A DNA stretch of 54,121 nt from Methanosarcina sp. KYL-1 (GCF_024372725.1 NZ_VOUA01000027.1:1-54121), one strand, 5' to 3'; positions 1 through 54,121 are shown, counted from the first letter of the stretch. Translations and numbers: made by a program. Notes: generated from the letters alone by a model not told the origin.

Positions 1-802
1 CGTAGCCGCCGAAAATCGGCATCTGTTCGTCCATGATGATGTCGCTGTTTCCTTTGTAGTGGGCAATTACGGCGATTGCATCGAGGTCGATCTTGAGTTC
101 GTTGAGCTGGGAGACTTCGTGGCTGTCGGTGCTCTGCATCCCGCCGGCGCAGTCAGAGGAAATATTTCCCTGAGCGGACAGGGAGGTCTCAGGGCCCTAT
201 ATGCCCATTCCCGGGCGGCCAGCCATGGCGCAGGCCTGCTTGATGAGCCTGGTCTCGGTCTTTGCGGCAAGCACTTCGTAGGGGCTTTTCGGAACCGGGG
301 GTTTCCCGCGGACGGAGGTCATGACACCGTTTACGATTGTGTCAACCTCCTTTTCCAGGGCGTAGCTCATGTGGACGGGCATGAAAACGTCTTCGGAAAT
401 AGGGGACCCTGTAGGACCGCCCTGGACGATGGGCTTCTTCCTGTCCCCGACTTCCCTTTTGGAGACCCGGACTGCGTCCCTGCCGGTCCCGAGGGTGAAT
501 TCCTTCTGGACGTTGTTGATAGCATCCCAGATTTCGGCTTCAGTGTACTTTACGATCCTGTGTGTGTCGGTACAGTAGATACCGAGGTCCAGCAGCATCT
601 CAAAGCCGGCGGAGAAGAGCTTTTCCATCATTTCCCGGTCTGTCGGGATAAACTCTCCCTTGAAGTCAAGCCCGTACTTCTGCTTGAGCTCCATTGCCTT
701 CATAGGGATTTTCATAAGGTCCCAGTCGTCCTGGGTGCACTTCTCTCCGACTTTTGCTCTGTCATAAAAGTCATAGCAATCAAATGATTTTCTGAATGTC
801 AT
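1..802 (-). CDS. mtmB: Monomethylamine methyltransferase MtmB (pyrrolysine protein, 3' end outside window)
   Basis: Transfers the methyl group of monomethylamine to the corrinoid protein MtmC, the first step of methanogenesis from monomethylamine, in the cytoplasm. The reading frame begins MTFRKSFDCYDFYDRAKVGE, which I recognise as MtmB. After residue 201 comes a TAG codon (plus-strand cta at 197-199), followed in the same frame by GPETSLSAQGNIS, the known continuation of MtmB. The TAG is therefore the pyrrolysine codon 202, not a stop. The frame stays open to base 2, so about 267 of roughly 458 residues are present and the rest lies off the left edge. It sits 21 bp downstream of mtmC, in the same operon. 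RNA just after the TAG corresponds to where a PYLIS-type stem-loop has been proposed in this gene. Confidence 0.96.
197..199 (-). other. In-frame amber codon read as pyrrolysine
   Basis: Plus-strand cta is TAG on the coding strand, codon 202 of mtmB. Homology to MtmB continues directly after it. In this family the residue is the active-site pyrrolysine, inserted by tRNA-Pyl (pylT) and PylS. Neither gene lies in this window. Confidence 0.95.
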
Positions 803-823
803 AGTCCCAGCCGTCCCTTCGGG

Positions 824-1477
824 TTACTGCATGATCTCAAGGGCTACCTTTGCAGCCTCTGCCGCGTTTTCTGCCGTGGCATCCGCTCCGATTTCCGCAA
901 TCCATTTGCCGGATACGGGAGCGCCTCCGAACATACACTTTACGCTGTCCCTCAGGCCTTCTTCCCTGAGCCTGTCCATGAGGTCCTTCTGCCCGAGCAT
1001 CGAGGTGGTCATAAGGGCAGAACCCACAAGAACGACCTTTTCACCTTTGTGCTTTGCAGCTTCTTCAACAACGGTTTCATTGAGGACATCCACTCCAAGG
1101 TCAAGGATCTCAAAACCGTTTGCTCCGAGCATGGTGGTGACAAGGCGGTGTCCGATGTCGTGGATGTCTCCTTCAGCAACAAAAGTGACTGCAAGCCCGG
1201 TCCCCTCGGATTCACCCTTCGTCTTTTCAAGCTCGGGGGTGAGAATCTTCATGGCTGCTTCCATTGCTTTTGCAGACATCATGATCTGGGGCAGGAAAAT
1301 CTCGGCGGCTTCGAACCTCTCTCCTACTATTTTCATCCCGGCGGAAAGGCCCTTTGTAATCATCTCGAGGGGCGGAATTCCTGCATCCAGGGCTTCCTGG
1401 GTCAACTGCGCACAGCCTGCAATATTCTGGCTTGCGATTGCATCGCGTAAATCGTCAAAAATTTTCTGGTTTGTCAT
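824..1477 (-). CDS. mtmC: Monomethylamine corrinoid protein MtmC
   Basis: The 217-residue methyl carrier of the monomethylamine pathway. It accepts the methyl group from MtmB and passes it to the MtbA methyltransferase that methylates coenzyme M. Residues 1-90 form the helical cap domain. Residues 95-217 are the B12-binding Rossmann domain, with the DxHxxG motif at 104-109 (GDIHDIG) and H106 as the lower axial cobalt ligand. The later S-L/A-M-T-T segment near 155 also fits the family. Full length. The gene is first in the mtmC-mtmB operon, and the start is preceded by a purine-rich leader with GATGATGGG just before ATG. Methanosarcina often has several near-identical mtmCB copies, so the copy number cannot be told from here. 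Confidence 0.96.
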   Translation of the reverse strand: MTNQKIFDDLRDAIASQNIAGCAQLTQEALDAGIPPLEMITKGLSAGMKIVGERFEAAEIFLPQIMMSAKAMEAAMKILTPELEKTKGESEGTGLAVTFVAEGDIHDIGHRLVTTMLGANGFEILDLGVDVLNETVVEEAAKHKGEKVVLVGSALMTTSMLGQKDLMDRLREEGLRDSVKCMFGGAPVSGKWIAEIGADATAENAAEAAKVALEIMQ

Positions 1478-1559
1478 CCCATCATCTTCTTTTTTTAGTT
1501 TTTTTGTTTCTGCCCGGTACTGGCAGGATTAGCGGTGAACGGAATCTTATTACCTATAA

Positions 1560-1575
1560 GTAATATATATAACTT
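1560..1575 (-). promoter_or_regulatory. Probable TATA box of mtmCB
   Basis: A/T-only stretch (AAGTTATATATATTAC on the minus strand) about 85-98 bp upstream of the mtmC ATG. An archaeal start about 25 bp downstream would leave a leader of some 60 nt. The surrounding 1478-1784 stretch contains no gene that I can support; it is AT-rich promoter and 3' flank. Confidence 0.5.
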
Positions 1576-1784
1576 TTTATCAGAACTAATAAGTATAAAT
1601 AAATTTCCATATAAAAAACCGAGCTGTAAACTCCTGATATAAATATAATTTGGAAAAAGGCATAATCAAACGCAGGACAAAAAACAGAACCAGAAGCAGA
1701 ACCAGAGGCAGGATTAAAAACTGAACCAATTTCCCGGGCAGAACAAGCACCAAAAAATGGAAAATATAAGGGGAGACCCCGGCT

Positions 1785-2051
1785 TTACCTGAAAAATATG
1801 AGAAACATCACAAACGCCGCAATATTGAGTATAAACCCGAAGACACTTGCAGTAAGCCCTGCCTGTGCAACAGGGTCCGGGCCTTTTTTCAGACGGGACC
1901 GGGCAAGGACGATGCCTATAAGGGCAAAAGGTATGGCAAAAGATGTAAGAAACACACTTGCTACCCCGAACCAGAAAGACAGGGAAATAAAGACACTGAT
2001 TAACCCACACACAAGACTTAAGATTCCCGTAATTCCTGAGCCGTTACTAAT
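1785..2051 (-). CDS. Small two-helix membrane protein, DUF4190-like; possible ATT start
   Basis: From the annotated-style GTG at 2012 the product is 75 residues. The frame is open upstream, and the extra residues (ISNGSGITGILSL) continue the first hydrophobic helix naturally. The best ribosome site, AAGGAGGG, lies 6-7 bases before an ATT at 2049-2051, giving 88 residues. The protein has two hydrophobic segments: about 7-40 (GILSLVCGLISVF onward) and the C-terminal stretch ending MFLIFFR. Between them is an ALIGIVLARSRLKKG-type turn with A/G-rich spacing, the pattern of DUF4190-type proteins of unknown function. Location: membrane. No operon partner is evident. The ATT start is inferred only from the SD spacing and the hydrophobic pattern. 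Confidence 0.6.
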   Translation of the reverse strand: MSNGSGITGILSLVCGLISVFISLSFWFGVASVFLTSFAIPFALIGIVLARSRLKKGPDPVAQAGLTASVFGFILNIAAFVMFLIFFR

Positions 2052-2184
2052 TCTGCTCCCTCCTTTTCAAAAACTAAACATAAGGACCTACCTAAATATA
2101 GGACCTGAGAGTGCCACTCATTTGAAATTAGAGTAATAGTTTATTAACAATTAATCAACAGTTTATTAACAGTTTATTAACAGT

Positions 2185-2538
2185 TTATCCCTCGATCTTC
2201 ACCCCTATTTTCCCGGCTTCAAGCTTCCACTCATACTTTTTCAGCTCCAGCATGTCGTTTAAGCATTTCCCTGTCCTGATATCAAATCTCCTTCCGTGGC
2301 AGAGGCATGTGAGAGTAAAGTCTTCCAGCCTGCCCCTGTCCAGCGGGCAGCGGGCATGGGGACAGATGTTCGAGAATACGTAAACCTGCCCTTCATTCTT
2401 GATGAGAAGCACATCTTTTCCCCCGGCCTCAAGACGCAGGAGTTTTCCTTCCTTTAAGTCGGCTTCTTCCCCTGCGTAATACCAGGGAGGCTCGAAGCCT
2501 GAAATCGAACCTGTTTCATTCACCTTTCCAGACGACAT
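2185..2538 (-). CDS. Rieske [2Fe-2S] domain protein
   Basis: A 117-residue soluble Rieske protein. Ligands are visible as C59-x-H61 (ICPHARC) and C78-x2-H81 (CLCHGRRFD), the standard spacing for a 2Cys-2His [2Fe-2S] cluster. There is no signal peptide or membrane anchor, so it is more like the small ferredoxin components of dioxygenases and nitrite reductase NirD than a cytochrome bc Rieske protein. Role: probable cytoplasmic electron carrier of unknown partner. It stands alone. The upstream neighbour is a TnpB element and the downstream one is the small membrane protein. Confidence 0.88.
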   Translation of the reverse strand: MSSGKVNETGSISGFEPPWYYAGEEADLKEGKLLRLEAGGKDVLLIKNEGQVYVFSNICPHARCPLDRGRLEDFTLTCLCHGRRFDIRTGKCLNDMLELKKYEWKLEAGKIGVKIEG

Positions 2539-2649
2539 ATTTTACCACCAACCACATAACCGGAATCTTAACCTCTTGCTTCTTCTTTCGTTCCAAGTTG
2601 TTTCTATTAGATTAGCTGGCAAGCTGATAAGTTTTGCCGGATACAGGAA

Positions 2650-2790
2650 GTGAACTACCCCTCCCTAAAACCTTCGCCTGACGGCTCAGGTTTTTAAGGA
2701 AGGGGCTTCCTGCTTCATTCCCCGGAGTAAGCTCCGCAAGTCCACAGGCTCTTCCCCACGTTCCGCAGGTGTCAAGTTACAATCAGATTT
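2650..2790 (-). ncRNA. Probable TnpB guide (omega/re) RNA and right end of the IS200/IS605 element
   Basis: The stretch runs from the last codons of tnpB to a GGGAGGGGTAGTTCAC end. It can fold into a long stem: CCCCTTCCTTAAAAACCT pairs with AGGTTTTAGGGAGGGG around a short loop. In characterised TnpB systems the guide RNA overlaps the 3' end of tnpB and finishes at the element right end, the guide being the flanking DNA (below 2650 here). Boundaries are approximate. Confidence 0.45.
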
Positions 2791-3887
2791 TGAGCTTGAA
2801 GTGCAAATTTTTTGATATTAATAGCGGCATTTATGTCCCTGTCATGTTTTGTTTTACACACAGGGCACTCCCATTCCCTAACATCCAGAGTTATGTTTGA
2901 ATTGTGATACCCGCAAACGTTACAAAGTTTTGTTGATGGCTCAAACCTCCCTATCCTTAACAGGGTTTTCCCGAACCATTCAGCTTTATACACTAACTTT
3001 GTAATAAAATTGCTCAATGAAGAATCACTTATTGCCTGTGCAAGATGATGGTTTTTAAGCATACCGTTAATGTATAACGTTTCCACAGCTATTGCCTGGT
3101 TCTCGCGTATAAGTTTAGAAGAAAGTTGGTGCTGGAAATCGTTTCGCTGGTTGCTGATTTTTTCATGGAGTTTGGCAAGCCTTAATCTGGCTTTTTCCCT
3201 GTTCTTTGAGCCTTTCGGTTTTTTGCTTACTCTTTTTTGCAGGACTTTCAGGCGTTTCATAGAGTTTTTCAGGTACTCAGGATTCTCTATTTTTTCTCCT
3301 GTTGAGAGAACTGCAAAATCCTTGATACCCACGTCAACCCCTACAGTTGTATCAGCCGAAAATTCCTGTTTTTCAGGCAACTCTTCACCATTATCCACAA
3401 GAATACTGATATAGTAGATTTCAGTGGAGGTTCTGGAAACAGTTGCTGTTTTTAGTTTTCCCTCAAACCTCTTGTGGAGAACTGCTTTAACTTTACCGAT
3501 TTTAGGGAGTTTGACAACGTTATTCTCAAAATCAACAGTGTAGTGTTGAGGGATAGGAAAAGACTGTATGGGGTTCTTTCTTGATTTGAAATTAGGGAAA
3601 CCATTCTTTTCCCTGAAAAACCCGGTAAAGGCGGAATCTAAGTTTTTCGTCATTCCCTGCAATGACTGAGAATTTACTTTCTTAAGCCATTCATGTTCTT
3701 TTTTCAGTTCAGGAAGCCGTTTGTTCAGGTCATACTGGGATAGGGATTTCCCTTCCTGCTCGTAAGATTTGATTTTCTGTTCTAAAGCCCAGTTATAGAC
3801 GAACCTGCAACTACCGATATGGTTAGCTATCATGGTTTTTTGTTCGGCGGCAGGATACAACCTGAATTTATAGGCTTTTAACATCAT
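2772..3887 (-). CDS. tnpB: TnpB, RNA-guided nuclease of an IS200/IS605-family element
   Basis: The 371-residue IS1341-type TnpB looks intact. It has the N-terminal helix-turn-helix/wedge region (AYKFRLYPAAEQ). The RuvC-like catalytic acids are D185 (VGVDVGIKDF), E269 (IAVETLYI) and D351 (HDRDINAA). The zinc ribbon is C322-x2-C325 and C341-x2-C344. Known TnpB proteins use an RNA copied from the element end to cut DNA next to a target motif and so keep the element in the genome. No tnpA lies nearby, so it is non-autonomous for movement. Start: ATG at 3887; a second Met follows at once. The stop is TGA, so no amber readthrough is involved. Confidence 0.92.
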   Translation of the reverse strand: MMLKAYKFRLYPAAEQKTMIANHIGSCRFVYNWALEQKIKSYEQEGKSLSQYDLNKRLPELKKEHEWLKKVNSQSLQGMTKNLDSAFTGFFREKNGFPNFKSRKNPIQSFPIPQHYTVDFENNVVKLPKIGKVKAVLHKRFEGKLKTATVSRTSTEIYYISILVDNGEELPEKQEFSADTTVGVDVGIKDFAVLSTGEKIENPEYLKNSMKRLKVLQKRVSKKPKGSKNREKARLRLAKLHEKISNQRNDFQHQLSSKLIRENQAIAVETLYINGMLKNHHLAQAISDSSLSNFITKLVYKAEWFGKTLLRIGRFEPSTKLCNVCGYHNSNITLDVREWECPVCKTKHDRDINAAINIKKFALQAQNLIVT

Positions 3888-3957
3888 ATTACCAAACGTT
3901 TTACGAATTTATATGTATATAGGCAAGTTAACTAATCGTAGTGCAGGAAAGTGGACG

Positions 3958-4024
3958 GCTTTCATCCCCTCCCTGCCATTTCCGGCAAAGCCGGAACTAG
4001 CGAGGAAGGGGGTCTTCTCGCCTT
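3958..4024 (-). repeat. Hairpin at the left flank of the tnpB element
   Basis: A perfect short hairpin (TTCCGGC-TTT-GCCGGAA on the minus strand) sits inside a longer imperfect stem of CCCCTTCC and GGGAGGGG. The GGGAGGGG edge matches the edge of the tnpB right end at 2660. It may be the subterminal hairpin of the left end or a copy of the guide-RNA end. The adjoining 4060-4150 is a long purine-only run (AAAGAAAAGAGAG type) with no gene. Confidence 0.4.
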
Positions 4025-4167
4025 AAGAGATAAAACGAGAAAGGTTTTGAGAAAAGAAGTGTGAGGAAAAAAAGAAAAGAGAGAAGAAAAGAGAGAAAAA
4101 AAGAGAGAAAAAAGGGAGAGAAGAGAGAAGAGAGAAGAAAAAAGATTGGAATCTCTCAAAGGGTGTC

Positions 4168-5622
4168 TCAATGGAGGTTTCCGTCCTCGTTCAGGATTTT
4201 CAAAAGCTCTATTATTGAGTACGCTGCCCGGGTAATCCCCATGCTGCGCCTGTCCGTGTCCGTGCCTGCTATGTAGAGGTTCTTTATGGGAGTACGGATG
4301 TCTGCAAATTTCCCGTCAATGGTGACTGCAGCTTTTTCGGGGATCATGATCTGCTCATGCTGCAGGTCGATGTGTTTCTCAATGTTGGGTAGGGCCCGGA
4401 AGATCGTTTCGTAGGCTTTTTTGAGTTCGTGCTCTTCACTCCTGTGCTCGTCGATCACAAAGGAAAAGCCCACAAGCTGCCTGCCCTTGGGGGCAAGGGA
4501 CTGGTCGTAATTGCTTATGGGCATTGCCCAGTAGGCAAAGTCTTTGAACCAGATCTCTGAGCCAATGTAGTTGAATTCCGGAAGCTCCCTGTCCATACCC
4601 AGCCAGATTGTCAGGCTCTTGCTGTGGACGATGCCCCCCAGGTCTTCGGCATAAACCGGAGGGAGGTCTTTTATCAGTTTGGGAATCTCGGTTGCAAAGC
4701 CGGTGTAGACCACGAGGTCGGCGGGATAGATTTCATCAGCTTCCACGCCTGAGACCCTTCCGTCCTGCACAAGGATCCCGGTCACCTTACACTCGGTTTT
4801 TATCTCAACATTTTCCGGGAGGGAATAGACGATTGCGTTTAAGAGGGCTTTTAGCCCTTTCCTGGGGTAGCCCTGGGAGTAATGGACCTGGTTTGTGGCA
4901 AGCCTTTCAAGGGACGTAAAGGGCTGGGCGACCCTGGTCATCCTGGCCTGCAGGGAGGCATGGAGGTGGGAGGGAAGAATTGAGGCAAGGATGGATTCGG
5001 CAGACTGGCGCTTTTTCGGTTCTATTTTTCCGATCATGGCGTCAAACTGTTCCTGGGTGATACTGTCCCTGACAAAACTACTGCCCGAGAGGATGCGCTG
5101 GGCAGAGGTTTCTTTCATAGACTTTCCCGAAAGGAAACCGGAAATGGTGTCCACGAAGTCGCAGGTATCCTTGGAGAGGTTTTTTGGCAGGAAATCGTAT
5201 ACGGACTGGCGGGAGAGGTCAATTCCGAAGGAGGATAACGTAAGGGCTTTCGTAATAGCCTGGGAGAGTACAAGCCTGTCTTTTCTCGGGAGCACGTCAA
5301 AAGTCACGAAATCTTTCAGGTTGGAAGGGACTTTTGAAAAAGTGTTCTCGGTCCTCACGTAGTAGTGGCCGTAGTCCTCAAACACGGGCTGGAAATCAAA
5401 ATAATTATCCATCAGCCTCCGGAGGGGGCCCTCAAGCAGGTGGGTAATTGCATGTGCCCCAGTGTCTACCTGGTAGCCGTCTACCATATAGCTGTTGCAG
5501 TTTCCCCCCAGGTACCGGTTTTTCTCAAGGACAAGGACTTTTTTTCCGTGCTTGGAAAGCGTAAGCGCAGCAAGAAGCCCGCTTACACCCGCTCCGACAA
5601 TAACTACATCGTATTTCTTCAT
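4168..5622 (-). CDS. FAD-dependent CrtI-like oxidoreductase (phytoene desaturase/isomerase family)
   Basis: A 484-residue flavoprotein. The N-terminal dinucleotide-binding motif is VIVGAGVSGLLAAL (residues 8-21), followed by the acidic end of beta-2 (LVLEKNRYLGGNCNSY), a GGN/GGR-like FAD contact. The C-terminal FAD motif reads NLYIAGTDTDRRSMGITRAA near 450. This architecture is shared by phytoene desaturases, prolycopene isomerases and retinol saturases. In a methanogen the substrate is unknown, an isoprenoid lipid being the obvious guess. The gene is isolated, with about 350 bp of non-coding DNA upstream. No transmembrane segment, so it is probably peripheral or cytoplasmic. Confidence 0.82.
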   Translation of the reverse strand: MKKYDVVIVGAGVSGLLAALTLSKHGKKVLVLEKNRYLGGNCNSYMVDGYQVDTGAHAITHLLEGPLRRLMDNYFDFQPVFEDYGHYYVRTENTFSKVPSNLKDFVTFDVLPRKDRLVLSQAITKALTLSSFGIDLSRQSVYDFLPKNLSKDTCDFVDTISGFLSGKSMKETSAQRILSGSSFVRDSITQEQFDAMIGKIEPKKRQSAESILASILPSHLHASLQARMTRVAQPFTSLERLATNQVHYSQGYPRKGLKALLNAIVYSLPENVEIKTECKVTGILVQDGRVSGVEADEIYPADLVVYTGFATEIPKLIKDLPPVYAEDLGGIVHSKSLTIWLGMDRELPEFNYIGSEIWFKDFAYWAMPISNYDQSLAPKGRQLVGFSFVIDEHRSEEHELKKAYETIFRALPNIEKHIDLQHEQIMIPEKAAVTIDGKFADIRTPIKNLYIAGTDTDRRSMGITRAAYSIIELLKILNEDGNLH

Positions 5623-5833
5623 TCCCTAAACTACCTCTATTTCTTTCTGTGAATCAAGCTCCGTTTAATTCATGTCCACATATTTCTCTCAATTCACAAA
5701 CACAACTCACAACACAATTCCACATGCTGTGGAACTTTGAATAAAATCAAAGTGCTGCCATGAAGCCGTAATTCAGCTTTGAATCAGGGTATGTTAAAAA
5801 TTACTTTATATATAATCTTACTGACCTGAAGTT

Positions 5834-5890
5834 GAAAACTTTCCGGAAACCACGGAATATGCGGAAACCGCATAGATATACGGAAAGTTC
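5834..5890. repeat. Nested inverted repeats downstream of the zinc-ribbon gene
   Basis: The outer arms are AACTTTCCG and CGGAAAGTT. Inside lies a perfect 17-base hairpin TATGCGG-AAA-CCGCATA at 5858-5874. This could be a transcript-end structure for the minus-strand zinc-ribbon gene. The rest of 5623-5833 holds no supported gene. Confidence 0.5.
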
Positions 5891-5898
5891 ACAGTAAT

Positions 5899-5952
5899 AT
5901 GGGATATTTGAAGGGGAACAGTTGAATGGGATATTTGAAGGGGAACAGTTGA
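5899..5952. repeat. 27-bp direct repeat, two copies
   Basis: Two perfect, adjacent copies of a 27-bp unit starting ATGGGATATTTGAAGGGG. The second ends 20 bp from the stop of the zinc-ribbon gene. Confidence 0.85.
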
Positions 5953-5971
5953 CCCGGCTGTGCTGCCGGAG

Positions 5972-6109
5972 TTAGATGCAGGCACTGTAACCCAGGCTGT
6001 CCAGGTCCATATTTTTCTGTACCTCAACGACACATTCGGTGCAGAGTTTTTGCCCTTTTATCTTTACCGTATTCTCAACTTCTTTTCCACAGTGTTCACA
6101 TCTGGCCAT
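5972..6109 (-). CDS. 45-residue zinc-ribbon protein
   Basis: A complete short frame starting MARCEHCGKEVENTVKIKGQ. It is too short for usual ORF cutoffs but has strong coding signs. There are two CxxC knuckles (C4-x2-C7 and C23-x2-C26) with about 15 residues between them, the spacing of a treble-clef or zinc-ribbon fold. A good ribosome site, GGGTGAAGGA, ends two bases before ATG. Function unknown. Such one-domain zinc ribbons in archaea are usually nucleic-acid- or protein-binding. It stands alone on the minus strand. Confidence 0.75.
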   Translation of the reverse strand: MARCEHCGKEVENTVKIKGQKLCTECVVEVQKNMDLDSLGYSACI

Positions 6110-6559
6110 TTCCTTCACCCGCGGAATAATTATGCATGTTTTGGTATAAATACGAAGGGGTCAACCAGAAACTTACACCTTTTCCCACTCACCGAGATGG
6201 ATTTTTAATAAGAGCCGAAATCAAAAAGCATCATCATATTCCATTTCTTTATACTTAATCATAAAAATATCTTAGCAATATAACTGCGGACGACCAACAA
6301 AATAATTCAAGAATAAACTAGCCCCAGAATAAACCAACTTTTATAAAAAAAGCACTTCATAAAAACGATAATAGGCTCAGGTTTTTAAGCCCCTCCTTTT
6401 ACAACAACTTCTTCAGCAGAGGCTTTGTCCAAAAACCTGGACCGCAGGCAAGAATTGCCAGTTTTCTACAGGGCCCGAAGAGATCAGGCCATCCCTTCTT
6501 TTTCATTACCAACCAGGGACGGACTCGAAATTCTCAGGGAAATACCTGGAGATTTTGGG

Positions 6560-6640
6560 TCATACCCATAAAAGGCTGATAATCAAGACAAGGGCAAACA
6601 GTAAACCATACGTGCCAACTATCACCTGGTTTTGCTGCAT
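6560..6640 (-). CDS. 26-residue single-helix membrane peptide (paralogue A)
   Basis: Frame MQQNQVIVGTYGLLFALVLI, then ISLLWV and stop. It consists of a short polar head (MQQN) and one hydrophobic helix, giving a predicted single-span membrane peptide. It is related residue by residue to the 38-residue peptide at 7362-7478: MQQN, V/M-I-I/V-G, G-L/V-L-F, and both end in WV. Both starts are preceded by the same GGAAGGTTCC sequence 1-3 bases before ATG, and both have an AT-rich TATA-like region upstream (TATATTTAAAAAG here, about 6660-6675). The conservation of start, leader and peptide suggests real translation. Function unknown. Confidence 0.6.
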   Translation of the reverse strand: MQQNQVIVGTYGLLFALVLIISLLWV

Positions 6641-7361
6641 AGGGAACCTTCCGTACCGGATATCTTTTTAAATATATTCGATAGCTGTTCATTTAATGTT
6701 AAAGGTTTAATTCTACAATATTAATAATGTAAAATTGGAATAAAAACTTTCCGATTTACAAAATACGAAAAGTTTTTTGGCCAGAATCCGATAAATTTCT
6801 TGAACTGAAAAAAGATCATTTTGAAAGTAGGGGGCCCTGAAACCGGGGGAAAACGAAATTTCCTTTTCGTTGTCCTCACCGGCCAGAACCTTTTCAACGA
6901 TTACTCTCGCAGGTTCACACTTCCTGCATGTCCTGTCCTTAATATATCCAGGTCTTCAAACAATTTTCATGCCTTTAAAGCCCCTCTTTCCACAACATCT
7001 TCTTCCCGGGGCTTTTTTCCGGACCTGGTGAAAGTGTAAGGCTAAATCGAGTTCTCAGCTTCCGGGCAGGCCATGTTTCCCGCAACGTCCTCTGCCGTGC
7101 CGGCCTTGAGCTGGAACCCCCTGTACGACCTTTCGGAGAAAGCCCGGGAACCTGGGGCTTCCTGCTTATACAGGGTGAGCTTTCAGTAACTGCTTGGAGC
7201 CGCAAAGAAAATAACCGGTTCCTTGTTCTTGATAACTTCTTTTCCGAATCCGTGCTTAAGGGGAAGCCGGGGCAGGCCCGGGGAGAAAAAGTTCCACTTA
7301 TTCAAAAATGGAATTTTTGCATCTCCCGGAACTCCGGACCCCGAACCGCGCATGTTCAGGG
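6641..7361. other. Gene-poor stretch with a decayed duplicate
   Basis: No intact gene seen. Downstream of each small peptide lies a related segment (minus strand; 6370-6430 and 6965-7030 share an AGCCCCTC...CAACA...CTTCTTC...CCTGG pattern). This suggests that a unit of peptide plus 3' sequence was duplicated. On the minus strand one frame from 7365 to about 6970 reads as three protein-like pieces separated by a TGA and a TAG (pieces ending FAAPSSY, then ENSI, then ERGALKA). That looks like a decayed gene; I do not recognise it. Confidence 0.3.
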
Positions 7362-7478
7362 TCATACCCAGAACAAACCGATTAACGCTACCACCATGAA
7401 CAGTACACCGAAAGCACCGATTATCATCCTGTTCTGCTGCATCATTTTGTTATGCTGCATCATTTTATTTTGCTGCAT
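7362..7478 (-). CDS. 38-residue single-helix membrane peptide (paralogue B)
   Basis: Frame beginning MQQNKMMQHNKMMQQNRMII and ending LFWV. The polar head contains three copies of an M-Q-x-N-K/R-M unit, that is, the head of the 26-residue paralogue expanded by an internal 18-21-bp duplication. One hydrophobic helix follows (GAFGVLFMVVALIGLFWV). The same GGAAGGTTCC element precedes ATG, and a TATA-like TTTTATAAATAG lies about 40 bp upstream (7510-7525). Predicted membrane peptide, function unknown. Confidence 0.6.
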   Translation of the reverse strand: MQQNKMMQHNKMMQQNRMIIGAFGVLFMVVALIGLFWV

Positions 7479-7707
7479 TTGGAACCTTCCAGGTGAGAAT
7501 ATCTCCGATAACTATTTATAAAATAATTTGACAAACCGGAATCCACTATCCTATTATGCGAGCCGAGAATAAAGACCTTTCGATTTACATTCGAACATGA
7601 ATATGTTTCAAAACATAATAAATATATAATCGAAGATTTTTTTATTCGAAGATATTTTTGGTTTTTATTCCAGAAGTAATCCCACAAATCTCGGGCCCTG
7701 GCAATGC

Positions 7708-7720
7708 TATAGTATATAAG
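7708..7720 (+). promoter_or_regulatory. TATA box of the ferredoxin-AOR operon
   Basis: TATAGTATATAAG lies about 45-57 bp before the ATG at 7765, good archaeal spacing for a short leader. The ribosome site GGAGAGGGAAG precedes the ATG. Confidence 0.6.
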
Positions 7721-7764
7721 CCGGGGGCACGTATTTTCCTTAATAGGGGACTGGAGAGGGAAGT

Positions 7765-8379
7765 ATGGCAAAAAGGCTGAAGGTTGCAAACCCGGCCCGC
7801 TGCATAGGCTGCTACTCCTGCATGCGGGCCTGTGCAAGGACCTGGTACAACACCATATCTTTGAAAAACAGCAGAATTAATATCCAGACAAAAGGCGGAA
7901 TCGAAACTCCTTATGCTCAAATTGTCTGCCACGCTTGCGTAGACCCCCCCTGTATGAGGGCATGTCCTATCGGGGCACTGACCAAACGAAAAGGGGGAGG
8001 AGTTAATTTCAATCGGGAGATCTGCGACGGGTGCGGAAAATGTGTTGAAGCCTGCCTGATGGGAGCAATCCACCTGGATGTGGAAAACAAAGCAGTAATC
8101 TGCAAGCACTGCGGTGTCTGCACAAAGTTTTGTCCGCATGACGTGCTTGAAATGATTGAGGTAGAAGACAGCGGAGAAGTAAAAGTAACTGATACAGGCC
8201 CTGTTAGCCCTACTGAGTCCCATAAGGAACTTTACGGTAAAAAAGAGGCTGAGGAAGGAGAAAGCGGGAAGGAAAAGGCTGAGGAAGGAGAAAGCGGGAA
8301 GGAAGAGGCTGAGGAAGAAAACGAGAAGAAAAAGGCTGAGAGAGGGAGCGGGAAAAAGGAGGCTGAGGAGGTAAAATGA
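7765..8379 (+). CDS. Polyferredoxin subunit (four [4Fe-4S] motifs) partnering an AOR-family enzyme
   Basis: A 204-residue DmsB/HycB-type iron-sulfur protein. Four cysteine groups are visible: CIGCYSCMRAC (13-23), CHACVDPPCMRACP (about 55-68), CDGCGKCVEAC (about 89-99) and CKHCGVCTKFCP (about 112-123). Residues beyond 150 are a highly charged tail built on KEEAEEGESGK-type repeats (about 27 bp per unit in DNA), with no homology expected. The stop overlaps the start of the aldehyde ferredoxin oxidoreductase gene (ATGA at 8376-8379), so the two are translationally coupled. Role: electron transfer to or from the tungsten/molybdenum enzyme, in the cytoplasm. Confidence 0.9.
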   Translation: MAKRLKVANPARCIGCYSCMRACARTWYNTISLKNSRINIQTKGGIETPYAQIVCHACVDPPCMRACPIGALTKRKGGGVNFNREICDGCGKCVEACLMGAIHLDVENKAVICKHCGVCTKFCPHDVLEMIEVEDSGEVKVTDTGPVSPTESHKELYGKKEAEEGESGKEKAEEGESGKEEAEEENEKKKAERGSGKKEAEEVK

Positions 8380-10160
8380 CAGCAGAAAAGGTAATAACGA
8401 CGACAGAAAAGTACGCCATCCCGGGCCTTACAAATGTGCTGTACCTGGACATGACCGACCGGAGCTACTCAATTGTGGACCGGCGGGACCTTTACGAAAA
8501 ATACCTTGGGGGTTCCGGGGTTGCCGTAAACCTCATGCTCGAAGAGTACAAAGAAGGCACAGGCCCCCTTGACCCGGAAATGCCTGTCATTCTCAGCACA
8601 GGCCCCCTCTCAGGCGTCTATCCGACCTGCACGAAAACAGTTGCCCTTTTCAGGTCTCCTCTAAACGGAGAACTCGGGGAGTCCTATGCCGGAGGGCACC
8701 TGGCCATGTCCATGCGTTTTGCAGGGTGCGAAACAATTGTCATCAAAGGGGCTTCCAAATACCCTCTATACGTTTCAGTCCACAATGATAAAGTCAGGTT
8801 CAGGGACGCGTCTTCGATCTGGAACCTTTCCTCTACCATTGACGTCGGGAAAATCATCCGCGATGTGGAACCCGGGGCCGGCAGGCGGAGCATTATCCGG
8901 ATAGGGCCTGCAGGAGAAAAGGGGGTCAAATACGCAAGCGTTAACGTGGACACCTACCGCCACTTCGGGCGCCTGGGGCTGGGAGCCGTTTTCGGGGCAA
9001 AGAAGTTGAAGGCGATTGTCATTTCCGGGGACCAGGAAATCCGAAGCCCCGACCACACGGCCTACAAGAAGCAGTATAAAAAGCTCTACGATACAATCGT
9101 GAAGACCGGGCTTATGGAAAAATACCACAACCTGGGGACAAGCGAAAACGTCCTGGTCTTAAACGAACTCAGAGGCCTGCCCACCCGGAACCTGCAGGGG
9201 ACTTCCTTCGAGGGGGCAGAAACAATCTCCGGGGAGCATTTTGCGGACAACTACCTGATCCGCCGGGTCTCCTGCGCCGGCTGCCCCATAGGCTGTATCC
9301 ACGTTGCCATGCTCAAGCGCCCCTTTTCAAAAGCCCACGAGTACGAGACCCTGAACATTTCCTATGATTTCGAGCTGATATATGCCCTCGGCTCAAACCT
9401 GGGAGTTGAGGACCCAAAAGCCGTGCTCGAACTCATCGACGCCTGCGAAAAAACCGGGGTTGACATAATCAGCATGGGAGTCGTGCTTGCCTGGGCAACC
9501 GAGATGCTGCAGAAAAAGAAGATCTCGACCGAAGAGACCCTGGGGCTTGAGCTGAACTGGGGAGATGCCGCAGCTTACCTCCGGGCAATCGAACTTGTGG
9601 TCCGGGCTCCAAACGAATTCTATGCAGCCCTGGGAAAGGGCGTGGTATACGCCTCAAAAAAATACGGAGGGGAAGAGTTTGCAATCCATCTGGGAGGGCT
9701 GGAAATCCCTGGCTACCATACTGGCCTTGGAAATATCCTTGGGCTCACCATGGGCGTCCGCCATTCCCACCTGGACAACGCCGGCTATTCCGCAGACCAG
9801 AAGGCCTTTAACAAAGAGATGTCGGACGAAGAAATAATCGACATGCTGATCAAAGAAGACGACCTGCGCTGCATGCTCAATTCCCTGACCATCTGTCTCT
9901 TTGCCCGAAACGTGTATACATACGAAAACGTGATTGAAGCCCTTGCAGCCATAGGGATCCGCAAAACCGAAGAGGAACTGAAAGAACTTGGCAGGGACAC
10001 GTTGAAGAAAAAATACGAACTGAAAAAGAAATTCGGCTTCAGCTTTGAAAACCTGGCCCTCCCGAAAAGGTTCTTTGAAACGGCTTCCACCACAGGAATG
10101 CTTGAGGAAGAAAGGGTGAAAAAGGCCCTGGAACTTTATAGAAAAAAAAGAGGGCTGTAA
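8376..10160 (+). CDS. Aldehyde ferredoxin oxidoreductase family protein (tungstopterin enzyme)
   Basis: 594 residues, the usual AOR length. The N-terminal domain carries the GGSGVAVNLM and GPLSG pterin-contact segments. The cluster motif C300-x2-C303-x3-C307 (CAGCPIGC) has its fourth cysteine in DDLRCMLNSLTIC near 510. The family oxidises aldehydes (or reduces acids) with ferredoxin, using a tungsten or molybdenum bis-pterin. The substrate cannot be told from sequence. The four-cluster ferredoxin upstream, coupled by ATGA, is the likely electron partner. This pairing is also seen for AOR-like subunits of larger benzoyl-CoA-reductase-type complexes, but no further subunits are present here. 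Confidence 0.92.
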   Translation: MTAEKVITTTEKYAIPGLTNVLYLDMTDRSYSIVDRRDLYEKYLGGSGVAVNLMLEEYKEGTGPLDPEMPVILSTGPLSGVYPTCTKTVALFRSPLNGELGESYAGGHLAMSMRFAGCETIVIKGASKYPLYVSVHNDKVRFRDASSIWNLSSTIDVGKIIRDVEPGAGRRSIIRIGPAGEKGVKYASVNVDTYRHFGRLGLGAVFGAKKLKAIVISGDQEIRSPDHTAYKKQYKKLYDTIVKTGLMEKYHNLGTSENVLVLNELRGLPTRNLQGTSFEGAETISGEHFADNYLIRRVSCAGCPIGCIHVAMLKRPFSKAHEYETLNISYDFELIYALGSNLGVEDPKAVLELIDACEKTGVDIISMGVVLAWATEMLQKKKISTEETLGLELNWGDAAAYLRAIELVVRAPNEFYAALGKGVVYASKKYGGEEFAIHLGGLEIPGYHTGLGNILGLTMGVRHSHLDNAGYSADQKAFNKEMSDEEIIDMLIKEDDLRCMLNSLTICLFARNVYTYENVIEALAAIGIRKTEEELKELGRDTLKKKYELKKKFGFSFENLALPKRFFETASTTGMLEEERVKKALELYRKKRGL

Positions 10161-10227
10161 CAGGGAGCTCTGAAAGAAACTCTGAAAGAAACTCTGAAAG
10201 GGCTGTTACATCTCCGAAAAGCGGTTT

Positions 10228-11802
10228 TCACTCAGTTCCTGGAGTTTCCGCATCCACAGGCGCTGGAACGCCCTGTTTTGGACTGCCCTGTTCGACTTTC
10301 CTGCTCTCGTCTTCGAGTACGCATACAGCCCCTTCCATCCCCCTGACTTTTTCGGCTACAGTTTCCCTTTTCTTCCCGACAAAGCGGTCCATAACCACGC
10401 AGGTCACGAGGTCTCCGGCAACGTTCACGGCTGTGCGGCTCATGTCAAGGATCCGGTCAACCCCCATAATAAGGGCAATTCCTGTAGTAGGGATGCCCAC
10501 GCTGCTCAGGATCATTGCAAGGATGACAATTCCCACCCCCGGAATCGAGGGGGTGCCGATAGCCGCCGCAACCGCCATTACCATAACAAGCAGCAACTGC
10601 CCGATCCCCAGGTGGATCCCGAAGACCTCGGCCAGGAAGACCGTTGCAACTCCCTGGTAAAGCGCGGTCCCGTTCATGTTGACCGTTGCCCCCAGCGGGA
10701 TTACGAACTGGGAAATGGAAGGCCTGACCCCCAGCTTTTCTTCCGCAGCCTTTATGGAAACGGGCATTACTGCCGCCGAACTTGAGGTGGAGAAAGCCAG
10801 GAGGAGGACGTCCCTTATGGACCTCAGGAACGCAAAGGGGTTTTTCCGGGCAAGGACGGAGATTATTACCAGGTTCATGCCCATCAGGAGCCCCAGGCTT
10901 GCAAGCACTGTCCCCACATAAACGGCCATGCCCACAAGGGCATCTATTCCCAGCATGATAGTAAACTTGGTCAGGAGCCCGAAAACCGCAATCGGGGCAA
11001 GAGCCATACTCCACTTCACTACAGTCATGCAGATAGCCTGCACCGAGTTAAGCAGGTGGACCACGGGAGCTGCCTGCCGTCGGCTCATGGAGACCAGGGC
11101 GACCCCGATGATGACTGCAATTATCACGACCTGCAGCATTTCCCCCTTTGCCATGGCGTCCAGGGGGTTAGCGGGGAGGAGCCCTCCGATTTTTGAAGGC
11201 AGAGTCCCCAGCGAGAAAGAAAAACTCATATCCTGTGCCCCTGCCGGGACTTCTCCAGCCATTGCAGCCTGTAACAGATCCCCGCTTATGAACCGGCCGG
11301 GCCGGATATAAAGCGCCATCCCGAGCCCGATACAGGTCGCAATGGCAGTGGTCACGACAAAGTAAGCCGCAGTTGAAAGCCCTGTTTTCTTAAGGTCGCT
11401 CATGCTCTCGCTTGAAGCAACCCCCAGGATAATGGAAGCAAGTACGAGCGGTATTACGATCATCTTCAGGAGGCCCAGGAAAATGTACCCCGGAAGGGCA
11501 ACCCATTCCCCTATAAGCTCAGCCATACCGGGTTCAACAAACCCTCCGAAAGGCCCTAGCAGCAGCCCAGCCGCAACCCCCAGCAGCATGCCGAGCAGTA
11601 TCTTGAGCCAGAGCCTCGATTCAATGAGCTCGTGCAGGTGGTGGCTCATGTTCTTAAGGGAAGGGGGATGCCTCAGGTTCACCGGGCAATAAAGACGGGT
11701 GATCCCTTCAGCGATTTCATGTGTGATTTCTTTCGTTTCCTCAGCGATTTCATGTGTGATTTCTCTGGGACCCGGGATATGGTGGTGTTTCTTTTCAGCC
11801 AT
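10228..11802 (-). CDS. Sodium/proton:dicarboxylate (glutamate/aspartate) symporter, SDF family
   Basis: A polytopic membrane transporter. Helices run from LKILLGMLLGVAAGLLLGPFGG (about residue 70) onward. The re-entrant serine-rich loop is visible as FSTSSSAAVMP. Transport motifs are NMNGTALYQG and the DRILDMSRTAVNVAGD helix, which carries the substrate and cation ligands. About 60 N-terminal residues are an unusual soluble extension containing a duplicated EITHEIAE unit (a perfect direct repeat in DNA near 11705-11770). The start at 11802 (MAEKKHHH) has GTGATC four bases upstream; an in-frame GTG at 11811 is the alternative. The C-terminal tail is hydrophilic. Monocistronic. Confidence 0.92.
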   Translation of the reverse strand: MAEKKHHHIPGPREITHEIAEETKEITHEIAEGITRLYCPVNLRHPPSLKNMSHHLHELIESRLWLKILLGMLLGVAAGLLLGPFGGFVEPGMAELIGEWVALPGYIFLGLLKMIVIPLVLASIILGVASSESMSDLKKTGLSTAAYFVVTTAIATCIGLGMALYIRPGRFISGDLLQAAMAGEVPAGAQDMSFSFSLGTLPSKIGGLLPANPLDAMAKGEMLQVVIIAVIIGVALVSMSRRQAAPVVHLLNSVQAICMTVVKWSMALAPIAVFGLLTKFTIMLGIDALVGMAVYVGTVLASLGLLMGMNLVIISVLARKNPFAFLRSIRDVLLLAFSTSSSAAVMPVSIKAAEEKLGVRPSISQFVIPLGATVNMNGTALYQGVATVFLAEVFGIHLGIGQLLLVMVMAVAAAIGTPSIPGVGIVILAMILSSVGIPTTGIALIMGVDRILDMSRTAVNVAGDLVTCVVMDRFVGKKRETVAEKVRGMEGAVCVLEDESRKVEQGSPKQGVPAPVDAETPGTE

Positions 11803-11967
11803 TGGGATCACGTAAAAAACCGGTTCGATTTCAAAATTTATATTCTGTTATTAGAAATTTATTTCAATCTTATTTTTACTTTCTTATTTACCTGCATAAT
11901 AATGCAGAAAATATAAAAAATAAGTTTTGTATGTAAAACGAAACAGGTCGAACTTTGAAGATAATAA

Positions 11968-12019
11968 ATTCGCAGAGGATACATTTATTCGCAGAGGATA
12001 CATTTATTCGCAGAGGATA
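11968..12019. repeat. 19-bp tandem repeat, about 2.7 copies
   Basis: Unit ATTCGCAGAGGATACATTT, period 19, starting at 11968, 11987 and 12006. It sits 70-120 bp upstream of the lipoprotein start and so is in its promoter region. The rest of 11812-12090 is AT-rich and holds no gene. Confidence 0.85.
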
Positions 12020-12090
12020 AATCCGTAGAATAGGAAGCCTGCAGGTGATTATTTATGGAATCAGCCCTTTGTTTTCAAGGGTGTTGAAGG

Positions 12091-12486
12091 ATGAAAATCG
12101 GGTTCTTAACATTTCTGCTGGTTCTTATGGCAGTAATGGTCACATTTTCAGGATGTACGGAGATCAGGAAAGTTGACCCACTCCAGTTTTATCTGTCAAA
12201 TAAGGGGATTGAAGCCCATGAGGTCACCGTAGAAATCCTTGATGCCGAAAATGTTTCGATATTCAGCGAGACTTATGAACTTGATCCTGAAGAAAAAGTG
12301 CATACAGAAGGAATTGAAGTTGAACTCGGGACTTACACGTATGTCCTGACCCTTGATGGAAATGTAACAAGAACCTATGAAGCAAAGGCTGACTATGCGG
12401 AAGACGTCAGCTCATCGGAAATTTTGTACATAGAAGTCACTGATAACCTTTCAAATCCTTTTGAGATAAGTGTCGCAGTGGCCTGA
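12091..12486 (+). CDS. Small exported lipoprotein of unknown function
   Basis: 131 residues. The N-terminal signal has a hydrophobic core (FLTFLLVLMAVMVTF) and a lipobox ending at C22 (FSGC), so it is predicted to be lipid-anchored on the outer face of the membrane. The mature part is beta-rich and acidic with two or three N-x-S/T sequons. It resembles the Ig-like CARDB-type folds of archaeal surface proteins (HEVTVEILDAENVSIF), though I cannot assign a family. The start is supported by GTTGAAGG just upstream. It converges with a TrmB-type regulator on the other strand. Confidence 0.75.
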   Translation: MKIGFLTFLLVLMAVMVTFSGCTEIRKVDPLQFYLSNKGIEAHEVTVEILDAENVSIFSETYELDPEEKVHTEGIEVELGTYTYVLTLDGNVTRTYEAKADYAEDVSSSEILYIEVTDNLSNPFEISVAVA

Positions 12487-12529
12487 TTCAAGTGCCCGGA
12501 TGGTTACTACACTTTAAGTATTCTATCCT

Positions 12530-12871
12530 TTATGCTTCGGAAATAACTGCTTCATCACCGGGGCCTAAAGCATGGAGTTCCAAGAAAACCTCATCAAGAG
12601 AAAGCATAAAGTCCTCCCTGATTCTTGAGGTCAGCTCCTCAGGAGAGATACGGCTGAAGAGTGTAGGGTTCCCGCCAATGGTCCGTATATACCCTTTCTT
12701 TGCCATTCTCCCGAGGACCTTATACACTTTGGACCTGGGAACACCGCTCGCTTCAAAAATCTCCCTTGCAGTCGCTTCTTTCAAACCTGCAAGGGCAGCG
12801 TAGGTTCGGGCTTCGTTTTCCGTAAAACCGAGGTTCTGCAGGTTTGTAATGAGTTTCAGAGTCATTCTCAT
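12530..12871 (-). CDS. TrmB-family HTH transcriptional regulator (short form)
   Basis: 113 residues. The N-terminal winged helix matches the TrmB pattern: LQNLGFTENEARTYAALAGL, then AREIFEASGVPRSKVYKVL as the recognition helix and a wing at RTIGGNPTLFSR. It lacks the C-terminal sugar-binding domain of full TrmB proteins; only a short helix (SLDEVFLELHAL) follows. It is therefore a DNA-binding regulator of unknown signal. M3 at 12865 is an alternative start. It could control itself or the convergent or adjacent genes; the sequence does not tell which. Confidence 0.85.
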   Translation of the reverse strand: MRMTLKLITNLQNLGFTENEARTYAALAGLKEATAREIFEASGVPRSKVYKVLGRMAKKGYIRTIGGNPTLFSRISPEELTSRIREDFMLSLDEVFLELHALGPGDEAVISEA

Positions 12872-13080
12872 TCCTCCTTCTATTCCTCTTTCTCATTCCT
12901 CGATGAGAAAGCTAATTAAAGGTCTCTTCAAAAATATTGGGGGCAAAAGCCCTTGCCCTCCAAAAAACATGATTCCTTAGTATAACACAAATTCCTTAGT
13001 TTTGGCAACTCTTCATATTTTTACCATTTGCGGAACATTCAAAGTTCCGATGCTGGTTTTACTCTTTCATGCACACTACT

Positions 13081-14670
13081 CTATCGTAAATATGCCCGTT
13101 CCCCCGCTACCCAGGTTTCGGCAACAACAGGAGGATCTTTCGGGTCAAGGCTGCCCTCAAGGATGATGAGGTCCGCAACCATACCTTTTTTCAGCATTCC
13201 GCGTTCTTTCTCCTGCCCGCCGGTGTAGGCTCCCCCTGCTGTGTACATCCAGAGCCACTTCTCAAAAGGAAGCACCTGATCAGGAAAGATAACATTGCCT
13301 GCTACGTCGCTCATAGTTGAACCCATGACAGAACCCTGAATAGGGTCACGAGCATCCATAAATCCCCCGGGATCGTCACTGCTGGAAGCCACAGTTACTC
13401 CGCCCTTCACAAGGTCGCCGTAGGCATACCACTTTCCATCATCCAGCACAACCTGTTTTGTATTTTGCGCCCTCGACAGAAACTGAGGCTGGATACATGC
13501 ACACCCGCCCATGGCAGCAAGGCGTTTTATCTGCAGTTCGTTTATGAGAGTTACATGTTCCAGGCGCGGGCGTATTTCAAATCCTGCTGGAGCCCGAAGA
13601 GCAGCATTTTCAAATGCCGTAAGTACCGCATCGGTTGTTGCGTTCCCAAAAGAATGGACGCATACCCGGAAGCCCTTTTCTGTCGCTGCAAAGAGCATTT
13701 CCTCAAAATCATCCCGGTATCTACCGCTGTTTATAGTCTGCCCTCCGATTTTTAGAGAAAAGGCCACTGTTTCTGCTGTTGCACCGTCAGCGAATAATTT
13801 GACAGGACCCACACGCAGCCTTTCATCGCCCGTTCCGGTGACCGGCCCCTGAAGCCGATGGCCCAGCCGGTTATCAAGAAGAGTCTCTCCGTGCGGCATC
13901 ATAAGCACTGAAACAGGAAGCCGCCCTTCAGCGTGGAGCTTTTTATATGCCGCTTCAGCATCTGGTGTGACTCCGGGATCGTGGACAGCGGTGATTCCGA
14001 ACTGGAGGAGATCTTTAGCACGCGCCTCGATGAGGTCTGCAAGCGTACCGGTGTCAGTTTCCATTACCAGTTTGAACGCAGGAACCTGAGCAGACTCAAC
14101 AAGCACTCCAGTTGGTGTCCCGTCACTTTCCCGGAGAATAATCCCGCAGCGTGGGTCAGGAGTAGATTGGTTGATACCCAGAAGTTCCAGTGCCCGGGTA
14201 TTTACTACGCTCTGATGGAAGGTGGCCTGGATGAGAAGGACCGGCCTGTCAGAGCTGACTTCATCAAGATCTTTTTTAGTCAGGTCAACCCCCCCCATCC
14301 TGCCATCAAACCAGCCGAAACCGACAATCCATTCTTTTCCCGGTTCTTTTCGGGCTTGCTTTTGAACAGCTTCCAGTATGGCTTCCTTTTTCGCTAAGCC
14401 TATCAGGTTTGCCCAGGCAGGGAAAAAGCAGCCGAATGAGGACAGGTGGTTATGGGAATCTATGAAAGCAGGAAGTAAAACCCGGCCTTTCAGGTCGTAA
14501 ATTTCTGCATCGGGAAAAGATTTCAGGATACTGCTGTCACCAACTGCAGCAATGCGGTCTCCACTGATAACTACGGCCTCTACATATTTTTGTTCGGAGT
14601 CCATGGTGAGTATCCGGCCGCCTGTGAATGCAATAGTTGAATTGTTTTTTACGTCAATGGTGTTTTCCAT
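13081..14670 (-). CDS. Amidohydrolase family 3 protein (YtcJ-like)
   Basis: 529-residue metal-dependent hydrolase. The first metal motif is H73-x-H75 (IDSHNHLSSFG), preceded by the family signature LKGRVLLPAFID. Later metal or active-site histidines lie in RVCVHSFGNATTD and RPRLEHVTLI, with SSDDPGG near the end. Family members hydrolyse amide or C-N bonds; the YtcJ branch is of mostly unknown substrate. It lies 78 bp downstream of a methyltransferase gene on the same strand, so co-transcription is likely. Cytoplasmic. Confidence 0.88.
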   Translation of the reverse strand: MENTIDVKNNSTIAFTGGRILTMDSEQKYVEAVVISGDRIAAVGDSSILKSFPDAEIYDLKGRVLLPAFIDSHNHLSSFGCFFPAWANLIGLAKKEAILEAVQKQARKEPGKEWIVGFGWFDGRMGGVDLTKKDLDEVSSDRPVLLIQATFHQSVVNTRALELLGINQSTPDPRCGIILRESDGTPTGVLVESAQVPAFKLVMETDTGTLADLIEARAKDLLQFGITAVHDPGVTPDAEAAYKKLHAEGRLPVSVLMMPHGETLLDNRLGHRLQGPVTGTGDERLRVGPVKLFADGATAETVAFSLKIGGQTINSGRYRDDFEEMLFAATEKGFRVCVHSFGNATTDAVLTAFENAALRAPAGFEIRPRLEHVTLINELQIKRLAAMGGCACIQPQFLSRAQNTKQVVLDDGKWYAYGDLVKGGVTVASSSDDPGGFMDARDPIQGSVMGSTMSDVAGNVIFPDQVLPFEKWLWMYTAGGAYTGGQEKERGMLKKGMVADLIILEGSLDPKDPPVVAETWVAGERAYLR

Positions 14671-14748
14671 AATTCATCTCCTAAAAGTCTCATTTTATTG
14701 TTTATAGATCCAGCAACAGATGATCTGGTCTTAACAGATGATTGGGTC

Positions 14749-15684
14749 TTACTTCACTACTGCATGGGCGAAATATGACAGGCAGCATACTGGCCGGCTT
14801 TCATTGATCCCATGGAAATAGGCTTTCTTATAATCCTCACTGGTTACATTGCAAGCATGGGAAAACCCCCGCTGGGCAAGGAATGACTCTAACATTCCTT
14901 CCTTGATGCCGAATTTATAAGGCTCTCCCTGTTTTGCCATGTCTTTTGTAGCATTCTTAATTTCATTCTGGTCGCATGCCGTACACTGCACGCCGCATAT
15001 TCCATCTGTCCTGTCAATACTGGATTCGTGGACATAATCGAAGATGATGGCACTCCCTATGCCCGAATTTTTTGCAATAAAGGACAGAATCCCGTCAACG
15101 GTTTTCAGCGGGAGGTAGTAGATGAGTCCTTCCATTATGAAAACGGTCTTCTGCGACTTTTCGTATCCGTGTTCTATCAGTTGCTGACCAAAGTTTCCGG
15201 CCTCAAAATCAACCGAAACATACTCGACGTGATCCGGAAGTGAGCCGAAGATATCTTTGATCTTCTCCATTTTCACGCTTTGAGTTCCGGGATGGTCGAT
15301 CTCAAAAACCCTGACCTTACCCCTGAGTCCTTCGATTCGGTATGCTCTGGTATCGTACCCTGCACCCAGGATAACCAGCTGGCAAACCCCATTATCAATA
15401 GCCCTGTTTACAAAATCATCAAAATATCTGACTCTTGCTGAAAGTGAGTTATGCACTCCGGGGAACGGGGTCCTGGATGGGTCACGAGCTGCCATTTTCA
15501 TGAACATCAAATACTGCTGGCTAAGAAATCGGACAGCGTACGGGTCATAACAGATGCGTTCGCCCTCCGGCTTGAGAGATTCGAGAGCTCTGACAAAAGC
15601 TACGTTCTCGGCTGTAACACTTGATCCTTTTTTCTTCTCGCCAGTTTCAAGAATTTTGTTTTCGGTGTTTTCCGGTTTTTCCAT
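14749..15684 (-). CDS. SAM-dependent methyltransferase, leucine-carboxyl-methyltransferase/TIGR00027 family
   Basis: 311 residues. The family signature GAGYDTRAYRI (108-118) is the SAM-binding motif I, followed by the acidic VFEIDHPGTQSVK. Upstream is YDPYAVRFL, typical of this family. The substrate is not predictable; bacterial relatives act on polyketides and small acids. It is divergent from a TetR regulator, with palindromic sites in the shared 195-bp gap, and is followed by the amidohydrolase. I infer a TetR-controlled methyltransferase-amidohydrolase unit. Confidence 0.85.
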   Translation of the reverse strand: MEKPENTENKILETGEKKKGSSVTAENVAFVRALESLKPEGERICYDPYAVRFLSQQYLMFMKMAARDPSRTPFPGVHNSLSARVRYFDDFVNRAIDNGVCQLVILGAGYDTRAYRIEGLRGKVRVFEIDHPGTQSVKMEKIKDIFGSLPDHVEYVSVDFEAGNFGQQLIEHGYEKSQKTVFIMEGLIYYLPLKTVDGILSFIAKNSGIGSAIIFDYVHESSIDRTDGICGVQCTACDQNEIKNATKDMAKQGEPYKFGIKEGMLESFLAQRGFSHACNVTSEDYKKAYFHGINESRPVCCLSYFAHAVVK

Positions 15685-15803
15685 AATATCTCATCCTTCA
15701 GGACCTGCTTCTTCTTTTCTTGATCCTGATTTTCCCAAATTTTCATCTTTTTCTTCATAGTTGACCGGTCCATAGTATCAATAATACTTGATAGTAGTTA
15801 AAG

Positions 15804-15835
15804 TTACTCACTAGTAATTTTAGTACTTCATTGGT
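15804..15835. promoter_or_regulatory. Candidate TetR operators between the divergent genes
   Basis: A perfect 14-bp palindrome TTACT-CACT-AGTAA (15804-15817) is followed by a looser TACT-n6-GGTA copy (around 15822-15834). The site lies 45-76 bp upstream of the TetR TTG start. Location and symmetry suggest it is the regulator's own binding site; this is inference. Confidence 0.45.
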
Positions 15836-15879
15836 AAGTTATATAAGAGTTGAAACTAAAGTCTGAGAAGGTGATTGTG

Positions 15880-16542
15880 TTGTCGAAGATGCTTCCTGAG
15901 TACAGGGAAGAGGCAAAAAAAAGAATTGTTGAAGCAGGGCTGGAGGTAATGTATGAAAAAGGGTACTGTAACACCACAATGGAAGATATAGCCCGCCGCC
16001 TTGATGTCAGCAAACCCGCCCTTTACCGCTATTTTAAGAATAAGGATGAACTGGTTATAGAAAGCGCAAATTACCTTCAGAAACAATACCGTGGGATAAA
16101 AACAACCCGAAACTCCGATACATGTCCCGTTGACACATGGATAGAAATTTTTGACCAGGTAATGTCACCTGACATTAAAGTACAGGCACTATACTTAGAA
16201 ATCCTCGGGATGACAGCACACAAACCTGAAGTCCAGAAAAGGTCGATCGAAGGCATGAAGCGCGGAATTGAAGAGCCAGCCCTAGAAATTGCAGAACAAC
16301 AGCAAAAAGGCGTAATCCCCTCCGGGACCGATCCGCGTACCATTGCAGTTGCTCTCGTGTCGTTATTCAATGGGATGAGGGTTCTTATTCTTCTTGGCGT
16401 TGATTGGGATGAGGTCCGTTCTCGCTGGATCGAGATAGTCCTGAATTTATTCGGGATAACGGGAGAGAGAAAACAGGCAGGGTGTCCCAGGGATTGTAAA
16501 CGATTTGAGGACTGCCATAGTGTTTCAGGAAGTTCCAGGTAA
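15880..16542 (+). CDS. TetR-family transcriptional regulator
   Basis: About 220 residues from a TTG at 15880 placed five bases after the ribosome site GAAGGTGA; the frame is open to an unlikely TTG at 15850. The N-terminal helix-turn-helix is classical: AKKRIVEAGLEVMYEKGYCNTTMEDIARRLDVSK, then PALYRYFKNKDELV. The C-terminal domain is the usual variable ligand-binding helical bundle and ends in a cysteine-containing tail (GCPRDCKRFEDCHS). Divergent from the methyltransferase at 14749-15684, which it probably controls together with itself. Confidence 0.88.
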   Translation: MSKMLPEYREEAKKRIVEAGLEVMYEKGYCNTTMEDIARRLDVSKPALYRYFKNKDELVIESANYLQKQYRGIKTTRNSDTCPVDTWIEIFDQVMSPDIKVQALYLEILGMTAHKPEVQKRSIEGMKRGIEEPALEIAEQQQKGVIPSGTDPRTIAVALVSLFNGMRVLILLGVDWDEVRSRWIEIVLNLFGITGERKQAGCPRDCKRFEDCHSVSGSSR

Positions 16543-16588
16543 AATTTAAAACAGGAAAAAAGAGTGGGGTTTGGAACAATTCGTTTAC

Positions 16589-17164
16589 TTAAGCGGCTTC
16601 ACCGGAAAAACCAGGCTTCAAAAGTACTGCTCTGTCGAAAGAAATCCCGGGTTTGGAAACCTGTTTCAGGCCTACGGATCTTGCAACTTCCAGGGTGCTT
16701 TCAAAGTCGGATTTTGAGACGTGGAATTTTGGCTCGACTATCAAAAATCTGCCCTCGGGCTTGAGATGGGAAGCGACTTCGCCCAAGAAACTCTTTTTAT
16801 CCGGAACCTCGTGAACCATGTAAAAAGCAAGGGCAAAATCTACCATTTCGGAGATACCTAACTTTTCCGGTTGGGCTTTATGAAGGACGATTCGAGAATT
16901 AAGTTCCTTAAGCTCGCTTTTATTCTTTAATATCTGAAGCATCTCATCCTGAATATCCACTGAGATGACCTTTCCTTTCTCACCCACCAGCTTTGCCATT
17001 TCCAGGGAAAAGAATCCCGGTCCGCAGCCCAGATCCAGAACAACCTGGCCTTCTTTTATATAATCTCTAACAATTTTGTAAGGGTTTTGCAAAAGCCTGC
17101 GAACCCAGTTGTCAAGAGTCCATGCCCTCTGATAGGGGCATACATCCGTAGATTTGTTCGCCAT
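16589..17164 (-). CDS. Class I SAM-dependent methyltransferase (UbiE/Methyltransf_11 type)
   Basis: 191 residues from the ATG at 17164, which has a strong AAAGGAGGAAG ribosome site; the frame extends upstream to 17236 but without a site. Motif I is VLDLGCGPGFFSLEMAK. Acidic post-I is VISVDIQDEML, and motif III/IV is FALAFYMVHEVPDK. The LKPEGRFLIVEPKFHV region is typical of the family. Substrate unknown. About 200 bp upstream is a perfect 17-bp palindrome, nearly identical to the one in front of the TetR gene at 18561. This makes it a likely target of that regulator. Confidence 0.85.
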   Translation of the reverse strand: MANKSTDVCPYQRAWTLDNWVRRLLQNPYKIVRDYIKEGQVVLDLGCGPGFFSLEMAKLVGEKGKVISVDIQDEMLQILKNKSELKELNSRIVLHKAQPEKLGISEMVDFALAFYMVHEVPDKKSFLGEVASHLKPEGRFLIVEPKFHVSKSDFESTLEVARSVGLKQVSKPGISFDRAVLLKPGFSGEAA

Positions 17165-17360
17165 ATTTCTTCCTCCTTTTAATTTTGGATAGTTGGGGAG
17201 AGTTACTGAAAACCATATGCCTGCGAATCTTTCCACGTTTATTCAAACATGGGGTATGTCCTCGCTTTTTCAGATTTGATCAATGTTTTTTACATCACAG
17301 TATTAACATACTCCTGTTTTCGTTATATTCAACAGACCCTGGAATTTGCCATTCACTTAT

Positions 17361-17377
17361 TGATTGACTGTCAATCA
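17361..17377. promoter_or_regulatory. 17-bp palindrome, candidate TetR operator
   Basis: TGATTGAC-T-GTCAATCA is a perfect inverted repeat upstream of the methyltransferase gene. It matches the site before the TetR gene (19184-19200) at 16 of 17 positions. Confidence 0.6.
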
Positions 17378-17412
17378 GGAGCAGATTCAAAAAAACATCA
17401 TTGAAATATTAC

Positions 17413-18551
17413 TAGGAGTTACGCAGTTGGGCCTCAGCATATCGTTTTTAACACTCTCTCTTTTACATTAATTAATTTAATGTGTATAGAGGGTCATTTA
17501 AATATGCTGTCACTGCTACTCTTCTAATTTTCATAGCACTTTCAAACCAGGATATTCCACTTTTGACCCTTTGTAATTCCAGTCTGAGAAAAGCTCTTAA
17601 TGAGAACATTATATGTGCTCTTTGCGACTCTTCCTTTCTTGCCTGACATTTTTCGACACCACAGAATTGCTTAATCCCTCTATGATATTCCTCAATTTTC
17701 CATGACTTCTTTGCCAAATCTTCACGTTTTGATTCATCCATATCCTGCACATCTGTAACCCAGTGTTGCGTGTCTCCATCTTTTGAAACTATCCGAAACA
17801 CCTTTACAAATCCATATGCTTTGAGGTGAACCACAAGTCCTTTTGTAGGAATATCTACGGTTTCAAGTGGCACGTTTCCCTTGTTGTCAGGATTTACCGA
17901 ACGATTAGTCTTTAACCTCGTAAGGAAGTGCCATTCTTTCTTCCTTATGGCTTTAAGGTTTTTCACACTTGCATACCATGTATCAAACAAAACGAATTCT
18001 GGATTAAAACCGCGTTCTTCGGCTTTGTCAAGCATATCGAGGAAATGGTCATTCTTTGTTTTGTCGTCTTCATCAATGTTATAAATCCTAAAATCGATAG
18101 GTATAACGGTTGTACCGTCTGTCCAAACTAAGGTGACCAGACCTATCCCCTTTACAGTACGATGATGTTTTCCACTCCACATAGGACGAACAAAAGCCAT
18201 TTCTTTTGCGTATGGTTTATCTAATGTTGAATCGTCAACAATCAGAAATCCTTCTTTAGGCTTAACATAGCTTTTTACTTCCTCCCATAGCGTTTCCGTG
18301 TCTGGAGGTTGCCTTTGAAGTAAGCGAGTAAAAGAGTCATGAGAAGGAGCATTATCTACGATTGGATAACATCTAGCGGCTTCAGTACAACTAAAAACGT
18401 TAGAAGCCGCAATGAGAAAATTAATGAATTCAAACTCGTTACACTTGGGTGGATTTATGTCCATAACTCCGTACGTTTTTGGTGAATTACTATAATATAA
18501 TTATATTTTAAATGAAATTAACTTTTCGGCATTTCAAGTGCGTAAGTCCTA
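17413..18551 (-). mobile_element. Complete insertion sequence, 1139 bp, with 5-bp target duplication
   Basis: Terminal inverted repeats are TAGGAGTTACGCAGTTGG at the left (17413-17430) and, reversed, TAGGACTTACGCACTTGA at the right (18534-18551), 14 of 18 identical. Immediately outside both ends is the same 5 bp, ATTAC (17408-17412 and 18552-18556), a target-site duplication. One transposase gene fills the interior. The element landed 5-10 bp beyond the TetR stop codon, between the regulator and its probable target gene. It appears intact and recent. Confidence 0.88.
17472..18464 (-). CDS. DDE transposase (IS4/IS701-like)
   Basis: 330-residue transposase with a DDE-type RNase H fold. The first acid lies in FLIVDDSTLDKPYA, the second in EFVLFDTWYASVKNL, and the glutamate in WKIEEYHRGIKQFCGVEKCQ (a Y-x2-R/H-x2-K-like signature). 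It is framed by the inverted repeats described for the element. The exact IS family is uncertain: the length and the 5-bp duplication fit several IS4-superfamily groups. Appears full length. Confidence 0.88.
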   Translation of the reverse strand: MDINPPKCNEFEFINFLIAASNVFSCTEAARCYPIVDNAPSHDSFTRLLQRQPPDTETLWEEVKSYVKPKEGFLIVDDSTLDKPYAKEMAFVRPMWSGKHHRTVKGIGLVTLVWTDGTTVIPIDFRIYNIDEDDKTKNDHFLDMLDKAEERGFNPEFVLFDTWYASVKNLKAIRKKEWHFLTRLKTNRSVNPDNKGNVPLETVDIPTKGLVVHLKAYGFVKVFRIVSKDGDTQHWVTDVQDMDESKREDLAKKSWKIEEYHRGIKQFCGVEKCQARKEESQRAHIMFSLRAFLRLELQRVKSGISWFESAMKIRRVAVTAYLNDPLYTLN

Positions 18552-18560
18552 ATTACAAAA

Positions 18561-19166
18561 TCAAATCTCAAGGTGGAACCTATAATCAGTGACCCCAAGA
18601 ACCCTGGATGCTATCTCTTCTAAAGCAGTGCGCATTCTCTCACGAGACTCACGATCCCATGAGAGATTATGAGAAAGATAAAGCGTCGAGGCTATCAAAA
18701 ATCCAAAAGATTCATCAGGATATTCTGTTTTAAAAATTCCTTCTGCAATACCCCTTGATAATATCTCAGTTACAATGGGCGACATCCCCTCTTGAAGTGC
18801 TTTCTCCACTTTCTGGTGAAGCAAATGGTTTCCCTTTTGATGCATTAGCTTCATAATGCCCAGGTCGGAATCGTTAGCTTTTAAAATGCCGTTCAGTATG
18901 GAGTTCACCTTTGTTGCGGGATCCTCATTGCCTTTTGCGATATTTCGTACGTCTTCAACATACGGGGCTACAATCTTCTCAGCTACTGCTTCCAGAATAT
19001 CTTCCTTGGACCTGAAATAATGATAAAATGTTCCCTGCCCAACCTTGACCTTTTTGACGATCTCACTGACTGCCGTGTCTTCATACCCTTTTTTTGCAAA
19101 AAGGCTCTCAGCCGCTTCAATCAGCTCCAACCTTCTCTCCGCAGGGTCTTTGATTATTCTGGTCAT
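18561..19166 (-). CDS. TetR-family transcriptional regulator
   Basis: 201 residues. The N-terminal HTH is clear: RRLELIEAAESLFAKKGYED, then TAVSEIVKKVKVGQGTFYHYFRSKEDIL. The C-terminal ligand domain is of the YcdC/AcrR kind (LMHQKGNHLLHQKVEKAL, and further on TALEEIASRVLG). The start codon lies 14 bp from a 25-bp near-perfect palindrome. The same core occurs upstream of the methyltransferase at 16589-17164, now separated from this gene by an IS. Probable autoregulator that also controls the methyltransferase. Confidence 0.9.
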   Translation of the reverse strand: MTRIIKDPAERRLELIEAAESLFAKKGYEDTAVSEIVKKVKVGQGTFYHYFRSKEDILEAVAEKIVAPYVEDVRNIAKGNEDPATKVNSILNGILKANDSDLGIMKLMHQKGNHLLHQKVEKALQEGMSPIVTEILSRGIAEGIFKTEYPDESFGFLIASTLYLSHNLSWDRESRERMRTALEEIASRVLGVTDYRFHLEI

Positions 19167-19179
19167 CTCTTATATCCTC

Positions 19180-19204
19180 TTATTGACTGACTGTCAATCA
19201 ATAA
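19180..19204. promoter_or_regulatory. 25-bp palindrome, candidate TetR autoregulatory operator
   Basis: TTATTGACTGAC-T-GTCAATCAATAA is symmetrical around 19192 with a single mismatched pair, and lies 14-38 bp upstream of the TetR start. The core TGACTGTCAATCA is shared exactly with 17361-17377. Confidence 0.65.
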
Positions 19205-19611
19205 AAGTACTCCATCACATAAGAACGTTTTGGAGATAGAGCATTTATAAAAAAGTAAAATTTTTGCCTGAATTTTAAAACGAAAGCCTGAATTGTAAGA
19301 AAAAACGATCTGGTGAGGAGCTAAGTCAGATCAAAGAACAGTCCCTGGAGGCAAATAAAACTCAGAGTACAGAGCTGCATCCAGGCTATTCCAGAGAAAA
19401 AACATTTACAAAACATCCACAAACTCTGTGATATGAATTTCGGATTTTTGATTTTCCCGGGCTCGAAGAACTTTATCTTGTCGGCCCGTAGGAAATAATA
19501 TCGCTCTGGAGCAAATTTGCTCAGGGAACCGAGAAATGCCTCATAGTTGCCGAAAATCCCGGTCCTGTAATCTGTAGCAAAGGGATGTCCATTAATCCTC
19601 ATGTTACTTTC

Positions 19612-19790
19612 TCGAACTGCCCTCCGCTGGATTTTCCCTCGGTAGGCATTTCTGCAGGAATCGACCTTGCGCTTGCATTTGTTGAATACGTGGAAGGTGA
19701 AATATGGCGGGGAAAATTCAGCTCGGGGCCGAGTACTACCCGTCGGGCAGGTCATACGGCATGATGCACAAAACCCCGCAGGCTCCCTAA
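19612..19790 (+). pseudogene. C-terminal remnant of a DJ-1/PfpI-family protein, frameshifted
   Basis: The plus strand reads SVGISAGIDLALAFVEYVEGE from about 19640. It then shifts frame near 19705-19713 and continues GKIQLGAEYYPSGRSYGMMH to a TAA at 19788. The GISAGIDLAL...GKIQLGAEYYP pattern is the C-terminal end of ThiJ/PfpI-type class I amidotransferase-like proteins. No start or N-terminal half is found. The rest of 19205-19875 contains only a minus-strand frame (19321-19815) that I cannot support as a gene. Confidence 0.45.
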
Positions 19791-19875
19791 TATTTGAAGA
19801 AAAGGAACTGAACACGTCCCTTAGAATCTTTTGAAAAATTTCAAATATTTTAAAGTTTCAGGCAGTTTTCATGCC

Positions 19876-20694
19876 TTACTGCCACGTCACTTCAAGAGGC
19901 TTCCTGCGAGGGATTCCGCATACTTTGTACTTCGGGTTGCCAAACATCATTGCGTAGGCAAATTTCCTTCCCGCGGGCAGGCCGAGTTCCTTCTGGAGAG
20001 GTTCGTAGAACATGGAAGCCGCCGCAACAAAGCCGGCCCAGCAGGTGCCGATGCCGAATGCTGGCGCAGCAATATCGAAATGGGTGAGGGCGATTATGGC
20101 ATCGACCGGTGCGATAGGGTTGCCTTCGGGAATATGGGCGAAGAGCATGTGCGGGGCGTTCCGGCAGATGACATCGATTCCCTGTTCCCAAGCTGAAATA
20201 AGTGCAGGCACGTAGCCGCTCATAGGGTGGGAGGTGTTGATCAGGCTCTTCATCCATTCGATGGTGAGCCCGGCAATCTTCCTGACTTTCTCCGGGTCAT
20301 GGACGACCAGCCACTGGACCGGCTGGCCGTTGGTCCCGGAAGCGGCGTAGCGGGCAATATCGAGGACTTCGAGGATTTTCTCCCTTGGCACGGGCTCTCC
20401 GGTGAAGTGCCGGACAGACCTGCGTTTCTTGAGATAGAACGCCATGTCTTCCGGAGAGATAGTACCTGCACCGGCAGGCAGGGGAACTTTTTCATCAGGA
20501 CGGAGGTTAAGAACGAGAGCCTCAGACGGGCAGAAAGCCTCGCAGTGACCGCAATAAAGGCAGCGTAAAATGTTTTCGTCCTTCACCTGTGGAAGATGGG
20601 CCTCACCAGCCAGATCGATTATACCCGAAGGGCATACCTTTACACAAACACCGCATCCTGTGCAGCGGTCCTGATCAACGATAATGTGGGCCAT
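19876..20694 (-). CDS. Ferredoxin-nitroreductase fusion protein
   Basis: 272 residues. Residues 1-60 are a two-[4Fe-4S] ferredoxin with C11, C14, C17, C21 and C45, C48, C51, C55 (CTGCGVCVKVC and CLYCGHCEAFC). Residues 85-272 are an FMN-binding nitroreductase domain (RRSVRHFTGEPVPREKI; ARYAASGTNGQPVQW; GIGTCWAG). Such fusions are common in methanogens and clostridia and carry out flavin-linked reductions of unidentified substrates, with electrons from the attached clusters. Cytoplasmic. Upstream TATA-like sequence near 20715-20725. Stands alone. Confidence 0.92.
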   Translation of the reverse strand: MAHIIVDQDRCTGCGVCVKVCPSGIIDLAGEAHLPQVKDENILRCLYCGHCEAFCPSEALVLNLRPDEKVPLPAGAGTISPEDMAFYLKKRRSVRHFTGEPVPREKILEVLDIARYAASGTNGQPVQWLVVHDPEKVRKIAGLTIEWMKSLINTSHPMSGYVPALISAWEQGIDVICRNAPHMLFAHIPEGNPIAPVDAIIALTHFDIAAPAFGIGTCWAGFVAAASMFYEPLQKELGLPAGRKFAYAMMFGNPKYKVCGIPRRKPLEVTWQ

Positions 20695-20847
20695 TATATC
20701 AAATCCTGTTAAAGGTAGATATATCGACCAGCCTGCATTTATTACTTTTCTTTATTTCTCTACCTGTGAAGCTTCATTAATTCTATAACCGTCCAGGCAA
20801 AGAATAAAATGCCGGATGCTTCTCTGTTTGCAGTATGCTATCAAGTT

Positions 20848-21567
20848 TTACAGCAGGTTTTCATCTGCCCACCTATCAAATATCTTCAATTGCTCTTCCG
20901 TATGGAAGTAATGCTCCCCATGCTCCAGGACTTTAACTGTTGAGTGATACCTCTCTGCAAATGCTGAGATCTCGTTCCATTCAGACAGATTATCTTCAGA
21001 ACCATACAAAATGGCAGTAGGTGCTTTCCATTCAAAACAAATCGGGTTTTCTCTCACATAGCAATAATAGTTCCATTCCAGTGTCTGTCCGATCGGCAAC
21101 CGGATTTCATGCTCTGCTTTTAGTCTTTCTTCACTTACCTGGAAACCTTCCATCATATTGCTTATGATGCGTTCCATATTGACGACGGGCGAGAGAAATA
21201 AACTTTGTTTTATGTTAAGGTCGTGATAGGCAAGCAGACTGAAATAGGCTCCCATGCTGCATGCAAACAAATGAATGTCAGATGCAAGCGACTTTGCATA
21301 TTCATAAACGGCAGCCAGATCACTTACGCAATTTTCTGGAATACAGGCATATTCCTCATTTACACGCTCACCGTGCATGGGCAGGTCAAAGCTTAATGCC
21401 TGGTAACCTTTTTCAACGGCTTTTTGCGCCATCATGGAAATTACGGTATCCTCTTTATTAGAAAGGTTGCCATGAACCTCAATCAACAGCTTTTCACTCT
21501 GCTTTCCCCACAGTATGGCAGGAATACGAATTTCATTATTTGAGATATAAAAATGTCTTTTCTCCAT
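20848..21567 (-). CDS. Alpha/beta hydrolase
   Basis: 239 residues. Oxyanion strand LLIEVHGNLSNKED (27-40), with the nucleophile elbow at S104 in FACSMGAYFS (a C-S-M-G variant of G-x-S-x-G). The late acid is in ILYGSEDNLSEW, and the catalytic histidine is probably in VLEHGEHYFH. Closest in style to the YbbA/serine aminopeptidase-like hydrolases. The first elbow glycine is replaced by Ala-Cys, which is tolerated in some hydrolases. No signal peptide; cytoplasmic. Substrate unknown. Confidence 0.85.
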   Translation of the reverse strand: MEKRHFYISNNEIRIPAILWGKQSEKLLIEVHGNLSNKEDTVISMMAQKAVEKGYQALSFDLPMHGERVNEEYACIPENCVSDLAAVYEYAKSLASDIHLFACSMGAYFSLLAYHDLNIKQSLFLSPVVNMERIISNMMEGFQVSEERLKAEHEIRLPIGQTLEWNYYCYVRENPICFEWKAPTAILYGSEDNLSEWNEISAFAERYHSTVKVLEHGEHYFHTEEQLKIFDRWADENLL

Positions 21568-21679
21568 TCTCTCACTTATCTACGAGCAAAAAATAAATTT
21601 TATTCGCATTTATTCGACTCAGTTCCAAAATCTGGTGATTATAGTTCCTGACTCAACAAATTACACTTTTTATTACATC

Positions 21680-21765
21680 GGGAGCGCGGAGGGTCACGAA
21701 TACCCCGTCCTTCAGGTCGGGGATGAAGTGAACCCCCGCACGTTTTTTTGCGCCCCTTTAGATCG
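21680..21765 (+). repeat. Solo IS605-like end or guide-RNA-like hairpin
   Basis: CCCCGTCCTTCAGGTCGGGG is followed by ATGAAGTGAACCCCCG. This hairpin-plus-GATGAAG ending is characteristic of the right ends (guide RNA scaffolds) of IS200/IS605 TnpB elements. No tnpB lies next to it, so it is a remnant or an independent copy. The remaining 21766-21924 has no supported gene. Confidence 0.4.
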
Positions 21766-21924
21766 ATAATCCCTTACTCCCTTTTAAGTTGAGGTTTCTT
21801 GGATCATGATTACAGGAGTTCGAATTGCTACTCTAATATTAAGGAAACTTTGTTAAACGATACTAAACACTTCCCAATAAACTGGACTGGGTGGCCGTCA
21901 GCAATTTGATTTTTGCCTGAGCCT

Positions 21925-24138
21925 TTACTTCTGCCTGATGATATTCTTGACCCGCCGGTCCCATTCCGTGGACTCGAAAAGTTCCTTCAGTTCGGGAGAG
22001 TCTTCGATAAAGCAGAAGCCCCAGTAGACCGCGGGCAAAAACTCCCTCTTCCACTGCTCTTTTTTCTTTTTGTCGAGGAACTGGTAGGTTTCGGAGGACG
22101 AAAGGCGGCTTACGAAGCCCAGGACCTTGACCAGGTCGGGGATCGTTTTCTGGGCTGAGCCGATTTTAAGGCACTTGAGCCTCTGGCTGTCGATCCTCCT
22201 GAAGTCGGGTTCAAAGCCCAGGGTCCTGAGGACCCTTGCTTTCTCATTGTAGGAAAGGTGGTCGCAGGCATATTTGAGGGAGTTTAGGGCCTGGAGTTTC
22301 AGGAGCCATTCCACTTCCCCGAAGACTTTTGGCTTGTGCTGCCTTGAGACATCCCCAAGCCTGCGGTCCTCATAGGCTTCACGTTTGAGTTTGTTTATCT
22401 GGGTGCAGAGCTCAAAAAGCTCTTCCGAATCCGAAGGGTCCCGGACCCTGAACCTCAGAGCTGCCCGCATGAGCTCCCGCTTTTCCCTCTCGAAAGCCCC
22501 TATGTCCTTTTCCTCGGTCAGGGCCAGCAGGCGGGAAAAATACCTGGCCCTGAGGGCTGTCGGGGGGAGGCGCACGGGGACTTCCCTTGCCTGCATTTCT
22601 TTCCCCTCTCCGGTTCCTTTGCCCTTTCCTCTACTGTCTCCTTTTCCCCTGGGCCTGAAATCGATTTTGCTTATCTCGATCTTTCCTTCCTCGATTGCCC
22701 GGGCGGCATCCCCCTCGGAAAAGAGCTCCTCCAGGCGGATTTCGGGCTGGAGCATCTGGATCTGGTCGACCTTTTCCCCGCCAAAAACCCCATCCCCGAA
22801 ACGCTGGTAAAGGGAGTCGATATTGTCTGCAATCTCAAAGACACTGCCCTTCCTCTTCCCCGAGACCGGAGAAAGCCTTGTTACCCTTCCTATCTGCTGC
22901 TCGAAAAGCCGCATGCTCAGGGTTGGGCGCAGCAGGATAAGGGATTCAAGGGCGGGGAAGTCAAAACCCTCAATCAGCATGCCCACGGTGCAGAGGACAT
23001 AAGGAGGGGTTGTAGTATCCTTAAAAGCCTCAAGGAGGGCTTTTTGCTCGTCTTTCGGGAGCTCCGAGGTAATGAAAGCGGTATCCCTGAATGAACCGTC
23101 TTCTGCATAATTATCAAAAGTGGAAGGCAGGACGGGGTCCCGGTCCTTTTCGAACTCGGCTGCCGAAATCTCCCCGTTGAAAACCGAAGCTGCAAGCTTT
23201 GCATGAAAAGCGTTGATCTCCTGGCCGGTCCCTGCCCCGTAGACCTGCTTCCGGACGGGGGCGCAGAAGACCAGGGTCTTTGCTTTCCTTCCCTTTATCC
23301 GGGAATCGTACACGTCTTTTGCAAGCTGCGTCCGCCGGACAACTTTTTTCATTTTTTCGGCGGTGCTGCAGTCCAGGAAGAGGTCCTGCCTGTCCAGTTC
23401 GGCAAGCCCTTTATCAAAGTCGAAGATTTCAAATATGTCCTCCGAACTTTCGGCAATCACATATTTCAGGGGAGCAAGCTCTTCGTCCAGGATGCATTCG
23501 GGAAGGGTCTTTGCGTAGACCTCCCGCATATCCCCGGCGATCTCGTCAACGAACTTGACATTTCCGACAACGCCCTGGAAGGGAGTCGCAGTCATCCCCA
23601 GGATACTTGTCCGCCCCCCGAACTCGTTCAGGAAATCGTTTCCCCTGTTGTTGATGAAATTGTGGATCTCGTCCACAACAGCAAGGTCGGTATATTCCAG
23701 GAGTAGCTTCTTGATGTCCTCACTCTGCTTTCCCAGCACGGTCTGGAGGGACGCAAAGAGTACAAAGCCCTTACCCTTCCCTTCCCCGTGTTTTTTCAAC
23801 ACCTTTGCAAGCTCTTTTCGGTCCGTCTTATGTTCCGAGGAAAGGACCGCACTGTTCGGGAAAAGGGGGCTCTCTTTTTTCCTATCGTAATAGGTCTGGT
23901 TCAGAAGAGGGTTGTTTTTCGAAACCAGGAATAGCACGAGCTTTCCTTCCGTGTAGTATTTTTGCATTATGTGTTTCGAAAGGAAGGTCTTTCCCCAGCC
24001 TGTCGGGACCTTTATGTAACCCCTCTGGTGCGTCTCAAGATACGCCAGGATATCTTTGAAGATTTTTTGCTTATCTTCCCGTAAAGGCTCAAGCTCGACG
24101 GTTTCCATGCCGAGTGCGGCTTCACCTGAAATTGTCAT
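21925..24138 (-). CDS. Superfamily II DNA/RNA helicase, restriction-type DEAD/DEAH family
   Basis: 737 residues. Walker A is VPTGWGKTFL (44-53). Motif II is DEIH (156-159, AVVDEIHNF), motif III is GMTATPFQG, and motif VI is QQIGRVTRLSP. The second RecA domain carries TLVFCAPVRKQVYG and VGMLIEGFDFP. This layout matches the ResIII/DEAD helicases of UvrB-like and type III/type I restriction systems. The C-terminal 250 residues (after LPPTALRARYFSRL) are helical and unassigned. No nuclease or methylase neighbour is present, so a stand-alone repair or defence role is open. The upstream region carries degenerate repeats. Confidence 0.85.
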   Translation of the reverse strand: MTISGEAALGMETVELEPLREDKQKIFKDILAYLETHQRGYIKVPTGWGKTFLSKHIMQKYYTEGKLVLFLVSKNNPLLNQTYYDRKKESPLFPNSAVLSSEHKTDRKELAKVLKKHGEGKGKGFVLFASLQTVLGKQSEDIKKLLLEYTDLAVVDEIHNFINNRGNDFLNEFGGRTSILGMTATPFQGVVGNVKFVDEIAGDMREVYAKTLPECILDEELAPLKYVIAESSEDIFEIFDFDKGLAELDRQDLFLDCSTAEKMKKVVRRTQLAKDVYDSRIKGRKAKTLVFCAPVRKQVYGAGTGQEINAFHAKLAASVFNGEISAAEFEKDRDPVLPSTFDNYAEDGSFRDTAFITSELPKDEQKALLEAFKDTTTPPYVLCTVGMLIEGFDFPALESLILLRPTLSMRLFEQQIGRVTRLSPVSGKRKGSVFEIADNIDSLYQRFGDGVFGGEKVDQIQMLQPEIRLEELFSEGDAARAIEEGKIEISKIDFRPRGKGDSRGKGKGTGEGKEMQAREVPVRLPPTALRARYFSRLLALTEEKDIGAFEREKRELMRAALRFRVRDPSDSEELFELCTQINKLKREAYEDRRLGDVSRQHKPKVFGEVEWLLKLQALNSLKYACDHLSYNEKARVLRTLGFEPDFRRIDSQRLKCLKIGSAQKTIPDLVKVLGFVSRLSSSETYQFLDKKKKEQWKREFLPAVYWGFCFIEDSPELKELFESTEWDRRVKNIIRQK

Positions 24139-24169
24139 TAGTATGCTGTCCTTATTCTTTTCACAATAA

Positions 24170-24262
24170 GTGTGTTTAGGTGTCTTTTCAAAGTGTCTTT
24201 AAGTGTAATTTCAAAGGGTCTTAAAGTGATTCCAAAGTGTCTTTAAGTGTATTTTCAAAGTA
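24170..24262. repeat. Degenerate tandem repeats upstream of the helicase
   Basis: Imperfect units of the type AAAGTGTCTTTAAGTG and TTTTCAAAG recur five or six times just upstream of the helicase start at 24138. 24263-24397 holds nothing recognisable. Confidence 0.6.
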
Positions 24263-24397
24263 CCTTTTCGCTGCTTCTTTAAGCCCGGAAACTGCCATTT
24301 AAACAGTCTCCAGCAGCTACCGGAAAATCGGGCAGATAAAGCATGCAGATGGAAAAATGCAGCATGCAAACATAAACATTCTAAGAAGTAACTCCCC

Positions 24398-24490
24398 TCA
24401 ACTCAGGATTCAACTCAGGACTCAACTCAGGACTCAACTCAGGACTCAACTCAGGATTCAACTCAGGACTCAACTCAGGATTCAACTCAA
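24398..24490. repeat. 12-bp tandem repeat array
   Basis: Unit TCAACTCAGGAC (or TCAACTCAGGAT), nearly eight copies, perfect apart from the last position. It creates an artificial long frame on the plus strand that is not a gene. 24491-24720 has no supported gene. Confidence 0.9.
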
Positions 24491-24720
24491 GGGTAATTCA
24501 TCAAAAACCTTCCATCACTGCCTTCCGGACCCTGGGTACGGAAAAATGTATGGATTAAACTGCTTTCATATAAAAGTAAGCCCTTTCAATTATAAGAACT
24601 ACGGCGATATATATGTTATGTATGAAAATGGAAAAAGCCGGTGGGAAAAGTCGGAGGGAGAGGGCAGGGTTCAGGGCCTGAATGGACCTTTTGCCTCTCC
24701 CGGGAAATGTAAAAAGCGGT

Positions 24721-26628
24721 TCAGAGGAACTTTGGCCTTGCAGAAAGGTATTTTGCCAGAGGCAGCTTCCTGTATGGCTTGTCCCCGATCTCGCCTTTGA
24801 TCCTTGCATAGAGCTCTTCAGGCGTCATCTGGACTTTCTTTGGCTTGTCCTGTTCCGACTCGGCCCGAATGGTCACGTTGATGGTGCCTTCCTCGACTTC
24901 TTTGTCCCCGATGACCACCACGTAGGGAACCCATTCCCTGCCGGCTTCCCTGACCTTTTTCCCGATGGAAAGGTCGCGGTCGTCGATGTCGACCCTGCAG
25001 TCCAGTTTCTTTGAAACTTCCTCGGCAAAGTCCATGTGCTTTTCGGAAACCGTCACGATCCTGACCTGGGTGGGGGAAAGCCAGACCGGAAACATGGGGA
25101 CTTTTCCTTCTTCGGTTTCCATGGCTGCCTTTTCCAGGAGGGCGTAGATGCAGCGCTCGATTGCCCCGCTCGGGGAGCAGTGGAGCACGGTCGGCCTCTC
25201 GGTCTTGCCGTCTGGGCTTACGTATGAAATATCGTAGCGCTCAGCGTTTTCCACGTCGATCTGGACGGTGGAAAGGGCGCTTGCCTTGGCCAGGGCGTCT
25301 ACGAAGTTGAACTCGAACTTGAGCACGAAGTAGAAGAAGCGGGTGTCCCACATCTCCACAAGCACCGGCTTGTTGACGGTCTGTGCCATGCTTACGACCA
25401 GGTCCTTGTTGGACTCATAAAAGTCCTTCGTAAAGCGGATGGCTACTTCATAGTCGTCAACAAAGATCCCCATGTTCTCGAGCACGCTGATGCAGAGGTC
25501 GTACTGCTGCTTGAACTGGTTAACGGCCTGGTCCATGTCCTCGCAGAGGGTGTGCATATCCGGCATGGTAAAAGCCCTCAGTCTCCTCAAGCCCACGAGT
25601 TCGCCCCGCTGCTCCTTCCTGAAACTGTAGCGGGTCATTTCGATCATCCTCATTGGTAGGTTCTTGTAGGAGATCGTCATGTCGTGGTTCATAAGGAACT
25701 GCCCGAAGCAGGCTGCAAAGCGCAGGAACATCTGCCGCTTGTCCGACTCGATGGAGTACTGCCTTGCCGGGAAGCGGTCCAGGTACTTCTTCAGGGTCGG
25801 GTGGTTCATGTCGTACATCAGGGGGGTCTCGACTTCCATGGCCCCGAAATCGGTTGCAACGTCAAGCACGTAGTTTTCCATGAGGGACTTGACAAGCCGG
25901 CCTTTGGGGTAGTAGCGCATGTTCCCCGAGTCGGACCCGGGCTCGTAGTCCGCAAGCTCAAGCCTCCGCATGAGTTCCACATGGGGAGGAGCCCGCTCAA
26001 CTGCCCTGCTCTTGGAAATTTCGTAATTTACAAACTGCTGGAGTTTTGGGTAGGGGGTGAGGTCAAAGCCCTCGACTTCATGGAGTTCCCCGTCGGGGGT
26101 CAGGATGCGCCAGTAAGACCTGGCAGTACCCTCGGCTTTAAGGGCTTCGGAAACCACTTCCTCCTTTTCCCCGGCAGGTGCGGCCTTGCCTGCTGCAGGG
26201 GCTGCACCCTCGGGGCTGATGCTTCTGGAGAGTTCGGAAAGGGGGTGTCCCTTGCAGCTGATCTTAAAGGCCTTATACCAGCCGAAAGGTGCCCTCTTGA
26301 CCTCGTATTTGCCTGAAAGGGCGGTTTCAATGCCTTTTAAGACCTGCACCGCGACCTTCGGGGAGGAAAGGTCCGAACTCAGGTGTGCATACGGATAGAG
26401 CATGATGCTGTCGGTTTTGACCTGGGCTGCGACCTTTTCGATTTCCGCGACAGCCTTTTCTACGGTTTCATCCGGGTTGGATTCGTCTACGCTCTCCACA
26501 GCCATGAAAGCTGTGAGGGCCTCCTCAAGCCTGCCGGATTTTAAAGACTCTTCTATTTTTTCAGCAACTGGGGTTTGTTTTTTGGTTTCGTATTCAATAT
26601 AATCAGAGTGAATGAGTAATAACTGCAT
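24721..26628 (-). CDS. thrS: Threonyl-tRNA synthetase, archaeal type
   Basis: 635 residues, attaching threonine to tRNA-Thr. The N-terminal 145 residues ([14 protein letters not shown], then [15 protein letters not shown]) are the archaeal editing domain, related to D-aminoacyl-tRNA deacylase. A short A/G/E-rich linker leads to the class II catalytic core: motif 2 [29 protein letters not shown], and motif 3 [14 protein letters not shown]. The C-terminal anticodon-binding domain starts near [13 protein letters not shown] zinc-binding Cys lies in RFAACFGQ. Single gene, 376-bp non-coding region upstream. Confidence 0.97.
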
Positions 26629-26927
26629 TCCATCACCTGTGTTACTCCAAAGCCCTGGAATTTCGGTTCCAGATTAAGCAAAGTTCGTTGATTAATTATT
26701 TGATTCCCTGCCGCCTGTACCTGTCGGCAGATCCTGTTTATGGAAATGAAAGAAGAATGTATGACAGTCCTAACACCCTACAATGATATAAAGCAATCCC
26801 TTTTGCCTGATATTCATTTTTGCCGGGCCCGAAAAAGCGTTAATTTCCATTTATTTTTTCAGGCCCTTTCAGGCTGTCCCTGTATCCTCCTTTGAACTTC
26901 TTTAGACTGCTATCTCTTTGAACCTTT

Positions 26928-27001
26928 TATATCTCCAACCTTTATAGCTTGACCTTTATAGCTTAACCATTATAGCTCGACTTTTATAGCTCAACCCTTA
27001 T
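26928..27001. repeat. 16-17-bp degenerate tandem repeats
   Basis: TTTATAGCTTGACC, TTTATAGCTTAACC, ATTATAGCTCGAC and TTTATAGCTCAACC occur in series, ending at the stop of the permease gene. The remaining 26629-26927 is AT-rich promoter DNA of thrS with no gene seen. Confidence 0.75.
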
Positions 27002-27004
27002 CCT

Positions 27005-28123
27005 TCACTCAGCTTTCCCTACAGGCTCAGCCCTGCAGGAGCTTCCGGGGTTTGTGAGTTCCGGGTCCTGGTCCCTTGCCTGCCCGGGGCGGATGTTTTC
27101 CTGGTAGATCTTGTAGGCTGCAACCAGGGCGCCCAGCAGGATTGGGGCTGCAAAAAAGCCTGCAACCCCCCCAACAAAAGCCCCGCCCAGAAAAGCCAGC
27201 ATAAGGAGCATGGGATGAATCTTTGACTTATAGCTGGTAAGGAAAGGCCGGAGAAGCAGCTCGGGAGGCCCGTAGATTACAAGGGAGGAAACCACGAAAA
27301 AGAGGAGGGCACTGTCAAAACCGTACTCGAAATAGCGCAGCACGGACAGCGGCACAAGCACCATATACCCGGCAAACAGCGGTATTATGGAAGCTATAAA
27401 GATAAGGGTTGCAAGTGCCAGCACGTGGGGGAGCCCGAAAGCATAGAGAACCACAACCGAGGTCACGCTTACAAAGAGTGCGGCATAGGCATTGCCTATG
27501 AAAATGCCCTTGAGTATAAGGTCAAGGTGGGCAAAATAACGGTTTACGGTGCCCTGGTACTCCCCTGGAACCACGGAGAGCATGGCGCAGTAGAGCCTGT
27601 CCCCATCGGCAAGCAGGAAGTAGCAGAAGAAAATCGAGACTATGAAATTTATGGCAAAAAGCCCGATGCTCTGGGCATAGGAAACCAGCCCGATGCTGCC
27701 AAAAGCCGGGAGCAGGGAGGAAAAAAGGTTCCAGACAACCGTATTTATCCTTTCGAGGTACATTTCCGGGATATCCAGGGAGCGCACGAAATCAAAGATC
27801 CCGCCCAAGACTGCCGCCTGGTGGTCAATAATCCAGGATATCTGGTTCAGGATCTCAACAATCCCTGCCCCGATAATGAATATAATAGGAATGAAAATGC
27901 AGAGGCTGGCGACCATGGACCCCAGTTTTTTGCGGGTTTTAAATTTCATGCGGATGGGCCGGGCAATGTAGGCAAAGACGAGCCCGAGCACGATTCCGTC
28001 TGCAAGGGGCAGCAGGATCAAAAAGGCAAAATAAAGCAGCACAGCTACTGCAAGGGCCGCTCCGATCTTCCAGCGGCTGGCAATCAGCTGGCTAACACCG
28101 TCAGGGGGTTGATTTAATAACAT
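27005..28123 (-). CDS. AI-2E/PerM-family permease (UPF0118)
   Basis: 372-residue polytopic membrane protein. The first helix pair is AALAVAVLLYFAFLILLPLADGIVLGLVFAYI. A large amphipathic extracytoplasmic part follows, then the signature C-terminal half: VLALATLIFIASIIPLFAGYMVLVPLS, then VIYGPPELLLRPFLTSYKSKIHPMLLMLAFLGG. The family includes AI-2 exporters and Na+/H+ antiporters; the substrate here is unknown. The C-terminal tail is hydrophilic. Upstream are two repeat arrays, so the promoter lies within or beyond them. Confidence 0.9.
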   Translation of the reverse strand: MLLNQPPDGVSQLIASRWKIGAALAVAVLLYFAFLILLPLADGIVLGLVFAYIARPIRMKFKTRKKLGSMVASLCIFIPIIFIIGAGIVEILNQISWIIDHQAAVLGGIFDFVRSLDIPEMYLERINTVVWNLFSSLLPAFGSIGLVSYAQSIGLFAINFIVSIFFCYFLLADGDRLYCAMLSVVPGEYQGTVNRYFAHLDLILKGIFIGNAYAALFVSVTSVVVLYAFGLPHVLALATLIFIASIIPLFAGYMVLVPLSVLRYFEYGFDSALLFFVVSSLVIYGPPELLLRPFLTSYKSKIHPMLLMLAFLGGAFVGGVAGFFAAPILLGALVAAYKIYQENIRPGQARDQDPELTNPGSSCRAEPVGKAE

Positions 28124-28149
28124 TCTTCAGTTCCGTTGAAAATCTTATT

Positions 28150-28270
28150 ACAATGAAGCAGGCACTTTAAAGTGTATTTCAAGTCAGTGCTTCAAATGAG
28201 CATTTCAAATGGGTATTTAAGGCGAGTATTTAGGGCAAGTCTTTCAAGCAAGCATTTTAAGCAAGTGTCC
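28150..28270. repeat. 13-14-bp degenerate repeats upstream of the permease
   Basis: A run of units like AAATGAGCATTTC, AAATGGGTATTTA, AGGCGAGTATTTA and AAGCAAGCATTTT, about eight in a row. Confidence 0.65.
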
Positions 28271-28399
28271 TGCTGGAAAACAATAAGGAAATATAATTAG
28301 GAACTATTTAAAAATATCATAGAATGGGAACCCGGAATGGAAATATTTTGTGAGATCACGGGAGTATTTTGCAAACGGCTTATTCCCACCTGAGAACCC

Positions 28400-28543
28400 G
28401 GGCTTTCCACTGTTCAAGCTTTCGAATATTTAAGCTTTCGAATATTTAAGCTTTCGAATATTTAAGCTTTCGAATATTTAAGCTTTCGAATATTTAAGCT
28501 TTCGAATATTCAAGCTTTTGACTGTTCAAGTTGTCGAATGCTC
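28400..28543. repeat. 16-bp tandem repeat, nine copies, touching the stop of the PAPS-reductase-like gene
   Basis: Unit AAGCTTTCGAATATTT. Six near-perfect copies start at 28416, 28432, 28448, 28464, 28480 and 28496, flanked by one diverged copy before and two after. The last overlaps the stop codon at 28542. Each unit is AT-rich with an AAGCTT and a TTCGAA palindrome. Confidence 0.9.
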
Positions 28544-31016
28544 AAACCTTTAACCTTGCATCAAAATCAGGCACAAGCTTCTTGAAATACTTTGTCACAA
28601 CACATGACTCCGTACATTTCCCGCACCTGATACAGGCTTCGCTAACATGAGGCCCTTTTTCATCTATCGAAACCGCTCCCACAGGACAGGCTTTCACACA
28701 GATCCCGCAGTGGGTGCAGCGGGAAAGGCGGACCAGCTGTTTTGCTGCTTCCTTAAAAAGGGAGATTGCTTTTTCTTTTGTTTCCGAGCTCACAAGCAGG
28801 TTCCCGTTGGAGAAGAACTTCACGGTCCCGGAACCGGTCCTGACCAGCAGCATGCCCAGTTCTTCAGCGTAGACTGCAGGCCCCAGCACGTTCAGGAAGG
28901 CGGCAGCTTCTTTCAGCCTTATGCCTCTTACCCCGGCTTCCACGGAAAAGCCTCCGGCCCTGCAGGGGGAAATGCCTGACACAACTTCGATTTCAAAGGC
29001 TTCGGCTTTTTCTTCCGGAAGGACGGAAATTCCCAGCTCTTCGGCCAGCTTCAGCATCTTGGGGGGAAGTTCCTTCCAGCGCCAGAACCCGTGCTCGACA
29101 AACTTTTCCGAAAGCCCCCTGGCTTTTGCCCAGTCCAGCAGGAAAGCGTCCCATTTAGCATACATCTCAGGGTGAAGTGCCTTAACCCTTTCATATTCGG
29201 CAGCCAGGGCCGAGGGGCAGAGCCAGCACCCCACCCTCTCGAAACCCTGGTCGTAAAGGGGGTTGTAGGCAAGCCCGCGCCAGTGGATATAGAGCCAGAC
29301 CTCAAGCGCCCGCCAGTCCCGGATCGGGAAGATGTTGAGCTGGTTCGGGACAAAGGGATTGGTCTCGCTTGCAGCAATCCTGGCCCTTGAGAAAGACTCG
29401 TGCTTCCTTTTCCCGTCCACGGTAAGATAAGCCACTGCATCCTGTTTTTCCTGCAGGTTCTCCTGTCCTTTCTTCTGTCTGTTTTCCTGCCCACTCTCCC
29501 CTCCGCGAAGGGTACATGCGCCTTTTCCCGTTTCCAGGTCCCCTGCCGAAGCCAGTTTGCAGACCTTACAGCACCAGCGGAAGTCCTTTGCAGGAGGCCC
29601 GAACCTTTCCACGTTCTCCCAGAAAGCAGACCCCGCACCCATTTCCTCGAAGGGAACTTTCGCCTCCCGGCAAAAGCTCCGGGCAAACTCGACCGTCTCC
29701 GGGAATTCTATCCCGGTGTTCAGGAAAAAAGCCTTAAACTCCCTCTGCTTGAGGGCTGCCCGCGTCAGGTCGAGCACGACCAGGCTGTCTTTTCCCCCGC
29801 TGAAGGAGACATATACCGGAAGCTGGCTGTACTCCCTGCGGAAAGCAATCCCCCGGATGGTGTTGATGGCATTTTTCCCAAGGGCCTGCAGGTGCTTCCG
29901 GTTCGCCTCGATGCAGGCTGCAAGGCCAGGCACCTTCGGGTGCAGGGCCGCATCCCCACTGTCAATCTTCCTGATCCTGATGACCTTTTTCCCGGCTTCG
30001 GGGGAGTTCTCCGCTTCTTGCGGGACTCCTGCTTTTGAGGAATTCTCCGTTTCTGGCAGGACTCCGGTTTCGGGGCTGGTTTCAGGACTGGTTTCAGGAC
30101 TGGTTTCAGGACTGGTTTCGATAACTGCAAAATCCCTGCCGTCAATGTAAGAAATCCCGTACCCGCTAAGGCTGCCAGCAACCACCAGGACGAAGTCCCC
30201 TGCCCTGATATCTTCGGAAAAAGCCTCAACAAGCCCGGCACCCACATTTTTCCCGTTCAGATGCCTGTTTTTCGCTTTTTTCAGCTCGACTTTTTTTCCT
30301 GCCCCATGCTGCAGGAGTAGCTTTGCTCCTTCCACGGAAGGCTCAAACACGTAGTCCATTTTCGAAAGCTCAAAGCGCAGCACCCCAAAATGCAGCCCGT
30401 CAACTATGATTTCATCGGTCTTGTCCTCCCCCGGGATTTTATTCAGGAGGATTATCCGGTCTCCCAGGGGGTCGCAGCCGAAATCCGAAACGAGCTTTCC
30501 GGACAGGACTTCCTTTTCGTAAGGGGAACAGAAACGGACGTCTGCAGGCTGGGAAAGGGGAAGCGTAACTCCGGCTTTTCCGCATGCCCCGCATTCCTCA
30601 CCTATCAGGGGCAGGTTGCACTCCCGGCACCAGAAAATGCTGTCGTTTTCATATTCAAAGCGTCCGGAATCCTTTTTTCCGGAGGGAGGCTTTCCGGAAG
30701 GAGTCTTTTTAGATGGAGCTTTTCCGGAAGGAGCTTTTCCAGAGAAAGCCTTTTCAGAAGAAGATTTTCCAGAGGAAGATTTTCCAGAAGAAGATTTTCC
30801 AGAGGAAGATTTTCCAGAAGAAGATTTTCCAGAGGAATACTTTCCTGAAGGAGTTTCATCGTAGCGCTTTTTTGCGCTGCTGCCCCTGTCAGGCGAAGGC
30901 TTTCTTGCCATTTCCGGGGTATTTCTGGCAGAAGCTCCGGAACTTTTCCCTACCTGGGTGTTCTGGCTCTGCTTATTCGGGCGCTGGGCCCTTGAGTTTT
31001 CTTTTTTCTGTTGCAT
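28542..31016 (-). CDS. PAPS-reductase-like ATP-pyrophosphatase with zinc ribbon, PUA-like region and C-terminal ferredoxin
   Basis: About 824 residues from the ATG at 31016 (an in-frame GTG lies at 31025). Positions below count from that GTG. Residues 58-120 are a low-complexity SSGKS-type pentapeptide repeat. A zinc ribbon follows (C133, C136, C145, C148), then a PUA-like RNA-binding region (about 160-300) and a second repeat linker (ETSPETSP..., 303-345). The PP-loop ATPase has SGGKDS at 409-414 and a cysteine-rich FRWCCKVCK. A two-[4Fe-4S] ferredoxin ends the protein (CTHCGICVKACP and CIRCGKCTESC). Methanogens carry this family; a role in sulfur transfer or tRNA thiolation is more plausible than sulfate assimilation. 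Unproven. Confidence 0.85.
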   Translation of the reverse strand: MQQKKENSRAQRPNKQSQNTQVGKSSGASARNTPEMARKPSPDRGSSAKKRYDETPSGKYSSGKSSSGKSSSGKSSSGKSSSGKSSSEKAFSGKAPSGKAPSKKTPSGKPPSGKKDSGRFEYENDSIFWCRECNLPLIGEECGACGKAGVTLPLSQPADVRFCSPYEKEVLSGKLVSDFGCDPLGDRIILLNKIPGEDKTDEIIVDGLHFGVLRFELSKMDYVFEPSVEGAKLLLQHGAGKKVELKKAKNRHLNGKNVGAGLVEAFSEDIRAGDFVLVVAGSLSGYGISYIDGRDFAVIETSPETSPETSPETSPETGVLPETENSSKAGVPQEAENSPEAGKKVIRIRKIDSGDAALHPKVPGLAACIEANRKHLQALGKNAINTIRGIAFRREYSQLPVYVSFSGGKDSLVVLDLTRAALKQREFKAFFLNTGIEFPETVEFARSFCREAKVPFEEMGAGSAFWENVERFGPPAKDFRWCCKVCKLASAGDLETGKGACTLRGGESGQENRQKKGQENLQEKQDAVAYLTVDGKRKHESFSRARIAASETNPFVPNQLNIFPIRDWRALEVWLYIHWRGLAYNPLYDQGFERVGCWLCPSALAAEYERVKALHPEMYAKWDAFLLDWAKARGLSEKFVEHGFWRWKELPPKMLKLAEELGISVLPEEKAEAFEIEVVSGISPCRAGGFSVEAGVRGIRLKEAAAFLNVLGPAVYAEELGMLLVRTGSGTVKFFSNGNLLVSSETKEKAISLFKEAAKQLVRLSRCTHCGICVKACPVGAVSIDEKGPHVSEACIRCGKCTESCVVTKYFKKLVPDFDARLKV
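30700..30852. repeat. 15-bp in-frame tandem repeats (SSGKS-type linker)
   Basis: Plus-strand unit GAAGATTTTCCAGAG (or AGA), repeated about seven perfect or near-perfect times and then diverging. It encodes the pentapeptide linker at the N-terminus of the PAPS-reductase-like protein. A second array, unit ACTGGTTTCAGG (12 bp, 30078-30118), encodes the ETSP linker. Confidence 0.9.
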
Positions 31017-31044
31017 GGAAAGCACTGGCCGGTGGTTAAAAGAA

Positions 31045-31195
31045 GATGGTTAAAGGTGGTAATGGTTTACTGATAGTGGTTAAAGGTGATAATGGATAAC
31101 GATGGTAACTGTAATAATGGGTAACGATGGTAACTGTGGTAATGGATAGCGATGGTACGGGTAAAGGTGGTATGGTTAGTGGTGGTATAGGTGAT
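31045..31195. repeat. Degenerate GATGGTAA-type repeats
   Basis: GGTGATAATGG, GGTAACGATGGTAACTG and GGTAATGG variants recur through this intergenic stretch (31026-31409) between divergent genes. No gene here. Confidence 0.6.
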
Positions 31196-31409
31196 TCAAA
31201 GAAAATGGTTAAGTATCTTATTGTTCAGTTTTCAGGAAGGATGCGTTTAGCGCTATATCAATATTGTGAAGGTATTGTGAAGGGTGTAAAAACAGAACTT
31301 CAAACCCAAACTTGACCATACTTATATTGTATATTTGGATAGACATAATAACCATACTTACATGTATATTAAGTTTTTTCCCAAACCCGCTACCTGAAGG
31401 TGATGCAGC

Positions 31410-32693
31410 ATGAATTACGATGTGGTCGTTGTGGGAGCCGGGCCCGTGGGCTCCACTGCCGCCCGTTCTGCGGCAGAGCATGGGGCTAGAGTCCTCCTGC
31501 TTGAAGAACACAGTTCCATAGGGTCTCCTGTAGGCTGCACAGGGCTTTTGAGCACCCGCGCAGTCGCCGAATGCGGCCTCAGGCCTTCGGAAGACTTCGT
31601 GTTCAATTCCGTGCGCGGGGCTTTTGTCCATGCCTCGGACGGGCAGATCCTGCCGATTGACGGAAAGAAGACAAAGGCATACGTGGTTTCGCGGAAAAGC
31701 TTTGACCGCACCCTCGCAGCCCGGGCTGTGGAGGAAGGGGCTGAAATTTCCCTGCGAACAAGGGCTGTGGGGCTTGATAGGGATTTTGAAAGCGGGACCT
31801 GCGGAGAAAAAGCTGACCGGAAAAGCTCTCCCACCTCTCCAGTCTCCCCAGCCTCTCCATCCTTTCCAACAAAACTCCGGGTCATCAGGAACGGCAGACC
31901 CGAGACCATAAACGCGGCCGTGGTGATAGGGGCAGACGGCGTAAAAAGCCGGGTTGCCCAGTACGCGGGCCTGGGAAAACCTGCAAGAATCCTTCCCGGA
32001 GTCCAGATCGAAGCCCCCTACACCTCCGAGGACACCGATTTTGTAGAACTGTTCCCCGGCTCCCCGGCCCCGGGCTTTTTCGCCTGGACCGTGCCCCTTG
32101 ATGAAAAGGTCTCGAGGATCGGGCTTGCGGTGGAAGCAAACCGCCTAGGGAAAGGAGAAAACCCTCTTTCCTGCCTCGAAAAGTTCCTCAGCTCAAACCC
32201 ACACCTTAAAGCCAGGTACGGAGGGGGCATGCTCGACTTCGTCATGGGCGGGATCCCCATCGGCCCCCTGGAAAAGACGTATGCGGACGGAGTCCTGGTA
32301 GCAGGAGACGCTGCAGGCCAGACGAAACCGACCTCCGGAGGCGGGGTGTATACCGGGGCTTTCGCCGCAAAGATTGCAGGAAAAGTTGCAGCCGAAGCCG
32401 CCCTTGAAGGGGACAGCTCCGCAGCCAGGCTTTCAGAATACGATCGGCTCTGGAGAAAGGGCCTGGGAAAAGAACTCGAAATCGGAATGAAAATCCACGA
32501 CTACATGGGAAAGCTGGAAGACAGGCAGTTAAACGAACTGATAGGTTCCCTGAACACCCCCCGGATACTCGATACCATCACGGAATACGGGGACATGGAC
32601 CACCCCTCGGTCCTGATGAAAAAGCTCATGCTTTCCGGAAACTCCCTGCGGCTGATGAAGGCTTTCGGCACGTTTGTCAGGACCCTTTTTTGA
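31410..32693 (+). CDS. Geranylgeranyl reductase family FAD-dependent oxidoreductase
   Basis: 427 residues. FAD motif VVVVGAGPVGSTAARSAAEHG at the N-terminus. The family signature is VGCTGLLSTRAV with Ser-rich pyrophosphate contacts, and the second FAD motif GDAAGQTKPTSGGGVYTGAF lies near 310. Members hydrogenate the double bonds of archaeal isoprenoid (di)ether lipids or related prenyl chains. A stretch at about 137-150 (KSSPTSPVSPASPSFPTK) is a low-complexity insertion. The start is supported by GAAGGTGATG upstream, with a TATA-like CATGTATATTAAG near 31361. Peripheral membrane location expected. Monocistronic; divergent from the PAPS-reductase-like gene. Confidence 0.88.
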   Translation: MNYDVVVVGAGPVGSTAARSAAEHGARVLLLEEHSSIGSPVGCTGLLSTRAVAECGLRPSEDFVFNSVRGAFVHASDGQILPIDGKKTKAYVVSRKSFDRTLAARAVEEGAEISLRTRAVGLDRDFESGTCGEKADRKSSPTSPVSPASPSFPTKLRVIRNGRPETINAAVVIGADGVKSRVAQYAGLGKPARILPGVQIEAPYTSEDTDFVELFPGSPAPGFFAWTVPLDEKVSRIGLAVEANRLGKGENPLSCLEKFLSSNPHLKARYGGGMLDFVMGGIPIGPLEKTYADGVLVAGDAAGQTKPTSGGGVYTGAFAAKIAGKVAAEAALEGDSSAARLSEYDRLWRKGLGKELEIGMKIHDYMGKLEDRQLNELIGSLNTPRILDTITEYGDMDHPSVLMKKLMLSGNSLRLMKAFGTFVRTLF

Positions 32694-32734
32694 AAAAACC
32701 GGATATTCTGAGCGTATTTTTGCAGAATACTGGA

Positions 32735-32920
32735 ATTAAGGCCTCCTGCCCCGGTAAATACATCCCTTAACCCTGTAAACCGCTTTTCAGTTCAGGCGTT
32801 ATGGGAATGAACCTGCAGCCTGCATGGAAAAATATTTTCCATTAACCCCGGAAACCGTTTTTCAGTCAAGGTGCAAGAGGATTCCCCCGCCAGCTTGCCT
32901 GGCGGCGCCTCCCCCAAAAA
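32735..32920. repeat. Dispersed repeat A, copy 1, with CCGCCAG-CTTGC-CTGGCGG hairpin
   Basis: Two successive units with CCCTGTAAACCGCTTTTCAG and CCCCGGAAACCGTTTTTCAG. The second ends with the hairpin at 32887-32905 followed by CGCCTC. The same combination recurs at 40140-40215 (inverted), 43880-44035 and 45290-45565. Confidence 0.8.
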
Positions 32921-33138
32921 AATAAGAAATAAATTCAAAAGGAATATTTTCAGGTTATAATTAAGAGATATGAAAAATATAGTTTAAGTTTTATTCATTC
33001 CTGTTTTGTTTACCTCCTATACAATTTCTATCAAATGCTTTTACTTTTTACCTTCTTTGCAGGTAGACTTCGCAGGCAGGCTTCGCAGGCCAGAACACAT
33101 ACCTGTTTTATTTTAAATTAGAATTTCAGGACATTTTT

Positions 33139-33169
33139 GGAAAACGCCGGTTGCTTCGCAACCGGTGAG
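33139..33169. repeat. Dispersed hairpin B, copy 1
   Basis: GGAAAACGCCGGTTGCTTCG, then CAACCGGTGAG. The stem is CCGGTTGC/GCAACCGG. Frame and flanks (GGAAAA before, GGTGAG after) match two other copies at 44372 and 45803, which have a different stem sequence. Confidence 0.7.
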
Positions 33170-33172
33170 TGC

Positions 33173-33345
33173 TTCGGGGTTCTGCGAAGCGAAGAAAAAA
33201 ATGGATCACTGGCGACTTAAAAACTAGAATGACACCGGACACCGGGGTTCTGCGAAGAGAAGAATAAATGGGTTGCAGGGAACTGAAAAGCTGAGAATAA
33301 TAAAGGACGCAGGGGTTCTTCAAAGAGAGGAAAAAGGAAATAAAG
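33173..33345. repeat. About 69-bp repeat, three diverged copies
   Basis: The CGGGGTTCTGCGAAGCGAAG motif recurs at about 33173, 33242 and 33311 (the last as GGGGTTCTTCAAAGAGAGG), each followed by A-rich sequence. The rest of 32694-33379 holds no supported gene. Confidence 0.65.
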
Positions 33346-33379
33346 TAAATCGGGTACTGCGGGTGAACTGAGAAACTTT

Positions 33380-34567
33380 TTATAAAAAAGCGGGCCTGGA
33401 AAGCGGGGAAGAAAGTTGCATTTCCGGAAGGTAGCGGGGCTGCTTCAGGATCTCTCTTTCCAGAAGGTCACGGGCAAGTTCGAAGTGCTTGAGCCCGATT
33501 TTTCCGCAGTAGAGGATTTTTAAGGTTTCCGCTTCCGAGGGCTGGTTTTGCAAGAAGGAGCGGACTTTTTGAAAGCCGCTCAGGTACACGTAATCCTTGG
33601 TGTAGCCCCCGGGGTGGGAAGTATCGATGAGCCCCCTTTTGACCCGCTGGGCATGGGTGAAGGCTTTTTCCGGGGGGAAATAGCAGACAAGCTCTTCGAA
33701 AATTTTGGAAAATGAAGCTTCGGAGCACATTGCTGCGGCCACGACTCTTGCACTGTATTTTTTAAGGGTTTTGGGGTCAAGGAGTCCGCTCCGGGCTTCG
33801 TTGTAAACCGCAAGGCCTTCTTCGGTTTCCGTGTAGCCGGGAAAGCCGGAGAGAAAGAGCCTTAGTGGCTGGCGTTTCCCGTTTTCAGCCCTGAAGACGT
33901 GGGTGCCGATTTCATGGCAGAGGTAGCGTTTGACCCCGGACCTGGAAAAAAGGGTGGAAAAGTTGATGTAAATTTCACCGCGGGCAGCACTTACGGCTAT
34001 TTTTGCCCCGCCGCCTCCGGTGGGCCTGATTTCCCATTCCAGCCCTAAACGCCGGATTTCGTCCTGAAAAAGCCTGCGGACAGTATCAGGTTCCAGGTTT
34101 TCCTCTTCTTCCTCAGGAGGTTTCAGGCTCTTCAGGTTCTTTCTTGCCTCCGCGAGCAGGGCTTTGGGAGGGCTCCCGTGAAAAGCGGCAAGTTCGGCCC
34201 CAAAATCCGGGGATTCCCTGCGCTTTAAAAGGGCATGGGAATAAAGAAGATAGTCGATTTTCCTGATGTAGTAAGGGGCAAAAACGGAATTTTTGCAGAG
34301 TTCAAGCCTTCCCTTTATCCGCTTCAGCTCCCTGCAGAGGCCTGCGACCTCAGGACCGGGACTCTCGTATTCAAAGATAGGGTCATAGTGTTTTCCGGCG
34401 GCATACGCTTTAAGGAAACGCGCTTTTTCCCTGCCGGAATTTACAGGGTTCAGGTAGCTGAGGATATTTATCTGCACTTCGATCTCGAAGAGGCGCCAGT
34501 CATATGCCAGGACGCAGCTTTCGGATTTCAAATCGGTTTCGTAAACTCTTCTCACCCCAAAACTCAC
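33380..34567 (-). CDS. DUF1704 / tyrosine-carboxypeptidase-like metalloprotease
   Basis: About 395 residues if the GTG at 34567 is the start; the GTG at 34555 is an alternative. The frame is open far upstream, but that part runs antisense through gdhA and is not protein-like. The catalytic motif HEIGTH (zinc H-E-x2-x-H type) lies in YLCHEIGTHVFRAENG, followed by the family's EGLA motif (GYTETEEGLAVYNE) carrying the third ligand. These mark the DUF1704 family, whose animal members remove tyrosine from tubulin. No signal peptide, so cytoplasmic. Substrate in archaea unknown. The start region abuts a repeat array shared with the gdhA promoter. Confidence 0.82.
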   Translation of the reverse strand: MSFGVRRVYETDLKSESCVLAYDWRLFEIEVQINILSYLNPVNSGREKARFLKAYAAGKHYDPIFEYESPGPEVAGLCRELKRIKGRLELCKNSVFAPYYIRKIDYLLYSHALLKRRESPDFGAELAAFHGSPPKALLAEARKNLKSLKPPEEEEENLEPDTVRRLFQDEIRRLGLEWEIRPTGGGGAKIAVSAARGEIYINFSTLFSRSGVKRYLCHEIGTHVFRAENGKRQPLRLFLSGFPGYTETEEGLAVYNEARSGLLDPKTLKKYSARVVAAAMCSEASFSKIFEELVCYFPPEKAFTHAQRVKRGLIDTSHPGGYTKDYVYLSGFQKVRSFLQNQPSEAETLKILYCGKIGLKHFELARDLLEREILKQPRYLPEMQLSSPLSRPAFL

Positions 34568-34648
34568 GTGAAATTTGACCCCGACAAAATTTGAATAACA
34601 TAGTTTAAAAAGTTTTCCGGCAGCAGGGAAAACGGCAATTCGGGCAGC

Positions 34649-34740
34649 ACCTGTTGCAGTACCAATTGCAGTACCAATTGCAGTACCAATTGCAGTAACC
34701 TTGGTAGTACCCATTACAGTACCGCTGCAATACCTATTTA
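34649..34740. repeat. 12-bp repeats in the gdhA upstream region
   Basis: GCAGTACCAATT occurs three times in perfect series, with diverged copies on both sides (GCAGCACCTGTT, ACAGTACCGCTG). It occupies the space where the gdhA promoter should be. Confidence 0.8.
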
Positions 34741-34774
34741 ATGACACAAAACCCATACTCCAATGGGGGTATTG

Positions 34775-36025
34775 ATGAGTTCGGAGCCAAACCTTCTTGA
34801 TGACATAAAGGAGCACGTATGCACCTGTTCTGCAGGCCTCAGTTTTACTCCTGATATCGAAGCGTTCCTGAAAATGCCCATGCGCGAGCTCTTCGTTGCT
34901 CTCCCGATCCACATGGACAACGGCTCGGTCAGGGTCTTTAAGGGTTTTAGGGTCCAGTATAACGAAGCCCTTGGCCCTACAAAAGGCGGGATCCGCTTCC
35001 ACCCGGACGAGACCATTGAGACGATCCGGGCCCTTGCGGCCATTATGACCTGGAAATGCGCCCTGCACAAACTGCCCCTGGGGGGAGCAAAAGGCGGGGT
35101 GGTCTGTAACCCGAAAGAGCTTTCCCACCGGGAACTTGAGCGCCTGAGCCGGGCCTACATCCGGGGGGTCTACCAGGTCATAGGCCCCGATAGGGACGTG
35201 CCTGCCCCTGATGTTTATACAAACCCCCAGGTCATGGCCTGGATGATGGATGAGTACTCGAAACTGGCAGGTAAAAACGTCTTCGGCGTCATTACTGGCA
35301 AGCCCACAAGCCTGGGGGGTTCCGCAGGCAGGTACGATGCAACGGCCCGGGGAGGCTGGTATGCAATAAAAGAAGCTGCCGGGAAGATGGGCCTGGACCT
35401 TAAGGGCGCAACGGTTGCCGTGCAGGGCTTCGGAAATGTGGGGTACCACGCAGCCTACATTGCAAAAAAACATTTTGGGTGCAGGGTCGTTGCGGTCAGC
35501 GACAGCAAAGGCGGAGTCTATGCCGAAGAGGGACTTGACCCTGAAGACGTTTCCGGGCACAAGATTTCCAGCGGGTCGGTGCTCGGCTACCCGGGAGCCA
35601 GAAACATCACCAACGAAGAACTTCTGGAACTGGGAGTGGACATCCTCATCCCGGCTGCCCTGGAAAACGTGATCACAACAGAAAATGCCGGAAGGGTCAC
35701 CCCCCGGATCCTTGCCGAACTTGCAAACGGCCCCACAGCCAGGGAAGCCGACCCCATTCTTTATACAAACGAGGTCCATGTGATCCCGGATATTCTCTGT
35801 AACGGCGGAGGGGTCATTGTTTCCTACTTTGAGATGGTCCAGAACCAGTACAGCATGCAGTGGGACGAGGCCGAAGTCCAGAAACGCCTGGAAAAAAAGA
35901 TGAAAGAAGCGTACCATTCCGTGTTCGATTTCGCAGAAATGAACAACACAGGCATGCGCCAGGCTGCTTATACCCTCGCTGTCAGCAGGGTAGTTGAAGC
36001 CATGCAGCTTCGGGGCTGGATTTAA
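34775..36025 (+). CDS. gdhA: Glutamate dehydrogenase
   Basis: 416 residues from ATG 34775, which has TGGGGGT four bases upstream; an ATG at 34763 lacks a site. Catalyses the reversible oxidative deamination of glutamate to 2-oxoglutarate and ammonia. Glutamate-binding and catalytic segments are [11 protein letters not shown] and [12 protein letters not shown] (catalytic lysine), with [20 protein letters not shown]. The Rossmann coenzyme motif is [19 protein letters not shown], and the acidic or neutral residue that follows ([10 protein letters not shown]) argues for NAD(H) or dual use. Full length. Monocistronic, divergent from the DUF1704 gene. Confidence 0.95.
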
Positions 36026-36074
36026 AGGACACTTCCTTAAAAATCCTGAGACTCTGAAGGGAAAAGGAAAATTG

Positions 36075-36120
36075 AAATCACCGGTTAACACCGGTTAACA
36101 CCAGTTAACACCAGTTAATA
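36075..36120. repeat. 10-bp tandem repeat, four copies
   Basis: ACCGGTTAAC twice, then ACCAGTTAAC and ACCAGTTAAT, ending about 60 bp before the rubredoxin start. Confidence 0.8.
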
Positions 36121-36178
36121 TCAGTTTCTAACGCCTGGCAAACATCAAAGCAATTAAGCAATTGGCCAAACCGGGCAG

Positions 36179-36346
36179 GTGATTCTAACGTACAGATGCA
36201 TAAATTGCGGTTACCTTTACAACCCGACCTGCGGGGATTCCTCACAATCCATAGGTCCCGATACGCTTTTCAAGGAACTGCCGAAGTCCTGGAAATGCCC
36301 GAGATGCGGAGCTCCCAGGGAAAAGTTCGAAAAGATGCGACCCTGA
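36179..36346 (+). CDS. Rubredoxin
   Basis: A 55-residue frame, below usual ORF cutoffs. Iron ligands are C7-x2-C10 (YRCINCGYLYNP) and C40-x2-C43 (WKCPRCGAPREKFE), which with the aromatic core (Y12, Y14, F31, W38) define a rubredoxin. An additional Cys at 18 replaces the usual charged residue before GD. It carries one electron on a single Fe(Cys)4 centre, in methanogens often to oxygen- or peroxide-reducing flavoproteins. The start is taken as GTG at 36179 (MILTYRC); ATT next to it is possible. Stands alone after a repeat array. Confidence 0.9.
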   Translation: MILTYRCINCGYLYNPTCGDSSQSIGPDTLFKELPKSWKCPRCGAPREKFEKMRP

Positions 36347-36570
36347 AAATTCGACAAGGCTAAGAAACTAACGTGAGCATACGGGCTTTATTGCCAACTT
36401 AATACAAAATAGAAAAGCGTACATCAGGTACAACATATGCGCATCAATATGTGCATCATATGCCTCATATACAGGATATGAATTCCTATCCCTGGTTCAG
36501 GATAAAGAAAGCACGAAAAGAAAAAAATCGAAGAAAAAAATGAGAAAATCGAAGAAAAGACGAAGAAAAA

Positions 36571-36756
36571 TTACTGTATCGGCATCTCACTTTCGTTCAT
36601 CAGGTTTCTTTCGAAATTCAGGATTCTCCTTACGACTATTTTTTTGGACCCATACCAGAGTTCCTGGTTTTCAGGGTATTTTTTCATTATATATTCCGAA
36701 AGTTCTAAAACATCCATGTCGTCAAGTTTCCGCTTGAGCTGATTTAAGTCTTCCAC
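36571..36756 (-). CDS. Small acidic-basic protein of 61 residues, unknown
   Basis: The frame begins at GTG 36756 with GGAAGGT seven bases upstream. The sequence (MEDLNQLKRKLDDMDVLELS, later NQELWYGSKKIVVRRILNFE) is strongly helical and charged, with good codon usage. I do not recognise a family. No cysteines, signal or membrane segment. It is separated from the rubredoxin by a 220-bp AT-rich stretch and divergent from the histidine kinase. Confidence 0.6.
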   Translation of the reverse strand: MEDLNQLKRKLDDMDVLELSEYIMKKYPENQELWYGSKKIVVRRILNFERNLMNESEMPIQ

Positions 36757-36911
36757 GCCAGATACCTTCCCTCAAAACTCATAATGTTTTCGTAACTGAT
36801 TACTTTTATTTTCGTATTCAAATTTGGTTTTAATGTTAAGCCTGTAAAAGAATAAACTTTTATGTAATGTCCTTTGCAGGAAAAAATCCCATTGGATATT
36901 CAGAATATCCG

Positions 36912-36927
36912 GTATTTTATATATATC
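36912..36927 (+). promoter_or_regulatory. Possible TATA box upstream of the histidine kinase
   Basis: TATTTTATATATATCC is the clearest TATA-like sequence in the 36757-37165 gap, about 240 bp upstream of the preferred start. The leader would be long. No gene is seen in the gap. Confidence 0.35.
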
Positions 36928-37165
36928 CCGTGCTTGACCATAAGGGCCAGGTATTATCTTGAAGGGAGATAACAGGATACATTTTTAAACAATTATGTAA
37001 AATAACGCTGAGAAGTTAGGAAATTGAGGGGTTTCTTTAGTTTGAACAAATAATATAAACGAAGTTGATGTAAACGACTTCAAAACACGGATGTTTTCAG
37101 CATTAACGGATGTGTTCAATATTAACCTTACTGGTAGCATGGAAAATGGGAAAGGAGAAAACTGG

Positions 37166-40084
37166 ATGGAAGAATTCCTTTCAGCCAGCCCGAGCCCTAT
37201 AATCAGGGCTGGAAAAGGGGGGACGGTTCTTTATGCAAACCTGTCAGGTGAACCTTTGCTGGAACTCTGGGAAACCTGCGTGGGAGAAGGACTTCCACCG
37301 GGAATTAGGGAAACCGTCCGGAGAACAATCCTCCGGAAGAGGCAGGAGACCCTGGAAGTCAAAGTAGGGGGAAAGGTTTACTCGATTGCATTCATACCTT
37401 CAAATGATGGCGAGTACGCAACCCTTTGCGGCTCCGAGATCACTTCCCTGAAACTGATGGAAGAAAAAATGCGCAAGGGAGTCAAAATGCATGAAGCCCT
37501 TTCAAGGCTGAGGGAACTGGCTTCCAGGGCCACGGCTGCCGCAGACCCCGAGATTTTTCATAAAGAAACAGCATCCCTTGTTGCAGGTGCGCTTGAAGTG
37601 GATTTCTGTGCAATCCTGAAACTGTTGCAAGAAGGAGATTTCAGCCTTGAAGCCGGGACCACACCCGAAACTTCACATTTGGGGGCCATAGTCAAAAAAG
37701 AGACAGCGTGCCAGGCCGGGTACACGCTGCTTTCAAGCAGGCCTATCTTCCTGGAACCGCGGGACAGAAAGGAAATTTTCATGGAGGCAGGCCCCGAAAA
37801 GTGCCGTGGAACTGCCACAGGGACGAGTACTGGCAGCGGGACGAGTACTGCCACTGGAATGAGTACTGTTATCGGAAGCGTGGAAAAACCCCTGGGGATA
37901 ATGGCAGTCCACAGCAAGGAAGAAAGGAAGTTCACAAAAGAAGACGCATACTTCCTTTGTTCGGCTGCTGCCCTGGTTTCGGAAGCCTTTGAGAAAAGAA
38001 AAATAGAAGAAAACCTCCTGAGCAAAGTCCGTTTTCTGGAAACCCTGCTTGATACGATCCCTGCACCCGTTTTTTACAAGGATGAGAAAGGAGTTTACCA
38101 GGGATGCAACGAACTGTTTGCAAGAAGGATCCTTGGGCTTCCAAAAGAAAAAGTGATAGGGTGCTCAATAGACGAGCTTGAGGAAGCTATTCCCGCCGAA
38201 CTGGGAGACATTTACAAAAAGATGGACGCACAGCTCCTGCGAAAGGGAGGGGCTCAGTTTTATGAGTCAAAAGTGATGTGTGCTGACAGGGTGGAAAGGG
38301 AATTCTCTTTTAATAAAGCTACATACAGGGACCTTTCGGGCAAGATTGAAGGGCTTGTCGGGGTGATGCTGGATATCACCGGACGCAAAAGAACCGAAGA
38401 AAACCTGCAAAAGAGCGAGGAAAGATACCGCCTCATTGCTGAACAGACAGGACAGCTGATATACGGCTTTGACCTGAAAAACGGCCTGGCTGAATGGGGG
38501 GGTGCCTTCGAAGAACTTACAGGCTATAGCTCTAAAGAGATCCAGAATTTTGATTATTATGACTGGGTGGAGCACATTCATCCTGAGGACCGCAGGAGAG
38601 TGCAGCAGGTGCTCAGGAAATGCTGGAGCAGCGGAGAAAAGTTTCATGAGGAATTCAGGTTCCTGCGGAAGGACGGGAGCTATTTTTATGTGGAAAACAA
38701 AGGGGTATTCACCAGGGATGAAGACGGCAGCATATGCAGAGCCCTCGGAGTGATGAAAAACATTACCGAAATCAAGCTCTACTCGGAAAAACTGAAAGAA
38801 AGCGAAGAGCTCTACCGCACATTCCTGGAGAACTTCAGAGGGATCGTGTTCCATGGCAACATGGATTTCACTCCCGTCTTTATGCACGGGACCCTGAAGG
38901 AAATTACGGGATACGGGGAAGAGGATATTAACTCAGGCAAACTGAACTGGGACAGGATAGTCCATCCTGAGGACCTGCCGGGGATTATTGAAGATGCAAA
39001 TGCCCTGAGGTCAGTCCCCGGGACTGCCATTGAACGGGACTACAGGATCATGCGGAAAGACGGAAAGGTCCGCTGGGTTTACGAGATAATCCAGAACATC
39101 CCTGATGCTTCGGGAAAACCGGAATTCGTGCAGGGAGCACTATACGATATAACCGAGAAAAAAATTGCACAGCAGGCCCTGGCAAGAGTTGAAGAAATGC
39201 GCAAAAAAGAAATCCACCACCGGATAAAAAACAACCTCCAGGTGGTTTCTTCCCTGCTCAACCTGCAGGCCGAAAAGTTCGAAGATAAGAAGGTTGTTGA
39301 GGCGTTCCGGGAAAGCGAAAACCGCGTCATCTCAATGTGCATGATCCATGAAGAACTGTACAAATCAAGGGATATGGAAAGCATCGATTTTACCGCCTAC
39401 CTCCGGAAATTGACTGCGGACCTGCTTCAATCGTACAGGATAGGAAACGAAAGGATACACCTCCATCTGGACGTGGACGACATATTCCTCGGCATTGACA
39501 CCGCAATTCCTCTCGGGATAATCATCAATGAGCTGTTTTCGAATTCCCTGAAGTATGCGTTTCCGAAAGGCGCGGAAGGAAACATCCTGATTTCACTCCG
39601 CAGAGAACCTGAACCCGGAACTCAGGCTCCTAACCCCGGAACGGGCTCCGGCAATGCTGCCCGGGATTCCGAACCCTCGCCCCTTGACTCATCCATTAAC
39701 TCATCCATTAACTCATCCATTAACTCATCCATTAACTCATCCATTAACTCATCCATTAACTCATCCATTAACTCATCCATTAACTCATCCATTAACTCAT
39801 CCATTAACCCCTCCATTAACCCCTCCATTAACCCCTCCATTAACCCCTCCATTAACCCCTCCATTAACCCCTCCATTAACTCATCCCTCAATTCTCCCCG
39901 TTATAATCTGGTCTACTCGGATAACGGAGCCGGCTTCCCCGAAAACGTCGATTTCAAAAAAACCGAAACCCTCGGCTTACAGCTGGTACACGCCCTGGTG
40001 GAGCAAATCGACGGGCAAATTGAGCTTGAAACCGGAAAAGGAACTGCATTTACCATCATTTTTTCCGATCCCGGACAAACTTAA
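37166..40084 (+). CDS. PAS/GAF sensor histidine kinase (HisKA_2 type) with repeat insertion in the ATPase domain
   Basis: About 972 residues from ATG 37166, the only nearby start with a ribosome site (GGAG); the frame is open from ATG 37091. Layout: short PAS-like N-terminus (IIRAGKGGTVLYANL), GAF domain (about 125-290), then three PAS domains (from ETLLDTIPAPVFYKDEKG, from YRLIAEQTGQLIYGFD, from YRTFLENFRGIVFHG). The HisKA_2 dimer domain has H-box EIHHRIKNNLQVVSSLLNLQ. The HATPase has N-box IIINELFSNSLKYAFP and G1 VYSDNGAGFPE. Between N-box and G1 lies a 64-residue SSIN/PSIN repeat. The GAF domain has a T/S/G-rich insertion. No membrane helix, so a cytoplasmic sensor. Confidence 0.93.
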   Translation: MEEFLSASPSPIIRAGKGGTVLYANLSGEPLLELWETCVGEGLPPGIRETVRRTILRKRQETLEVKVGGKVYSIAFIPSNDGEYATLCGSEITSLKLMEEKMRKGVKMHEALSRLRELASRATAAADPEIFHKETASLVAGALEVDFCAILKLLQEGDFSLEAGTTPETSHLGAIVKKETACQAGYTLLSSRPIFLEPRDRKEIFMEAGPEKCRGTATGTSTGSGTSTATGMSTVIGSVEKPLGIMAVHSKEERKFTKEDAYFLCSAAALVSEAFEKRKIEENLLSKVRFLETLLDTIPAPVFYKDEKGVYQGCNELFARRILGLPKEKVIGCSIDELEEAIPAELGDIYKKMDAQLLRKGGAQFYESKVMCADRVEREFSFNKATYRDLSGKIEGLVGVMLDITGRKRTEENLQKSEERYRLIAEQTGQLIYGFDLKNGLAEWGGAFEELTGYSSKEIQNFDYYDWVEHIHPEDRRRVQQVLRKCWSSGEKFHEEFRFLRKDGSYFYVENKGVFTRDEDGSICRALGVMKNITEIKLYSEKLKESEELYRTFLENFRGIVFHGNMDFTPVFMHGTLKEITGYGEEDINSGKLNWDRIVHPEDLPGIIEDANALRSVPGTAIERDYRIMRKDGKVRWVYEIIQNIPDASGKPEFVQGALYDITEKKIAQQALARVEEMRKKEIHHRIKNNLQVVSSLLNLQAEKFEDKKVVEAFRESENRVISMCMIHEELYKSRDMESIDFTAYLRKLTADLLQSYRIGNERIHLHLDVDDIFLGIDTAIPLGIIINELFSNSLKYAFPKGAEGNILISLRREPEPGTQAPNPGTGSGNAARDSEPSPLDSSINSSINSSINSSINSSINSSINSSINSSINSSINSSINPSINPSINPSINPSINPSINPSINSSLNSPRYNLVYSDNGAGFPENVDFKKTETLGLQLVHALVEQIDGQIELETGKGTAFTIIFSDPGQT
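39689..39880. repeat. 12-bp in-frame tandem repeat, 16 copies, inside the kinase gene
   Basis: Ten perfect copies of TCATCCATTAAC (SSIN) are followed by six perfect copies of CCCTCCATTAAC (PSIN). Copy-number change keeps the frame. Confidence 0.97.
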
Positions 40085-40139
40085 AGACAGAAAACAAACA
40101 AAGACAGAAAAACAAACCCCAAAAACATTCTTTTTTGGA

Positions 40140-40215
40140 TCTCTTTTTTATTGGAAGGCACCGCCAGGCAAGCTGGCGGGGGTTTTCATCTAAGGTTTGG
40201 ATTGAAAATGGTTTC
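40140..40215 (-). repeat. Dispersed repeat A, inverted copy
   Basis: Hairpin CCGCCAG-GCAAG-CTGGCGG at 40161-40179. Read on the minus strand the unit is TTGACCCCGGAAACCATTTT, then the hairpin, as in the other copies. 40216-40432 contains no gene. Confidence 0.75.
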
Positions 40216-40432
40216 CGGGGTCAAGGGAAGTTTCCAGTTGTATTTTTCGGGGCGGATTATTTCTCGGGCCGGATTTTTTTACACGATTCCGAAACGGCTT
40301 TCTATCGGAAGGCCGTAGAAACCGGATGTTTTAGTTTTTTTGCGGTAGCACATCATTGCGGCGTCACATCACACAAATTATTTCTATAGTAAGGTAATTC
40401 ATTCAAAAAAGGTGAGGATAGGCGAATAGCTA

Positions 40433-42247
40433 ATGTTAATCGGAATTGATGTAGGGGGCACCACCACCGATGCGGTGCTCATCGGGAACGGAGAAGTTTA
40501 CAGTACCGCCAAGGTTGCAACAGAGCCCCAAAACCTCCTGATATCCCTGCTTACTGCCCTTGATGCGGTCAGCGGGGAAATCCCCCCGGAAAGGATCAAA
40601 AGGGTGGTCTTCAGCACAACAGTGATAACAAACCTTATTGCCGAGGGCAAAACCGACCATGTGGCCCTGCTGCTCATCCCGGGCCCGGGCTTAAACCCTG
40701 CAAGTTACAACTTTCCTGACAGCTTTTTCCTGAAAGGGGCAATGGACTACCGGGGAAGGGAAATCCAGGCCTTAGACGAAGCGGAAGTAAGGGAAAATGT
40801 CAGCCGCATCCGGGACCTGGGCTTTTTAAGGGCTGCAGTCGTGAGCAAATTCGGGCAGAGGAACCCTGACCATGAATTCCGGGTTGCAGAAATCCTGGAA
40901 GAGATGCACCCCGAATGTAAAGTAGAACTCGGGCACAGGGTCTCGGGGAAATTGAACTTTCCCAGGCGGGTTGCAAGCACAATGTTTGCCTCGGCCACGA
41001 AAGAAAAGTACCGGGCCTTTGTTGCGGAAATAAAAAAAGCCCTTGCGGAAAGAGACATCAAAGCCCCGGTCTACATCCTGAAGGCCGATGGGGGGACCCT
41101 GCCCCTTGAAAAGTCCACGGAGTTTCCAGTAGAAACAATCTTTTCAGGCCCTGCCGCCAGCACCATCGGGGCCCTGGCTCTCACCCCCGAAGGGCAGACC
41201 TCAGTGGTAGTGGACATCGGAGGGACGACCACCGACCTTGCCCTTATCCTTTCAGGAAAGCCCCTCATGGCTTCCAGAGGCGCAAAACTCGATGCTTTCC
41301 TGACCCAGGTCCGGGCCTTTGCCGTTCGCTCAATAGCAGTGGGAGGAGACAGCGCCGTCAGGGTTGCGGAGGCAGGAGAGGGCAAAAGGACAATCACCGT
41401 CGGCCCGGACAGGGCGGGCCCTGCTTACTGCATGGGAGGGCCGGAACCGACCCCTACGGACGCCCTCCGGGTACTCGGGCTCATTGAAATAGGAGACCCG
41501 GGACGTGCAAAAGAAGCAGTCGCATCCATTGCCTCCCGAATTGCAAAAACCGAAAGCAAAGATGAAGGCAAAGATGAAGGCAAAGATGCAGGCAAAGATG
41601 AAGACAGGTTGGGGGCCGATATTGAAGCCGAGTACGATTATGACACCAGGGCCGAAACCGAAACTGCCTGCCGGATCGTGGACATCGCAACGGAGATGAT
41701 CGCATCTGCTGTCAGGGAGATGTTTCTGGAATGGGAACAGGAACCTGCCTACCGGATCTGGGAAGTGCTGCAGAAGAAAAAAGAAAGGCCTGAAAACGTT
41801 GTGGGCGTCGGAGGGGGAGCAAGAGGCCTGATCGCAGGGGTTGCGGAAAAACTCAACGCAAGGCCCTTGATCCCGGAACACGCTGAAGTAGGAAACGCAA
41901 TAGGGGCCGCCGTTGCAAGGCCTACCCTCACCCTGAACCTGCGCATCGATACCGAGCAGAAGGTGTATTCGGTGGCAGAAGAAGGAGAAATCCTGAGTTT
42001 AAACACAACCGACATCAGCAACTTCAATAAGATGCGCTCCGAGGATGCCGAAGCCCTTGCTGCAAAACTCCTCAGGGAGAGGGCGGAAAGGTTCGGGATT
42101 TCCGAGTATGCAGGAGAAGCCGAAATCACCCACAGCGAGGTCTTCAATGTGGTCAAGGGCTGGCTTACTGCAGGGCGCCTTTTTGATGTGAACATGCAGA
42201 TCCCTGCGGGCCTTATCCCTGAATGGAAGAGGAGGGAAAAGGCATGA
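40433..42247 (+). CDS. Hydantoinase/oxoprolinase family protein (HyuA-like)
   Basis: 604 residues of the ASKHA fold. The phosphate-1 motif IGIDVGGTTTDAVLIGNG is at the N-terminus. The internal SVVVDIGGTTTDLALILSG and VVGVGGGARGLIAGVAEKL complete the ATP-binding signature. Members hydrolyse ATP to open cyclic amides (hydantoins, 5-oxoproline) or carboxylate ketones. The archaeal branch is uncharacterised. Near residues 376-390 is a KDEG-type repeat (GGCAAAGATGAA units, 12 bp, at about 41566-41610). It is coupled by ATGA to the following deacetylase-family gene, which implies a shared pathway. Partner HyuB is absent. Confidence 0.88.
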   Translation: MLIGIDVGGTTTDAVLIGNGEVYSTAKVATEPQNLLISLLTALDAVSGEIPPERIKRVVFSTTVITNLIAEGKTDHVALLLIPGPGLNPASYNFPDSFFLKGAMDYRGREIQALDEAEVRENVSRIRDLGFLRAAVVSKFGQRNPDHEFRVAEILEEMHPECKVELGHRVSGKLNFPRRVASTMFASATKEKYRAFVAEIKKALAERDIKAPVYILKADGGTLPLEKSTEFPVETIFSGPAASTIGALALTPEGQTSVVVDIGGTTTDLALILSGKPLMASRGAKLDAFLTQVRAFAVRSIAVGGDSAVRVAEAGEGKRTITVGPDRAGPAYCMGGPEPTPTDALRVLGLIEIGDPGRAKEAVASIASRIAKTESKDEGKDEGKDAGKDEDRLGADIEAEYDYDTRAETETACRIVDIATEMIASAVREMFLEWEQEPAYRIWEVLQKKKERPENVVGVGGGARGLIAGVAEKLNARPLIPEHAEVGNAIGAAVARPTLTLNLRIDTEQKVYSVAEEGEILSLNTTDISNFNKMRSEDAEALAAKLLRERAERFGISEYAGEAEITHSEVFNVVKGWLTAGRLFDVNMQIPAGLIPEWKRREKA

Positions 42248-43839
42248 AGTTCGGGTTTGGAAAAATTAAGGATGCCTTAAAAGGCGTAGCTGAAAAGGAA
42301 GAAAGAGAAAAAGAAGACGAAGAAGAGAAGAGAGAAAGAGAAATTTCAGAAGCAAGAGAAGTAAAGGAAAAAATGAGCGAGTCCGAACAGGGACCCGGTA
42401 CTATCGAGGAGCTCAATATGGAAGCAAAAGAACCCGTGAAACTGAACGAGCCCGGGTCCGGACCCGAACCCCTGGCCCCTGCAGACCGCACGAAAGCCGA
42501 AAAAACCGGGCTGATCTTCTTCCCGGCCTTTGACTGGGCCATTTCCCCGACCCATCCTGAAAGGGAAGAACGCCTCCTCTATACCCGGGACCAGATCTTT
42601 GAAGAAGGGCTCATGGACCTGCCCCAAATCGCCGAGTACACCCCCCGCCTGGCCGGTTACAAGGACATTGCCAGGGTCCACTTCTGCGTGCCGGACATAA
42701 AAGCCCAGGCAACGACTCCCCACCTTATCGCTGCAGGCAGCTGCCTGGTCCTGGCCGATGCCCTCATGGTGGGAGAGGTCAAAAACGCCTTTGCCCTGGT
42801 CCGCCCGCCAGGGCACCACGCAATGACCGTTGCCCACGGGAACCGGGGTTTCTGCAACATCAACAACGAGGCCATCCTGGTCGAGTACCTGCGCAGGAAG
42901 TACGGGATCCGCAGGATTGCAATCGTGGATACCGACGTCCACCACGGGGACGGGACCCAGGAAATCTTCTATAACGACCCTGACGTGCTTTTCATTTCCT
43001 TTCACCAGGACGGGAGGACGCTCTATCCCGGCTCGGGCTTCATGAATGAGCTGGGAGGCCCAAAGGCCCTGGCCCGCACCATAAACATCCCCCTGCCCCC
43101 GGGAACCCCGGACGAGGGCATCCTCTACGTGCTCGACTCCCTGGTGCTGCCCATCCTCAGGGACTTCAAGCCCGAACTGGTCTTAAACTCGGCAGGGCAG
43201 GACAACCACTACACCGACCCCCTGGCAAACATGCGTTTTTCCGCCCAGGGCTACGCCAGGCTGAACGAGAAACTCGCCCCCGACATGGCCGTGCTTGAAG
43301 GCGGCTATGCCATCCAGAGCGCCCTTCCCTACGTGAATACCGGGATAATCCTGGCCATGGCCGGGCTTGACTACTCCTGTGTCCGGGAACCCGACTACAC
43401 GCCCGGGATGTTCGTCCAGGCCTCAAGGGACCGGAAAGTCCTTGACGAAATCGTCGCAACCCAGCTCGAAAACTGGAAAAACCGGGACTTCCTGGTCGAA
43501 GAGACCGTAAAAGGCCTCGGGGACTTCTACCACCGGAAAAAACAGATCTTCTACGACACCGACATGATCCAGGAGTTCCAGGACGAAACCATAAAAATGT
43601 GTCCCGACTGCCAGGGCTACGTAACAATCGATTCCCACGCCCATAGGAGCATAAACGACACCAGGGTCTTCGGGGTCTCGGTCCCGATCTACGCCTGCAA
43701 AAACTGCCAGGCTGAAGCCCGGGAGGAATATAAAAAGCGCATCCGTGACCCTGTGTATGAGCATGTCTACCTTCAGGACAAGAAAGCGGACGAGTACAGG
43801 GCATACGACATGAGGACAAAAAAGGAAACCGTGTATTGA
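42244..43839 (+). CDS. Histone-deacetylase/acetylpolyamine-amidohydrolase family protein with zinc-ribbon tail
   Basis: 531 residues from ATG 42244, which overlaps the hyuA-like stop (ATGA); GAGGAGGG lies upstream. The first 90 residues are a charged, K/E-rich helical region. The HDAC core shows RPPGHHAMTVAHGNRGFCNINN (catalytic histidines and GFC loop), DTDVHHGDGTQEIFY (zinc D and H) and a later LNSAGQDNHYTDP. The C-terminal 80 residues hold a CPDC...CKNC zinc ribbon, unusual for the family. The enzymes remove acetyl groups from amines. Here a small molecule linked to the HyuA partner, or a protein such as Alba, is possible. Cytoplasmic. Confidence 0.9.
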   Translation: MKFGFGKIKDALKGVAEKEEREKEDEEEKREREISEAREVKEKMSESEQGPGTIEELNMEAKEPVKLNEPGSGPEPLAPADRTKAEKTGLIFFPAFDWAISPTHPEREERLLYTRDQIFEEGLMDLPQIAEYTPRLAGYKDIARVHFCVPDIKAQATTPHLIAAGSCLVLADALMVGEVKNAFALVRPPGHHAMTVAHGNRGFCNINNEAILVEYLRRKYGIRRIAIVDTDVHHGDGTQEIFYNDPDVLFISFHQDGRTLYPGSGFMNELGGPKALARTINIPLPPGTPDEGILYVLDSLVLPILRDFKPELVLNSAGQDNHYTDPLANMRFSAQGYARLNEKLAPDMAVLEGGYAIQSALPYVNTGIILAMAGLDYSCVREPDYTPGMFVQASRDRKVLDEIVATQLENWKNRDFLVEETVKGLGDFYHRKKQIFYDTDMIQEFQDETIKMCPDCQGYVTIDSHAHRSINDTRVFGVSVPIYACKNCQAEAREEYKKRIRDPVYEHVYLQDKKADEYRAYDMRTKKETVY

Positions 43840-43879
43840 AAGGGGCTTTTTCTTCTACGCCCCGCCCTTTTTTTAAATT

Positions 43880-44035
43880 CTGTTGACCCTGAAAAACGTT
43901 TTTCAATCCAGATGATATGGAGAGATGAAACCCGCCACCTTGCCTGGAAAATATTTCCTTGACCCTGGAAACCTTTTTTTAATCCGATATTATATCAGAA
44001 AACCCCGCCAGCTTGCCTGGCGGCGCCTCTTCAAA
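43880..44035. repeat. Dispersed repeat A, copy 2
   Basis: Units TTGACCCTGAAAAACGTTTTTC and TTGACCCTGGAAACC, each followed by a hairpin region. The first is decayed (CCGCCACCTTGCCTGG); the second, at 44005-44023, is perfect CCGCCAG-CTTGC-CTGGCGG. Confidence 0.75.
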
Positions 44036-44182
44036 AGTATAAAAATATAATAAAATAGATGATGATATTTTTTAGGCTGTGGTGGCTGTTACACCAATTT
44101 CAAATTGAATCCTGTATTCTTTCTTAACTTATCCTTTCAGTCATCTGGATGCAATTTTTGCTTATTCCAATGCATATTTCAA

Positions 44183-44352
44183 GTCCTCCTGATAACCTTT
44201 TAAGTTAAAATGATTACCTTTTTCAGTTACTGAGATGACCTTTTAAGTCATCCTGATAACCTTTTAAATCATCCTGATAACCTTTTAAATCATCCTGATA
44301 ACCTTTTAAATCATCCTGATAACCTTTTAAGTTAGAATGGTTACCTTTTTCA
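44183..44352. repeat. 21-bp tandem repeat array
   Basis: Unit AACCTTTTAAATCATCCTGAT, about seven copies, the central four nearly perfect. On the minus strand it reads as a GYQDDLK heptapeptide repeat within a 67-residue frame. That frame has no other coding support. Confidence 0.85.
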
Positions 44353-44371
44353 GTCATCGCATACTTTTTTT

Positions 44372-44432
44372 GGAAAAGGCCGGCCTCCTTCGTCGGCCGG
44401 TGAGAGCGCCGGTTCCTGAAAAGCAAATTGAA
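44372..44432. repeat. Dispersed hairpin B, copy 2
   Basis: GGAAAAGGCCGGCCTCCTTC, then GTCGGCCGGTGAGAG, then a second short dyad and TGAAAAGCAAATTGAAAAA. Same order as the copy at 45803. Confidence 0.75.
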
Positions 44433-44616
44433 AAATGTTTCATTTATTTCTATTTACTCAGAACCGTGAACCGCGTAAAGTTGGGCGACCTGAAACAGAC
44501 CTGCCCCCGGCAACAGCGGACGAAAATAAGCTTATAGCCTGCATCCCCCAATTTATAATGCATATTAAAGAATGCATAATTAACAGAAATACAGGGACGG
44601 AAAAACATGGGGGATC

Positions 44617-45279
44617 ATGAAATCTTTCGAAGCCTTTGAAAAGCATGCCCTTGAATACGATGCCTGGTACGATAAGTACGGCCCGGCATACGAATCCGAA
44701 CTCCTTGCCCTGAAACAGTTTCTCCCAAAAAAACTGAGAAAGCTCAGGGCCCTGGAAATCGGAGTAGGGACAGGGAGGTTTGCCGGCCCCCTGGGAATCG
44801 GATACGGGGTTGAACCGGCAAGGGCGATGGCAGAGCTTGCAAAAAAACGGGGCGTGGAGGCCGTACTGGGGGTTGCCGAGGCCCTACCCTTTAAGGGCGG
44901 AAGCTTCGACCTCGTGCTTATAGTCACTGCAATTGCTTTTTTCAAAGACCCCCTGCAGGGGCTCAGGGAAGCTGCAAGGGCCCTGAAACCCGGAGGGCAG
45001 ATAATAATAGGGATGCTTGACAGGGACAGTCCACCTGGGCAGTATTACGAATCGAAAAGGGAAGAGGGCAAATTCTCTTCAGGTGCACGCTTCCTTTCGG
45101 CAGCAGAGCTTAAGGCCCATCTGGTTAAACTGGGTTTCGAAAACATAAAGACCTGCCAGACAATCTTTAAAATACCGGAAGAGATTGAGGAAATCGAAAC
45201 TGTGAAACATGGGACCGGAGATGGGCTTCTGGCTGTAATTTCGGCATGGAAACCGGCGGCTGAGAAGTGCTTCCATTGA
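44617..45279 (+). CDS. Class I SAM-dependent methyltransferase (Methyltransf_11)
   Basis: 220 residues. Motif I is ALEIGVGTGRFAGPLG, with the acidic post-I GVEPARAMAELAKKRG. Motif II is GVAEALPFKGGSFDLVLIV, and ARALKPGGQIIIGML marks motif III. The C-terminal FLSAAELKAHLVKLGFENIK is typical of UbiE-like enzymes. Substrate unknown. The start has GGGGGATC directly upstream, and a TTTATAATGCATATT promoter-like stretch lies about 60 bp before it. It is flanked on both sides by repeat-rich non-coding DNA. Confidence 0.85.
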   Translation: MKSFEAFEKHALEYDAWYDKYGPAYESELLALKQFLPKKLRKLRALEIGVGTGRFAGPLGIGYGVEPARAMAELAKKRGVEAVLGVAEALPFKGGSFDLVLIVTAIAFFKDPLQGLREAARALKPGGQIIIGMLDRDSPPGQYYESKREEGKFSSGARFLSAAELKAHLVKLGFENIKTCQTIFKIPEEIEEIETVKHGTGDGLLAVISAWKPAAEKCFH

Positions 45280-45289
45280 CCCCACAGAC

Positions 45290-45565
45290 CTTTATTCGTT
45301 CCAGGCGGTGCAGGAGTTACCTCGCCGGCTTGTCCGGGAAGTACTTCACTTTACCCCGAAAACCACCTTTCACCCCCAAACAATACAGGAGTCCTCGCCA
45401 GCAGCCTGCTAAGTACTTGCCATCAACACCTTAAACCGTTTTTCAGTCCGGGTGATACAGGAGTTCCCTCGCCAGCTTGTCCGGGAAGTACTTCACTTTA
45501 CCCCGAAACCTTTTTTACTTCAATTAATAGGAACACACCGCCAGCTTGCCTGGCGGCGCCTCTCC
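45290..45565. repeat. Dispersed repeat A, copies 3-5 in series
   Basis: Three consecutive variants. CTCGCCGGCTTGTCCGGGAA and CTCGCCAGCTTGTCCGGGAA are each followed by GTACTTCACTTTACCCCGAA (45330s and 45470s); between them is a diverged CTCGCCAGCAGCCTGC. The series ends with the perfect hairpin at 45538-45556. 45566-45802 has no supported gene. Confidence 0.75.
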
Positions 45566-45802
45566 AAAAAAATAAAATTTAAAAGGGTTTGAAAAAAAAT
45601 ATTTTTAGGTTATGACGGCTAGCGCAATAATTTCAAATTGAATTCGTGTATTTTATCCAAACTCTTCAATCCAGTAAACTTGATTCCTTTTTGTTTATCT
45701 CATGTACTTCCCGGTCATCTCGATGACTTTTTTAGTAATCGCAGTGCACTTCTCAATCATCTGGCTACTCTTTTGCTTATCAATATATTATCCACACTTT
45801 AT

Positions 45803-45872
45803 GGAAAAGGCCGGCCTCCTTCGTCGGCCGGTGAGAGTCCAGGTACCTGAAAAGCAAATCGAAAAAGGTTTT
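45803..45872. repeat. Dispersed hairpin B, copy 3
   Basis: Nearly identical to 44372-44432 over the first 38 bases. The second dyad differs (CAGGTACCTG, a perfect palindrome) and is followed by the same AAAAGCAAATCGAAAAAGG tail. Confidence 0.75.
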
Positions 45873-45967
45873 ATTGGTCTCGATTCTGGGTCAGATCTTG
45901 CTGCCTTGGAGTCCGCTGCGCTGGTAAAATTGCTTGCATCAGTTTAACTGGTGTCTGTAGTATTGAC

Positions 45968-48130
45968 TTATGTTACATTTGTATCAGTTTCATTGGTGTC
46001 TGTCGTATTGCTTACATTGGTTACATTGGTGCCTGTTACATTGCTCACATTGATTTCATTGGTGTCTGTTGCATTGCTCACATTGGTTGCATTGACTTCT
46101 GTTGCATTGCTTACATTGGTTACATTGATTTCTGTTGCATTGCTTACATTGGTTGCATTGACTTCTGTTTCATTGCTTATATTGGTTACATTGATTTCTG
46201 TTGCATTGCTTACGTTGGTTGCATTCCCATCCGTATCGTTTACAATCGTATCATTCCCAAAACCGCCCGCGGCACCACTTTCATTCATGCCACTTCCATT
46301 CACACCGCTTTCATTCATGCCGCTTTCGTTCCCATTACCGTTCGGATATTCAAGCTGAATGGTGAAAGGAAGCATACCTGTGCTGTTATTTTCAGAAAAT
46401 GTGATAGCTGGGAGGACCGGCCCTGGGGCCATGTATGATAAAATCAGGAATCCGGATATCAAAATGAGCGAAAGGCTGCATGCATAAATTATAATTTTCT
46501 TCATTTTTCGGGACTTTTTCCTTTTTATCTCTTTCAAATAATCCCGGCCAAGCCACATATCAAGTTTCCGGACTTCCGTTTTATTCAATCTCGAAGCAAA
46601 ATCACTGCCTGCAGGACCGTACTCTCCTCCTGTCAGGCCGCCGGTTGTGCCCGCAGCTTTTTCGGGAACCAGGGCTTCAAGCAGGATTCTTCCCCCTTCA
46701 GCCGGAGTGTCCAGGACATTGATGGCGTACTTCAGGAAACCGGTTGTCCTGGAATGGCTCAGATCTTTCAGTCCTTTTTTTACCCCTGCCTCAAAAGCTT
46801 CTTTTCCGCGACGGTTTCCATAAAAAGAGGTGCCTGCACACATCCTGAGCAGAGAGGGATCTTTCGGTTTTTCCCGGGAGAGCTTTTCCAGCAGTAGCAT
46901 AAGTTCGGCAATGAAAGTTTCATAAAGGACTTTATTTTCCAGGAAGTGCCGGTGTATCCTTATTTTCGTATCCCGGTCGTCAAGCCCCCGATAAAGTTCT
47001 ATCAGGAAAGCCTCCAGCCATTTATTTTCAGGCTGCGCTTCCCCGAGTTCCATGATTAAGTCGGCTGCAAGCCCTTTATCGTGGATTATAATGAGTCGGG
47101 AGGTAAGGTGGGTGGTAAAGAGCGCGTCTACAATTGCCTTCAGGGCTTTCGGGTTTTTGCGGTACAGCCCGAAAAAACTGTCCATTGCCCCGGCAGAAGC
47201 GAAGGCATCGATCGTTTCGGAGGGGGAATTTTCAAGCAGGGATTCCAGGATCCTGCCAGAAACCTTGTCCCGGTTTCCGGCATTATTTTGAAGAAGTTTC
47301 CGGAACTCAGGATTTCCCGCAAGCCGGGTGAAACTTCCGTATAAAAGTCCATAAAAGCGTACCGCGTATGAAGCCTGGCCGGGGTCAGGCCGGATTTCGC
47401 CGGAGCCAAGATGGAAATCGGGATCAGGTTCCCCCGGGCTTACAGAAACGTCCGAAGGAGAAGGATAGAGGGAAAGGGCAAAGCTGAGGCCAGTGGAATG
47501 CAGAGGACCTAATTTTGAAATTAAGCTTCCCATAAAGGAAATCCCGTCCGAAAGCCCGGCTGTCCTGACCGAAACCCTCTGCCCGGAGAGGAGTTTTCCT
47601 GCAGGGTATGCCAGGCTTTTTTCAGGGATTCCTACTGCATTGATATCGGTTGCATGAATCTCTTCCAGGTCTCCTGCTTCCCAGAGGCCGAGGACCTGAT
47701 ATTTTAACGTTTCCAGGTTTTCCAAACGGGTTTTTGCCTCCCCGTAAAACCTTTTGATCCAGGCTGTATCAGAAGCAGTAGTAGAAACGGAGGAGGAAGT
47801 ATCAGCAGAAGTATCAGAAGCAGCAGAAGCAGCATAAGTGGGAGTTGAAATGGAAACAGGGGACGATGTGGCCCTGGAAATTATCTCCTCCGGGGCATAG
47901 TTTGCAATGAAGACTGCCCGTTCTTCCCTTCCCATCTTTATTTTTACAAGGAGGCTGCAGCCGAGGAGGATTTCATTCTTCCTGGTCTCAACGTAGAGGG
48001 CGCTTCTTTTAATGTCCAGCTGTTTGGCAAGTTCGGCATATCCTTCAAAGCTCTCATTTCCTGCCAGCAGCTTCCCGCTTGAGTTATATACCCCGAAATC
48101 AGGCCTGAAATCAGAAGCCGAACTGTGCAA
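45968..48130 (-). CDS. Single-pass membrane protein with sequon-rich ectodomain, fourth gene of the tubulin-like operon
   Basis: 720 residues from a TTG at 48130 with GGAGGG upstream, overlapping the GTPase stop by 20 bases. Residues 1-540 look soluble. An N-terminal alpha/beta segment (FGVYNSSGKLLAGNESFEGY) resembles a roadblock/longin-like fold, and a long helical repeat region follows (ETIDAFASAG...LIELYRGLDDRD), perhaps HEAT-like. One membrane helix lies near 544-566 (IIIYACSLSLILISGFLILSYMA), preceded by KRKKSRKMKK, which predicts a cytoplasmic N-terminus. The outside part ends in at least seven 11-residue NVSNATEINVT-type repeats (about 640-720), full of N-x-S/T sequons. I know no named family. 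Confidence 0.8.
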   Translation of the reverse strand: MHSSASDFRPDFGVYNSSGKLLAGNESFEGYAELAKQLDIKRSALYVETRKNEILLGCSLLVKIKMGREERAVFIANYAPEEIISRATSSPVSISTPTYAASAASDTSADTSSSVSTTASDTAWIKRFYGEAKTRLENLETLKYQVLGLWEAGDLEEIHATDINAVGIPEKSLAYPAGKLLSGQRVSVRTAGLSDGISFMGSLISKLGPLHSTGLSFALSLYPSPSDVSVSPGEPDPDFHLGSGEIRPDPGQASYAVRFYGLLYGSFTRLAGNPEFRKLLQNNAGNRDKVSGRILESLLENSPSETIDAFASAGAMDSFFGLYRKNPKALKAIVDALFTTHLTSRLIIIHDKGLAADLIMELGEAQPENKWLEAFLIELYRGLDDRDTKIRIHRHFLENKVLYETFIAELMLLLEKLSREKPKDPSLLRMCAGTSFYGNRRGKEAFEAGVKKGLKDLSHSRTTGFLKYAINVLDTPAEGGRILLEALVPEKAAGTTGGLTGGEYGPAGSDFASRLNKTEVRKLDMWLGRDYLKEIKRKKSRKMKKIIIYACSLSLILISGFLILSYMAPGPVLPAITFSENNSTGMLPFTIQLEYPNGNGNESGMNESGVNGSGMNESGAAGGFGNDTIVNDTDGNATNVSNATEINVTNISNETEVNATNVSNATEINVTNVSNATEVNATNVSNATDTNEINVSNVTGTNVTNVSNTTDTNETDTNVT
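45971..46215. repeat. 33-bp in-frame repeats encoding N-glycosylation sequons
   Basis: Seven or more units of 33 bp, read on the minus strand as NVSNATEINVT with exchanges E/D, I/V and A/V. Most units carry two or three N-x-S/T sites. Confidence 0.9.
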
Positions 48131-49607
48131 TTTCTCCGACCCTCCAGGGATAAATCTGGGTTATCCTCTGCTGTTCTTCTAACGTTTTTCCTCCGTTTGA
48201 AAGCTGGGGAGACAGCGTTGCATCCACGCTGACAGTGTAGAAGTAGATCGGGACTTTCTGCGCCCTGTGCATGATCTCCCTGAAAGTATCCATCTGGCTC
48301 ATGAGTTCGTAGACTTCCTGTTCTATATCCCGGGCATCCTTTGAATCTTCCGGGATTTCGGAGAGCTCTTTGAGTTTATCAATTTTCGTTACCACCAGGG
48401 CGTATGACTTCTCGTTTCCCAGGAGGTCCACAAGCCGGGAATAAAGCCCGAACAGGCGGGTTAGTTCCTTTCTTCCCCCCTGCTGGTAGGAAAGCAGGAA
48501 GTCCCCGTCCACCAGGAAAATGATTTTCCCGGCAGTTTCCATTTTTTTGTAGATGGAGGCAAGAATTAAGTCGTGGAATTCTCCCCTGAGTTTTTCTGCA
48601 TATTCGTTTTTTAACAGTTCCATAAAGCTGATAGTCCCTATCCGCCTGTAAACGGTATTCACATTGAACCGTTCGAGCTTTTCCGTGAGGGAATGGACGG
48701 CTGAGGCGTACTTTTCTGGGTAGAGGTCTTCCGTGTACTCCCCGCTGTAATCAATGAAGGAAAATTCAATCGGGATTGCCCCCCTTTTCCCGGATAACAC
48801 ATACATCGCCATATCAGCGCGGCCGGTACTCTTTGGCATGTTCCCGGTTTCAAGTTCTGCCAGCATTGACTCGATCCTGAGCCTGTTTTCGTTCACTTTT
48901 GAGAGGTTTCCCTGCGTGTCATACGAGAGGATAACTTCCTGGTGCGTACCATGGTGAAAATTCACAAAGTGGTTATACAGGGCAAGCAGGAGCAGGGTCT
49001 TGCCTGACCTTGAAGGCCCGTATACGAAGACCTCGGAAATCCGGATGTCGCGTATAAAGTCAGTCGACTTAAAGAGCGCGAGCACCACCAGAAGGGCTGC
49101 CCCCAGGTTTCCGGGCTCTTCTGACCCGCTTTCGAATAACTGCCTGACTCCTTCGATAGAGAAAGGGTATATTAGTTCCAGCAGCTGGACCAGGATGTAA
49201 ACCGCCAGGGCAAAAAAGAAAATCCTGGACCCTGCCCTTGTGTATCTTACAAGGATATTGAAGCTGTTACTCCTAAGGGCCTGTAAGTCCAGCAGGCCCC
49301 CTGTCACGAGGCCCAGGAGCAGGCCGTTTATGCTAAAAACCTCCGGGTCAAAGGAAAGGGCATAAAGGAAAGGCAAAAAGGCTGCAAACAAAAAGAAACT
49401 TCCTTTCCTCGACTGCTCATGTAAAGCCAGCCCTAAAGCGCTTGCAATAAAAAAAGCCGGCAAAAAACTCAGCAGGAACGCCCCTAACCAGGAGGTATAA
49501 GGAAACCCTATTGCCCTTACAAACCTGAAAAAAAAGAAGGATAAAAGCAGGACAAAAGCTACTGCCAGGAGTTCAAAGAACAGTTTCCTGTTACTGTGGA
49601 TCCTCAT
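48111..49607 (-). CDS. Polytopic membrane GTPase-like protein, third gene of the tubulin-like operon
   Basis: 498 residues. The first 190 contain about five hydrophobic segments (FFELLAVAFVLLLSFFFFRF; WLGAFLLSFLPAFFIASALG; FFLFAAFLPFLYAL; INGLLLGLVTGGLL; IFFFALAVYILVQLLELIY). The soluble C-terminal part is a P-loop NTPase: P-loop GPSRSGKT (197-204), switch II D286-x2-G289 (FSFIDYSGEY) and the G4-like base motif TKID (407-410, ALVVTKIDKL), a variant of NKxD. That set indicates a GTPase. The ATG overlaps the tubulin-like stop (ATGA). Likely partner of the tubulin-like protein at the membrane. Confidence 0.85.
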   Translation of the reverse strand: MRIHSNRKLFFELLAVAFVLLLSFFFFRFVRAIGFPYTSWLGAFLLSFLPAFFIASALGLALHEQSRKGSFFLFAAFLPFLYALSFDPEVFSINGLLLGLVTGGLLDLQALRSNSFNILVRYTRAGSRIFFFALAVYILVQLLELIYPFSIEGVRQLFESGSEEPGNLGAALLVVLALFKSTDFIRDIRISEVFVYGPSRSGKTLLLLALYNHFVNFHHGTHQEVILSYDTQGNLSKVNENRLRIESMLAELETGNMPKSTGRADMAMYVLSGKRGAIPIEFSFIDYSGEYTEDLYPEKYASAVHSLTEKLERFNVNTVYRRIGTISFMELLKNEYAEKLRGEFHDLILASIYKKMETAGKIIFLVDGDFLLSYQQGGRKELTRLFGLYSRLVDLLGNEKSYALVVTKIDKLKELSEIPEDSKDARDIEQEVYELMSQMDTFREIMHRAQKVPIYFYTVSVDATLSPQLSNGGKTLEEQQRITQIYPWRVGEIAQFGF

Positions 49608-52600
49608 TTTTCAAAGCCTCTCCCCTCATTATTCAAATTTTCCCCTTCATTTTTCAGACTTTCTCTTTCTTTTTTCAGACTTTCTCTTTCTTTTTTCAAG
49701 TTTTCCCCCTCATTTTTCAGGCTTTCTCCCTCATTTTTTAGATCCTCATCCTCATTTTTTAGATCCTCATCCTCATTTTTTAGATCCTCATCCTCATTTT
49801 CGAAATTTATCGACTCATTTTTCAGATTCACATTCTCATTTTCAGAATCTTGCGCCTCGTTTTCTAAAGCTGCATCCCACTCATTTTTCGAATAACTTCC
49901 CTCACTTTTCAGCCCCTCTCCCTCATTTTTCAAATGTACTTCCTTTTTTTTCAAAAGCACATCCCCTAGCACATCCTCTTTCTTCAGAGCCTCCCTTATG
50001 TTCTTTTCCTCGTACAATTCGCTAATCCTCGCCCCGACGTTTATCCCTTTCTTTTCCAGGTTTGCAAGTTCCCCTGCTTCCTTAAGGTCAAAAAGGGCTT
50101 TTCGGGTCACGTACTTTCCTTCCTGGAGCTTCAACACGTGGTGCAGCACGTTATCTTTCTTGTTTTCGTATATCTCCCAGAAGCCTCCTCCTGCGGTAAG
50201 GGGAGAGATGTTGTCCAGGAAACCTGCAGATGAAAAGAAGGTAAGGGCAATGTCCCAGGGCTTTGTGTGGTTGTGGGTGGCAAGCTTTGCGTCATTGCTG
50301 TTGCTCAGGGCAAGGATCCCGTTTATCTCGTCTTTGATCGTATCAGCTATGGGTTCGCTTGCAATCCGGCTGGAGATGTACGAGGACCTTGAGGAAACGA
50401 CAAGGGCGGCTTTTCCGAAATTCCAGCGTTCCGTGGTGCTGATCGGGATCATCAGGTTGTGGATCCCGAGTTTATAGCTTTCGATCAGGTTTTTGTACGT
50501 GACCAGGACTTCATCAATGAGCTTGTCAAGTTCCCGCTTCCCGCTCTCGTCCCAGTCAAGGTCCTTCATATCGGAACTCGCGTCAATCAGGGAGAGGATT
50601 TTGGGATTTATGTCCCCGAACTTTGTCAGGTAAAGGCTGCTTAAGGTCTTGCTGCCCGAAGGTTTGATGTCGCTGATCTTCGTAACATCATCATAAAATT
50701 TATCATATTGCCGGTTGAGGTCTCTCCTGTACACAATTGTTTCTTCGGTCAGGCCTTCGAGCTTCTCAAGCATAGCAGAGAGGGTATTTTTTTCCTCCAC
50801 GCTTTCTTCCAGCGCATGGAAGTCCGCCTCAATCGCACCCAGTTTCCCGAAATAGTTTTCCTTTTGCAGGTAGTTCCGGGTAAGGACCTCCCTGAAGAGG
50901 CTTCTTAACTTTGGCCTGTCCCCGGACTTAAACGCCTGGTCGATTTCATCAAAAGCGGGATCTTTTTCGTCCATGCCGGGAAAAACCGAAGCCAGGATAG
51001 TGTTTTTAAGTTCTTCGGACTTTTTGTTCTGGCTTTCACTCAGGAAATTTTCGCGGACAAAAAGCTCAAAAGGAGCGTTTATCTGGATATACTCCTTTCC
51101 CGAAGTTTTGATGTAGTCTTCCATACTCCTTTTCTGCGCTTCAAACTTCCTGAGGACCTTCTTTTTATCCCCTTTTATGGCCCCGACCAGTTTCTCTTTA
51201 AACCCTCCCTTTTTGACCCTGTCGATCCTGTACTCATAATAGTAGTAAAGGGCGATTGATTCCATGAGCCTGGAAAGGACCTGGAGGTCTATTTCGAGTT
51301 CGTGCGAGAGGCTGTCGATTTCTCTCTGGATTTCAGGGACCCCTGCCAGGCGCAGCCAGCTGTCCTTATCCCCGGCTTTGACGTTTCCGGTTTTTAAATT
51401 GCTGATGAAGAAGTCAATTTTTGCTTGCAGGCCCTGCTCATTTTCCTGGATGCTTTTCAGTTTCTTCTTCTGGATAAAGTACTGTTCAAGGTCTCTGTCG
51501 TTATCGTCTAAGGTTTTGTCAACAGCCCTTTCAACCCGGGAGTTAAGCTGCTTCAGGGAATCCTGTTCGGCCTGCTTACTTTCGATCACGGATCTTAGTT
51601 CCAGGCTCTCTTCCTTGAGGGCCCTGGACTTTGCATTCAGGCGGTCAACAGAGGATACGAGCTCCTGTTTGCCTTTCAGGACATTGATAAGCACGCCTCT
51701 TGCTGCTTCTTCCTCGATGCCAGCAACCCGCTTGAAAAGCTTTGCCGTGTCTTCGACACCCAGAAGAGCCTCGGGGATCAGCCTGAACAGCTTCCTGTCG
51801 TTTTCGTCTTTTAATTCGTCCTCCTTTACACTGATTGTGAAAGCTTTTACCTTTGAGATGAATTCCAGCAGGGAATCATAGCTGGTGATTTTTTCGATTC
51901 CTGCATCCGTCGAGATGTTGTTCTGTATGTAAAACTCGACAGCTTCCGGGCTCTGGTAATTGAGAAGTTTACCGATTTCGTTTTTCCAGAGCTTTTCAAC
52001 GTTTCCGTATTCCTTTTTGATAAACTCGGAATCTGCCCTGGTGGGAGGCATCTCCCTGAACCGGTTGAAATTGTCCAGCAGGGCTTTTACGGCCCGGTTG
52101 ATTTCTTTCCTGGAAGCGGTGATATTTTCAAGTTCCAGGATAATTTCCTCAAACTTCTTTTTCAGGCTCTTGAGCTCTTCTACCGGGTACTCGATTACAT
52201 GGGCATCTGCAAAGATAAACGAGGAATACAGGCGTTTTGAGTCGCTGAGGTTGATGTCCCCTTTTTCGATATGGAATAAATTTGTCAGGATGTGAGGGAA
52301 CATGGCGTCGAATTCATGCACTTCCACCCTTGCCTCTTCCCCTTTTTTATAGCCCGTAGGCCCGAGGGATGTGAGAATTACGTAGTTGAAAAGCCTCTCG
52401 TTCAAATTCAGGTATTCGAGCTCGGTAAGTGCAATTGCGGCGTTTAGCTGCTCCTTTTCCCCTTCTTTTGTGGTGGGGATTACTGCAAAGAGCCAGATCT
52501 GGGTAGCCTCTCCCCGGAGAGCCCGGATATACCTGGCAAGGTCGATAAACATCCCCGACCCTGTACCGCCCCCGAGACCGACAATGATTGCCGTTGTCCC

Positions 52601-53152
52601 GATGCTTGGAAAGGTCGGAAACCCGCTTGCCTGCCCCTGGCTCAGAACCTTATAAAAAATTGCTTTGGAAATCGCCCGCCTCCGGTGGACCCCGCCTCCG
52701 AAATCGTCAATCAAAAAGGGGTCAATGGTCCTGAGTTCCTCAAAACTCAGGCCGGAATCCCCCCGGTCGTTCAGCCACCAGGTCTTAACCATGGGGTCCG
52801 ATTTCCTTTCTTTTATCTTTACTGCGACCTCCTGGCTTGCAAGGTCCGAGACCTGGTTTATATTTGCAAGGGCAGGGAGGTAATAGTATTTGTATTCGAT
52901 ATTTCCCCTTGCCCCGATTTCCTGGATCCTGGCCTTAATATCGCTTCTTTGCACCTCATCTTCCACTTTCTCATTTGCGTCCGTGTCCATGGTATAGATC
53001 CGGAGCCTTCTTCCGGAAGCAAGATAATTGCCAAGGATCCAGTCATGGTTGCAGATTTCCCTGCACAGGCGTTTTCCGCAGCCTCCAATCCCCACGATGG
53101 TCAGGTCAGTAGGGAGCTGAAGCGCAGAATAACTGCTTTCCCTTGCGTTCAT
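49604..53152 (-). CDS. Tubulin-like (FtsZ/tubulin superfamily) protein, 1182 residues
   Basis: The N-terminal GTPase domain of the FtsZ/tubulin fold begins LTIVGIGGCGKRLCREIC (18-35). TMDTDANE (54-61) stands where FtsZ has its NTD loop. The signature phosphate loop is GLGGGTGSGMFIDLARYI (192-209, core GGGTGSG at 194-200). Sequence style and length match the Tubulin_2-type proteins of bacteria and archaea rather than FtsZ or CetZ. Residues about 330-850 are dominated by long coiled-coil helices. A further conserved-looking block follows at 900-1060 (STTERWNFGKAALVVSSRSS). The last 110 residues are KNEDEDL-type heptapeptide repeats. Cytoplasmic. Overlaps both neighbours by 4 bases (ATGA). Confidence 0.9.
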   Translation of the reverse strand: MNARESSYSALQLPTDLTIVGIGGCGKRLCREICNHDWILGNYLASGRRLRIYTMDTDANEKVEDEVQRSDIKARIQEIGARGNIEYKYYYLPALANINQVSDLASQEVAVKIKERKSDPMVKTWWLNDRGDSGLSFEELRTIDPFLIDDFGGGVHRRRAISKAIFYKVLSQGQASGFPTFPSIGTTAIIVGLGGGTGSGMFIDLARYIRALRGEATQIWLFAVIPTTKEGEKEQLNAAIALTELEYLNLNERLFNYVILTSLGPTGYKKGEEARVEVHEFDAMFPHILTNLFHIEKGDINLSDSKRLYSSFIFADAHVIEYPVEELKSLKKKFEEIILELENITASRKEINRAVKALLDNFNRFREMPPTRADSEFIKKEYGNVEKLWKNEIGKLLNYQSPEAVEFYIQNNISTDAGIEKITSYDSLLEFISKVKAFTISVKEDELKDENDRKLFRLIPEALLGVEDTAKLFKRVAGIEEEAARGVLINVLKGKQELVSSVDRLNAKSRALKEESLELRSVIESKQAEQDSLKQLNSRVERAVDKTLDDNDRDLEQYFIQKKKLKSIQENEQGLQAKIDFFISNLKTGNVKAGDKDSWLRLAGVPEIQREIDSLSHELEIDLQVLSRLMESIALYYYYEYRIDRVKKGGFKEKLVGAIKGDKKKVLRKFEAQKRSMEDYIKTSGKEYIQINAPFELFVRENFLSESQNKKSEELKNTILASVFPGMDEKDPAFDEIDQAFKSGDRPKLRSLFREVLTRNYLQKENYFGKLGAIEADFHALEESVEEKNTLSAMLEKLEGLTEETIVYRRDLNRQYDKFYDDVTKISDIKPSGSKTLSSLYLTKFGDINPKILSLIDASSDMKDLDWDESGKRELDKLIDEVLVTYKNLIESYKLGIHNLMIPISTTERWNFGKAALVVSSRSSYISSRIASEPIADTIKDEINGILALSNSNDAKLATHNHTKPWDIALTFFSSAGFLDNISPLTAGGGFWEIYENKKDNVLHHVLKLQEGKYVTRKALFDLKEAGELANLEKKGINVGARISELYEEKNIREALKKEDVLGDVLLKKKEVHLKNEGEGLKSEGSYSKNEWDAALENEAQDSENENVNLKNESINFENEDEDLKNEDEDLKNEDEDLKNEGESLKNEGENLKKERESLKKERESLKNEGENLNNEGRGFEK
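49618..49935. repeat. 21-bp in-frame repeats, C-terminal tail of the tubulin-like protein
   Basis: Plus-strand unit CCTCATTTTTTAGATCCTCAT and variants, about 14 copies, strongest at 49725-49800. The product is a seven-residue N-E-D/G-E-D/S-L-K periodic acidic tail. Confidence 0.9.
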
Positions 53153-53901
53153 TCCTCTTCCTCCTCCTCCTCAGAACCGCCGGTCCTTACCCCCAGTATA
53201 AAACTCACAGCCGCAATGGCGAGCCCGATGATAAGATAGCTCCAGTTAAAAGAATTTTCTTCTTTTTTGATCAGGTAGTCCGCAATTTCGTTTGCCTCGG
53301 TAACAAGCCCCTTATCAAACATGTCCTGCAGGTACGCATTAAAAAAAGAGTCGTCGACAAGCGTCATTTTCTGTTCAAACGCCTCGATTTCGGGGACCAC
53401 GATCGAAAACGTGCGCGTATCGCTTTCTTTTATGGGGTTTCCGTCTTCATCGGTCAACCTGATCCTGTAGTGGGCATATCCCGTAAGCTTCGGGTTGTAT
53501 TTTACCAGGGTAAGCTTATCACACTGCTTCACCTCGCTAATTTCAGGCACCTGGCCGTTCAGCAGGACAACGATTTTTCCCTGTCCGCCTTCAACAGGAA
53601 GCACATAGTGGCTTTCATTACTTTGAAGTCCCAGGCCCGTAAAATTATATACCGGCTGGTCTTCAGATTTTATCAGGTCCGTATCAAAATATATAAAATC
53701 GGCAGCACTGGGAATGCTGCTTATCGTCAGGACGCTGCTTATTACCTGCTTTTCCTCAACCTCTGTCGGCAGCTCCCCCTCCACCTGGACCTGAATTGCT
53801 GCTGCAGGCCCCGGAAGCATGAACAAAATAAAAAATAGAATACATAACGAAAATAGAATACATGACGTGGTCACTTTAAAGGCCCTATGACCCGCTTTCA
53901 T
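53149..53901 (-). CDS. Exported single-pass membrane protein with acidic tail, first gene of the tubulin-like operon
   Basis: 250 residues from the ATG at 53901, which has GGGGGGT five bases upstream; the frame reaches a TTG at 53916. An N-terminal signal or anchor (TTSCILFSLCILFFILFMLPGPAAA) is followed by a beta-rich ectodomain (about 30-220) with N-x-T sites. A C-terminal membrane helix (YLIIGLAIAAVSFILGV) then leads to a seven-glutamate cytoplasmic tail. No family recognised. Its stop overlaps the start of the tubulin-like gene (ATGA). Topology puts a short acidic tail inside the cell, where it could touch the tubulin-like protein or GTPase. That is inference. Confidence 0.78.
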   Translation of the reverse strand: MKAGHRAFKVTTSCILFSLCILFFILFMLPGPAAAIQVQVEGELPTEVEEKQVISSVLTISSIPSAADFIYFDTDLIKSEDQPVYNFTGLGLQSNESHYVLPVEGGQGKIVVLLNGQVPEISEVKQCDKLTLVKYNPKLTGYAHYRIRLTDEDGNPIKESDTRTFSIVVPEIEAFEQKMTLVDDSFFNAYLQDMFDKGLVTEANEIADYLIKKEENSFNWSYLIIGLAIAAVSFILGVRTGGSEEEEEEE

Positions 53902-53923
53902 ACTTGTACCCCCCAATCAAAAT

Positions 53924-54121
53924 GATCCTGAAATGATTCTGAAATGATTCTGAAATGATTCTGAAATGATTCTGAAATGATTCTGAAATGGTCTTGAAAT
54001 GGTCTTGAAATGGTCTTGAAATGGTCTTGAAATGGTCTTGAAATGGTCTTGAAATGGTCTTGAAATGGTCTTGAAATGGTCTTGAAATGGTCTTGAAATG
54101 GTCTTGAAATGGTCTTGAAAT
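53924..54121. repeat. 11-bp tandem array, at least 18 copies, upstream of the tubulin-like operon
   Basis: One GATCCTGAAAT, five GATTCTGAAAT and twelve GGTCTTGAAAT, all in perfect register with period 11. The array continues past the right edge. It begins 23 bp upstream of the first ATG of the operon, leaving no room for a normal promoter between. Confidence 0.98.

Follow-up and report, generated by a model that had tools for sequence, protein, structure and literature searches.

Four overlapping genes at the end of a 54,121-nucleotide contig of Methanosarcina sp. KYL-1 (NZ_VOUA01000027.1, positions 1–54121; this whole stretch is called the window below) combine a tubulin-like protein with a membrane GTPase and two further membrane proteins. 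Which family such a set belongs to, whether its genes form a lasting unit and what their products could do together are the questions addressed here. An interpretation made from the DNA alone (the sequence-only reading) had matched the set to a tubulin-superfamily family described by Makarova and Koonin in 2010, namely FtsZl1. Few tubulin relatives have diverged as far as the FtsZl1 proteins, which a 2023 study of the tubulin superfamily left aside as divergent, and a literature search found no experiment on an archaeal FtsZl1 protein. The cassette of the window is real, well conserved and a member of this described family.

The four-gene cassette

The open reading frames D, C, B and A occupy the minus strand from 45968 to 53916 and overlap by ATGA at the D/C and C/B junctions and by 20 bp at B/A; all four were recovered where the sequence-only reading had placed them (Table 1). 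Reading frames were called mechanically, with some miscalls in high-GC loci, and the topology of the proteins was assigned from hydropathy and charge. The genome (about 4.0 Mb, 99.7% complete) contains a single B and a single C according to a genome search. Together, the four genes make up an operon-like cassette that is of the archaeal FtsZl1 type and would be transcribed as a unit.

Table 1. Features of the cassette and of the adjoining repeat array, in window coordinates
Feature	Position	Strand	Remarks
Gene D	53149..53916	-	255 aa from TTG; alternative ATG start 53901
Segments of D	signal-peptide-like about 53818-53874; membrane about 53188-53244	-	From hydropathy
Gene C	49604..53152	-	Tubulin-like, 1182 aa, FtsZl1 / Tubulin_2
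N-terminal tubulin-like nucleotide-binding domain of C	52118..53152	-	Residues 1-345; beta/alpha order of the tubulin fold (predicted), pLDDT 51.9
GGGTGSG nucleotide-binding loop (T4) of C	52553..52573	-	Residues 194-200; four invariant glycines
Charged repeat tail of C	49607..49966	-	Residues 1063-1182 (about 1062-1182), 7-aa units of the LKNEGES kind
Gene B	48111..49607	-	Membrane GTPase, 498 aa
Gene A	45968..48130	-	720 aa, TTG start; cytosolic domain, one helix, outside tail
Outside tail of A	45971..46438	-	30 sequons in 156 residues, largely on a 33-bp repeat (45987-46225)
11-bp direct-repeat array	53920..54121	.	18 copies, units ATTTCAAGACC and ATTTCAGAATC; directly upstream of D, ends the contig

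Distribution, gene order and descent

The distribution of C is patchy: it was found in 20 of 60 relatives, one of these matches being to the low-complexity tail only, and within the genus 12 of 31 genomes have a real match. The family is also present in M. acetivorans. Since many close relatives do without it, the cassette is accessory. Within the Methanosarcinaceae, all loci whose contig extends far enough show the same four genes in the same order, except for a plasmid copy in Methanohalobium. The flanking genes differ between clades, and the main clades of this family share no neighbour beyond the four genes themselves.

A phylum-wide search with Tubulin_2 gave a match over the cut-off in 98 of 393 sampled genomes, most of the weak matches having the ordinary length of FtsZ or CetZ, and 32 further regions were read around the long C genes that it returned. 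With four family profiles, the exact order D-C-B-A was found in 32 of 54 loci. Once loci read twice and truncated loci are removed, it is kept in 30 of 48, and B lies behind C in 43 of these, often with 4-bp overlaps; twelve loci with the exact order took no part in building the profiles. Because the same order recurs in so many genomes, the arrangement is far beyond chance, and the four genes do stay together in related genomes, the co-occurrence for which the sequence-only reading had suggested a search.

The cassette spans methanogen families and haloarchaea. Haloarchaeal loci keep C-B with no D recognizable by the family profiles, some of them having a third protein with a similar start, and the same profiles recognize no B in the two most distant loci. 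A kinase gene follows the cassette in two divergent loci (L098 and L112). Plasmid copies occur in Methanohalobium and Halorubrum, and a plasmid search with C returned three archaeal plasmids that carry relatives; a viral and phage search found none. On the Halorubrum plasmid p117 (L080), a tubulin-like gene, a membrane protein gene and a third gene lie near vWA and Hsp70 genes, a mix that resembles bacterial tubulin/DO-GTPase systems. One genome (G020) contains three C matches on contigs C7, C2 and C14 (L034, L035 and L040), two of which end at contig edges; their neighbours are near-identical, so that either several copies or an assembly artefact may be involved.

Gene identities do not follow the species. 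Threonyl-tRNA synthetase is 90–92% identical to that of the window genome within the genus, 89% in a sister genus (g20) and 76% in another genus (g5). For C, the identity to the window protein is 80–81% in g20, 73–74% in four genomes of the own genus, only 46–50% in another group of genomes of the own genus, and 54–55% in g5. Being at odds with the species, these values indicate that the cassettes within the genus are not all orthologous, which could reflect either transfer or an old duplication followed by loss.

Protein C, a long tubulin relative

The assignment of the 1182-residue protein to the FtsZ/tubulin superfamily has held. C matches Tubulin_2 (PF13809) with 1.1e-12 and 48.3 bits (cut-off 27), and also Tubulin (PF00091) under the cut-off of that family. 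Across 51 homologues, Gly 194, 195, 196 and 198 of the GLGGGTGSG motif are invariant, and the GGxGK start, D56 and others are near-invariant. A profile of the C family compared with PDB sequences ranks TubZ, FtsZ and tubulin on top.

Two AlphaFold models were built from alignments of just four close sequences. The first (residues 1–1062) is too weak at a pLDDT of 38; it contains long helices at 481–546 and 551–588 plus further helices, and Foldseek ranks E. coli FtsZ first (E 8e-3). The second, of the N-terminal residues 1–345, is weak as well: the best Foldseek rows are tubulins mixed with unrelated Rossmann folds, and rows 1–50 of VIA all belong to the tubulin superfamily (Z 8.5–9.5, 188–230 residues aligned, rmsd 3.9–6.4). 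The check for a tubulin fold that had been proposed for this region thus returned tubulin-superfamily matches by Pfam, PDB-sequence profile, Foldseek and VIA. Because the model is weak (pLDDT 52), the call rests mainly on sequence, which carries most of the support for the predicted fold, with the models adding to it loosely.

The DxxD at 449–452 was considered as the T7 catalytic loop and has been reduced to a lead. The Methanosarcinaceae keep it strictly, but other families lack Asp 449, and among the 51 homologues the conservation of Asp 452 reaches only 90%. D452, whose place in the fold is unproven, might be a candidate for the catalytic T7 residue. Roughly a tenth of the homologues lack it, so that polymer-stimulated hydrolysis may not take place. 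A further lead, and no more than that, is F281-D282 (94% and 90%), which looks like the beginning of tubulin helix H7.

Three further tubulin-superfamily genes are present in the window genome, which makes a role of C in division unlikely. With CetZ and the archaeal FtsZ1 and FtsZ2, C shares the tubulin-superfamily nucleotide-binding domain; it differs from them in being about three times longer, in belonging to a dedicated membrane cassette and in its patchy occurrence. The tail of C is coded by a 21-bp tandem repeat (49602–49800), and tails of this type are absent from all 19 other C proteins aligned. Tubulin_2 proteins of Borg elements have likewise gained amino-acid tandem repeats, said to be absent from non-Borg homologues (PMC9879509), whereas C is chromosomal, belongs to a methanogen and has a different repeat unit (7 aa, LKNEGES-like).

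The membrane proteins B, D and A

In B, the membrane helices lie within residues 9–184 and the GTPase domain starts at residue 193. The sequence-only reading had described a five-helix GTPase. Its GTPase part stands, with GPSRSGKT (G1), DYSG (G3) and TKID (G4). By hydropathy, the window protein has four membrane segments, and its relatives usually have five. The core residues of the motifs are invariant in 19 homologues (G197, P198, S201, G202, K203, D286, G289, T407, K408 and D410) and constant from Methanosarcina to loci that are about 20% identical. B matches DO-GTPase2 (PF19993) with 1.1e-5 and 25.7 bits, under the cut-off of 27, and this match recurs in all 19 homologues. Used alone as a query over genome contigs, B found three close loci; profile searches of PDB sequences that started from A, B and D produced no usable match.

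D was correctly read as an exported membrane protein with an acidic tail: a signal-peptide-like segment is followed by one membrane segment and an acidic C-terminus on the cytosolic side. Most methanogen loci have a homologue of D immediately before C. The window protein has no significant Pfam match; 7 of 21 members match DUF7927 weakly, which does not suffice to name a fold.

A has the opposite orientation. Its single membrane segment (residues 546–564, about 46439–46495) precedes the sequon array, as had been described, and the outside tail contains 30 sequons where shuffles of the same residues give 7.9; the array largely coincides with 7.2 copies of the 33-bp tandem repeat. Pfam yields no match. 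In the family of 30 members, the charge around the helix is mostly positive before it and neutral or negative after it. In distant loci, the product of the fourth gene aligns collinearly with 168 columns of the profile of the conserved N-terminal part, at a score of 34.5 against 23.1 for the best of 60 decoys; some counterparts in distant families match Methanosarcina A only weakly. The outside parts have no common sequence. Sequons exceed the shuffled expectation in 21 of 33 of them, and the inside parts hold few. Since relatives with unalignable tails show this excess too, the tail of A is very likely outside and glycosylatable, in line with the glycosylation predicted before. In the haloarchaeal locus L112, the outside part consists of four carboxypeptidase-regulatory-like beta-sandwich domains, in Methanohalobium the fourth gene is annotated as PGF-pre-PGF, and one methanogen family has a fifth gene that encodes a PEGA surface protein.

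The in-frame repeats at 45987–46225 (33 bp) and 49602–49800 (21 bp) provide new tails in two genes of one operon. The position of A downstream of a DO-GTPase-like gene also suggested that it could be a GAP1; its score against archaeal GAP1 was 16.2, under that of the best decoys (up to 23.1), and the idea was dropped.

Relation to FtsZl1 operons

C and its operon belong to FtsZl1 by their sequence features, and the existence of such operons is already published. According to the 2010 paper (PMC2875224), FtsZl1 proteins contain an extended coiled coil and, behind it, a C-terminal domain that is mostly helical, and the GTPases of the operons are typically not membrane-associated in bacteria and membrane-associated in archaea. 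The cassette agrees with this description in the N-terminal FtsZ/tubulin domain with GGGTGSG, in the length of about 1000 residues or more, in a long helical middle as predicted by the weak first model, and in an adjacent P-loop GTPase with a TxKD-type motif that is membrane-bound in archaea and accompanied by further membrane proteins. The recurrence of B behind C fits the match that the sequence-only reading had drawn.

Its claim of two undescribed components was too strong, because the FtsZl1 alignment of the same text already includes M. acetivorans, and the membrane GTPases and further operon families A1–A2 are there as well; D and A may be among these families. Neither D nor an A with a conserved inside and a variable outside appears in the text of the paper. 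The statement of the sequence-only reading that glycosylated proteins replace OmpA is an analogy only. In the operons of the 2010 paper, a vWA gene accompanies the majority of operons and an OmpA-type gene is present in several genomes, both being frequent but not required. The window copy differs in having no vWA, OmpA-type or Ser/Thr kinase gene: no vWA, TerD or OmpA-type partner was recognized in the locus or in the annotation of the following 15 kb on the contig that continues it, where vWA or TerD genes had been anticipated beyond base 54121. What is new here is the precise four-gene unit, the quantified sequon excess and the anatomy of A, that is, a conserved cytosolic domain, one helix and a lineage-dependent outside part, which the present analysis adds.

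Proposed function and alternative explanations

We tentatively propose, with somewhat less than even confidence, that C and B make up a GTP-switched cortical scaffold tied to the surface by D and A. The products of the cassette would then join in one complex across the membrane. As a cytosolic, GTP-binding relative of tubulin with a predicted long helical region, C would assemble into oligomers or filaments under the membrane, and B, as a polytopic membrane GTPase, would hydrolyse GTP and serve as the switch controlling C there. D and A, both single-pass and of opposite orientation, would link the scaffold to the cell surface, D contributing an outside domain of about 190 residues and A a conserved cytosolic domain with a fast-changing, often glycosylatable outside part. 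Such coupling of a cortical scaffold to the envelope could hold, cluster or move surface proteins, or shape the membrane locally. An integrin-like layout is an unlikely extension of this proposal; in it, a constant scaffold and switch (C, B and the cytosolic part of A) would drive lineage-specific, exchangeable surface modules, namely a glycosylated stalk, beta-sandwich repeats, or PGF or PEGA proteins.

The conserved unit in methanogens is now fixed as four genes and is present in Methanosarcina, and M. acetivorans is a species with genetic tools. The proposal predicts a physical connection between a cytoplasmic tubulin relative and surface proteins. Should this hold, archaea would possess a tubulin-based link between cytoskeleton and envelope, which is absent from the literature found for FtsZl1.

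Other explanations draw on the same observations. The cassette could be a DO-GTPase-type system for conflict or defence, in which envelope sensing would trip the GTPase and the tubulin-like protein would assemble as the response. Kaur et al. (2020; PMC7159879) described DO-GTPase systems with tubulins, vWA, Hsp70 and FNIII proteins, and the cassette shares with the DO-GTPase/GAP1-N2 type a membrane-linked, DO-GTPase2-like GTPase beside a tubulin-like gene and variable surface parts. The consistent resemblance of B to DO-GTPase2, the patchy distribution with plasmid copies and discordant gene identities, the Hsp70 and vWA genes near a haloarchaeal copy and the lineage-dependent outside parts speak for this explanation. 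However, B stays under the DO-GTPase2 cut-off, the glutamate after DxxG is lost in some distant B proteins, and membrane helices take the place of the zinc ribbon. Neither GAP1-N2 nor GAP1-M was found in the window genome, GAP1 is nearly absent from the phylum, and A scores against GAP1 below unrelated decoys; since the defining GAP1 is missing, the cassette is not filed under these systems. PADLOC returned just one weak P-loop match. The cassette contains no effector domain and does not lie in a defence island; genes for methanogenesis, a methyltransferase, a histone-deacetylase-like protein and a sensor kinase surround it. We regard a defence role as improbable. As a separate observation, two archaeal genomes of the same phylum contain pairs of a zinc-ribbon DO-GTPase and GAP1-N2 (L081 and L082), with no tubulin-like gene within the short stretch read.

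Membrane remodelling, which Makarova and Koonin themselves proposed for FtsZl1 operons, would have filaments of C together with B deform the membrane, with A and D as cargo or coat. Three membrane proteins next to a tubulin relative suit such a machine, as does the small GTPase ArvA that drives vesicle formation in haloarchaea, though nothing ties ArvA to B. We hold it to be as improbable as the defence role: no coat-like partner was recognized, and the sequences show no membrane deformation, an objection raised likewise by a referee of the 2010 paper. The transport or signalling function that a referee of that paper suggested would make C a non-filamentous GTP sensor and A and D receptors. 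It agrees with the kinase genes behind the cassette in L098 and L112 and with the statement, in the same paper, that the elements needed for filament contacts are not identifiable in the FtsZl1 family. The window cassette adjoins no kinase or transporter gene, and the authors note there that every characterized protein of the superfamily forms filaments. This last alternative appears the least probable.

Surroundings of the locus

In the window genome, the 11-bp array occurs only upstream of D and at the start of contig C36; its presence at both contig ends indicates that it broke the assembly. Read in reverse, C36 is collinear with what precedes D in L047, the closest related locus, and it is therefore taken as the continuation of the window. 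Its first genes, beginning about 1.5 kb from the array, encode a molybdopterin-binding protein, a protein that we infer to be formylmethanofuran-dehydrogenase-like, an iron-sulphur protein and an HdrA-like protein. The cassette is followed, downstream of A, by an oppositely oriented methyltransferase gene, which is also present there in L046–L048. The collinearity of C36 with L047 and the common methyltransferase neighbour thus place the window locus and L046 and L047, which belong to another genus, at the same site.

The neighbourhood also holds a histone-deacetylase-like protein and a sensor kinase. At 33380–36091 on the minus strand, 14 kb from C, a gene encodes a 903-aa protein of the MATCAP family (PF08014, 1e-55), a family named after tubulin tyrosine carboxypeptidase; its proximity to a tubulin relative is probably a coincidence. 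The histone-deacetylase-domain protein (PF00850) is encoded on the plus strand at 42223–43839, where its gene overlaps the end of a hydantoinase-like gene (40433–42247).
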